Assembly (NCBI RefSeq): GCF_002980595.1
Contig: NZ_PVLQ01000063.1
Span: forward strand, 1-46,645
DNA from: Malikia granosa
Lineage (GTDB): Bacteria > Pseudomonadota > Gammaproteobacteria > Burkholderiales > Burkholderiaceae_C
DNA: 46,645 bases
Direction: 5' to 3'
The notes beneath the pieces are model-generated. The model made no database searches and had not been told where the DNA came from. It saw only the letters and a list, made by a program, of their open reading frames with translations. The position numbers and the translations under genes are program-made. Positions 1 to 46,645 of the stretch are shown here, piece by piece; position 1 is the stretch's first letter; each line of letters begins with the position of its first letter.

Positions 1-153
1 GCAGACGTTGATCTCGCTGCCCTTCTCGGCGGCCAATTGCTTCAAGCGGATCGCGGTCGCCAGGCCGGCCGGGCCGGCACCGACGATCACCACGTCGTAT
101 TCCATCGCTTCGCGCGGGCCGAACTGCTCGAGCAGGGTTGGGGGGGTTCTCAT
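1..153 (-). CDS. Electron transfer flavoprotein-ubiquinone oxidoreductase, N-terminal fragment
   Basis: Only the first 51 codons are in the window; the gene runs off the left edge. Reading from the ATG at 153, the product has a short N-terminal tail and then [20 protein letters not shown], a Rossmann FAD-binding GxGxxG motif at about residues 25-30. The following [15 protein letters not shown] is typical of ETF-quinone oxidoreductase, which passes electrons from ETF to the ubiquinone pool at the inner membrane. An AGAGG ribosome-binding site lies about 10 bases before the ATG. Another FAD-dependent dehydrogenase cannot be fully excluded from so short a fragment, but the N-terminal pattern fits this family best. 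Confidence 0.8.
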
Positions 154-249
154 TCAGGTCATCCTCTGATCGTTGAAAATCTTTTCCCAATTATCGGGCA
201 AGGCAGGATCCGGCCCCGTGCGCTACCGGAAGACGATGGAAAAGCCGGC

Positions 250-954
250 TCAGTCCGCCAGGCCCAGCGCGGCACAGACCGCGTGCAGATCGGCCACGTC
301 GAGCTGCGGCCGCCGCGGCGCATGGGACCAGTCCTGCCGCTCGCGGTTGACCCAGACCGCCTGCATGCCGGCGTCGAGCGCGCCGATGACGTCGAGCAAG
401 GCATCGTCGCCGATGTGCAGCACCTGGTGCGGCGCCACGCCAGCGGCCTCGGCGGCAAGGCCGAAGATGCGCGGGTCGGGCTTGGCGACGCCGGCCTCGC
501 GCGCGCTGACCTGGGCCTTGAAATGGGCACCGAGTCCGACCCGCTGCAGGTCGGCATTGCCATTCGAGAGCGAGACCAGCGGATAGCGCGCGGCCAGGCG
601 CTCGAGCGCCGGCAGGGCATCGGCATAGAACTCGACGCATTGGCGCGCGGCGAAGAAGACCTCGAACGCCGGCTCGGCCAGTGCGGCATCGTCGCCGGCA
701 CGCCGCAGCGCCAGCGCGATCATCTCGCGCCGCAGGTGGCTCAGGTCATGGGCATGGGCGGCGTGGTCACGCACCACCTCGGCGCGCAGCGCGCGCCGGT
801 GTTCCGGAACACGCCACTGCTCGGCGGTGGCGGGCGCCTGCGCATCGAGCCAGCACTGCAGCTGCGCCTCGGCGCGCTCCAGGGTCGGCAGGATGGGCCA
901 GAGCGTGTCGTCCAGGTCCAGCGTGATAGCTCTTACTTGTGCAGGGTTCAACAT
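250..954 (-). CDS. HAD-superfamily hydrolase
   Basis: A 234-residue haloacid-dehalogenase-like phosphatase, probably cytosolic, substrate unknown. With the start at 954, motif I is DLDDTLW with nucleophile Asp13 and acid/base Asp15. Motif II is SLSNGN near residue 128, motif III is Lys158 in AKPDPR, and motif IV is HIGDDALLDV with Asp183/Asp184. The helical insertion after motif I suggests a C1-type cap. ATGs at 975 and 987 are also in frame but would overlap the start of divergent hemH. The ATG at 954 leaves 19 bases between the two start codons and begins right before the first beta strand, so it is preferred. The family is large and no specific substrate can be named. Confidence 0.85.
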   Translation of the reverse strand: MLNPAQVRAITLDLDDTLWPILPTLERAEAQLQCWLDAQAPATAEQWRVPEHRRALRAEVVRDHAAHAHDLSHLRREMIALALRRAGDDAALAEPAFEVFFAARQCVEFYADALPALERLAARYPLVSLSNGNADLQRVGLGAHFKAQVSAREAGVAKPDPRIFGLAAEAAGVAPHQVLHIGDDALLDVIGALDAGMQAVWVNRERQDWSHAPRRPQLDVADLHAVCAALGLAD

Positions 955-973
955 GGCTGGGAGAGAATAACGC

Positions 974-2065
974 ATGTCTTTCCGCAAAGAACCTTCCTAC
1001 ACCCATGGCCAGCCGGCCAAGACGGGCATCCTGCTGTGCAACCTCGGCACGCCCGAGGCGCCGACTGCGCCCGCACTGCGCCGCTACCTGGCCGAGTTCC
1101 TCGGCGATGCACGCGTGGTCGAGATCCCGCGCCCAATCTGGTGGCTGATCCTGCACGGCATCATCCTGCGCGTGCGGCCGAAGAAGTCGGCGGCCAAGTA
1201 CGCCAGCATCTGGACGCCCGAGGGCTCGCCGCTCAAGGCCTGGACCGAGAAGCAGGCCAAGCTGCTGCTCGGTGCCCTGGGCGAGCGCGGCCACCGGGTC
1301 GAGGTGCGCCATGCGATGCGCTACGGCCAGCCCTCGGTCGCGTCCCAGCTCGACGCACTGAAGGCGGCGGGCTGCACCCGAGTGCTGGTCCTGCCGGCCT
1401 ATCCGCAGTACAGCGGCACCACGACCGCGAGCGTGTTCGATGCGGTCTACGGCTGGGCGTCGAAGGTGAGGCTGATTCCCGAGCTGCGCTTCGTCAACCG
1501 CTACCACGACCAGGCCGGCTATATCGAGGCCCTCAAGCAAAGGGTGCAGCAGCACTGGCTGGCCCATGGCCGGCCCGACAAGCTGCTGATGAGCTTCCAC
1601 GGCGTGCCGCAGCGCACGCTGGAAATGGGCGACCCCTACCACTGCGAATGCCACAAGACGGGACGCCTGCTGGCCGAGGCACTCGGACTGAGCAAGGATG
1701 AGTATGTCGTGACCTTCCAGTCGCGCTTCGGCAAGGCCAAGTGGCTGGAGCCCTACACCGAGCCGACGCTCAAGGCGCTGGCCGGCCAGGGCGTGAAGCG
1801 GGTCGACGTGATCTGCCCCGGCTTCACCAGCGACTGCCTCGAGACGCTGGAGGAGATCGCGCAGGAGGCGCGCGAGACCTTCCTGCATGCCGGCGGCCAG
1901 GAATTCCACTACCTGCCCTGCCTGAACGACAGCGGACCCTGGATCCACGCCATGGCCGAGCTGTGCGAACAGCATCTGGCAGGCTGGCCGACCCAGCAGC
2001 CGCAGGACGCGGCGGCGGCCGAGGCCCAGCGCCGGCGCGCGATCGAGCTCGGCGCCAAGGTCTGA
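974..2065 (+). CDS. hemH: Ferrochelatase
   Basis: A 363-residue ferrochelatase, the last step of protoheme synthesis, inserting Fe(II) into protoporphyrin IX. The N-terminal GILLCNLGTPEAP is the family's first strand. The SFHGVP motif carries the catalytic His209, followed by the signature stretch PYHCECHKTGRLLAE. CPGFTSDCLETLEEI holds the conserved Glu290. Length is normal for proteobacterial enzymes. A GGGAGAG site about 9 bases before the ATG supports the start. The gene is divergent from the HAD hydrolase, with almost no space between them, so promoter elements must lie inside the neighbour's 5' coding region. Confidence 0.96.
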   Translation: MSFRKEPSYTHGQPAKTGILLCNLGTPEAPTAPALRRYLAEFLGDARVVEIPRPIWWLILHGIILRVRPKKSAAKYASIWTPEGSPLKAWTEKQAKLLLGALGERGHRVEVRHAMRYGQPSVASQLDALKAAGCTRVLVLPAYPQYSGTTTASVFDAVYGWASKVRLIPELRFVNRYHDQAGYIEALKQRVQQHWLAHGRPDKLLMSFHGVPQRTLEMGDPYHCECHKTGRLLAEALGLSKDEYVVTFQSRFGKAKWLEPYTEPTLKALAGQGVKRVDVICPGFTSDCLETLEEIAQEARETFLHAGGQEFHYLPCLNDSGPWIHAMAELCEQHLAGWPTQQPQDAAAAEAQRRRAIELGAKV

Positions 2066-2071
2066 ATGACT

Positions 2072-2104
2072 GCGCCCCGGCCGGACTGAAGCCGGACGGG
2101 GCGC
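2072..2104. terminator. Strong GC hairpin between convergent hemH and tctA
   Basis: Arms GCGCCCCG (2072-2079) and CGGGGCGC (2097-2104) pair perfectly, with an inner CCGG/CCGG extension. The hairpin starts seven bases after the hemH stop and before the convergent tctA stop at 2129, where a bidirectional terminator would sit. There is no U-tract on either side, so factor-independent termination is uncertain. Confidence 0.5.
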
Positions 2105-2128
2105 GAAGCCATCGCTGAAAGTCAGGCC

Positions 2129-3628
2129 TCAGGCGCGGCGGTGCCAGGCCAGCAGGCGCGGCGTGACCAGCACCAGCGCGACCACGACCAGCAGGAACAG
2201 CGACACCGGCCGGTCGATGAAAACGGTCCAGCGGCCCTCGCCGATAGAGAGCGCGTTGCGCATCTGCGCCTCGGCCAGCGGGCCCATGATCAGGCCGACG
2301 ATGACCGGCGCGACGGGGAAGTCGAAGCGCCGCATCAGCACGCCCAGCAGCGCCAGCCCGCCCATCAGGTAGAGGTCGAAGGCGCTCTGGCGCATGCCGT
2401 AGACGCCCACCGTGGCGAAGATCAGGATGCCGGCATAGAGCTGGGGCTTGGGGATGCGCAGCAGCTTGACCCAGAAGCCGACCAGCGGCAGGTTGAGCAC
2501 CAGCAGCATCACGTTGCCGATGTAGAGCGAGGCGATCAAGGCCCAGACCAGGGTGGACGAGGTCTGGAACAGCTGCGGGCCGGGGTTGATGCCGTAGTTC
2601 TGGAACGCCGACAGCAGGATGGCGGTGGTGACCGAGGTCGGGATGCCCAGCGTGAGCAGCGGCACCAGGGTGCCGGTGACGGCCGCGTTGTTGGCGGCCT
2701 CGGGTCCGGCGACGCCCTCGATCGCGCCGCTGGTGCCGAATTCCTTCTGGTGCTCGGGAGCGGCCAGCTTGCGCTCGGTGGCGTAGCTCAGGAAGGTCGG
2801 GATCTCGGTGCCGCCGGCCGGGATGGTGCCGAACGGAAAACCCATGAAGGTGCCGCGCAGCCAGGCCGGCCAGGAACGGCGCCATTCGGAGCGGCTCATG
2901 TGCACGCTGGTCATCTTGTTCATGCTGCTGACGCTCTTGCCCTCGTAGAGCGCGTTGTAGAAGGCCTCGCCGACCGCGAACAGGCCGACCGCGACCAGCA
3001 CCACCTCGATGCCGTCCATCAGCTCGAGCACATTGCCGGTGTAGCGCACCTGGCCGGTGATCTGGTCCATGCCGACCAGGCCCAGCGCCAGGCCGATGAA
3101 CAAGGCCGTCATGCCGCGCAAGGTGCTGTTGCCGAGCACGGCCGAGACGGTGGTGAAGGCCAGCAGCATCAGGCAGAAATACTCGGGCGGGCCGAGCCGG
3201 ACCGCGTAGTCGGCCAGCGGCGGCGCGAACAGCGTCACCAGCACGGTGGCGATGGTGCCGGCAACGAAGGAGCCGATGGCCGAGGTCGCGAGGGCCGCGC
3301 CGGCGCGGCCGCTCTTGGCCATCTTGAAGCCTTCGAGCGCGGTCACCATGGTGCCGGTCTCGCCCGGCGTGTTGAGCAGGATCGAGGTGGTCGAGCCACC
3401 GTACATGGCGCCGTAGTAGATGCCGGCAAAGAAGATCATCGACGAGGTCGGCTCGACCTGGCCGGTGATCGGCAGCAGCATCGCCACCGTGACCGCCGGC
3501 CCGAGGCCGGGCAGCACGCCGATCGCCGTGCCGAGCGCGCAGCCGACGAAGGCCCACAGCAGGTTGACAGGCGTCGCGGCCGTGGCGAAGCCTCCCAGCA
3601 GCTGGGACCAGATATCCATTTCAATCAT
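2129..3628 (-). CDS. tctA: Tripartite tricarboxylate transporter, large membrane subunit TctA
   Basis: A 499-residue polytopic inner-membrane protein of the TctA (DUF112) family, the main permease of a TTT-type secondary carboxylate importer. Features seen: the N-terminal [34 protein letters not shown] near residue 33; [20 protein letters not shown] near residue 62; the glycine-rich [20 protein letters not shown] near residue 264; and about a dozen hydrophobic segments. The ATG at 3628 has GGAG seven bases upstream; an ATG at 3619 is the alternative. It is third in the tctC-tctB-tctA operon. The substrate (citrate or another carboxylate) cannot be read from the sequence. Confidence 0.95.
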
Positions 3629-3689
3629 GATGTTGCTCCGGTCCGCGACCGGGGGTCGCGGCGGTTGAAGGGCAGAGGAAGGCTCGGGC

Positions 3690-4199
3690 TCAGAACCAGC
3701 CGGTCGAGGTCAGTCCCGGCAGGTTGACGGCCAGCACCTGGGTGAACAGCCAGTAGACCGGCGCGGCGATCACCACGCCGGTGAGCAGGTCCTGCCCCAT
3801 GCGCGGCAGCGGCGTGGCCTGGCCCTCGGACAGGCGCAGGCCGCGCACGGCCAGCGCGTAGCACAGGGCGCAGCTCAGGATGAAGCCGGCCGGCTCGATC
3901 AGGGCGGCATTGAGCAGCAGCCCGGCGGCGAGCCAGGCCAGCGAGCGCCAGTCGCCACGGTCGGCACCGGACGGCGGCTCGACGTCGCGAAAGCCGCCGC
4001 GACGGGCCTGCAGCAGCAGCAGGACGCCGCACAGGGCCAGCACGCCGGCCACCAGCCAGGGCAGGAAGGCCGGGCCGACGCCCGAATAGCCGGCCGCCGA
4101 CGGGATCTGTGCCGCGCCCCAGGCCAGCACGCCAGCTACCCCCAGCACGCCGAGCGCGATCAGGGTCTGCAGGGCGGTGGAGCGGGAGGAGTTTTGCAT
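3690..4199 (-). CDS. tctB: Tripartite tricarboxylate transporter, small membrane subunit TctB
   Basis: A 169-residue protein with about four membrane segments: residues 10-30, 40-60, 85-115 and 140-160. The arrangement, with the motif SAAGYSGVGPAFLPWLVAG near residue 33 and a final LPGLTSTGWF, matches the poorly conserved TctB family. It lies between tctC (14 bases upstream) and tctA (61 bases downstream), as expected for the 4-TM partner of TctA. Its ribosome-binding site is weak, so translation may be partly coupled to tctC. Confidence 0.9.
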   Translation of the reverse strand: MQNSSRSTALQTLIALGVLGVAGVLAWGAAQIPSAAGYSGVGPAFLPWLVAGVLALCGVLLLLQARRGGFRDVEPPSGADRGDWRSLAWLAAGLLLNAALIEPAGFILSCALCYALAVRGLRLSEGQATPLPRMGQDLLTGVVIAAPVYWLFTQVLAVNLPGLTSTGWF

Positions 4200-4213
4200 C
4201 GCGCCAGCCCCGC

Positions 4214-5173
4214 TCAGACCATGCCGGACTTGACCATGATCGCGCGCAGGTTGGCGAAATCGCGGTCGACGAATTCCTCGAAGGCCTGGCCGGTCAGCAG
4301 GGCCGGGGTCCAGCTGTTCTTGACCAGCGCCTCCTGCCAGGACTTGCTCTGGGTGGCCTTGGTCATCTTGTCGATGAGCGCCTGGCGCTGCGCCGGGGTG
4401 ATGCCGGCCGGCGCATAGACGCCGCGCCAGTTGCCGAGCTCGACATCGACGCCCTGCTCCTTCATGGTCGGGATGTCCAGGCCCTTGAGGCGCTGCGGCG
4501 AGGTGACCGCGATCGGGCGCATCTTGCCGGCCTCGATATAGGACTGGAACTCGCTGTAGCCGCTGCCGCCGATGGTGACGTTGCCGCCCAGGATCGCGGC
4601 GACTGCCTCGCCGCCGCCGCGGAAGGGCACGTAGTTGAGCTTGGACGCATCGACGCCGATGGCGCGCGCCAGCATGGCCGCGGCGATATGCTCGGTCGCG
4701 CCGCGCGAGCCGCCGCCGAACTTGACGCTGGCGGGGTCCTTCTTCATCTGCTCGATCACGTCCTTGAGCGTCTTGAACGGCGAGTTGGCCGGCAGCACGA
4801 AGACGTTGTACTCACTGGTCAGGCGCGCGATCGGGGTCAGCTGGGTGATCGAGACCGGCGGCTTGCCGGTGATGATGCCGCCCAGCATCACCGCGCCCAT
4901 CACCATCAGCGCGTTCGGGTCGCCCTTGCTCGAGTTGTAGAACTGCGCCAGGCCGATGGCACCCGCCGCGCCACCCTTGTTCTCGTAGCTCACGCTGCCC
5001 GCCACGCCGGCATCCTGCAGCGCCTTGCCGAGCGCGCGACCGGTGGTATCCCAGCCGCCGCCCGGGTTGGCCGGCAGCATGAGCTTGAAGTTCTCGGCCG
5101 CCCAGCCCTGCTGCGGCAAGGCACCGGCTGCCATCAGGGCGGCCAGGGATTTGAGGAATTGGTCACGGCGCAT
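4214..5173 (-). CDS. tctC: Tripartite tricarboxylate transporter substrate-binding protein (Bug/TctC family)
   Basis: With the start at 5173 this is a 319-residue periplasmic binding protein. MRRDQFLKSLAALMAAGALP is a signal peptide with an RRxxFLK pattern, cleaved near QGWAAEN. The first mature strand FKLMLPANPGGGWDTTGRAL and the following YENKGGAAGAIGLAQF are hallmark Bug-family motifs. The start is supported by GGAGA seven bases before the ATG; an upstream in-frame ATG at 5230 lacks one and would add residues before the signal peptide. It captures the carboxylate for TctAB. First gene of the operon, divergent from the tctD-like regulator. Confidence 0.94.
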   Translation of the reverse strand: MRRDQFLKSLAALMAAGALPQQGWAAENFKLMLPANPGGGWDTTGRALGKALQDAGVAGSVSYENKGGAAGAIGLAQFYNSSKGDPNALMVMGAVMLGGIITGKPPVSITQLTPIARLTSEYNVFVLPANSPFKTLKDVIEQMKKDPASVKFGGGSRGATEHIAAAMLARAIGVDASKLNYVPFRGGGEAVAAILGGNVTIGGSGYSEFQSYIEAGKMRPIAVTSPQRLKGLDIPTMKEQGVDVELGNWRGVYAPAGITPAQRQALIDKMTKATQSKSWQEALVKNSWTPALLTGQAFEEFVDRDFANLRAIMVKSGMV

Positions 5174-5200
5174 GGTGGTCTCCTGTATCGGTGTTCTGAT

Positions 5201-5239
5201 GGCTGTCATGTTCGGCTGCGAAGCTGTCAATCGGCTGTC
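5201..5239. promoter_or_regulatory. GGCTGTC-type direct repeats between tctC and tctD
   Basis: GGCTGTC at 5201-5207, AGCTGTC at 5222-5228 and GGCTGTC at 5233-5239, with a weaker GGCTGCG at 5214-5220. The first and third copies of the stricter set lie 21 and 11 bases from the middle one, roughly two and one helical turns. OmpR-type regulators often bind direct half-sites with such spacing, so this is a candidate TctD operator for tctCBA. Inference only. Confidence 0.35.
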
Positions 5240-5307
5240 CTGGACCTAGAGACAAACCCTTAGCCAGCGGAGCCGGAAAAGGTGCGCGCATTCGCTAAGC
5301 TGCCGGC

Positions 5308-6015
5308 ATGAAACTGCTGTTGATCGAAGACAACCTCCAGCTGCAGACCAGCTTGCGGCGCAGCCTGGAGCGCCGCGGCATGGCGGTCGCCCTGTGCGGC
5401 GATGGCCGGCTGGCCCTGTCGGCCTGGCGCGCCCAGGCGCCCGACCTGGTGCTGCTCGACCTGAGCCTGCCCGGCCTGGACGGGCTGCAGCTGCTGGGAC
5501 AGGCGCGCGCGGCCGGCCTGCGCACGCCCGTCATCATCCTGACCGCGCGCGGCACGGTGGGCGACCGCATCCTGGGACTGAACCAGGGCGCCGACGACTA
5601 CCTGCCCAAGCCCTTCGACCTCGACGAGCTCGAGGCCAGGGTGCGCGCGCTGGTGCGGCGCACGGCTCCATCCGCCCCGAGCATCGAGCCGGGGCCGGAA
5701 GCCCGGCCGCGCTGGCCGGACAAGCCCGACTACTGCGGCCTGCGGGTCGATGGCGAGAGCGGCGCGGTCTACTACGGCGGGCAGCCGCTCGAGCTGCCGC
5801 CGCGCGAGCTCGCGCTGCTGCGCACGCTGCTGTCCAAGCCCGGGCACGCGATCGCCAAGGACAGGCTGTTCGAGCAGGTGTTCCCGGGCGAAAGCGAGGT
5901 CCAGTACGACGCGATCGAGGTCGTGGTCTACCGCCTGCGCAAGAAGATCGCGCACACGCCGACCCAGATCGTGACGCTGCGCGGCCTGGGCTACCTGATC
6001 AAGGCCCAGCCATGA
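5308..6015 (+). CDS. tctD: OmpR/PhoB-family response regulator, TctD-like
   Basis: A 235-residue two-component regulator. The receiver domain (about 1-118) has acidic pair Glu8/Asp9, phospho-acceptor Asp51 in LLDLSLPGLDG, Thr79 and Lys101 in PKPF. The C-terminal winged helix (about 140-235) contains LPPRELALLRTLLSKPG and the end motif VVVYRLRKKI...LRGLGYLI of the OmpR family. It overlaps the kinase gene by ATGA at 6012-6015 and is divergent from tctCBA, so it most likely controls that transporter. The symbol rests on this context. No Shine-Dalgarno is obvious before the ATG. Confidence 0.9.
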   Translation: MKLLLIEDNLQLQTSLRRSLERRGMAVALCGDGRLALSAWRAQAPDLVLLDLSLPGLDGLQLLGQARAAGLRTPVIILTARGTVGDRILGLNQGADDYLPKPFDLDELEARVRALVRRTAPSAPSIEPGPEARPRWPDKPDYCGLRVDGESGAVYYGGQPLELPPRELALLRTLLSKPGHAIAKDRLFEQVFPGESEVQYDAIEVVVYRLRKKIAHTPTQIVTLRGLGYLIKAQP

Positions 6016-7448
6016 GGCTGATCGGCCAGGCGGCGCCCAGGCGACGCGCCTCGCTGCGGCGCCAGCTGATGGCGGGCATCCTGCTGCCGGTGCTGCTGTT
6101 CGTCGGCTTCAACACCGTGGTGCTGTACCGGCAGATGCTGCGCGCGGCCGACACCGCCTACGACCGCACGCTGCTGGCCAGCGCCAAGGCGATCGGCGAG
6201 CAGCTCGAGATCGAGGGCCGGGGCGAACAGGCCCGGCTCAGCGGCAAGCTGTCCTACGCGGCGCTCGAGGCCTTCGAGGCCGACAACCGCAGCCGGCTGT
6301 TCTACCGCGTGACTGGCTTTGCCGGCGAGATGGTGGCCGGATTTCCCGACCTGCGCCCCTGGAGCGGTCGGCTGCCGGACCGCGGCCCCTATGCCGCGCT
6401 GGTGAATTTCTACGACGACGAGTACCAGGGCCTGCCGGTGCGGGTCGCGGTGCTGCTGCAGCCCGTCAGCGGCAGCGAGCGGCAAGGCATGGCCACGATC
6501 CAGGTCGCCGAGACGCTGGAACTGCGCCAGACGCTGGCGCGCCAGATCCTGCTCGACACGCTCTGGCGCCAGGCCGGCCTGGTGCTGGTGATCGCGGCGG
6601 TGGTGGTGGCCGTGGTGCACCGCGTGACCCGGCCGGTGCGCGCGCTCAGCGCCGAGCTGGCCGGCCGCGCCGAGAACGACCTGCGCCCGATCGACGCTGC
6701 ACAGGCCCCGCGCGAGATCGCGCCGCTGATCGAGGGGGCCAACCTGCACATGGCCCGGCTGTCGCAATTGCTCGAGCACCAGAAGCGCTTCGTGCGCGAC
6801 AGCTCGCACCAGCTGCGCACGCCGCTGGCGGTGCTCAAGACCCAGGTCCAGTCGGCGCTGCGCGGCGATGTCGAGCCGCGGCTGGCGCTGGAGGAGATCG
6901 CCCAGACCGTACAGGGCGCGACCGAACTGGCCAACCAGATGCTGGCCCTGGCCAAGGTCGAGCAGCTGCGCCAGCAGGACGATGTTCCGGTCAGCGACTG
7001 GGCATCGATCGTGCACGCGGTGGCACTCGACCTGTCGGCGCTGGTGGCCGACAAGTCGCTCGACTTCGAGCTCGAGACCCAGGCCGCGCCGGTGCGGGCA
7101 CACGAATGGTCGCTGCGCGAGCTCACGCGCAACCTGCTGCACAACGCGGTGCGGCACAGCCCGCCGGGCGGGCGGCTGGCGATCCGGCTGGCCTTGCGCG
7201 GCAGCCAGGCCGAGCTGTGCATCAGCGATGCCGGCCCCGGGATCTCGGCGGCGCAGCGCGAGCGGATGTTCCAGCCCTTCTCGACCGATGCCACTGCCCC
7301 GGGCGCGGGATCGGGCCTGGGTCTGGCGATCTGCCAGGGCATCGTCGAGACGCTGCACGGCCAGATCGCACTCGAGAACCGGGTCGAGCAGGGCCGCGTC
7401 AGCGGCCTCGACGCCCGGGTGAGCTTGCCCCTGGCTGCACCAGGCTGA
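6012..7448 (+). CDS. tctE: Sensor histidine kinase, TctE-like
   Basis: A 478-residue inner-membrane kinase. TM1 is at about 19-38, a periplasmic sensor of the two-component-kinase N-terminal type at 40-180, and TM2 at about 187-203. Next come a HAMP-like linker and HisKA with phospho-accepting His266 in FVRDSSHQLRTPLAVL. The ATPase domain has the N box LTRNLLHNAVRH (Asn378), the G1 motif SDAGPGI and the G2 motif GSGLGLAI. The start overlaps the tctD-like stop by ATGA, giving translational coupling. It likely senses an extracellular carboxylate and phosphorylates its partner; this is inferred from position. Confidence 0.9.
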   Translation: MRLIGQAAPRRRASLRRQLMAGILLPVLLFVGFNTVVLYRQMLRAADTAYDRTLLASAKAIGEQLEIEGRGEQARLSGKLSYAALEAFEADNRSRLFYRVTGFAGEMVAGFPDLRPWSGRLPDRGPYAALVNFYDDEYQGLPVRVAVLLQPVSGSERQGMATIQVAETLELRQTLARQILLDTLWRQAGLVLVIAAVVVAVVHRVTRPVRALSAELAGRAENDLRPIDAAQAPREIAPLIEGANLHMARLSQLLEHQKRFVRDSSHQLRTPLAVLKTQVQSALRGDVEPRLALEEIAQTVQGATELANQMLALAKVEQLRQQDDVPVSDWASIVHAVALDLSALVADKSLDFELETQAAPVRAHEWSLRELTRNLLHNAVRHSPPGGRLAIRLALRGSQAELCISDAGPGISAAQRERMFQPFSTDATAPGAGSGLGLAICQGIVETLHGQIALENRVEQGRVSGLDARVSLPLAAPG

Positions 7449-7492
7449 GGCCGGTTGCGCGAAAATGGCAGCAGCAACCACTTCCCCGCTAC

Positions 7493-7930
7493 ATGGCAGC
7501 CACACCTCCCTCCGCAGAAAAAGTCCGGCTCGACAAATGGCTCTGGGCCGCCAGGTTCTACAAGACGCGCAGCCTGGCGGCCGACGAGATCGACAAGGGC
7601 CGGGTCAAGGTCAACGGCCAGGTCGCCAAGGCCTCGCGCGAGCCCCGCATCGGCGACGAGATCGAACTGCGCGCCGGCTTCGATCACCGGACGGTATGCG
7701 TCAAGGGCCTGAGTTCGGTGCGCGGCCCGGCACCGCAGGCCGCCCTGCTCTACGAGGAAACGGCGGGCTCGCTGCTGGCACGTACCCAGGCTGCCGAGCA
7801 GCGCCGCATCGCGCCCGAGCCCTCGCAAAGCCTGACCCAGGGCCGGCCGACCAAGCGCGACCGGCGCCAGCTGCAGGACCTGCGGGCCCCGGGCTGGAAC
7901 GAGCGCTGGAGCGCCTCAATCGACGAGTGA
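7493..7930 (+). CDS. hslR: S4-domain RNA-binding heat shock protein Hsp15
   Basis: A 145-residue cytosolic RNA-binding protein. The S4 domain covers about residues 10-70, beginning VRLDKWLWAARFYKTRSLA and including GRVKVNGQVAKASREPRIGDEI. The basic C-terminal tail with GRPTKRDRRQLQDL is typical of Hsp15, which in E. coli recycles stalled 50S subunits carrying nascent chains. The ATG immediately precedes the S4 domain, and no strong ribosome-binding site is visible. The 3' end overlaps the convergent guanine deaminase gene by 15 bases. Confidence 0.88.
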   Translation: MAATPPSAEKVRLDKWLWAARFYKTRSLAADEIDKGRVKVNGQVAKASREPRIGDEIELRAGFDHRTVCVKGLSSVRGPAPQAALLYEETAGSLLARTQAAEQRRIAPEPSQSLTQGRPTKRDRRQLQDLRAPGWNERWSASIDE

Positions 7931-9232
7931 TCCGGCCCTGACGGTGCGCGCGACCGCGCGCTCGTCGCCGAGCACGATCAGCGCGAACAGCAGCTCCTCG
8001 AGGTCGCGCGCCTGCGCCGTGCGGCGCGCCAGCAGCGGCGTGGCACGCGGATCGAGCAGCACGAAGTCGGCCTCGCAGCCCGGCGCCAGGTTGCCGACCA
8101 CCCCTTCGAGTCCGAGCGCACGCGCCGCACCCGCCGTGTGCAGCCACCAGAGCCGGCTCGGCGCCAGGCTGACGCCGGCCTTGGCCGGACCGCCGCCCGT
8201 GAAAGCCGCCCGGCCAGCCTCGTAGGCCGCCAGCATGGTGCGGAACGGACTCAAGCTGGTGCCGCCGCCGACATCGCTGGCCAGCCCATGCAGGAAACCG
8301 GTGCGCCAGGCGCTGGCAAAGTCGAAGCAGCCGCTGCCCAGGAAGAAATTGCTGGTCGGGCAGACGGCTGCTGCCGCGCCGCGTTCGCGCAGCAGCGCGC
8401 GGTCATCCTCGTCCAGGTGCAGGCAATGCGCATAGACCGAGCGCTCGCGCAACAGGCCAAAGCGCGAGTAGACCTCGAGGTAGCTGCGGTCGCGCGGATA
8501 GAGCTCGCGCACCCAAGCCAGCTCGTCGAGGTTCTCCGCCACATGCGACTGGATCCAGACCCCGGGATGGCGCGCGGCCAGCTCGCCCGCGCCTTGCAGC
8601 TGGGCGTCCGAACAGCTCGGCGCGAAGCGCGGCGTGATCGCGTAGCCGAGCCGGCCGAGGCCGTGCCAGCGCGCGATCAGCGCCTCGGTGTCGAGCAGGC
8701 TCTGCTCGGTGGCGTCGCGCACGCCGTCGGGGCAATGGCGGTCCTGCAGGCATTTGCCGGCAATCAGCTTCAGGCCGCGCGGCTGCGCGGCACTCATCAG
8801 CGCATCGACCGATTGCGGATGCGAGGTGCAGAAGGTCAGCGCGGTCGTCACGCCATGGCGGTCGAGCTCATCGAGGAAGAACTCCGCCACGCTGGCGGCA
8901 TGCTGCGGATCGGCAAAGCGCGCCTCCTGCGGGAAGGTGTGCTGCTCAAGCCAGGGCAGCAGGCCGTCGGCCGGCGAACCGATCACGTCGAGCTGCGGAT
9001 AGTGGAGATGCAGGTCGACGAAGCCCGGAGCGATCAGGTGGTCGGGCAGCGACTCGACGTCCAGGCCGGGATAGCGGTGGATCAGCTCGTGAAAAGGCCC
9101 GAGCGCCAGCACGACGCACGGCGCGCCAGGACCGCCCGCGCCCGGCCCGGTCATCAGCAGGCCGTCGGATTCATGGCGCGGCGCGCCGGTATCGGGGTCG
9201 AAGGACAGGATGGCGGCTCGATAGGCTTTCAT
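7916..9232 (-). CDS. guaD: Guanine deaminase
   Basis: A 438-residue amidohydrolase converting guanine to xanthine and ammonia. The metal motif PGFVDLHLHYPQLDVIGSP is the guanine deaminase signature, followed by WLEQHTFPQE. AGKCLQDRHCP, ITPRFAPSCSD, QSHVAENLDE and AHCLHLDEDD supply further metal and substrate residues. GLASDVGGGTSLSPF holds the final metal-binding Asp. An ATG at 9244 would add four residues. XdhAB at 27339-31240 would take the xanthine onward. Transcribed alone; convergent with hslR. Confidence 0.93.
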   Translation of the reverse strand: MKAYRAAILSFDPDTGAPRHESDGLLMTGPGAGGPGAPCVVLALGPFHELIHRYPGLDVESLPDHLIAPGFVDLHLHYPQLDVIGSPADGLLPWLEQHTFPQEARFADPQHAASVAEFFLDELDRHGVTTALTFCTSHPQSVDALMSAAQPRGLKLIAGKCLQDRHCPDGVRDATEQSLLDTEALIARWHGLGRLGYAITPRFAPSCSDAQLQGAGELAARHPGVWIQSHVAENLDELAWVRELYPRDRSYLEVYSRFGLLRERSVYAHCLHLDEDDRALLRERGAAAAVCPTSNFFLGSGCFDFASAWRTGFLHGLASDVGGGTSLSPFRTMLAAYEAGRAAFTGGGPAKAGVSLAPSRLWWLHTAGAARALGLEGVVGNLAPGCEADFVLLDPRATPLLARRTAQARDLEELLFALIVLGDERAVARTVRAGSLVD

Positions 9233-9279
9233 GCCTGCCAGCATAGCGTTACAGGCCTTGACTGGGCTCAGATGAAAGC

Positions 9280-11875
<2,596 letters not shown>

Positions 11876-11876
11876 G

Positions 11877-12071
11877 TCAGCCCTGTGCGGAAATGGCCCA
11901 CAGCATGGCCGCGACCAGCATGGCGCAGACCAGTGCCGCGCCGAGCAGGCGCTGCGCGGCCGAATGCAGCAGCCAGGAGCTGCGCGGGCCGACGGCGACC
12001 GCCTGGTGGGGCCGGACGGCCGCCTGCGGGCCATGGTCATGGGAGTGGGAATGGATATGCGGTTCTGGCAT
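11877..12071 (-). CDS. His-rich single-membrane-segment microprotein at the head of the znu operon
   Basis: A 64-residue ORF not assigned to any family. The N-terminus MPEPHIHSHSHDHG has five alternating histidines at 5, 7, 9, 11 and 13, followed by a Pro/Ala-rich linker. A hydrophobic segment follows at about 42-60 (LLGAALVCAMLVAAMLWAI). The predicted form is a one-pass membrane protein with a metal-binding tail. Its stop is one base from the znuC start, and it is the first gene after the zur-znu intergenic operators. A role in zinc capture, handover or sensing at the membrane is inferred from this. No good Shine-Dalgarno precedes the ATG. Confidence 0.7.
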   Translation of the reverse strand: MPEPHIHSHSHDHGPQAAVRPHQAVAVGPRSSWLLHSAAQRLLGAALVCAMLVAAMLWAISAQG

Positions 12072-12102
12072 CAGGAAAGGCGCTTGGGCAACTCGGGCAG
12101 CT

Positions 12103-12121
12103 ATTGCAATCGGGTTGCAAT
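12103..12121. promoter_or_regulatory. Putative Zur operator 1 (znu side)
   Basis: A perfect dyad: ATTGCAA, five-base centre TCGGG, TTGCAAT. It lies 32 bases upstream of the His-rich ORF, on the znu side of the divergent intergenic region. It shares the core GCA-n-n-CGGGT-TGC with the second dyad at 12130-12160, as expected for two sites of one dimeric regulator. Binding by the adjacent Zur-like protein is inferred. Confidence 0.6.
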
Positions 12122-12129
12122 TGAGCGGG

Positions 12130-12160
12130 CATCATAACGCATCCGGGTTGCGTTATGATG
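12130..12160. promoter_or_regulatory. Putative Zur operator 2 (zur side)
   Basis: A 31-base perfect dyad: arm CATCATAACGCA, centre TCCGGGT, arm TGCGTTATGATG. Each arm contains TATGAT when read outward, which could serve as a -10 element for transcription in each direction. The right arm ends five bases before the zur ATG, so a transcript started from it would be nearly leaderless. Repression of both zur and the znu operon from here is inferred. Confidence 0.6.
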
Positions 12161-12165
12161 CCGCC

Positions 12166-12678
12166 ATGCCGGACACCACCGTCTCCCCGTCCATCCCGAC
12201 CGACCGCTTGCCGCCCGAATGGCAGGCCCGACTGGAACGGGCCGGCTTGCGGCGTACCCAGGCGACGCGGCGGGTGCTGGAGCTGTTCCTGCGTGATTGC
12301 GGCTGGAGCCCGACCCATGCCGAGGTCGATGCCGCGCTGCAGTCCGGCGGACTGCAGGTCAACCGCGTCACGCTCTATCGCCTGCTCGACCGGCTCGCCG
12401 CGGCCGGGCTGCTCGAGCGCCAGCCGGACGACGAGTCCCGCAGCTGGCGCTTTCACCTGGCGGCCAGCGATGCCGAGGCCCAGGCGCCACGCTTCGAGTG
12501 CGACGCCTGCCACCGCCAGTTCCGCATCACCGAGGCCAGCCAGAGCAGCCGGGCCGCCACCCACCAGCTGCTCGATGCGCTGGCGCACCTGGGGCACCAT
12601 GCCCAGCGGGTGGAACTGGCCATCCACGGCACCTGCGCCGGCTGCCAGCCCAGCCCGGACCAACCTGCCCGCCGCTGA
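12166..12678 (+). CDS. zur: Fur-family zinc uptake regulator Zur
   Basis: A 170-residue Fur superfamily repressor. The winged helix covers about 20-95, with LRRTQATRRVLELFL, then VNRVTLYRLLDRLAAAGLLERQ as recognition helix and wing. The dimerisation domain holds two CxxC pairs, Cys112/Cys115 and Cys157/Cys160, forming the structural zinc site, plus several histidines. Identification as Zur rather than Fur or PerR rests on the divergent znu operon. The second dyad ends just before the start codon, suggesting autoregulation. Confidence 0.88.
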   Translation: MPDTTVSPSIPTDRLPPEWQARLERAGLRRTQATRRVLELFLRDCGWSPTHAEVDAALQSGGLQVNRVTLYRLLDRLAAAGLLERQPDDESRSWRFHLAASDAEAQAPRFECDACHRQFRITEASQSSRAATHQLLDALAHLGHHAQRVELAIHGTCAGCQPSPDQPARR

Positions 12679-12688
12679 GGACGGGCAC

Positions 12689-13078
12689 TTACCAGCTCAA
12701 GGTGCAGCGGTCGCCGCTGGCCTGGCGCTCGACGCTGACCGCGCACAGCTGCGGGAAGATGGGTTCGAGGTCGGCGCGGATGAAGGCGCACAGGTTCTCC
12801 AGCGTCGCCGGGCCCAGGCCTGCCACCTCGTCGAGGAAGCGGTGATCGAGCCGGTCGCGCAGCCGCTCGATCTCGCGCCGCAGATAGGCCAGATCGACCA
12901 GCATGCCGCTGACCGGATCGGGATTGCCCTGCAGCGTGACCTCGGCATGGTAGGTATGGCCGTGGATGCGGCGGCTGCCCTCGGCGTCGATGCTGCGCTC
13001 GAGCGTGTGGGCGGCCTCGAAGTAAAAGCGCTGCGACAGCTCGCAGCGCGCCGGACGCGGAATGTAGGCGGCGCTCAT
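12689..13078 (-). CDS. queD: 6-carboxytetrahydropterin synthase (QueD/PTPS family)
   Basis: A 129-residue PTPS-family enzyme in queuosine/preQ0 synthesis. Zinc ligands are His24 (FEAAHTL), His39 and His41 (HGHTYH). The conserved SGMLVDLAYLR and LDHRFLDEV are present, and the catalytic His79/Asp78 area looks intact. The residue aligning with the catalytic Cys of E. coli QueD (CGRLHGH) is Ser35 here (SRRIHGH). Its start shares a base with the queE stop (TGATG), so the two are coupled. The assignment is supported by queE, but the active-site change leaves the exact reaction slightly open. Confidence 0.88.
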   Translation of the reverse strand: MSAAYIPRPARCELSQRFYFEAAHTLERSIDAEGSRRIHGHTYHAEVTLQGNPDPVSGMLVDLAYLRREIERLRDRLDHRFLDEVAGLGPATLENLCAFIRADLEPIFPQLCAVSVERQASGDRCTLSW

Positions 13079-13710
13079 CAGCGGATCTCCAGGATCTTGT
13101 GGGTCTGCAGCGACAGCCGCCACTGCGGGTGCGCCTGGCAATAGGCGATGCAGGCCTGGGTGTTGTCGGCCTGGGCCGGGTTGTCCATCGGTTGCAGCAG
13201 GAAATGCTCGAAGTCGAGCTGGCCGAGCTGCTCCGGATCGAGCCCGGGCTGGGGCCAGACCAGCTTGAGCTCCTGGCCCTGGGTCTGCAGCAGCGGCGCG
13301 CCAGCCTTGGGGCTGACGCAGATCCAGTCGATGCCGGCGGGCGCCTCGATCGAGCCATTGGTCTCGACCGCGACCTCGAAGCCCTGCGCATGCAGCGCGT
13401 CGATCAGCGCGGCGTCGACCTGCAGCAGCGGCTCGCCGCCGGTCAGCACGACGTAGCGCTGACCCTGCCCTTGCGGCCATTGGGCGGCGATGCGCTCGGC
13501 CAGCTCGGCCGCCTGGGCGAACTTGCCGCCCAGCGTGCCGTCGGTGCCGACGAAGTCGGTGTCGCAGAAGCGGCAGATCGCGCTGGAGCGGTCCTGCTCG
13601 CGCCCGCTCCAGAGGTTGCAGCCGGCAAAGCGGCAGAACACCGCCGAGCGGCCGGCGCGCAGGCCTTCGCCCTGCAGGGTGTAGAAGATCTCCTTGACCG
13701 AATAAGTCAT
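13078..13710 (-). CDS. queE: 7-carboxy-7-deazaguanine synthase, radical SAM
   Basis: A 210-residue radical SAM enzyme converting 6-carboxytetrahydropterin to 7-carboxy-7-deazaguanine. It begins YSVKEIFYTLQGEGLRAGR, the QueE N-terminal signature. The cluster cysteines are Cys31, Cys46 and Cys49 (C-x14-C-x2-C), the variant spacing of this subfamily, and VVLTGGEPLLQ follows. The reaction product of QueD is its substrate, matching the queE-queD operon. The ATG at 13710 is right at the signature, and a short upstream ORF ends in an ATGA overlap with it. Confidence 0.93.
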   Translation of the reverse strand: MTYSVKEIFYTLQGEGLRAGRSAVFCRFAGCNLWSGREQDRSSAICRFCDTDFVGTDGTLGGKFAQAAELAERIAAQWPQGQGQRYVVLTGGEPLLQVDAALIDALHAQGFEVAVETNGSIEAPAGIDWICVSPKAGAPLLQTQGQELKLVWPQPGLDPEQLGQLDFEHFLLQPMDNPAQADNTQACIAYCQAHPQWRLSLQTHKILEIR

Positions 13711-13850
13711 GCCATCCCCCTTGCCGATGCACAGGCATGGCTGCGCGCTCCGGCTGCAGAGGCAGGCCAAAACAGGAAAACAGACGGGAAAACGGGGGCA
13801 GGCGGCCGCGAGCGCGGCAGCGAGGTTTTGAACATGGTGTTCCTCGACAT
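13707..13850 (-). CDS. Possible short leader ORF upstream of queE
   Basis: A 47-codon open frame from ATG 13850 (or 13835) whose TGA overlaps the queE ATG as ATGA. The product begins MSRNTMFKTSLPRSRPPAPV, has a short hydrophobic stretch (FPSVFLFWPA) and a basic end. No homology is recognised and no clear ribosome-binding site is visible. The exact overlap with queE is the main support; chance cannot be excluded. Confidence 0.25.
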   Translation of the reverse strand: MSRNTMFKTSLPRSRPPAPVFPSVFLFWPASAAGARSHACASARGMA

Positions 13851-13860
13851 GGCCCCGGCT

Positions 13861-13894
13861 TGAAAAAGAACGAGCCCGCCGGGGCAGCGGGCTC
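13861..13894 (-). terminator. Rho-independent terminator of the liv operon
   Basis: Stem GAGCCCGC (13872-13879) and GCGGGCTC (13887-13894) with a seven-base loop. On the minus strand it is followed by GTTCTTTTTC. It lies about 80 bases after the livF stop in the direction of transcription. Confidence 0.85.
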
Positions 13895-13974
13895 AAGCCA
13901 AGGATTTTAACGCACCAAGGCGGCTGCAGCCGGGCGCCGGCCAGTGCCAGCCGCCGGCGGCAACCATCAATGGC

Positions 13975-14793
13975 TCAATGGCCCAGGTAGGCTTCCTGCA
14001 CCTTGGGATCGCCGAGCAGCTGCTGGCCGCTGCCCTCGAGCACGATGCGGCCGGTCTCGAGCACATAGGCCCGGTCGGCGATCTTGAGCGCCTGGCGCAC
14101 GTTCTGCTCGACCAGGAAGATGGTCAGGCCGCTGCGGTTGATCTCGCGCAGGGTGCGGAAGATGTCCTGCACGATGATCGGCGCCAGCCCCATCGAGGGC
14201 TCGTCGAGCAGCAGCAAGCGCGGCTTGGCCATCAGCGCGCGGCCGATCGCGAGCATCTGCTGCTCGCCACCCGACATATTGCCGGCCAGGCCGCCCGCGC
14301 GCTCCTTCAGGCGCGGAAACAGCTGGTAGATGCGCTCGATCTCGGCCTCGCGCTCGGCCTTGCCGATGCGCCGGGTATAGGCGCCGAGCTCGAGGTTCTC
14401 GTGCACCGTCAGCGTGGTCAGCGTCGCGCGGCCCTCGGCCACCTGCACCACCCCGCTCTGGACGATGCGGTGCGGCGCCATCGTGCTCAGGTCCTGGCCG
14501 TCGAAGTCGACGCTGCCGCCGGCCTTCTTGACCAGGCCGGACAGCGCCAGCAGCGTGGTCGACTTGCCGGCGCCGTTGGCGCCGACCAGGGTCGTGATTC
14601 GGCCCAGCGGCAAGTCGAAGCTGATGCCCTTGACCGCCTGGATCTGGCCGTAGGCAACCCGCAGGTCGCGCACCTGCAGCAGCGGCTGGCCGAGCTGGCT
14701 CGAATGCGCGGGCTCCTCGTGGTGCGGGCTGGCGCCAGCGGCCACGGCCAGGTCGTCGCTGAGCTGGGATTGGTCTTGTTGCGGCGTGCTCAT
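13975..14793 (-). CDS. livF: Branched-chain amino acid-type ABC transporter ATP-binding protein LivF
   Basis: A 272-residue ABC ATPase. Walker A GANGAGKST is near residue 70, followed by the signature NMSGGEQQMLAIGRALM and Walker B LLLLDEPSMGLAP. AEGRATLTTLTVHENLELGAY is typical of LivF. A non-conserved, Gln/Ser/His-rich N-terminal extension of about 37 residues precedes LLQVRDLRVAYGQIQAVKG, making it longer than the usual 230-240 residues. Last gene of livKHMGF; its ATG overlaps the livG stop (ATGA). Confidence 0.92.
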   Translation of the reverse strand: MSTPQQDQSQLSDDLAVAAGASPHHEEPAHSSQLGQPLLQVRDLRVAYGQIQAVKGISFDLPLGRITTLVGANGAGKSTTLLALSGLVKKAGGSVDFDGQDLSTMAPHRIVQSGVVQVAEGRATLTTLTVHENLELGAYTRRIGKAEREAEIERIYQLFPRLKERAGGLAGNMSGGEQQMLAIGRALMAKPRLLLLDEPSMGLAPIIVQDIFRTLREINRSGLTIFLVEQNVRQALKIADRAYVLETGRIVLEGSGQQLLGDPKVQEAYLGH

Positions 14794-15593
14794 GCGCGCT
14801 CTCCTTGGCCGGCGGCAGGGCCGGCATCGTCGTCGTCGCGGCCCAGGTAGGCCTCGATCACCTGCGGGTTGCTGCGGATCTCGTCGGGGCGGCCGAGCGC
14901 GATGATCTGGCCGAAGTTCAGCACCGCGATCTGCTCGCACAGGCCCATGACGAACTTCATGTCGTGCTCGATCATGAACACCGTGAAGCCGCGCGCGGCG
15001 ATGGCGCGGATCACCCCCATGATCTCGTCCTTCTCGGCGCTGTTCATGCCGGCCACCGGCTCGTCGAGCAGCAGCAGGCGCGGCTCGGTCGCCAGCGCGC
15101 GCGCGAGCTCGAGCTTGCGCTGGTCGCCGTAGGACAGCTTGTCGGCCACCTCGTCGGCCTGCGACTCGAGGCCGACCCAGGACAGCAGCTCGCGCGCCCG
15201 TTCGCGCGCCCGCAGCTCCTGGGAGCGGAAGCCCGCGCTCGCCAGCAGCAGGCCCAGCGCGCCATAGCGCAGGTGGGAATGCTGGCCGACCATCACGTTC
15301 TCGAGCAGCGACATGCCCTTGAAGATGCGGATGTTCTGGAAAGTGCGCGCCAGGCCGAGCCTGGTGATCTGATGCGGCTTGAGGCCGGACAGGTCGCGGC
15401 CGTCGAAGCGGATCGCGCCGCCATCGGGCTGCTGCAGGCCGGTGATCAGGTTGAACACCGTGGTCTTGCCGGCACCGTTGGGGCCGATCAGGCCGAACAC
15501 CCCGCCCTGCGGGATCGCGAGGTTGACGCCCTGCAGCACCTTGAGGCCGCCGAAATGGCGTTCGACGCCGCTGAGTTCGAGCAGCTTGCTCAT
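14790..15593 (-). CDS. livG: Branched-chain amino acid-type ABC transporter ATP-binding protein LivG
   Basis: A 267-residue ABC ATPase. Walker A GPNGAGKTT is near residue 36, then TRLGLARTFQNIRIFKGMSL, a LivG hallmark. The signature region is KLSYGDQRKLELARALA, Walker B LLLLDEPVAGMN, and the C-terminal end is NFGQIIALGRPDEIRSNPQV. A further in-frame ATG at 15644 would lie inside livM. The ATG at 15593 overlaps the livM stop as ATGA, so coupling is expected. Confidence 0.93.
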   Translation of the reverse strand: MSKLLELSGVERHFGGLKVLQGVNLAIPQGGVFGLIGPNGAGKTTVFNLITGLQQPDGGAIRFDGRDLSGLKPHQITRLGLARTFQNIRIFKGMSLLENVMVGQHSHLRYGALGLLLASAGFRSQELRARERARELLSWVGLESQADEVADKLSYGDQRKLELARALATEPRLLLLDEPVAGMNSAEKDEIMGVIRAIAARGFTVFMIEHDMKFVMGLCEQIAVLNFGQIIALGRPDEIRSNPQVIEAYLGRDDDDAGPAAGQGERA

Positions 15594-16453
15594 GCCTGGC
15601 CCCCCTTGCGCTTGAACCATTGACGCAGCCGTACCGGGTCCCACACGCCCTGCGGCAGGAACAGCACGATCAGCACCAGGATCAGGCCGTTGAAGACGAG
15701 ACGGAAATCGTTGAGCGAGCGCAGCAGCTCGGGCAACAGAGTCAGGGTCACCGCGCCCAGCACCGGTCCGAGCAGGCCGTTGATGCCGCCCAGGATCGCC
15801 ATCGTCAGGATCTCGACGCCACGGTCGAAGCCGTACTCGTTCGGGCCGATGAAGAAGGTCAGGTGCGCGTTGAGCGCCCCGGCCAGGCCGGCGATCATCG
15901 CGCCGAGCACGAAGGCCAGCAGCTTGTGGCCGGCGACATCGATGCCCATCAGGCCGGCGGCGGTGTCATCCTCCTTGATCGCCTCGAAGGCGCGCCCGAT
16001 GCGCGAGCGGTTCAGGCGCCAGAGGCCGAACAGCACCAGCACCAGCACCAGCGCCACATGCCACCACTGGGTCGAGGGCGGGATGCCGTTCAAGCCGAGC
16101 GCGCCGCCGGTGATGCTCTCGGTGTTGAGGATGGCGATGCGCACCACCTCGCCGAAGGCCAGCGTGGCCATCGCGAGGTAGACGCCAGAGAGCCGCAGCG
16201 TCGGCTTGCCGATCGCGAACGCGGCCAGCGCCGGCGCGGCCATGCCACCGGCCAGCGCGAGCGCGAACGGTGCCTCGTAGTTCATCGTCAAGAGCGCGGC
16301 GGCATAGGCGCCGATGCCCATGAAGGCGGCATTGGCCATCGCCAGCATGCCGCAGGACAGGGTGAGGTAGATGGACAGCGCCAGCAGCGCGTTGGTGCCC
16401 AGGGTGAGCACCAGGTTGCTGTAGACGGCCCAGAAATTGTCGAACGCTTCCAT
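15590..16453 (-). CDS. livM: Branched-chain amino acid-type ABC transporter permease LivM
   Basis: A 287-residue inner-membrane permease with about eight hydrophobic segments. LSCGMLAMANAAFMGIGAYA near residue 33 and the coupling-loop motif RSRIGRAFEAIKEDDTAAGLMGIDV near 150 are characteristic of LivM, although the E. coli protein is longer. The ATG shares a base with the livH stop (TGATG), and the 3' end overlaps livG. Confidence 0.93.
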   Translation of the reverse strand: MEAFDNFWAVYSNLVLTLGTNALLALSIYLTLSCGMLAMANAAFMGIGAYAAALLTMNYEAPFALALAGGMAAPALAAFAIGKPTLRLSGVYLAMATLAFGEVVRIAILNTESITGGALGLNGIPPSTQWWHVALVLVLVLFGLWRLNRSRIGRAFEAIKEDDTAAGLMGIDVAGHKLLAFVLGAMIAGLAGALNAHLTFFIGPNEYGFDRGVEILTMAILGGINGLLGPVLGAVTLTLLPELLRSLNDFRLVFNGLILVLIVLFLPQGVWDPVRLRQWFKRKGGQA

Positions 16454-17334
16454 CAGACCTTGCGCTCCTGCAGTGAACCGAACAAACCCTTGGGCCGCAG
16501 CAGCAGCACCAGGAACAGGAAACCGAAGGCGACCGCGTCGCGCATGTCGGAGCCGATGTAGGCGATCGACAGCACCTCGGCAAAGCCCAGGAACAGGCCG
16601 CCGAGCATGGCGCCGCGCACGTCACCGAGGCCGCCCAGGATGATGACCGCGATGCCCTTGTGCAGCATCGGCTGGCCCATCAGCGGGAACAGCGCGTTCG
16701 AGTAGAGGCCGATCAGCACGCCGGCTAGGCCGCCCAGACCGGCGGCGGCGAACGAGGTCAGGTAGAACAGGCCCTCGACATTGATGCCGAGCAGGTAGGC
16801 CGCCTTGGGCGACTCGGCGATCGCGCGCATGGCACGTCCCAGCTGGGTGCGCTTGAGCGACAGCATCAGCGCGCCCATCAGCACGAAGGACAGCAGCACG
16901 ATGCCGAGCTCGAGCGCGGTCAGGTGCAGGCCGCCCAGCGTGAGCGATTCCTCCGACACCGTGCCGGCCGGAAAGCGCAGGTTCTCGGCACCGAAGATGC
17001 CCTGCATCGCGCTGTTGATCGCGATGCCGACGCCGATGGTGGCGATCATCGGGATCAGGTGCGGCGCACCGCGCGCGCGCAGCGGCTTGAGCACCAGGAA
17101 ATCGATCGCGAGCCCGAGCAGGCCGCAGAGCAGGAAGGCAAACAGCAGGCCGGCCCAGAGCGGAAAGCCGAAATGGTTGATGACCTGCAGCGCCCCATAG
17201 GCGCCGACCATGAAGACCGCGCCATGCGACAGGTTGACGACGCCGAGCACGCCGAAGATCAAGGTGAAGCCGAGCGCGAACAGCGCGTAGACGCTGCCGA
17301 GTGACAAGGCATTGACGAGTTGCTGTTCCAGCAC
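16453..17334 (-). CDS. livH: Branched-chain amino acid-type ABC transporter permease LivH
   Basis: A 293-residue permease with about eight membrane segments. LSLGSVYALFALGFTLIFGV at the N-terminus, LSHGAVFMVGAYGA, and the loop RTQLGRAMRAIAESPKAAYLLG are LivH marks. The chosen start is GTG at 17334, because a strong AGGAGG lies eight bases upstream. Another in-frame GTG at 17385 has no such site and falls in the terminator hairpin after livK. Confidence 0.92.
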   Translation of the reverse strand: MLEQQLVNALSLGSVYALFALGFTLIFGVLGVVNLSHGAVFMVGAYGALQVINHFGFPLWAGLLFAFLLCGLLGLAIDFLVLKPLRARGAPHLIPMIATIGVGIAINSAMQGIFGAENLRFPAGTVSEESLTLGGLHLTALELGIVLLSFVLMGALMLSLKRTQLGRAMRAIAESPKAAYLLGINVEGLFYLTSFAAAGLGGLAGVLIGLYSNALFPLMGQPMLHKGIAVIILGGLGDVRGAMLGGLFLGFAEVLSIAYIGSDMRDAVAFGFLFLVLLLRPKGLFGSLQERKV

Positions 17335-17350
17335 GGGAAAAGCCTCCTGG

Positions 17351-17392
17351 TAAAAAGCAAAAGGACGGCGGGCCCCAGGGGCCACGCCGTCC
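17351..17392 (-). terminator. Intra-operon terminator/attenuator between livK and livH
   Basis: Arms GGACGGCG (17363-17370) and CGCCGTCC (17385-17392) with an inner GGCCCC/GGGGCC pairing. On the minus strand the stem is followed by TTTTGCTTTTT. It starts 15 bases after the livK stop and ends just before the livH ribosome-binding site. Partial termination would give more binding protein than permease. Confidence 0.82.
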
Positions 17393-17406
17393 GGGAATCC
17401 GGCGGA

Positions 17407-18558
17407 TTACTTCTGGATCACGAAGCGGCCGGCCTGGGTCACGCTGACGATGGCAGCCTGCTGGGCGTCGTAGCCGGCGGGCTTGCCGGCCTTGTCGCTG
17501 GCGCGGCGGAACTGGAAGGCGCCGGTCGCGCCGGTCCACTTGACGGCCGGCAGCGCATCGCGCAGCGCCTTGCGGTCGTCCGCCAGGTTGCCGCTGAGCT
17601 TGACGGTCTTCAAGGCCTGGCTCGCGACGTAGAGCCCGTCATAGGCCTGGGCCGCGAACTGGTCGGGCGCCATCTTGTACTTGGCGGTGTAGGCGACGAC
17701 GAACTTGCGGTTGGCGTCGGTCTGGTTCTCGATCGACCAGGGGCTGCCGACATAGAGGCCGTCGGACTTGTCCTTGGCCAGGTCGAACACCTTGACCGAG
17801 TTCATGCCGTTGCCGCCGATGAAGGGCACGTTGATGCCGAGCTGGCGCGCCTGCACCATGATCGGTGCGCCCTCGGCGATCAGCGCCGACAGCACGATCG
17901 CGTCGGGGTTGCCGGCCTTGATCTTGGTCAGCTGGGCCTTGAAGTCGACATCGCCCTTGGCGAAGGTCTCGGTGCTCGTGACCGGCAGGTTCAGGTCGGC
18001 CAGCGCCTTCTTGAAGTTGTCGTAGCCGCTCTTGGTGAAGACATCGTCGTTGCCGTAGAGCACGGCGACCTTCTTGACGTTGGCCTTCTTGATCGCCATC
18101 TTGAGCGTCTCGGGCAGCACGTCGGCCTCGGTCACCGAGTTGCGGAACACATGGTCGCCGATCGAGGTGATGCCGTCGGCGGTGTTCGAGGTGCCGAACA
18201 CCACGGTCTTGGACGCCTGCGCGATCGGGTTGGAGGCCTGGGCCGAGTTGGAGAGGGTCGGGCCGAAGATCATCAGCACCTTGTCCTGGAACACCAGCTT
18301 CTTGAAGACGTTGATCGCCTCTTCCTTCTTGCCCTGCTCGTCCTCGATCACCAACTGGATCTTGTTGCCGTTGATGCCGCCAGCCGCGTTGATCTGCTCG
18401 GCCGCCAGCTGGAAGCCGTTGCGGATCGCCGCGCCATATTGGGCCGCACCGCCCGACAGGGCAGCGGCGACGCCGATCTTGAGGTCGGCGGCCTGGGCCG
18501 AGCAGGCCAGGGTGGCCGCCAGGGCCAGCAAGGAGGTCTTGAACGGGGACAGATTCAT
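17407..18558 (-). CDS. livK: Branched-chain amino acid-type ABC transporter substrate-binding protein
   Basis: A 383-residue periplasmic binding protein. The signal peptide MNLSPFKTSLLALAATLACS ends near SAQA-ADL, and the mature N-terminus ADLKIGVAAALSGGAAQYG starts a type I periplasmic-binding fold. QLAAEQINAAGGINGNKIQL is the family signature. An ATG at 18567 is also in frame, but GGAG is nine bases from the ATG at 18558 and abuts the other, so 18558 is chosen. The ligand could be branched-chain amino acids, amides or another small molecule. Confidence 0.9.
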   Translation of the reverse strand: MNLSPFKTSLLALAATLACSAQAADLKIGVAAALSGGAAQYGAAIRNGFQLAAEQINAAGGINGNKIQLVIEDEQGKKEEAINVFKKLVFQDKVLMIFGPTLSNSAQASNPIAQASKTVVFGTSNTADGITSIGDHVFRNSVTEADVLPETLKMAIKKANVKKVAVLYGNDDVFTKSGYDNFKKALADLNLPVTSTETFAKGDVDFKAQLTKIKAGNPDAIVLSALIAEGAPIMVQARQLGINVPFIGGNGMNSVKVFDLAKDKSDGLYVGSPWSIENQTDANRKFVVAYTAKYKMAPDQFAAQAYDGLYVASQALKTVKLSGNLADDRKALRDALPAVKWTGATGAFQFRRASDKAGKPAGYDAQQAAIVSVTQAGRFVIQK

Positions 18559-18636
18559 GGGGGACATCTCCAGGGATTGCGAGGGACCGGCCGGGCCGGC
18601 ATAGCCGGTCATTGTAGCCCCCGCCCCTGGCGGGCC

Positions 18637-19728
<1,092 letters not shown>

Positions 19729-19772
19729 TCAGCGTAGCAGAAAGGACCGGTTGCACCGCCCGCCACCGCGGG

Positions 19773-19792
19773 AAAAGCTGCAGCCGGCAGCT
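19773..19792 (-). terminator. Possible terminator after the SbtA-type gene
   Basis: A six-base stem AGCTGC/GCAGCT (19776-19781 and 19787-19792) with a five-base loop. On the minus strand it ends in GCAGCTTTT. It follows the stop at 19810. The stem is short and the U-tract only four bases, so the call is tentative. Confidence 0.4.
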
Positions 19793-19809
19793 GCTGGCTG
19801 GGCCCAGAC

Positions 19810-20838
19810 TCAGGCCAGCAGCCTCCAGGCCACGCTCACATACAGGGGAATGCCGAACAGCAGGTTGAACGGGAAGGTCACGCCGAGCGAGAGCCCGAGG
19901 TAGAGCGCCGGCTTGGCCTCGGGAATCGCGAAGCGCAGCGCCGCCGGCACCGCGATGTAGGAGGCGCTGGCGGCCAGCACCATCAGCAAGGCGCCATTGC
20001 CCGGCTCGATGCCGAAGGCCAGCGCCAGGCCGAGCGCCAGGCTGGCATGGAGCAGCGGGCCGGCCACGGCATAGACCAGCAGGAAGGGCGAGGGCCGGCC
20101 GAGCTGGGCCAGCTGGCGCGCCGCCGTCAGACCCATGTCGAGCAGGAAGAAGGCCAGCATGCCCTTGAACAGGTCGACCGAGAACGGCGCCATCATCGCC
20201 TCGCCCTTCTCCCCGGTCAGCATGCCGACGACCATGGCGCCGAGCAGCAGCAGCTGGGCACCGTCGGTGAAGGCCTCGTGCAGCAGCTTGCCCAGGGACA
20301 CCGAATGCGACGCCGGGCTCGGTACCGGCGCGCCACCCAGCGCCAGCACGCCGGCGCCAGCCTGCACCACGCTGGCCTGTCCAGCCACGGCGCCCTGCCT
20401 GAGCCGGTTGGCCAGCAGCACCGCCAGGATGATGGCGGGCGACTCCATCAGCGCCATCGCCGCAGCCATGTGGCCGCCATAGGGCATGCCGCGGCCCTCG
20501 AGGTATTGCAGCGTGGTGATGAAGGTCACCGCGCTGACCGAGCCATAGGTGGCCGCGATCGCCGCCGCGTCGTAGCCATTCAGGAAGCGGCGCATGAGCT
20601 GGTAGCCCAGCAGCGGCACGGTCAGCGCCAGCGCGACCGCGCAGCCCAGGGTGGTCGCGACCTCGGCGTTCAGACCCGACTTGGCCAGCGCAAAGCCGCC
20701 CTTGAGCCCGAGCGCCATCAGCAGGTAGAGCGAGAGGAAGCGCGAGATCGCGGGCGGGATCTCGAGGTTGGACTTGAGCAGCCCGGCCAGCAGGCCGAAG
20801 GCGAAGAACAGGATGGCTGGATCGAGGAGGTTTTGCAT
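19810..20838 (-). CDS. SbtA-family sodium-dependent bicarbonate-type permease
   Basis: A 342-residue inner-membrane protein with about ten hydrophobic segments, of the SbtA (DUF897) family. It starts NLLDPAILFFAFGLLAGLLK. IPPAISRFLSLYLLMALGLKGGFALA near residue 28 and YGSVSAVTFITTLQYLE near 98 are the family's conserved stretches, and a second half repeats this pattern. Cyanobacterial SbtA imports bicarbonate with sodium; function in heterotrophic proteobacteria is little known. No Rubisco or carboxysome gene is in the window. The divergent LysR gene is a likely regulator. Confidence 0.85.
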   Translation of the reverse strand: MQNLLDPAILFFAFGLLAGLLKSNLEIPPAISRFLSLYLLMALGLKGGFALAKSGLNAEVATTLGCAVALALTVPLLGYQLMRRFLNGYDAAAIAATYGSVSAVTFITTLQYLEGRGMPYGGHMAAAMALMESPAIILAVLLANRLRQGAVAGQASVVQAGAGVLALGGAPVPSPASHSVSLGKLLHEAFTDGAQLLLLGAMVVGMLTGEKGEAMMAPFSVDLFKGMLAFFLLDMGLTAARQLAQLGRPSPFLLVYAVAGPLLHASLALGLALAFGIEPGNGALLMVLAASASYIAVPAALRFAIPEAKPALYLGLSLGVTFPFNLLFGIPLYVSVAWRLLA

Positions 20839-20904
20839 GGCGCAGCGTCTGAAGAGGAAACGGCGCGATGGTAGTGAGGAAAACCAATTAGTAAAAATCT
20901 TTTA

Positions 20905-20916
20905 TTTTTATAAAAA
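20905..20916. promoter_or_regulatory. AT-rich divergent control region with 12-base palindrome
   Basis: The 94 bases between the SbtA-type gene and the LysR gene hold a sharp AT-rich stretch (about 20880-20932) containing the perfect palindrome TTTTTATAAAAA. LysR regulators bind interrupted AT-rich dyads between divergent genes, so an operator and the two promoters probably lie here. No precise -35/-10 pair is claimed. Confidence 0.4.
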
Positions 20917-20932
20917 CCATAGAATAAAACCT

Positions 20933-21847
20933 ATGAACGCAACTTTTCGCCAGCTGCGCCTGTTCCTGGCGCTGGCCGAGCATGGCAGCATCACCGCGGC
21001 GGCAAGGGCCTGCCATGTGACCCAGCCGACGGTCTCGATCCAGCTGCGCGAGCTGTCCGAGGCGGTCGGGCTGCCGCTGTACGAGCAGATCGGCAAGAAG
21101 CTCTACCTGACCGCCGCTGGCGAGACGCTGGCCGAGACCGCGCGCGCCATGGTCGATGAATGGTCGGCCTTCGGCCAGCGCATCGACGCGATGAAGGGAC
21201 TCACGCGCGGCCGGGTCAGGCTGGCGGTGGTCAGCACCGCCAAGTACTTCGTGCCGCGCCTGCTGGGGAGCTTCTGCAGCAGCCATCCGGATGTCGATGT
21301 CGCGCTCGAGGTGCTCAACCGCGACGGCGTGGTGGCCCGGCTGTGCGACAACCGGGACGACCTCTACATCATGTCGATGCCGCCCGAGCATATGGATCTC
21401 GAGCGGCATGACTTCCTGCCCAATCCGCTGGTGCTCATCGCCCCCGAGTCGCATCCGCTGGCCCGGCGGCGCCAGATCGCGCTGGCCGAGCTGGGCCAGG
21501 AGCGCTTCATCCTGCGCGAACCGGGCTCGGGCACCCGGCTGAGCTGCGACTCGCATTTCAGCCGCGAGGGCTTCCAGCCCCGGGTCAGGCTAGAGCTCGG
21601 CAGCAACGAGGCAATCAAGCAGGCGGTCGCCGGCGGCATGGGCCTGGCCGTGATCTCGCGCCACGCGCTGGCGCTGCACCCGGCCGAGGACCAGATCGCG
21701 CTGCTCGACGTGCAGGGTTTTCCGCTGCAGTCGCAGTGGTGGACGCTCTATCCGCGCGGCAAGCGGCTGTCGCCGCTGGCCCAGGTGCTGCTCGGGCATA
21801 TCGAGCACACCGCGCGCGAGTGGTACCAGTGGCGCCAGCAGGCCTGA
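20933..21847 (+). CDS. LysR-family transcriptional regulator
   Basis: A 304-residue LysR regulator. The winged helix-turn-helix is at about 4-62 (FRQLRLFLALAEHGSITAAARACHVTQPTVSIQLRELSE, described here by positions 4-42). The effector-binding domain follows from about 90. LRLFLALAEHGSITAAA and IEHTAREWYQWRQ at the end resemble the CbbR/CmpR branch, which controls carbon fixation or bicarbonate uptake genes. That would fit the divergent SbtA-type permease; the branch assignment is tentative. Confidence 0.9.
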   Translation: MNATFRQLRLFLALAEHGSITAAARACHVTQPTVSIQLRELSEAVGLPLYEQIGKKLYLTAAGETLAETARAMVDEWSAFGQRIDAMKGLTRGRVRLAVVSTAKYFVPRLLGSFCSSHPDVDVALEVLNRDGVVARLCDNRDDLYIMSMPPEHMDLERHDFLPNPLVLIAPESHPLARRRQIALAELGQERFILREPGSGTRLSCDSHFSREGFQPRVRLELGSNEAIKQAVAGGMGLAVISRHALALHPAEDQIALLDVQGFPLQSQWWTLYPRGKRLSPLAQVLLGHIEHTAREWYQWRQQA

Positions 21848-21877
21848 GCGCCGAGGCAACAGCAATGCCGCCGGCGC
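21848..21877. terminator. Hairpin between convergent LysR and HPF-like genes
   Basis: Arms GCGCCG (21848-21853) and CGGCGC (21872-21877) with an inner GGC/GCC pair. The hairpin begins immediately after the LysR stop, in a 36-base gap to the convergent stop at 21884. No U-tract on either side. Confidence 0.4.
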
Positions 21878-21883
21878 AAGCGG

Positions 21884-22213
21884 TCAGGCCAGGCTGGCCT
21901 GGCGCGCCGGGCGCCGCTTGCGCTGCCACAGCCGGGCCAGGCTGTGGGTGGCGCGCTGCAGCGCCTGGTTGAGCGCGCCCTGCGCATCCTCGGCCTTGGA
22001 GACGATGACCAGCTGGCCGTAGCCCGCGGTGGTCAGCATGATCTGGCACTGCTTGTCCACCCCGCCCTTGGGGCCGTTGATGTCGCGCAGGCTGACGCGC
22101 GCCTGCTGGACCTGGCCCTGCAGCCGATGCAGCACCGAGCGGACCCGCTGCTCGACCTGCTGGCGCCAGGCCTGAGGCTCGCCGCTGCGTGAGGATTCGA
22201 TCAAAACATTCAT
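21884..22213 (-). CDS. HPF/RaiA-like ribosome-associated protein
   Basis: A 109-residue small basic protein. The order of strands and helices resembles the HPF/RaiA fold: an N-terminal helix (EPQAWRQQVEQRVRSVLHRL), strands VQQARVSLRDINGPKGGVD and KQCQIMLTTAGYGQLVIVSK, then the helix DAQGALNQALQRATHSLARLW. The basic tail RKRRPARQ would suit rRNA contact. Family members sit at the 30S decoding site or act in hibernation and stress. A good AGGAG lies eight bases before the ATG. It is a diverged member, and its exact role is not shown by neighbours. Confidence 0.72.
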   Translation of the reverse strand: MNVLIESSRSGEPQAWRQQVEQRVRSVLHRLQGQVQQARVSLRDINGPKGGVDKQCQIMLTTAGYGQLVIVSKAEDAQGALNQALQRATHSLARLWQRKRRPARQASLA

Positions 22214-22266
22214 GGCTTGCGCTCCTGTGGTGATGAGGAGGCTTCAGCTTAAGGCCACAAATACTC

Positions 22267-22296
22267 ATGTAAAAGCAGAATTTCTCTTATATTCAA
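22267..22296 (-). promoter_or_regulatory. Possible promoter for the HPF-like gene
   Basis: On the minus strand, TTGAAT (22296-22291) is followed after 18 bases by TTACAT (22272-22267), inside an AT-rich patch of about 65 bases. It is about 55 bases upstream of the start at 22213. The match to sigma-70 is partial. Confidence 0.35.
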
Positions 22297-22378
22297 TCCC
22301 TTTAAAACTGAATCTAAAGCCTTGCTGCCGGCAGGGTCCAGGCCGGAACGGCACGCCGCGCACAGCGCGCCGACGGTG

Positions 22379-22419
22379 AAAAAAAGCCGCCCGGGCTGGC
22401 AGGCAACCCGGACGGCTTT
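22379..22419 (-). terminator. Rho-independent terminator of the BMP-type transporter operon
   Basis: Stem AAAGCCG (22383-22389) and CGGCTTT (22413-22419), extended by a CCGGG/CCCGG pair. On the minus strand it is followed by a run of seven T. It starts about 20 bases past the stop at 22439. Confidence 0.88.
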
Positions 22420-22438
22420 GGGATTCGCAGCAGCGAGA

Positions 22439-23569
22439 TCAGTTCGGCAGCTTGCCTTCGACGCCCTTGACATAGAACTTGATGCCGCCGAGGAAGGCGT
22501 CGTCGGCGACGGCGTCCTTGGCCAGCAGCTCCTTGCCGGACTGGTCGAGGATCGGGCCCTTCCAGATCACGAAGCTGCCGTCCTTCAGGCCGGCCTTGAC
22601 GGTCTCGAGCTTCTGCTTGAGTTCGGCCGGCACATCGTCGGCGACCGAGACCAGGTCGATCGCGCCTTCCTTGACGCCCCACCAGGCCTTGCCGCTGCTC
22701 CAGTTGCCGGCCAGCGCATCGGCCACGGTCTTCTTGTAGTACGGCGCCCAGTTGATCACGGCCGAGCCCAGGTGGGCCTTGGGACCGTAGGCGGTCATGT
22801 CCGAATCCCAGCCAAAGCCGCGCTTGCCGAGCTTCTCGGCGGTCTGCAGCACGGCCGAGGAGTCGGTGTTCTGCATCAGCACGTCGGCGCCGCCGTTGAT
22901 CAGCGAGGTCGCGGCCTCGGTCTCCTTGGGCGGATCGAACCAGTTGTTGACCCAGACCACCCGGGTCTTGACCTTGGGGTTGACCGACTGCGCGCCGAGC
23001 GTGAAGCTGTTGATGTTGCGGATCACCTCGGGAATCGGCACCGAGGCCACCACGCCCAGGGTGTTGCTCTTGGTCATGCCGCCAGCGATCACGCCGGCCA
23101 TGTAGGCGCCCTCGTAGGTGCGGCTGTCGTAGGTGCGCAGGTTGTCGGCAGTCTTGTAGCCGGTGGCATGCTCGAACTTGACGTCCTTGAAGTCGGCCGC
23201 GACCTTGAGCATCGGCTCCATGTAGCCGAAGCTGGTGCCGAACACGACCTTGTTGCCCTGCGAGGCCATGTCGCGGAACACGCGCTCGGCGTCGGCGCCC
23301 TCGGGAACGCTCTCGACGAAGCTGGTCTGGATCTTGTCGCCGAACTCGGCTTCCAGCGCCTTGCGCGCGTTGTCATGCGCGAAGCTCCAGCCACCGTCGC
23401 CGACCGGGCCGACATAGGCGAAGGCCACCTTGAGCGGTTCGGCCTTGGCCGGGGCCGGCGCGGCTACCGGGGCCGGCTCCTCCTTCTTGCCGCAGGCAGC
23501 CAGGGCGGCGGCGGCGAGCGTGGTCAGCGCGACGAGCTGGACCCAGTGGCGCTTGGAATGGTCTGTCAT
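22439..23569 (-). CDS. BMP-family purine/nucleoside ABC transporter substrate-binding lipoprotein
   Basis: A 376-residue lipoprotein of the basic membrane protein (PnrA/Med) family. The signal peptide ends in lipobox LAAC with Cys26, followed by an Ala/Pro linker. The mature domain starts LKVAFAYVGPVGDGGWSFAH, the BMP signature, followed by TYEGAYMAGVIAGGMTKSN and GADVLMQNTDSSAV. Relatives bind purine nucleosides or bases. The ATG at 23569 with AGGA six bases upstream is better placed than the one at 23587. It is the last gene of the operon, whereas the binding protein usually comes first. Confidence 0.9.
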   Translation of the reverse strand: MTDHSKRHWVQLVALTTLAAAALAACGKKEEPAPVAAPAPAKAEPLKVAFAYVGPVGDGGWSFAHDNARKALEAEFGDKIQTSFVESVPEGADAERVFRDMASQGNKVVFGTSFGYMEPMLKVAADFKDVKFEHATGYKTADNLRTYDSRTYEGAYMAGVIAGGMTKSNTLGVVASVPIPEVIRNINSFTLGAQSVNPKVKTRVVWVNNWFDPPKETEAATSLINGGADVLMQNTDSSAVLQTAEKLGKRGFGWDSDMTAYGPKAHLGSAVINWAPYYKKTVADALAGNWSSGKAWWGVKEGAIDLVSVADDVPAELKQKLETVKAGLKDGSFVIWKGPILDQSGKELLAKDAVADDAFLGGIKFYVKGVEGKLPN

Positions 23570-23639
23570 GTCGAATCCTTTGATCAATGGTTGAAAGGCG
23601 GACGGGAAACAAGGACGAAAGAGGCGGATCGGGAACCGC

Positions 23640-24560
23640 TCAGGCTCCGGGATAGAAGGGCTTGCCGAGCGAGGCCGGCATGTTGATGCGTATCCACTGC
23701 GGGTTGCGCGAGATCAGCACCAGCACCAGGATGGTCGCCAGATAGGGCAGCATGGTCAAGAACTGGCTCGGCAGGTTGATGCCCTGGCCCTGCAGGTGGA
23801 ACTGGACCATGGTGACGGCGCCGAACAGGTAGGCCCCGAGCAGGATGCGGGCCGGGCGCCAGGTGGCGAAGGTGGTCAGCGCGAGCGCGATCCAGCCCTT
23901 GCCCGCGATCATGCCCTCGACCCAGAGCGGCGTGTAGTAGGTCGAGACATAGGCGCCGGCCAGGCCGCACAGCGCGCCGCCGGCCAGTACCGCACCCAGG
24001 CGGATGCGCCGCACCGGATAGCCCAGCGCATGGGCCGATTCGGGGCTCTCGCCGACGCTGCGCAGGATCAGGCCGCTGCGGGTGCGGTAGAGCCACCAGA
24101 CCAGCAGCAGCACCAGCGCCAGCGCGCCGTAGACCAGCGGATGGTGGCGGAACAGCGCCGGCCCCACCCAAGGCAGGTCGGACAGCAGCGGGACCGCGAA
24201 CGGCCCCTGCTCGGGCAGCTTGGCCTGCACATAGCCGGTGCCGGCAAAGGCCGAGAAGCCGGCGCCGAACAGGCTCAGCGCCAGCCCGGTGGCGTACTGG
24301 TTGGTGTTGAGCCAGATCACCAGCAGGCCGAACAACGCCGCCAGCAGCAGGCCCGCCAGCATGCCGGCGAGCAGGCCCAGGGTCTGGCTGCCGGTGGCGA
24401 CCACGGTCGCGAAGCCGGCCAGCGCGGCGCACAACATCATGCCCTCGGCGCCCAGGTTGACGACGCCGGCCTTCTCGTTGATCAGCAGGCCGAGCGCGGC
24501 GATCGCGAGCACGGTGCCCGCGTTGAGCGAGGAAGCCAGCAGCAGCGCGCTTTGTTCCAT
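23640..24560 (-). CDS. Purine/nucleoside ABC transporter permease (second)
   Basis: A 306-residue permease of the BPD_transp_2 family, in the branch of nucleoside importers such as NupQ/YufQ. Motifs: LAIAALGLLINEKAGVVNLG near residue 20, then AEGMMLCAALAGF, and the coupling loop RTRSGLILRSVGESPESAHALGYPV (near residue 170). GKGWIALALTTFATWRP follows. Its ATG lies one base after the stop of the upstream permease (TGAGATG), so the two permeases are translated as a pair. Confidence 0.9.
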   Translation of the reverse strand: MEQSALLLASSLNAGTVLAIAALGLLINEKAGVVNLGAEGMMLCAALAGFATVVATGSQTLGLLAGMLAGLLLAALFGLLVIWLNTNQYATGLALSLFGAGFSAFAGTGYVQAKLPEQGPFAVPLLSDLPWVGPALFRHHPLVYGALALVLLLVWWLYRTRSGLILRSVGESPESAHALGYPVRRIRLGAVLAGGALCGLAGAYVSTYYTPLWVEGMIAGKGWIALALTTFATWRPARILLGAYLFGAVTMVQFHLQGQGINLPSQFLTMLPYLATILVLVLISRNPQWIRINMPASLGKPFYPGA

Positions 24561-24561
24561 C

Positions 24562-25617
24562 TCATTTCCTCCATTGGATGCGGTAGGCGACCAGGGTGTC
24601 GCAGGCCAGCAGCGCGAACAGCAGCAGGCCCTGGAACACACCGGTGATCGACTTCGGCAGGCCCAGGCGCGACTGCGCGAGTTCGCCGCCGATGTAGAAC
24701 ATGCTCATCAACAGGGCCGACAGCAGGATGCCGACCGGATGCAGCCGGCCGACGAAGGCGACGATGATGGCGGCAAAGCCGTAGCCGGCCGGCACATAGG
24801 GCGTGAGCTGGCCGAGCGGACCGGCGACCTCGAGCGCGCCGGCCAGCCCGGCCAGTCCGCCCGAGACCAGCAGCGCGATCCAGAGCGCGCGCCGCGACGA
24901 GAAGCCGGCAAAGCGCGCCGCCGCCGGCGCCAGCCCGCCGACCTGCTGGGCAAAGCCCGACAGGGTGCGGAACAGGTAGAGCCAGATGCCCGCCGCCAGC
25001 GCCAGCGCGATCGGCAGGCCGATGTTGACGCGCGAGCCCTCGAACAGGCGCGGCATGCGCGCGGCCGCCTCGAAGGTCTTGGTCTGCGGGAAGTTGTAGC
25101 CCAGCGGGTCCTTCCAGGGCCCGTAGACCAGGAAGCCGAGCAGCTGGATCGCGACATAGACCAGCATCAGGCTGACCAGGATCTCGTTGGCATGGAAGCG
25201 GTCGCGCAGCCAGGCCGTCAGGCCGGCCCAGGCCATGCCGCCCGCGACGCCGGCCAGCAGCACGGCCGCCACCACCCAGCGCCCGCTGTCGGGACCGGCC
25301 AGCAGGGCGACGCCGCCCGCGGCCAGGGCGCCGAGCACGAACTGGCCCTCGGCGCCGATGTTCCAGACATTGGAGCGGAAGCAGACCGCCAGCCCGAGCG
25401 CGATCAGCAGCAGCGGCGTGGCCTTGAGCAGCAGCTCGCCGATCGCATAGGGGGTACGGATCGGCTCCCAGAAGAAGACCTGCAGGCCACGCAGCGGGTC
25501 CTTGCCGAGCAGCAGGAACAGCGTCATGCCGATCAGTACCGTCAGCGCCAGCGCCAGCAGCGGCGAGGCGTAGCTCCAGACCTTGGACGGCTGGGCGCGC
25601 AGTTCAACCCTGAGCAT
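24562..25617 (-). CDS. Purine/nucleoside ABC transporter permease (first)
   Basis: A 351-residue permease of the same family as its downstream neighbour, in the NupP/YufP branch. Around residue 80 FRSNVWNIGAEGQFVLGALA is the signature. PYVPAGYGFAAIIVAFVGRLHPVGI follows near 275, with about ten hydrophobic segments. It overlaps the ATPase gene by 14 bases. Fits a heterodimeric permease. Confidence 0.9.
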   Translation of the reverse strand: MLRVELRAQPSKVWSYASPLLALALTVLIGMTLFLLLGKDPLRGLQVFFWEPIRTPYAIGELLLKATPLLLIALGLAVCFRSNVWNIGAEGQFVLGALAAGGVALLAGPDSGRWVVAAVLLAGVAGGMAWAGLTAWLRDRFHANEILVSLMLVYVAIQLLGFLVYGPWKDPLGYNFPQTKTFEAAARMPRLFEGSRVNIGLPIALALAAGIWLYLFRTLSGFAQQVGGLAPAAARFAGFSSRRALWIALLVSGGLAGLAGALEVAGPLGQLTPYVPAGYGFAAIIVAFVGRLHPVGILLSALLMSMFYIGGELAQSRLGLPKSITGVFQGLLLFALLACDTLVAYRIQWRK

Positions 25618-27160
25618 GGGCGGCCTCCCCTGCTGCGTTCAGTGCCGGCGACTCCGACTCGGCGGGCCAGAGTCCCGACATCCAGGCGCCGATGCGCTCG
25701 ACCGTGGCCTCGGCGCGCGGCACCGAGGGCGAGAGCCGGCCGTCGGCGATCACATGCAGCCGGTCGCTGATCTCGAACAGCTCGTCGAGCTCCTCGCTGA
25801 CCACCAGCACGGCACAGCCGGCGTCGCGCAGGGCCAGGATCTCGGAGCGGATATGCGCGGCGGCGCCGACATCGACGCCCCAGGTCGGCTGGCTCACGAT
25901 CAGCACGCGCGGATTGCAATCGATCTCGCGACCGACGATGAACTTCTGCAAATTGCCTCCTGAGAGCGAGCGCGCGACCGCATCGGGGCCACCGGCCTTG
26001 ATCTTGTAGCGCGCGATGATTTCCTCGGCCTGAGCGCGCAGCACGCCGAGCCTGAGCCAGCCCAGCGGACCGACCGCGTCATGGCGGGTCAACAGCACAT
26101 TGTGTGCCAGGCCCAGGGTCGGCACCGCGCCGCGCCCCAGCCTTTCCTCGGGCACGAAATGCAGGCCATGCTTGCGCCGCAAGCCGGGGCCGGCCTGCGC
26201 CAGGTCGACGCCGGCCAGCCGCACGCTGCCGGCTGGCGCGCGCCGGTCCTCGCCCGAGAGCGCGCACAGCAGCTCGCCCTGGCCATTGCCCGAGACCCCG
26301 GCGATGCCAACCACCTCGCCCGCATGGACCTGCAGCGAGATCCCGTGCAGGTCGGTGCCGAACGGGTCCTCGCTGGCCAGCTGCAGGTCCCGCACCTCCA
26401 GCATCAGCGCGCCCGGCGCCTGCTCGCGCGCGCTCAAGCGTTCGGGCTCCGAACCCATCATGAGCCGGCTCAGCGAGGCATTGGTCTCGCGGCTCGGGTC
26501 GCAGTGAGCAACCACCCGGCCGGAACGCATCACGGTGCAGGCGTGGCACAGCTCGCGGATCTCGTGCAGCTTGTGGCTGATGTAGAGGATGGAGCAGCCC
26601 TCGGCGGCGAGCTGGCGCAGCACCACGAACAGGCTCTCGACCGCCTGCGGCGTCAGCACCGAGGTCGGCTCGTCGAGGATCAGCAGCTGGGGCTGGGTCA
26701 GCAGCGCGCGCACGATCTCGACCCGCTGGCACTCGCCGACCGAGAGCGTGTGCACCGGGCGGTGCGGATCGAGCTCGAGCCCGTACTCGCCAGCCTTGGA
26801 CTCGATGCGCTCGACCACCTCGCGCAGGCTCAGGCTCTTGTCCAGGCCGAGCCAGACATTCTCGGCCACGGTCAGGGTGTCGAACAGGCTGAAATGCTGG
26901 AACACCATGCTGATGCCGAGCGCGCGTGCCTGCTGCGGGTTGTGCACCTGGACCTGCTGGCCGTTGAAGCGCATGACGCCGGCGTCGGGCTTGGCCACGC
27001 CGTAGATCAGTTTCATCAGCGTCGACTTGCCGGCACCGTTCTCGCCCAGCACGGCGTGGATGCTGCCGGGCGCCACGCTGAGCGCGACATTGTCGTTGGC
27101 CACCACGCCGGGATAGCGCTTGGTGATGGCACTGAGCTCGAGTCTGGGGGGGCTGCTCAT
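25604..27160 (-). CDS. Purine/nucleoside ABC transporter ATP-binding protein, two ATPase domains
   Basis: A 518-residue fused double ABC ATPase, as in sugar and nucleoside importers. Domain 1 has Walker A GENGAGKST at 39-47, signature TLSVGECQRVEIVRALL and Walker B LLILDEPTSVLTP. Domain 2, from about 255, has the degenerate Walker A GVSGNGQGEL, a signature SLSGGNLQKFIVGREI and VLIVSQPTWGVDVGA. A degenerate second P-loop is normal for the class. First gene of the four-gene minus-strand operon, divergent from xdhAB with 178 bases between. No clear Shine-Dalgarno precedes the ATG. Confidence 0.92.
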   Translation of the reverse strand: MSSPPRLELSAITKRYPGVVANDNVALSVAPGSIHAVLGENGAGKSTLMKLIYGVAKPDAGVMRFNGQQVQVHNPQQARALGISMVFQHFSLFDTLTVAENVWLGLDKSLSLREVVERIESKAGEYGLELDPHRPVHTLSVGECQRVEIVRALLTQPQLLILDEPTSVLTPQAVESLFVVLRQLAAEGCSILYISHKLHEIRELCHACTVMRSGRVVAHCDPSRETNASLSRLMMGSEPERLSAREQAPGALMLEVRDLQLASEDPFGTDLHGISLQVHAGEVVGIAGVSGNGQGELLCALSGEDRRAPAGSVRLAGVDLAQAGPGLRRKHGLHFVPEERLGRGAVPTLGLAHNVLLTRHDAVGPLGWLRLGVLRAQAEEIIARYKIKAGGPDAVARSLSGGNLQKFIVGREIDCNPRVLIVSQPTWGVDVGAAAHIRSEILALRDAGCAVLVVSEELDELFEISDRLHVIADGRLSPSVPRAEATVERIGAWMSGLWPAESESPALNAAGEAAHAQG

Positions 27161-27338
27161 AGAGGAGGTCGGAAGTGGAATGGGGTCCCGAAGCTCGCCA
27201 GCAAGGGACCGGGACAGGCCGGACCTGCCGCGCAGGGAGCCCCGATGTTAAGGCCAGCCGGGCATTCCCTTGCGATTGGGACCGGGATAGGATGGCACAA
27301 AGATTGCCTGCCAGCTGAACCGAACCACCGAGCACCCG

Positions 27339-28928
27339 ATGCCATCCGATCAGCCCCCCTTCTCGCCGCTGCGCTTTGTCCAGCGCGGCGCCATCGTCGC
27401 GGTCGAGCGCGTCGCGCCCGACCGCACCCTGCTGGCGCTGCTGCGCGAGGACCTCGGACAGCCAGCGGTCAAGGAGGGCTGCAACTCGGGCGACTGCGGC
27501 GCCTGCAGCGTGGTGCTGGCACAGGCCCGGGGCGACGGGCTGCGCTGGCGCTCGGTCAACAGCTGCCTGCGGCTGGCCCATTCGATCGATGGCAGCGCGC
27601 TCTGGACCGCCGCCGACCTGGCAGCGGACCCGCTGCTCGACCTCGGCGGGGCCGAGCTGCACCCGGCGCAGCAGGCCCTGCTCGAGCAGCATGGCTCGCA
27701 ATGCGGCTTCTGCACCCCGGGCTTCGTGATGAGCCTGTTCGCGCAGTACCAGAATCGGGTCGCGGCGGGCCAGGCGGTGAGCCGCGAGGCGGCGCAGGCC
27801 GACCTGTCGGGCAATCTGTGCCGCTGCACCGGCTACCGGCCCATCCTCGACGCGGCGCAGTCGATGGCGCGACTGCCACCGGCCCGAGTGGACCAGGCCG
27901 CCCTGCTGGCGCTGCTGGGACAGGTTGCCCCGGCAGCAAAAACCCCGCCGAGCGCCGGGCCAGCCACCGACAGGCCCGAAGGCGCGCAACCCCGCCACTA
28001 TCTGGCGCCGACCGACCTGGCGGGCCTGCTGCAGGCGCGCGCGCGCTGGCCCGAGGCCAGACTGGTGGCCGGCGCGACCGACCTCGGGCTCTCGATCACC
28101 CAGGGGCTGCAGTCCCATGAGCGGCTGATTGACCTCATGCGCGTCGAGGAACTGGCCCGCATCGAGCACCAGCCAGGCTGGCTCGGCATCGGCGCCGCGG
28201 TCACACTCGAATCGGCCTTCGCCGCGCTGCTGCGGCAATGGCCGCAGCTGATCGACTTCGCGCAGCGCTTCGCCGGCCTGCCGGTGCGCCAGTCGGGCAC
28301 GCTGGCGGGCAACATCGCCAACGGCTCGCCGATCGGCGACTCGATGCCGCTGCTGATCGCGCTGGGCGCCCAGCTGCGGCTGTTGCGCTGGGATCAGGGC
28401 AGCCAGGCGCCGGCCGAGCGCCGCCTCGCGCTCGAGGACTTCTACACCGGCTACCGCAGACACCGGCTCGGCGCGGACGAACTGATCGCTGCGGTCGAGA
28501 TCCCCTGCCCGGAGCGGCCCGCTGGTAGCGACTGGACCCGGGCCTACAAGGTGTCGAAGCGGGTCGAGGACGACATCTCGACCGTCTGCCTGGCGCTGTC
28601 GCTGCAGCTCGAGGGCGGCCGGGTGCTGGCCGCTGCCATCGGCGTCGGGGGCGTGGCGGCGACGCCGGTGCGGGCCCGGCGCACCGAAACCGTACTGATC
28701 GGCCAGCCCTGGAGCCCCGCCACGGTGCAGCAGGCCATGACCACGCTCGCAGCCGAATTCGAGCCGCTGTCCGACCTGCGCGCCAGCGCCGGCTACCGGC
28801 GCCTGGTGCTGGGCCGGCTGCTCTGGCGCAGCTGGCTCGAAAGCCAGGGCAGCGCCCTGCCCCATGCGAGCGGATTGCAGGCGCTGGAGCCGATCAGCCC
28901 CCGCACAGAGACGGAGTCTCGGCTATGA
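27339..28928 (+). CDS. xdhA: Xanthine dehydrogenase small subunit (2Fe-2S and FAD domains)
   Basis: A 529-residue subunit. The plant-type 2Fe-2S ligands are Cys48, Cys53, Cys56 and Cys76. The second 2Fe-2S domain has Cys122 and Cys125 (QCGFCTPGF) and Cys161 and Cys163 (CRCTGYRPIL). The FAD domain starts near 220 with LVAGATDLGLSIT and AGNIANGSPIGDS. This is the layout of bacterial XdhA, which carries electrons from the molybdenum subunit to NAD+. It overlaps xdhB by ATGA. The ribosome-binding site is weak. Confidence 0.94.
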   Translation: MPSDQPPFSPLRFVQRGAIVAVERVAPDRTLLALLREDLGQPAVKEGCNSGDCGACSVVLAQARGDGLRWRSVNSCLRLAHSIDGSALWTAADLAADPLLDLGGAELHPAQQALLEQHGSQCGFCTPGFVMSLFAQYQNRVAAGQAVSREAAQADLSGNLCRCTGYRPILDAAQSMARLPPARVDQAALLALLGQVAPAAKTPPSAGPATDRPEGAQPRHYLAPTDLAGLLQARARWPEARLVAGATDLGLSITQGLQSHERLIDLMRVEELARIEHQPGWLGIGAAVTLESAFAALLRQWPQLIDFAQRFAGLPVRQSGTLAGNIANGSPIGDSMPLLIALGAQLRLLRWDQGSQAPAERRLALEDFYTGYRRHRLGADELIAAVEIPCPERPAGSDWTRAYKVSKRVEDDISTVCLALSLQLEGGRVLAAAIGVGGVAATPVRARRTETVLIGQPWSPATVQQAMTTLAAEFEPLSDLRASAGYRRLVLGRLLWRSWLESQGSALPHASGLQALEPISPRTETESRL

Positions 28929-31240
28929 ACATTCCCATCCCGCCAGCGAGCGGCGCCTGCGGCCAATCCCTGCCGCACGAAAGCGCCCGGGCCCATGTCA
29001 CCGGCCAAGCCCGCTTCATCGACGACCTGCCCGAGCTGGCCGGTACCTTGCACGCCGCCCCGATCCTGTCGCCGCTGGCCCATGGACGACTGCTCGGCCT
29101 CGACAGCGCCGCCGCGCTGGCGCTGCCCGGCGTGGTCGGACTGGTGCTGGCGGCCGACATCCCGGGCGCGCGCCTGCTGCCGACCAGCGCCCGGGACGAG
29201 CCGGTGCTGGCGCAGGACGAACTGCTCTACGCCGGCCAGGTGATCGGCCTGGCCGTGGCAACGGACCGCGAAACCGCCCGGCGCGCGGCGCGGCTGGTGC
29301 AGATCCAGGCCGAGCCGCTGCCGGCGTTGCTGTCGGCGCGCGCCGCCCACGCGGCTGGCCACTATGTCGCGCCGCCGGTGCATCTGGTGCGCGGCGATGT
29401 CGCGGCCGCGCTGGCACGGGCGCCACACCGTCTGGCCGGCCAGTTCGAGAGCGGCGCGCAGGAACATTTCTACCTCGAGGGCCAGGTCGCCTACGCGCAG
29501 CCGCAGGAGCAGGGCCAGTGGCTGGTGCACAGCAGCAGCCAGCATCCGGGCGAGGTGCAGCACTGCATCGCCAGCGCGCTGGGCCTGGGCAACCACGAGG
29601 TGCAGGTGGTCTGCCGGCGCCTGGGCGGCGGCTTCGGCGGCAAGGAAACCCAGGCCAGCCAGATCGCGGTCTGGGCCACGCTGGCCGCGCACAAGTTCGG
29701 CCGCCCGGTCAAGCTCAGGCTGGACCGCAAGGACGACTTCCTGATCACCGGCAAGCGCCACGCCTTCAGCTTCGACTGGCAGGCCGGCTTCGACGACCAG
29801 GGCCGGCTGCTCGCGCTCGAACTCACCGAGCTGGCCGACTGCGGCTTTTCGGCCGACCTGTCGGTTCCGGTCTGCGACCGCGCGGTGTTCCACAGCGACA
29901 ACGCCTATTTCCTCGAGCATGTCGCGATCCACAGCTGGCGCTGCCGCACCCACAAGCAGAGCAGCACCGCCTTTCGCGGCTTCGGCGGACCGCAGGGCAT
30001 GCTCGCGATCGAGACCGTCATGGGCGAGATCGCGCGCCGGCTCGGACTCGATCCGCTCGAGGTGCGGCGGGTCAACCTCTACGGCACCCAGGAGCGTAAC
30101 GTCACGCCCTACGGCATGGTGCTGGAGGACAACATCCTGGCGCCGTTGATCGACCGGCTGGCGCACCGCGCACGCTACCTGGAGCGGCGCGCCGCGATCG
30201 CGCAATGGAACGCCGCCAACCCGGTCATCAAGCGCGGGCTGGCGCTGACTCCGGTCAAGTTCGGCATCAGCTTCACCGCGACCTCGCTCAACCAGGCCGG
30301 CGCGCTGGTCCATGTCTACACCGACGGCAGCGTGCTGCTCAACCACGGCGGCACCGAGATGGGCCAGGGCCTGCACACCAAGGTCGCACAGATCGTCGCC
30401 CAGGCGCTGGGCCTGCCGCTGCCTTGCGTGCGCGTCAGCGCGAGCGACACGGCCCGGGTACCCAATGCCTCGGCCACCGCCGCCTCGAGCGGCACCGACC
30501 TCAACGGCCGCGCCGCCCAGCTCGCCGCCTTCCAGATCCGCGAGCGGCTGGCCCGCTTCGTCGCCGAGCAGGACGGCTGCGCTGCCAGCGAGGTACGCTT
30601 CGAGCAGGCCCAGGTCGTGAGCCCGCAGGCCAGGCGCAACTGGCAGGAAGTGGTGGCCAAGGCCTATTCGGCCCGCATCCAGCTCTGGAGCGACGGCTAC
30701 TACCGCACGCCCAAGATCCACTACGACCCGCGCACGCTGAGCGGACGGCCGTTCTACTATTTCGCCTATGGCGCCGCCTGCAGCGAGGTCGCCCTCGATA
30801 CCCTGACCGGCGAGAGCCGGGTGCTGGCGGTCGACATCCTGCACGACGTCGGGCGCAGCATCAACCCGGCGCTCGACATCGGCCAGATCGAAGGCGGCTT
30901 CGTCCAGGGCATGGGCTGGCTGACCAGCGAGGAGCTGGTCTGGGACGCGCAGGGCCGGCTGCTGACCCATGGCCCGAGCAGCTACAAGATCCCGAGCGCG
31001 GGCGACCTGCCAGCCGAATTCCGGATCGAGCTCTGGCCGGAGGCGAACCGCGAGGACAATGTCTTCGGCAGCAAGGCGGTCGGCGAACCCCCCTTCATGC
31101 TGGCCATCAGCGTCTGGGAGGCGCTGCGCGACGCGGTGGCCCAGGCGCGCGGCGACGGCCAGCCGGTCCGGCTCGACGCGCCGGCGACGCCGGAGCGGCT
31201 GCTGCGGGCCATCGGCGGGCTGGACGCGCCAGCTGGCTAG
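28925..31240 (+). CDS. xdhB: Xanthine dehydrogenase molybdopterin-binding subunit
   Basis: A 771-residue molybdenum hydroxylase large subunit, oxidising hypoxanthine to xanthine and xanthine to urate. GGGFGGKE at 234-241, AFRGFGGPQG from 349, GGTEMGQGLHTK from 475 and the active-site Glu721 in AVGEPPFML are all present. Length equals typical bacterial XdhB. No xdhC (cofactor sulfuration/insertion) follows; the next gene is on the opposite strand, so the helper must lie outside the window. Confidence 0.95.
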   Translation: MNIPIPPASGACGQSLPHESARAHVTGQARFIDDLPELAGTLHAAPILSPLAHGRLLGLDSAAALALPGVVGLVLAADIPGARLLPTSARDEPVLAQDELLYAGQVIGLAVATDRETARRAARLVQIQAEPLPALLSARAAHAAGHYVAPPVHLVRGDVAAALARAPHRLAGQFESGAQEHFYLEGQVAYAQPQEQGQWLVHSSSQHPGEVQHCIASALGLGNHEVQVVCRRLGGGFGGKETQASQIAVWATLAAHKFGRPVKLRLDRKDDFLITGKRHAFSFDWQAGFDDQGRLLALELTELADCGFSADLSVPVCDRAVFHSDNAYFLEHVAIHSWRCRTHKQSSTAFRGFGGPQGMLAIETVMGEIARRLGLDPLEVRRVNLYGTQERNVTPYGMVLEDNILAPLIDRLAHRARYLERRAAIAQWNAANPVIKRGLALTPVKFGISFTATSLNQAGALVHVYTDGSVLLNHGGTEMGQGLHTKVAQIVAQALGLPLPCVRVSASDTARVPNASATAASSGTDLNGRAAQLAAFQIRERLARFVAEQDGCAASEVRFEQAQVVSPQARRNWQEVVAKAYSARIQLWSDGYYRTPKIHYDPRTLSGRPFYYFAYGAACSEVALDTLTGESRVLAVDILHDVGRSINPALDIGQIEGGFVQGMGWLTSEELVWDAQGRLLTHGPSSYKIPSAGDLPAEFRIELWPEANREDNVFGSKAVGEPPFMLAISVWEALRDAVAQARGDGQPVRLDAPATPERLLRAIGGLDAPAG

Positions 31241-31249
31241 CGCCAGGCC

Positions 31250-31666
31250 CTAGCTCATGTACTCCTTGAGCGGGACATCCCGCTGCAGCACATGCTCGGT
31301 GATCAGTTCATGGATCAGCCGCGCCAGCCCGTCGCGGTCGCCCGCCCCGAAGATGCCGTCGAACAGCAGCTCGGTCAGGCGCTCGCGGTAGCGGTCATGC
31401 TCGGCACGATGGGCGTCCAGGAAAGGGCATTGGTGGGCCTGGAGGATCGCCTCTTCGGTCTCGAAATGCTGGCGCGTGGCATCGGCAATGTCGTTGAGCA
31501 AGGCGTGGAAGCGGACCGGGTCCAGCACCGGCGCCTGCAGCAGCTCAAGCGCCTGCCGTCCGAGGCCGAGCAGCTGCCGATGCTGGGCATCGATCAGGAC
31601 GTTGCCCACGCTCATCGCCTGGCTCCATTCCGGCATCTGGCTGATGGTCATGTCGCTCGAAGCCAT
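31250..31666 (-). CDS. Bacteriohemerythrin
   Basis: A 138-residue single-domain hemerythrin. Predicted diiron ligands are complete: His29, His67, Glu71 (HFETE), His86, His90 (HRAEH), His125 and Asp130 (HVLQRD). It begins with the typical PEWSQAMSVGNVLIDAQHRQL. Likely an oxygen-binding or oxygen-sensing cytosolic protein; without a partner domain its role cannot be specified. Ends nine bases from the convergent xdhB stop. Confidence 0.92.
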   Translation of the reverse strand: MASSDMTISQMPEWSQAMSVGNVLIDAQHRQLLGLGRQALELLQAPVLDPVRFHALLNDIADATRQHFETEEAILQAHQCPFLDAHRAEHDRYRERLTELLFDGIFGAGDRDGLARLIHELITEHVLQRDVPLKEYMS

Positions 31667-31701
31667 TTTCGTTTTGAACTTGATCCACTGTAGCCCAAAA
31701 A

Positions 31702-33936
31702 CTAGGCCGCGTCCCGCATCACCCGGGTGAACGGCGGCAGGCCCTGCAGCAGGCGCTGGCCGTAGCTGGTACGCGTCAGCCGGCGGTCGTAGCAGGTCAC
31801 ATGGGCTTCATCCTCCTCGGTGCGGATGGCACGGCCCACCCACTGCGCGAGCCGGATCGCGGTCGCCGGCACCACCAGCTCGACGAAGGGATCGCGTCCG
31901 ACCTGGCGCAGCCATTCGGCGCGCGCCTCGCCGACCGGATCGTCGGGCGGCGCGAACGGCAGCTTGGTGATGAACAGGTCCTCGCACAGCGGGCCCGGCA
32001 GGTCCAGCCCCTCGCCGAAGGACTGCATGCCGAAGATCACCGAGGGCTGGCCGGCCGCGACCCGCTCGCGGTGGCGGCTCAGCAGCTGCCAGCGCGGCAG
32101 CGCGGTCTGCACCAGCACGATCTCGCGCAGCGACTCGGGCAGCGACTCCTCGGCCAGCCGCAGCTGGGCGCGCGAGGTGAACAGCACCAGCGCGCCATGC
32201 TCGACCTGCTGCAGGTCGCGCAGCAGCGCGCGCACCATGGCCGCGTTGTAGGCCGTCGCGTCCTTGGGGTCGGGCAAATGGTCGACCAGCACCAGGCGGC
32301 CCTGGCGCGCGAAGTCGAACGGGCTCTGGACCTCCAGCGCGAGCGCGCAGGGGTCGCCGAACAGGCCGACCTCCTTGAGGAAGAAGTCGAAGCTCCCCAG
32401 GCTGGTCAGCGTGGCCGAGGTCAGCACCGCGCCGCGCACCGCGTTCCACAGATGCTGGCGCAGCGTCGCGCCCGGCAGGGTCGGACTGGCATGGGCCTGC
32501 AGCACGATGTAGTCGCCCTGGGTCGCGAGCGTGAACCACTTGGCCGCCGGCGCCGTCCCCTCGGCGGGGTCCTGCAGCATCAGCTGGGTGGTGGCGGCGA
32601 CCGCCTCGAGCCTAGGCGCCAGCGTGCCGAGCTGGGCATAGAGCTGCGACAGGCGCTTGGCCTCGTCGGGCTGGGCCTTGATCTCGGCCTTCAATGCCTT
32701 GCTGACGGCGCGCAAGACATCGAGGAATTCCTGCGCCTGGTGCGAGAGCTGGGCCAGCGGCTCGACCAGCTCGGGATGCAGCTGTCCGCGCGGCACGCGG
32801 TAGCGCCCGGGCTGGTTCGATCCTGCCGGGGCAGACCCGCGTCGGCTGCCAAAGGCCGGCGCCTCCTCGCCCTTGAGGGCCGAGCCATGGTGATGCATGA
32901 CCAAGCGCGCCAGGTCCAGCATCAGCTGGCGCAGCTGGGCCGAGATGCGCGGCAGCTCGGCCACCTCGGACACCGCGAGCAGGCCCCCGGTGCGCACCGC
33001 CTGGCTGGCCAGCTTGTCTATCCACTTGAGCCGGCTCAGGTCCATGCTGCTGGCGAACTGGTCGAGCGCGATGCCCGGCAAGTGATGCGCCTCGTCGAGC
33101 ACCAGCAGGCAGTTGTCGAGCTCGGGCAGCAGGCGCGAGCCCAGCGATGACAGCAGCAGGTCGTGGTTGACCACGATCACCTGCGCGCCGACCAGCGACT
33201 TGCGCGCCGCGTAGTAGCTGCACTGGTCGTAGGCCGGACAGTGGCGCGCGGTGCAGGAACTGCCCTCGGCCGCCACTGCCGCCCACCAGGCCGCTTCGGG
33301 CGGCTGCTCGAGCTGGTCGCGGTCGCCGTCCCAGCGCCCGCGCTCGAGCTGCTGCTGCAGGCCCTGGTAGAAGGCCTGGCGCTCGACCTGTTCCTGCGCC
33401 AGACTCAGGCTGCGCCCGGCGCTGGTCGGGCGCGCCTCGTCGGCGAACAGGTCGTCCTCGGCATCCCAGGCCGCGTCACCATCGCCCCCGTCACTGCCGG
33501 CGGACCAGCGGTCGAGCTTGAGCTTGCAGACATAGCGCCCGCGCCCCTTGGCCAGCGCGAAGCGGAACGGCTGCGGCAGGCTGCTGGCCAGCGCCGGCAG
33601 GTCCTTGGCGACCAGCTGCTCCTGCAGCGCGACGGTGGCGGTCGAGATCATCACGCGGGTGTTGCGCGCCAGCGCCAGCGCGATCGCCGGCACGCTGTAG
33701 GCCAGCGACTTGCCGACCCCGGTGCCGGCCTGGATCACCGCGATCGAGCGTTGCGGCTCGAGCGCCTCGATCGGGCCATCCTCGTCCTCGGGCGTCTTGC
33801 CGAGATCGGCCTCGGCAAAGGTCTGCGCGACCTGCTCGGCCATCAGGCGCTGGCCCTCGCGCACCCGCAGCCCGCTGGCCGCCACCACCTGATCGAACAC
33901 CTGCAGCGCCGAGCGCGCCATTTCTACCTTGGACAT
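31702..33936 (-). CDS. dinG: ATP-dependent DNA helicase DinG
   Basis: A 744-residue superfamily 2 (XPD-like) helicase with a 4Fe-4S domain. Walker A AGTGVGKS is at 70-77. Candidate cluster ligands are Cys137, Cys228, Cys233 and Cys239. The DEAH box is DEAHHLPG from 281. C-terminal motifs include LFTSRAQLRLAEESL, FGMQSFGEGLDLPG and LAQWVGRAIRTEEDE. It would unwind DNA, including R-loops, in the damage response. An in-frame ATG at 33954 adds six residues. Divergent from the tRNA-Ser gene. Confidence 0.92.
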   Translation of the reverse strand: MSKVEMARSALQVFDQVVAASGLRVREGQRLMAEQVAQTFAEADLGKTPEDEDGPIEALEPQRSIAVIQAGTGVGKSLAYSVPAIALALARNTRVMISTATVALQEQLVAKDLPALASSLPQPFRFALAKGRGRYVCKLKLDRWSAGSDGGDGDAAWDAEDDLFADEARPTSAGRSLSLAQEQVERQAFYQGLQQQLERGRWDGDRDQLEQPPEAAWWAAVAAEGSSCTARHCPAYDQCSYYAARKSLVGAQVIVVNHDLLLSSLGSRLLPELDNCLLVLDEAHHLPGIALDQFASSMDLSRLKWIDKLASQAVRTGGLLAVSEVAELPRISAQLRQLMLDLARLVMHHHGSALKGEEAPAFGSRRGSAPAGSNQPGRYRVPRGQLHPELVEPLAQLSHQAQEFLDVLRAVSKALKAEIKAQPDEAKRLSQLYAQLGTLAPRLEAVAATTQLMLQDPAEGTAPAAKWFTLATQGDYIVLQAHASPTLPGATLRQHLWNAVRGAVLTSATLTSLGSFDFFLKEVGLFGDPCALALEVQSPFDFARQGRLVLVDHLPDPKDATAYNAAMVRALLRDLQQVEHGALVLFTSRAQLRLAEESLPESLREIVLVQTALPRWQLLSRHRERVAAGQPSVIFGMQSFGEGLDLPGPLCEDLFITKLPFAPPDDPVGEARAEWLRQVGRDPFVELVVPATAIRLAQWVGRAIRTEEDEAHVTCYDRRLTRTSYGQRLLQGLPPFTRVMRDAA

Positions 33937-34016
33937 GGGGCGGGAGTGTGGCACGAAAACCGGGCCGGCAGGCCTTACAATGGCCGCTGCATCGACCAGC
34001 GCGGTCGCTTGCGCAA

Positions 34017-34107
34017 GGAAACGTGGCCGAGCGGTTTAAGGCAGCGCTCTTGAAAAGCGCCGAGGGCTGATACCCCTCCGTGAGTTCGAATCTCACCGTT
34101 TCCGCCA
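34017..34107 (+). tRNA. tRNA-Ser, anticodon UGA
   Basis: Acceptor stem GGAAACG (34017-34023) pairs with CGTTTCC (34097-34103), followed by discriminator G and an encoded CCA. The anticodon arm GCGCT/AGCGC encloses loop CTTGAAA with anticodon TGA at 34051-34053. The T-arm is GTGAGTTCGAATCTCAC. A long variable arm (CGAGGG...CCCTCCG) marks a class II tRNA, confirming serine. Confidence 0.97.
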
Positions 34108-34429
34108 GTCCGGCAACGTGCCCAGGTTGTCCGGTTCCACTGGGCCCTCACGCGGGCAAGAATCAGGCTTGCCACGGCAACGATTGACGAACTGGCTGGA
34201 CATCACGACATCAGCCAGGCGACGCCGGCCAGCGAACGATCCAGCAGCCTCCCGCGGTCCGACTCACCGCATATTCCACTTGTCTCCCCCTGACCACTGC
34301 CTAGAATGCGGCCGTGGCTGGTACATGCTTTTTGCTGTTGAGTGCTGATCCGCGGCCGATCAATCGCGACTCCGCCAAGGGGCTAATGACTGCGACCCAC
34401 AGAGCCCACAACAACCTTGGCCCAATGTC
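34108..34429. other. Non-coding stretch between tRNA-Ser and the biosynthetic cassette
   Basis: About 320 bases without a credible gene: the short open frames here have no homology signal and no ribosome-binding site. The only element seen is a sigma-70-like promoter at 34280-34307. No repeat of the tRNA 3' end (an attachment-site mark), integrase remnant or inverted repeat was noticed. Confidence 0.6.
34280..34307 (+). promoter_or_regulatory. Candidate sigma-70 promoter for the 34430-38404 cassette
   Basis: TTGTCT (34280-34285), a 16-base spacer, then TAGAAT (34302-34307). It points towards the cassette and would give a 5' leader of about 115 bases before the ATG at 34430. Confidence 0.45.
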
Positions 34430-35440
34430 ATGTCAACGACCCTCATCCTGCCGCTCCCGCCATCAGACTTGAAACAGGGCGTTCATGCGCAAGCTGACGC
34501 AGCGACGCAGGAACGACTGCTCCAGTGGCTCGACGCCACGGTGAACGCCATCCGCGCAGCCTGCCTGGGACCCGTCACGGCCGACCTCGCCGACAGGACA
34601 GCCAGGGACAGCGAGTCCTTGTCGGAAGAGCTGGTCTCGCTTTTCTTGCACAAAAGCTTCAACCATCAATCACGTGGCCGACTCAGGGCCATACTGCCTC
34701 GCTTTCGCCAGGGCTTGCAATCACATATCGACGCCATGCGACCCTTGACGTTGTACTTCCTGTACAACGGCGGCTACCGGGCATCACCCTTGCCGCAAGA
34801 CCCAGCCCCCCTTTTTCATCCGGATCAAACAGAACTGATGCTGCTGCGCCAGATCGCGCTGCTGCAGGCAAGAGTCACGCAGAAATACGCCCCCGGGATT
34901 GATTTCGTCATCGTGCTGAACAATGGCGTGGCGGCCTACGTCAACGACATATCCTTGGACAAAACCAGTCGCTATGCCAAGGAACTACGGGAAATCATCG
35001 AGTCACTTGGCGCCAGCAAATTCGTTCGCGTGCTGCTGCAATCCGAAGCGCCTGGATTCAGCAGCAGCCAACCCAAACCTGGATACCAGACGCTACCGGA
35101 AATAAACCAGAAGGAACATGCGATTGTCGAGCGCTTCCTGGGGCGGCCCTGTTCTGCGCAAGAGGCCAGCTACCGGGCATGGCTCTACCAGATAGCCGAG
35201 ACTGAATGGGCCAAGGACTTGGCGCCGCTGGTCACGCGGGACCATGGCCTCCTGCTGCGACAGGTCGCGAGCCCGGGAATGCTTTCCTTCCGTGCTTTCC
35301 CAGGCGGGGCCATACGGGCACAAAATGGCTCGCTGGGATTCCAGGAAGTCGACCAGACCTGGGTTCCCAAGCTCATCTCGGCAGAAACCTACAGCCAGTA
35401 CCAGATCCAGACGATCAACTGGTCACTCCCGCTGGCGTGA
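34430..35440 (+). CDS. Divergent PvcA/Dit1-like protein (isonitrile synthase superfamily candidate)
   Basis: A 336-residue protein, unassigned with certainty. Length and motif spacing resemble PvcA/IsnA isonitrile synthases, which turn the amino group of Tyr or Trp into an isonitrile. A strand LTLYFLYNGGY near 106 is followed by PDQTELMLLRQ (131-141), QKYAPGIDFVIVLNNG (151-166), and SRYAKELREIIESLGA (180-195), in the same order as PvcA strands and helices. A C-terminal WLYQIAETEWAKDL follows. But the Lys/Ser loop (AKSPN in PvcA) reads GYRASPLP, the SDG motif reads NNG, and the late SIHP motif is missing. It may catalyse a different reaction. No clear Shine-Dalgarno. Likely co-transcribed with the synthetase 39 bases downstream. 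Lower GC than its flanks. Confidence 0.5.
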   Translation: MSTTLILPLPPSDLKQGVHAQADAATQERLLQWLDATVNAIRAACLGPVTADLADRTARDSESLSEELVSLFLHKSFNHQSRGRLRAILPRFRQGLQSHIDAMRPLTLYFLYNGGYRASPLPQDPAPLFHPDQTELMLLRQIALLQARVTQKYAPGIDFVIVLNNGVAAYVNDISLDKTSRYAKELREIIESLGASKFVRVLLQSEAPGFSSSQPKPGYQTLPEINQKEHAIVERFLGRPCSAQEASYRAWLYQIAETEWAKDLAPLVTRDHGLLLRQVASPGMLSFRAFPGGAIRAQNGSLGFQEVDQTWVPKLISAETYSQYQIQTINWSLPLA

Positions 35441-35479
35441 CAAGCAATCGTCCCCTCAAGGCCAGAAAACTCGATCAAG

Positions 35480-38404
35480 ATGCACGCCAACCTTGTCTGG
35501 CATGAGACACCCTTTGCCGAGCCCGATGCCGACCGCGTCCATGAAGCGCTACCAGTGGCATTGGCCAGGGCCTGTCAGCTTTGGCCAGAGCGGACCGCGG
35601 TCCTGCATGAGACCCAGCGCTTCCGTTTTCAGGAGCTGGCCTGCCGCGCAGCCGGTCTGGCGCAGGAGATCCAAGCCTCCGCTACGGCCCCGGGCCCGGT
35701 CGCACTCCTGCAATCGGTGGGATTTGACGCGGTGGCAGCCTGGTTTGCCTGCGCAATGGCCGGAAGGCCCTTGCTGCTGCTGGAACCCGGGCAGCCACCT
35801 CATCGCTTGCTGGAACTGATCGAGTCAGCCGCCTGCACCCTGCTGCTGTGTGATGCCGTGACATTGGCAAGCTTGCCCAGCGGGCTGGCGGTCAGAACCC
35901 TGGTTTCCGACGGCCGATCGAGCCAGCTGAACCTTGACAAGGTTCTGGGCGCTGATGAGCCCGCCATGATATTTCCTACTTCGGGCTCTACCGGCAGCCC
36001 CAAGTTGGTCACCTACTCGGCCGCCACCCTGCAGGCCAAGGTGCAGGCCTCCATCGCACTGATGCAAGTGTCCTCGGGATCAAGAGTCCTGATTGCAGGA
36101 TCACACGGCAACTATGGCTTCCTTCACCATGCGATGGTTTTCTTGTTATCCGGCGGAGCGCTCTGTCTGGCCGACATCAAGAAGCTGGGATTTGCTGCCC
36201 TGAGTGATGCCATCCTGCGCCTCGAGGCCAGGCATATCAGGTTCACGCCGTCGATGTTTCGCAATTTTGCCACCCTGCCTGGTGCCAAAGACGTGCTGGG
36301 CTACCTGGATGCCGTCCGTTTTTCGGGTGAACCGTTGCTCGCGTCGGACCTCGAACTGGCACGCAAGACCCTGCAGCCGAACTGCCTGATTCAAAACGTC
36401 TACGGCAGCACGGAAAGCGCCCTGTTCATTTGCCACTGCGATGGAACCGATACTGTACAAGCAACGGTTCCCATGGGTCAGATCTACCCGTTTTCCTGCT
36501 ACGCCTTGCGGCCGATCGACGAGAGCAGCAGAGACATCGACACGGGAGAACTGCTGATTCGATCTTCCTACCAAGCCCTTGGCGACTGGAAGCCCGGCGG
36601 TATCGATTCGGAACGTTTCCCCCTTTTCGCCCCAGGCAGCCCGGAACGCCTCTACGCCACCGGAGACCTTGTCAGGCGCCGGCCAGACGGCCAGCTGCTA
36701 CATCTGGGCCGAATCGGGAGAATGGCCAAGATCAGGGGACAAAGAGTCTATCTGAGCGAGGTGGAAAACAATTTGCGCTCCATTCCCGGTGTCACTGGCG
36801 CAGCGGTCATCGAGGACCAGGAAGCCTGCAGCCCCCGGCTTTACGGCTTCATCACCAGGAATGAAGCGTTCAACGAAGATCCCAGAAAATGGCTCGCGCA
36901 TCGCTTGCCAGACTTCATGGTTCCTGCCGGGATCGAGGTCATCGAGGCCATTCCGCTGCTGGCCGGAGGCAAGGTGGACTACAAGGCCTTGACCACCCGC
37001 ATCCCCAGGCACGAAGCCATCAGGGGCGACAAGCATGAAGGCAAGAATGCCTACGAGCACCTCTGCCATCTGTGGGATGTCGTGCTGTGGCCAGGCGCCC
37101 ACCAACACCCCAGCGACTTCGTGGCATTGGGCGGAGACTCGCTCAAGCTGATGCAGTTGATGCTGCATGTCGAGAAAAGCTTCAAGAACAGCTTTTCAGT
37201 CGATGAATTCCTCGTCGATGCAAGCCTCCACAATCTGGCCCGACTGATTGGCATAGACAATCCATCACATGTGACTGAAAAGCAGCCGGGATTGAGATTC
37301 AGGCTGGCATGGCCAAGCAGCACGCCATCGAAAGGGATAGCCTTGGCCGTCCCGGGATGGGGTGGATCGGCAATGGCCGTACCCTTTGCCAGGGCCGGGC
37401 TGTTTGCAGGGCATGACTTGTGGGCGGCCGATATCGGCCTGGCTGGCGGCAACATCCTTCAAGGCAACAGCTGGTGGAAGACCGCCATCGAGATCGCTGA
37501 CCAGATCAAGGCCGGTGCCTTGCCTAGACCCAGGATCATCTTCGGCTATTCGGCCGGAGGCAGCGTTGCCTGGCTGGTTGGCCGCCTGCTGGCAGCATCA
37601 GGTTGCGCGCCCGACTATGTCCTGATGTCCGACTCCTCGCCCCTGCATCGCCTGCCAGCCTATAGCCACCGCGACCTTCGGCGCCTGCTGGCGGCAAGCC
37701 CAGCGGAGCGGATGCCAGCCGTGATCCATATCCGGAGAACCTGTCTGGCCCAACTCGAGATCGGAAGAGGCAACGCACATGCCTGGATGCCAGAGGACAA
37801 TCTCCAGTTCACGTTCGACATCCCTACTGTCGATCATTCGGAGATGTCGCGCAGCGAGGTATTGGCCCTGGCGGCTCCCGCGGTGGAATCCTACTTGAGC
37901 GGCAGTCCTCCTGCAGACCGAGCAGCGACAAGCTCAAGCAATCCCCAGACGGTCGGCGCAGAAATCTACCAGAGGCTTCATCGAGAGGCGCCCAGCAACG
38001 TCGCTGAGCTCAACCAGCTCGTCAGGCATCCAGGCTTGGGCAAGGGCCATCTAGGCGCCTTGCTGCAGCTGACGCTACGGGACTGTCGAACCGAGCCAGC
38101 GTCAGCCTTGGTCGCCGAGCTCTTGTTGCAGCACCCTGACGCGCTCATCCTGCAGCTTGCGCAATCACGACTTCGTCGCAAGCCATCGGACCTGTGCCCG
38201 GGATTCCTTCCATTCGGCAGGCTGAAGAGCGTGGCGACACTCGAAAGAACGCTCGCGGCGCACCACCTGGCTTTTACCGATGCAACGGGAACCGGGCAAG
38301 GCACCGGACTGGGGCCAATCAAACTCGCGCGCCTCTTCGTCGATCTGGTCAAGGCAGTGACCCAGGTGCGCTCGAGTCGTCCCAAAAGGCGACCTGTGCG
38401 CTGA
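35480..38404 (+). CDS. Nonribosomal peptide synthetase-like protein, A-PCP-TE
   Basis: A 974-residue single-module enzyme. The adenylation domain is at about 25-510: A3 FPTSGSTGSPK from 165, A5 NVYGSTE at 306-312, A7 RLYATGDL from 390, and A10 Lys498 in GGKVD. The carrier domain at about 520-590 has phosphopantetheine Ser554 in LGGDSL. The thioesterase at about 605-805 has Ser691 in GYSAGG, Asp718 as possible acid and His786 in VDHSEM. A tail of about 150 residues (825-974) is unassigned, with a basic end. There is no condensation domain. The A4 region (GNYGFLHHAM from 210) lacks the Asp that grips the alpha-amino group, so the substrate is probably not an ordinary amino acid. It likely acts with the upstream PvcA-like protein. 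Codon use and GC differ from neighbours. Confidence 0.88.
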   Translation: MHANLVWHETPFAEPDADRVHEALPVALARACQLWPERTAVLHETQRFRFQELACRAAGLAQEIQASATAPGPVALLQSVGFDAVAAWFACAMAGRPLLLLEPGQPPHRLLELIESAACTLLLCDAVTLASLPSGLAVRTLVSDGRSSQLNLDKVLGADEPAMIFPTSGSTGSPKLVTYSAATLQAKVQASIALMQVSSGSRVLIAGSHGNYGFLHHAMVFLLSGGALCLADIKKLGFAALSDAILRLEARHIRFTPSMFRNFATLPGAKDVLGYLDAVRFSGEPLLASDLELARKTLQPNCLIQNVYGSTESALFICHCDGTDTVQATVPMGQIYPFSCYALRPIDESSRDIDTGELLIRSSYQALGDWKPGGIDSERFPLFAPGSPERLYATGDLVRRRPDGQLLHLGRIGRMAKIRGQRVYLSEVENNLRSIPGVTGAAVIEDQEACSPRLYGFITRNEAFNEDPRKWLAHRLPDFMVPAGIEVIEAIPLLAGGKVDYKALTTRIPRHEAIRGDKHEGKNAYEHLCHLWDVVLWPGAHQHPSDFVALGGDSLKLMQLMLHVEKSFKNSFSVDEFLVDASLHNLARLIGIDNPSHVTEKQPGLRFRLAWPSSTPSKGIALAVPGWGGSAMAVPFARAGLFAGHDLWAADIGLAGGNILQGNSWWKTAIEIADQIKAGALPRPRIIFGYSAGGSVAWLVGRLLAASGCAPDYVLMSDSSPLHRLPAYSHRDLRRLLAASPAERMPAVIHIRRTCLAQLEIGRGNAHAWMPEDNLQFTFDIPTVDHSEMSRSEVLALAAPAVESYLSGSPPADRAATSSSNPQTVGAEIYQRLHREAPSNVAELNQLVRHPGLGKGHLGALLQLTLRDCRTEPASALVAELLLQHPDALILQLAQSRLRRKPSDLCPGFLPFGRLKSVATLERTLAAHHLAFTDATGTGQGTGLGPIKLARLFVDLVKAVTQVRSSRPKRRPVR

Positions 38405-38465
38405 CCCGAAGCCGCAGGGCCATCAAACCCAGGTCAGTAAGCCACTGCCCAGGCCAACACGGCCC

Positions 38466-42983
<4,518 letters not shown>

Positions 42984-43080
42984 GGCCGTTTCCTCAGCGC
43001 CTGCATCGGGTTGCTGGCTGCACCTGGCTTGTGAGCAGGATAAAGCCGTGCAGATTCATTTCTGCCATTCTATCCAGGAG

Positions 43081-43138
43081 CGCCGGGCCGCGCGACATCG
43101 GGCGACCCGGCGCAGCAAGCACCGGCCTGGGCCGGTGC
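43081..43138. repeat. Two tandem GC hairpins between the CoA-transferase and the hybrid kinase
   Basis: Hairpin 1 has arms CGCCGGG (43081-43087) and CCCGGCG (43106-43112). Hairpin 2 has arms GCACCGGC (43119-43126) and GCCGGTGC (43131-43138) with loop CTGG. They lie just after the CoA-transferase stop and about 100 bases before the kinase start, both on minus. No U-tract, so they may be a weak terminator or part of a 5' leader. Confidence 0.45.
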
Positions 43139-43150
43139 GGGTTGCACGCC

Positions 43151-44680
43151 TCAGGGCAGCATGCGACCTTCGCGCTCGAAGCGCGAATGCCAGGACAACG
43201 CCTCGTCGAGCAGATGAGGAGTGTGCAGGCCGCCCTGGCCGCCGCGCGCCGAGCGCTCGGCGCGTGCCACATAGTCGCGCAGCGCGGGACGGAAGTCCGG
43301 GTGGGCGCAATGCTCGATCACGACCTGGGCCCGCTGGCGCGGCGCCAGGCCGCGCAGGTCGGCCAGGCCCTGCTCGGTGACCAGGATCTGCACGTCATGC
43401 TCGGTGTGGTCAACATGGCTGACCATCGGCACGATGCAGGAGATCGCGCCGTCCTTGGCGGTCGAAGGCGTCACGAAGAACGAGATGTAGGCATTGCGCG
43501 CGAAGTCGCCCGAGCCGCCGATGCCGTTCATGATGCGGGTGCCCATGATGTGGGTCGAGTTGACGTTGCCGTAGATGTCGGCCTCGATCATCGCATTCAT
43601 CGACAGCACGCCGAGGCGGCGCACCAGCTCGGGGTGGTTCGAGATTTCCTGCGGCCGCAGCACGATGCGCTGGCGGTAGAAGTCGAGGTTGTCGAGGAAT
43701 TCCTTGGTACCCTCGCGGCTCAGCGACAACGCGGTGGCCGACGCCATCACCATCTTGCCCGACTTGAGCATCTCGAGCATGCCGTCCTGCAGCACCTCGG
43801 TATAGCCGGTCAGGTTCTCGAACGGGCCCTGGTTCAGGCCGGCGAGCACCGCGTTGGCGATGTTGCCGACGCCGGACTGCAGCGGCAGCAGCTCGGGCGG
43901 CAGCCGCCCGACCTTGACCTCGTGCGCCAGGAAATCGAGGATATGGCCCGCGATGCGCTGCGAGTTGTCGTCGGCGGCCGAGAACTTGGTGTCGCGGTCG
44001 AGCGCGTGGGTCTCGACGATCGCAACCACCTTGGCCGGGTCCACATGCAGGTAGGCGTCGCCGATGCGGTCGCCCGGATGCGTCATCGGGATCGGCTTGC
44101 GATGCGGCGGACGCTCGGTGCCGTAATAGACATCGTGCATGCCCTCGAGTCCGAGCGGCATCGCGCTGTTGACTTCGAGGATCACCTTGTCGGCCTGGTC
44201 GAGCCAGGTCTTGTTGTTGCCGATCGACGAGGACGGGATCAGGCGCCCGTCTTCCAGGATGCCCGCGACCTCGACCACCGCGACATTGAGCTTGCCCAGG
44301 AAGCCGAACCAGACGAACTGCGCCACATGCGACAGGTGGATGTCGATATAGTCCATCTCGCCGGCATTGATGCGGGCGCGGCAGGTCGGGTCGGACTGGT
44401 AGGGCAGGCGCATCTCGATGCCGCCGACCTTGGCCAGCGCGCCGTCGAGCTCGGGCGCGGTCGAGGCGCCGGTCCAGACGCCGATGCGGAACTTGTTGCC
44501 GCCCTGGTTGGCTTGCTCGATATGCTTGGCCAGTGCCTGCGGCACCGCCTTCGGGTAACCGGCACCCGTGAAGCCGCTCATGCCGACATGGTCGCCATGC
44601 TCGATAAGCGCTGCAGCCGCATCGGCCGACATGATTTTCTGGCGCAGGCCAGGGTGAAGAATGCGAGACGGTTCAGACAT
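43151..44680 (-). CDS. Acetyl-CoA hydrolase/CoA-transferase family protein (succinyl-CoA:acetate type)
   Basis: A 509-residue class I CoA-transferase of the Ach1/AarC family. The first half has GMSGFTGAGYPKAVPQAL and VWTGASTAPELDG. The second half has SGVGNIANAVLAGL near 269 and the catalytic Glu295 in GYTEVLQDGM, the position used by characterised succinyl-CoA:acetate CoA-transferases. IMGTRIMNGIGGSGDFARNA follows. It probably moves CoA between succinyl-CoA and acetate or propionate. GAGGAGAG six bases before the ATG supports the start. Divergent from a MarR gene whose likely operators overlap its promoter. Confidence 0.92.
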   Translation of the reverse strand: MSEPSRILHPGLRQKIMSADAAAALIEHGDHVGMSGFTGAGYPKAVPQALAKHIEQANQGGNKFRIGVWTGASTAPELDGALAKVGGIEMRLPYQSDPTCRARINAGEMDYIDIHLSHVAQFVWFGFLGKLNVAVVEVAGILEDGRLIPSSSIGNNKTWLDQADKVILEVNSAMPLGLEGMHDVYYGTERPPHRKPIPMTHPGDRIGDAYLHVDPAKVVAIVETHALDRDTKFSAADDNSQRIAGHILDFLAHEVKVGRLPPELLPLQSGVGNIANAVLAGLNQGPFENLTGYTEVLQDGMLEMLKSGKMVMASATALSLSREGTKEFLDNLDFYRQRIVLRPQEISNHPELVRRLGVLSMNAMIEADIYGNVNSTHIMGTRIMNGIGGSGDFARNAYISFFVTPSTAKDGAISCIVPMVSHVDHTEHDVQILVTEQGLADLRGLAPRQRAQVVIEHCAHPDFRPALRDYVARAERSARGGQGGLHTPHLLDEALSWHSRFEREGRMLP

Positions 44681-44701
44681 GGCTCTCCTCGATCTATTAA
44701 C

Positions 44702-44716
44702 GTCAATAATATTGAC
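44702..44716. promoter_or_regulatory. Putative MarR operator 1
   Basis: A perfect 15-base palindrome GTCAATA-A-TATTGAC. It lies at about +2 to +16 of the proposed CoA-transferase transcript and just upstream of the MarR gene. A second site with the same half-sites follows 47 bases on. Confidence 0.7.
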
Positions 44717-44724
44717 CTATTTTC

Positions 44725-44753
44725 ATGTTAACGCCGAACGAGAAATCAGTCAA
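44725..44753 (-). promoter_or_regulatory. Candidate sigma-70 promoter of the CoA-transferase gene
   Basis: On the minus strand, TTGACT (44753-44748), a 17-base spacer, then TAACAT (44730-44725). The -35 box is part of putative MarR operator 2 and the expected start site abuts operator 1, an arrangement suited to repression. Confidence 0.55.
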
Positions 44754-44763
44754 TATGCTTGAC
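44749..44763. promoter_or_regulatory. Putative MarR operator 2
   Basis: A 15-base dyad GTCAA-TATGC-TTGAC with the same half-sites and length as operator 1. It covers the likely MarR start codon (44755-44757) and the -35 box of the divergent promoter. Confidence 0.6.
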
Positions 44764-45231
44764 GTAACTAGCCCACCCGACCTGATGGCCTCGATCGCGT
44801 TGTTCTATCAGGCCTACCGGACCTACACCTCGGGCTCGGATGCCCTGCTGGCCCAGCGCGGGCTCGGACGGGTGCACCACCGGGTGCTCTACTACGTGGC
44901 GCGCCATCCGGAGCTGACCGTCAGCGAGCTGCTCGAGCGGCTCGGCGTCAGCAAGCAGGCGCTGCACGCGCCGCTGCGGCAGCTGGTCGAGCTGGGCCTG
45001 GTCACGGTCAGCAAGCCGGCGCATGACCGCCGGGTCCGGCAGCTGGCCCTGACCGAAGCGGGACAGCAGCTCGAGTGGCAGCTGACCTCGCCGCTGGCCG
45101 AGCACCTGAGCGCCGCGCTGGAGCGTGCCGGTCCGCAGGCCACCGCCGGCTGGCTCAAGGTCATGCACGAGATCTCGACCCAGCCGGTAGCGCCGCTCGA
45201 CGCGACTTTGGCGGCACAATCCCGGCCATGA
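44755..45231 (+). CDS. MarR-family transcriptional regulator
   Basis: A 158-residue winged-helix regulator. Helices [30 protein letters not shown] (residues about 44-72, first residue context YYVARH) form the DNA-binding motif, and [17 protein letters not shown] is the MarR wing. Acidic and hydrophobic helices at both ends would form the dimer interface. An ATG at 44725 is also in frame; the one at 44755 is preferred because the sequence from there matches a usual MarR N-terminus, although neither has a good ribosome-binding site. Likely represses itself and the CoA-transferase gene. It overlaps the next gene by ATGA. Confidence 0.88.
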
Positions 45232-45488
45232 CATCCACATCCGACACGGACGCCCCGCCACAGCGGAACAACCCCCTGCACGGCCTGACGCTGGAAGCGA
45301 TCGTGACCGCGCTGCAGGCGCATTACGGCTGGGCCGGGCTCGGCGAGCAGATCCCGATCCGCTGCTTCAACGTCGACCCCAGCATCAATTCCAGCCTCAA
45401 GTTCCTGCGCAAGACCCCCTGGGCGCGCGAGAAGGTCGAAAGCCTCTACCTCTTCATGCTGCGCGAGCAGCGCCGGGCCCAGCGATGA
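45228..45488 (+). CDS. VF530-family (DUF2132) small DNA-binding protein
   Basis: An 86-residue protein. [20 protein letters not shown] and [20 protein letters not shown], then [19 protein letters not shown], match the VF530/DUF2132 family, short conserved helical proteins reported to bind DNA. The start overlaps the MarR stop and the end overlaps the next gene, both by ATGA, so the three form one operon. Confidence 0.85.
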
Positions 45489-45946
45489 ACGACAGCGTGA
45501 ACCAGAACCAGGCCGAGACCGAAGCCGGCCGCGGCCACCCGCGCACCGAGGCCGCCTTGCAGCGCCTGCGCCAGGCCATGGCCCAGATCGAGGCCGAGAT
45601 CCTGTCCCATGGCGGCCACTACCCCTACAACCACGGCCGCATGACGCAGTCCGAGCTGTGCCGGCGCGCCGATGTCAAGAAGGCGACGCTGCAGAACCCG
45701 GTGCACAAGGACACGACCCGGGTCGAGGTGATCGAATGGTGCGACGCGATCAATGCGCGCCTGGCGCAGGCGCGCGACCTGGCCAGGCTGGAAGCTAGCA
45801 GCGTGGCACCGCAGGAAGACGCCAGCCACCCCGCCCTGCAGCAGGAGCTCGATGAACTGCGCCGACGGCTCGAGGCCGCGCTGCGGCACAACGCCGAACT
45901 CGAGCAGGAAAACGCCGCGCTGCGCGCCAGGCTGGGCGCCGGCTGA
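45485..45946 (+). CDS. Hypothetical protein with putative helix-turn-helix and C-terminal coiled coil
   Basis: A 153-residue protein of unrecognised family. Residues about 20-45 form a helix ([20 protein letters not shown]). A compact stretch [20 protein letters not shown] (about 53-72) looks like a helix-turn-helix, followed by [20 protein letters not shown]. From about 115 to 150, heptads rich in Leu and Glu ([20 protein letters not shown]) predict a coiled coil. A DNA-binding oligomer is inferred. Third gene of the MarR-VF530 operon by an ATGA overlap. Confidence 0.75.
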
Positions 45947-46054
45947 GCCGAAGCCAGCAGGCGGCCGGCCAGGACAAGGACTGGATGCCAGCAAGGCCGC
46001 AGCACAAGGCCCCTGTGCAGGGCCTGGAGCCAGGTTCTGAGTCCTGAGCCCAGC

Positions 46055-46429
46055 TCAGGCCGCGGACGAAGCCGCCGCGAGCCACTGCGCGACGGCGGCG
46101 GCCTCGGTCGGGCGCACCAGGCGGGCGATTTCCTGGCCATCGCGCAACAGGATCAGGGTCGGCCAGAGCTTGACGCGGAAACTGCGGCCCAGCGGGCGCC
46201 CGGGACCATCCTCGACCGGCAGGTGGCGCATGGCGGCGAGCGTGGCGGGTGCCGCCTGCAGCGCCTGGGCCACGGCCGGTGCCGCCGCCTGGCAATGGCC
46301 GCACCAGTCGGTGCCGAACTGCAGCAGGGTCAGGCCCGGCAGCGCGTCGACCTCGGCACGATCGGGTGCCTGGGGCGAATAGGATGGGGTGTCGTTCACG
46401 GGCAAGGCCTCCGCAAGGGTTGGCTTCAT
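46055..46429 (-). CDS. Thioredoxin-family protein
   Basis: A 124-residue thioredoxin fold. The redox motif is WCGHC in LLQFGTDWCGHCQAAAPAV near residue 40. The cis-Pro region is FRVKLWPTLILLRDGQEIARL. A 28-residue N-terminal extension without a clear signal peptide precedes the fold, suggesting a cytosolic location. A longer open frame extends to 46585 through the tRNA-Asp gene, but the ATG at 46429 with AAGGT just upstream is the realistic start. Partner unknown. Confidence 0.85.
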   Translation of the reverse strand: MKPTLAEALPVNDTPSYSPQAPDRAEVDALPGLTLLQFGTDWCGHCQAAAPAVAQALQAAPATLAAMRHLPVEDGPGRPLGRSFRVKLWPTLILLRDGQEIARLVRPTEAAAVAQWLAAASSAA

Positions 46430-46471
46430 TCTAGACCTTGCCCACAGAGCAGGAATCGATGGCCAGAAAGC

Positions 46472-46502
46472 AAAAAGCCCCTGCAAGCATGACTTGCAAG
46501 GG
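46472..46502 (-). terminator. Rho-independent terminator after tRNA-Asp
   Basis: Stem CCCCTGCAAG (46478-46487) and CTTGCAAGGG (46493-46502), five-base loop, one G-T wobble. On the minus strand it is followed by CTTTTTG. It starts ten bases beyond the tRNA 3' end. Confidence 0.82.
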
Positions 46503-46511
46503 TTTGCGATC

Positions 46512-46588
46512 TGGCGGAGTGGACGGGACTCGAACCCGCGACCCCCGGCGTGACAGGCCGGTATTCTAACCAACTGAACTACCACTCC
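46512..46588 (-). tRNA. tRNA-Asp, anticodon GUC
   Basis: On the minus strand, acceptor GGAGTGG (46588-46582) pairs with CCACTCC (46522-46516), then discriminator G and encoded CCA. The anticodon arm CCGGC/GCCGG has loop CTGTCAC with anticodon GTC (46554-46552). The T-arm contains GGTTCGAGTCC. Length 77 bases with CCA. The 57 bases upstream to the window end hold only a small CTGGCT/AGCCAG hairpin, perhaps part of a tRNA operon spacer. Confidence 0.97.
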
Positions 46589-46645
46589 TGGCAGTGCAGC
46601 TTTTGCGAACTGGCTTTCAGCCAGCTTGCCAAGCGCTACAACTTG

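Follow-up and report, generated by a model that had tools for sequence, protein, structure and literature searches.

A diverged DIT1/PvcA-like gene beside an A-PCP-TE synthetase gene in Malikia: a possible two-gene accessory biosynthetic unit

The gene pair and its genomic site

The stretch of DNA analyzed here (the window, 46,645 nucleotides of Malikia granosa) holds two consecutive genes, whose open reading frames were confirmed at 34430-35440 and 35480-38404. Both genes, their domains, and the tRNA gene before them lie on the + strand. The first gene encodes a 336-aa protein that Pfam and HMM matches assign to the PF05141 (DIT1/PvcA) superfamily as a diverged member, while the second encodes a 974-aa single-module synthetase with the order A-PCP-TE-tail, as seen from its Pfam domains. 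The spacer between them measures 39 bp, compared with 45 bp in Malikia spinosa.

The pair begins 322 bp past the 3' end of a tRNA-Ser(TGA) (34017-34107), in the same order as in M. spinosa. This site holds other genes in other Malikia genomes, namely AbiJ_NTD4/DUF7014 and PD-(D/E)XK genes in G1065 and an IS200-like transposase in G812. A second copy of the 12 bases at the tRNA 3' end is absent from the window. The codon use of the pair is foreign, with GC3 values of 0.717 and 0.708 (about 0.71) against 0.89-0.93 in the comparison. No transporter adjoins the two genes, and PADLOC gave no result for either protein. One promoter-like site was found at 34280-34307, where shuffled sequences yield 1.0 on average. 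A histidine kinase gene adjoining the pair is also present in G1065, a genome without the pair.

A distant relative of DIT1/PvcA proteins

PvcA/IsnA proteins are isonitrile synthases, which convert the amine of an amino acid into an isonitrile with ribulose-5-phosphate. The one Pfam match of the first protein is to their family (PF05141, DIT1_PvcA), with an E-value of 1.4e-4 and 21.9 bits against a cut-off of 26.4, and it covers only residues 131-201 (34820-35032; PDQTE ... YAPG ... LNNG ... RYAKEL ... LGA), corresponding to profile positions 33-102 of 273. The PDQTE, YAPG, and RYAKEL...LGA motifs, from which the initial annotation had read a kinship with PvcA/Dit1, fall inside this stretch. 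The M. spinosa ortholog matches the same profile above the cut-off, at 27.2 bits (E 3.3e-6, positions 32-113), and PF05141 is the sole Pfam family reported for either ortholog at E up to 10. Likewise, an HMM built from three PvcA proteins scored the two Malikia orthologs at 17.3 and 14.2 bits, above the best of 2000 residue shuffles (7.9) and above the reversed sequence. At E up to 10, no match was obtained in NCBIfam, nor in the PDB when the first protein was used as a single sequence; a two-sequence profile placed PvcA (3E59) at the top of four PDB matches, at E 0.27 only. Structure prediction from the two sequences gave a mean pLDDT of 36.9, too low for a fold search. Judged from these profile matches, the first protein is best regarded as a remote member of PF05141 (DIT1/PvcA), in support of the kinship first read from its motifs.

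The similarity does not extend to several residues common to the compared PF05141 proteins, a property that does not imply a catalytic role. In the SDG/TDS/TEG motif, all 17 compared proteins (16 plus L008) have an acid, Asp or Glu, and both Malikia proteins have Asn; in the M. granosa protein, this is Asn164 of an Asn164-Asn165 pair (34919-34924). A P(W/Y)H motif toward the C-terminus occurs in all 16 of the former proteins and is missing from L008 and both Malikia proteins. The FPxK motif is missing from both Malikia proteins and also from L013 and L008, and the region is not covered in L047. Because only about 70 residues align with PvcA, the acid is replaced by Asn, and neither FPxK nor P(W/Y)H is present, the case for isonitrile synthesis is weakened. 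Since so short a stretch aligns and the common residues are gone, the first protein may not act on the nitrogen of an amino acid at all.

Domains and substrate clues of the synthetase

The synthetase contains four Pfam domains, each above its cut-off: AMP-binding (residues 29-368), AMP-binding_C (427-498), PP-binding (545-590), and Thioesterase (664-732). The A, PCP (with its Ser), and TE domains are thus present in the order of a single-module NRPS, in agreement with the architecture initially annotated. According to the domain matches and alignments, the adenylation domain spans residues 29-504 (35564-36991) and retains Lys498 of what is taken here to be motif A10, and the PCP domain (37112-37249) carries a GGDS motif with Ser554. 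The thioesterase domain, with approximate borders at 37337-37894, has Ser691 in a GYSAGG motif, which could form a triad with the candidate residues Asp718 and His786. It is followed by a C-terminal tail of 169 aa (37895-38401) with no Pfam match at E up to 10. The mean pLDDT of the predicted structure was 31.8, again too low for a fold search.

A clue to the substrate comes from the position of Asp235, the residue that presumably binds the alpha-amine of the amino acid in A domains. In the alignment, this Asp is present in EntF and in two Malikia Pls-type A domains, and absent from EntE and from the A domain of the pair. In the corresponding segment of the latter (SHGNYGFLHH, 36101-36130), neither Asp nor Glu occurs at this position or close to it; the residue there is Tyr212, or Asn211 or Gly213 in other registers. 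As its A domain lacks this amine-binding residue, the synthetase probably takes an acid with no nitrogen or with a masked one, and the loading of such an acid would suit a PvcA-like step beforehand.

Peptide elongation by this synthetase is unlikely, as no condensation domain (PF00668) was found in the M. granosa genome. A PPTase-like ORF is located elsewhere in the genome, adjoining a Pls/PosA synthetase, with a Pfam score of 23.0, below the cut-off of 25.

Conservation and distribution

Both proteins are full length in M. spinosa, with 87% identity each, and the pairs of the two species differ by a dN of 0.067-0.074 and a dS of 0.31-0.35, giving a dN/dS of about 0.2. Among five Malikia genomes, two have both genes and three have neither. 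The synthetase search (A2) gave one further match, in G812, which by eye is a Pls-like synthetase.

No ortholog of the first gene was found outside Malikia in the genome samples searched, which overlap, so that their counts are not additive. Matches were found in 1/399 genomes of the order sample (M. granosa itself), in 2/399 of the family sample (both Malikia), and in 2/369 of the class sample (M. granosa itself and a histidine kinase). The family of G524 gave 0/198, an uninformative result for a sample without a known positive. Plasmids gave no match at E 0.01 or 10, none was confirmed on viral contigs, and exact peptide patterns, which find close relatives only, recovered one relative across genome contigs, that of M. 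spinosa. PF05141 itself was matched in 6 of 398 genomes of the phylum sample, four of them above the cut-off, and in 2 of 215 genomes of the family sample, both Malikia.

At 15 other PF05141 loci, no A-PCP-TE gene lies next to the PF05141 gene, in line with the initial remark that the arrangement is not a recognized one. The sole A-domain ORF in the neighborhood of a PvcA gene, at L050, resembles by eye a propionyl-CoA ligase. With an HMM of two PvcB proteins (E 1e-3), neither the window nor L002 gave a PvcB-like ORF, in line with the pair having been described as lacking PvcB; the same HMM matched 5 of the 15 other loci, two of which are its sources.

Comparison with known systems

The first protein shares with PvcA/IsnA proteins (PF05141; 3E59) the stretch PD..E - YxPG - RY..EL..LGA. 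However, it is only 16-22% identical to them in alignments, is about 50 residues longer ahead of this stretch, lacks the motif residues discussed above, and has no PvcB-like partner in the window. The synthetase has the domain order of other single-module A-PCP-TE enzymes and, like the EntE-type A domains for aryl acids, lacks Asp235. It differs from both in its extra C-terminal tail, in an NCBIfam AA-adenyl-dom score of 190.7 bits, short of the cut-off of 317.4, and in its low identity (25-29%) to the best 40 of 1306 matching plasmid records.

A comparable system is fungal. In CrmA, an ICS-NRPS, an isocyanide synthase is fused with adenylation, thiolation, and transferase domains, and the product is an isocyanide derived from valine (PMC9381783). 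Its PF05141 domain works with the adenylation and thiolation domains (PMC5974471, PMC9381783), as is proposed for the Malikia pair. CrmA is one fused protein with a transferase, whereas in Malikia the parts are split over two genes, the first protein is diverged, and the synthetase carries a thioesterase. A 2018 survey reports ICS-NRPS in fungi only, as a fused protein (PMC5974471). In Pseudomonas corrugata, two DIT1-type genes flank a phosphatase gene, with no synthetase named beside them in the available part of the source (PMC5890197). No bacterial pair of a PvcA-like and an A-PCP-TE protein appeared among the titles and abstract openings of the literature searched.

Proposed pathway and alternative explanations

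The best explanation of the pair, to which a probability of about one half is given, is an accessory biosynthetic unit of two genes: a diverged enzyme related to PvcA would prepare an acid, which the A-PCP-TE enzyme would activate and release. The pair would have been acquired by some Malikia and retained by selection. The first protein, a deeply diverged enzyme of the PvcA/Dit1 superfamily, would act on a small acid, in the likeliest case by modifying the nitrogen of an amino acid. The A domain would then adenylate the modified acid and load it onto the PCP, which the PPTase-like gene product could prime, and the TE would free the product via hydrolysis, transfer to an alcohol, or self-condensation. 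Counted in favor are the family matches, the common strand, the 39-bp spacer, the shared GC3, the 87% identity, the joint presence and absence, the lack of Asp235, and the PPTase-like ORF. Counted against are the short aligned stretch and missing shared residues of the first protein, the empty PDB single-sequence and NCBIfam searches, the sub-cut-off PPTase score, the lack of an adjacent transporter, the presence of the adjoining histidine kinase gene in a genome without the pair, the low pLDDT values, and a co-occurrence that rests on one lineage, as no relative was found outside Malikia.

On the initial reading, the first protein would be a working isonitrile synthase and the synthetase would activate and release the isocyano acid, the two together forming a bacterial equivalent of CrmA in split form. 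The PF05141 kinship, the CrmA precedent, and an A domain suited to an acid without free amine all speak for it, but with Asn in place of the shared acid, two further motifs missing, and the profile matched over positions 33-102 only, it is considered unlikely. Even more improbable is that the two genes have no connection beyond having been inserted as cargo at one variable site behind tRNA-Ser(TGA): different genes do occupy this site in G1065 and G812, yet these two lie on the same strand with similar short spacers in two species, are equal in GC3 and in divergence, and are jointly kept or jointly missing. The PF05141 similarity could also be a chance beta-alpha-beta match of a protein from an unrelated Rossmann-like family. 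The match is short and weak, PDB searches came no closer to PvcA than E 0.27, a comparison with L008, itself a weak PF05141 protein, had a probability of 1.1, and over the same region the two-sequence profile also matched a histidine kinase (E 0.003), a similarity taken for chance. Nevertheless, with one ortholog above the Pfam cut-off, both beating 2000 shuffles, no competing Pfam family, and PvcA topping the PDB profile search, this is the least probable of the alternatives.

Of the earlier reading, the kinship, the architecture, the absence of a PvcB-like ORF from the window, and the pair's retention in two species are supported, with co-occurrence limited to Malikia; the isonitrile chemistry is not supported. 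A more specific and rather doubtful version of the two-gene unit would be a bacterial counterpart of the fungal isocyanide synthase/NRPS, in which a PvcA-like enzyme that has lost the shared acid and histidine motifs would modify nitrogen in a different way, not yet described, and the product would be released by a TE together with an A domain suited to acids that have no free amine. If its two genes do work together, the pair would bring into the PvcA/Dit1 superfamily a bacterial two-gene system linked to carrier-protein chemistry, along with members that lack the residues usually shared. With two genes and 4 kb in total, the pair is small enough to be expressed whole in a laboratory strain.

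The gene pair and its setting

The window is a contig from the genus Malikia (Comamonadaceae). The first gene of the pair (34430-35440, forward strand) encodes a protein of 336 amino acids and the second (35480-38404, also forward) one of 974 amino acids, with a spacer of 39 bp between them. The pair is flanked by a tRNA-Ser(TGA) gene (34017-34107) on the side of the first gene and by a convergent hybrid histidine kinase gene (38466-42983) on the side of the second. The initial annotation had described a PvcA-like gene followed by an A-PCP-TE gene, and this was confirmed: the first protein is a distant match to PF05141, and the second holds A, PCP, and TE domains, each of these three above its Pfam cut-off. 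Elsewhere in the window (27339-31240), two adjoining molybdenum-hydroxylase genes, for the FAD/2Fe-2S and molybdopterin subunits, lie beside a gene for a hemerythrin-domain protein.

The first protein as a distant relative of PvcA

The only Pfam family found in the first protein is PF05141 (DIT1_PvcA), at residues 131-201 and with 21.9 bits, below the cut-off of 26.4, while its ortholog from Malikia spinosa strain 83 reaches 27.2 bits and passes it. Profile-profile comparison with three PvcA proteins gave an E-value of 2.6e-5, a probability of 75, and 26% identity across 69 aligned columns. In an HMM test, the two Malikia orthologs scored 17.3 and 14.2 bits, versus 7.9 for the best of 2000 shuffles. 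The top match of a PDB profile search was PvcA (3E59), at an E-value of only 0.27; neither an NCBIfam search nor a single-sequence PDB search with this protein returned a match. Judged from these comparisons, the proposed kinship with PvcA/Dit1 is real but distant.

For comparison, 17 PF05141-type proteins were taken from 15 further loci, a pair of which contributed two proteins each. Five loci came from a phylum search, whose sixth match was the window itself, and ten from 15 plasmid records; H43, H45, H46, H48, and H50 were left out as presumed near-duplicates, judged by organism and score, and the set is also without the Moraxella osloensis record H56. All 17 carry Asp or Glu as the acid of the SDG/TDS/TEG motif, where both Malikia proteins have Asn. 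The P(W/Y)H motif, present in all compared proteins except that of locus L008, is missing from both Malikia proteins, and so is FPxK, which is likewise missing at L013 and L008 and falls outside the sequence at L047. These differences in sequence argue against the protein being an ordinary isonitrile synthase, although L008 shows that motifs of this kind can also disappear elsewhere in the PF05141 superfamily.

The L008 protein (L008:1195-2037, genome G402; 281 amino acids, 21.9 bits) has two neighboring genes which, by eye, we take to resemble KipI/KipA. Other divergent PF05141 proteins (L040:6872-7987; L041:6632-7837 and 8825-9958) bear TEG/AEG, SPRP, and PYHG motifs; one such gene, in Agrobacterium, lies between TRAP-transporter and ROK genes and is annotated as belonging to the isonitrile synthase family.

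Each of the 15 comparison loci was inspected together with some 7 kb per side, less at contig ends (0.3 kb at L050 and 1.3 kb at L012, on one side each), and within that span none has an adjacent A-PCP-TE gene. One of the 15 contains an ORF with an A domain; it lies 4.6 kb away from the PvcA gene and resembles an acyl-CoA ligase. PvcB-like ORFs adjoin or are fused to the PvcA gene at five, two of which served to build the HMM used. A 2018 survey places ICS-NRPS proteins in fungi only (PMC5974471).

The A-PCP-TE synthetase and the proposed pathway

The second protein retains Ser554 in GGDS and Ser691 in GYSAGG, and Asp718 (27 residues past Ser691) and His786 are candidates for the TE triad. Its C-terminal tail of 169 residues gave no Pfam match at E-values up to 10. 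The A domain has diverged, scoring 190.7 bits with an NCBIfam model whose cut-off is 317.4, with 25-29% identity to the best 40 of 1306 matching plasmid records.

In amino-acid A domains, Asp235 binds the alpha-amine. At the corresponding position, the second protein has Tyr212 when aligned to LgrA and also in an alignment to EntF, EntE, and the Pls-type domains, while HMM alignments place Gly213 (against EntF) or Asn211 (against EntE) there; no alignment register puts an acid at this position. EntF and the Pls-type A domains of the window's genome and of the Malikia genome G812, in contrast, retain Asp235, whereas EntE, by annotation a 2,3-dihydroxybenzoate-AMP ligase, likewise lacks it.

The domains of the second protein define the end of the likely pathway, at which a carboxylic acid is activated, loaded on the PCP, and freed by the TE. 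At its start, the PvcA-like enzyme would most likely alter the acid ahead of the A domain, which would explain an A domain needing no alpha-amine. That this modification yields an isonitrile seems unlikely. The interpretation in the initial annotation, a PvcA/Dit1-like protein with a stand-alone synthetase perhaps making a metal-binding isonitrile, is partly supported: the PvcA kinship, though distant, and the A-PCP-TE architecture stand, and an ordinary isonitrile synthase is disfavored by the Asn replacing the acid and by the missing FPxK and P(W/Y)H.

A search for condensation domains (PF00668) gave matches in 4 of 14 control genomes but none in the genome of the window. Elsewhere, the same genome encodes a Pls/PosA family synthetase (L039:1694-5665, G000:C13; TIGR02353, 735 bits versus 423), directly 3' of which lies a PPTase-like ORF (PF01648, 23.0 bits, below the cut-off of 25); an AcpS-type match above the cut-off is on another contig. 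By eye, G812 has a relative of this synthetase.

History of the pair in Malikia

The pair is also present in M. spinosa, in unchanged gene order, each protein being 87% identical between the two species (dN 0.067-0.074, dS 0.31-0.35). GC3 is 0.717 and 0.708 for the pair and 0.894-0.933 for four measured neighbors. Both genes occur in two of five Malikia genomes and neither in the other three, counting G1065, which is 84% complete but whose tRNA site was read, and G812, whose contig stops about 1 kb past the tRNA. The pair looks to have been imported and then kept.

Gene content on the 3' side of tRNA-Ser(TGA) varies among the Malikia genomes (loci L029, L030, and L031). In G1065 an AbiJ_NTD4/DUF7014 gene stands there together with a PD-(D/E)XK gene, whereas G812 has an IS200-like transposase and G997 genes other than the pair; the site is therefore variable. 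The tRNA-Ser(TGA) of G1065 itself differs, matching that of the window at 47 of 90 bases in an ungapped comparison.
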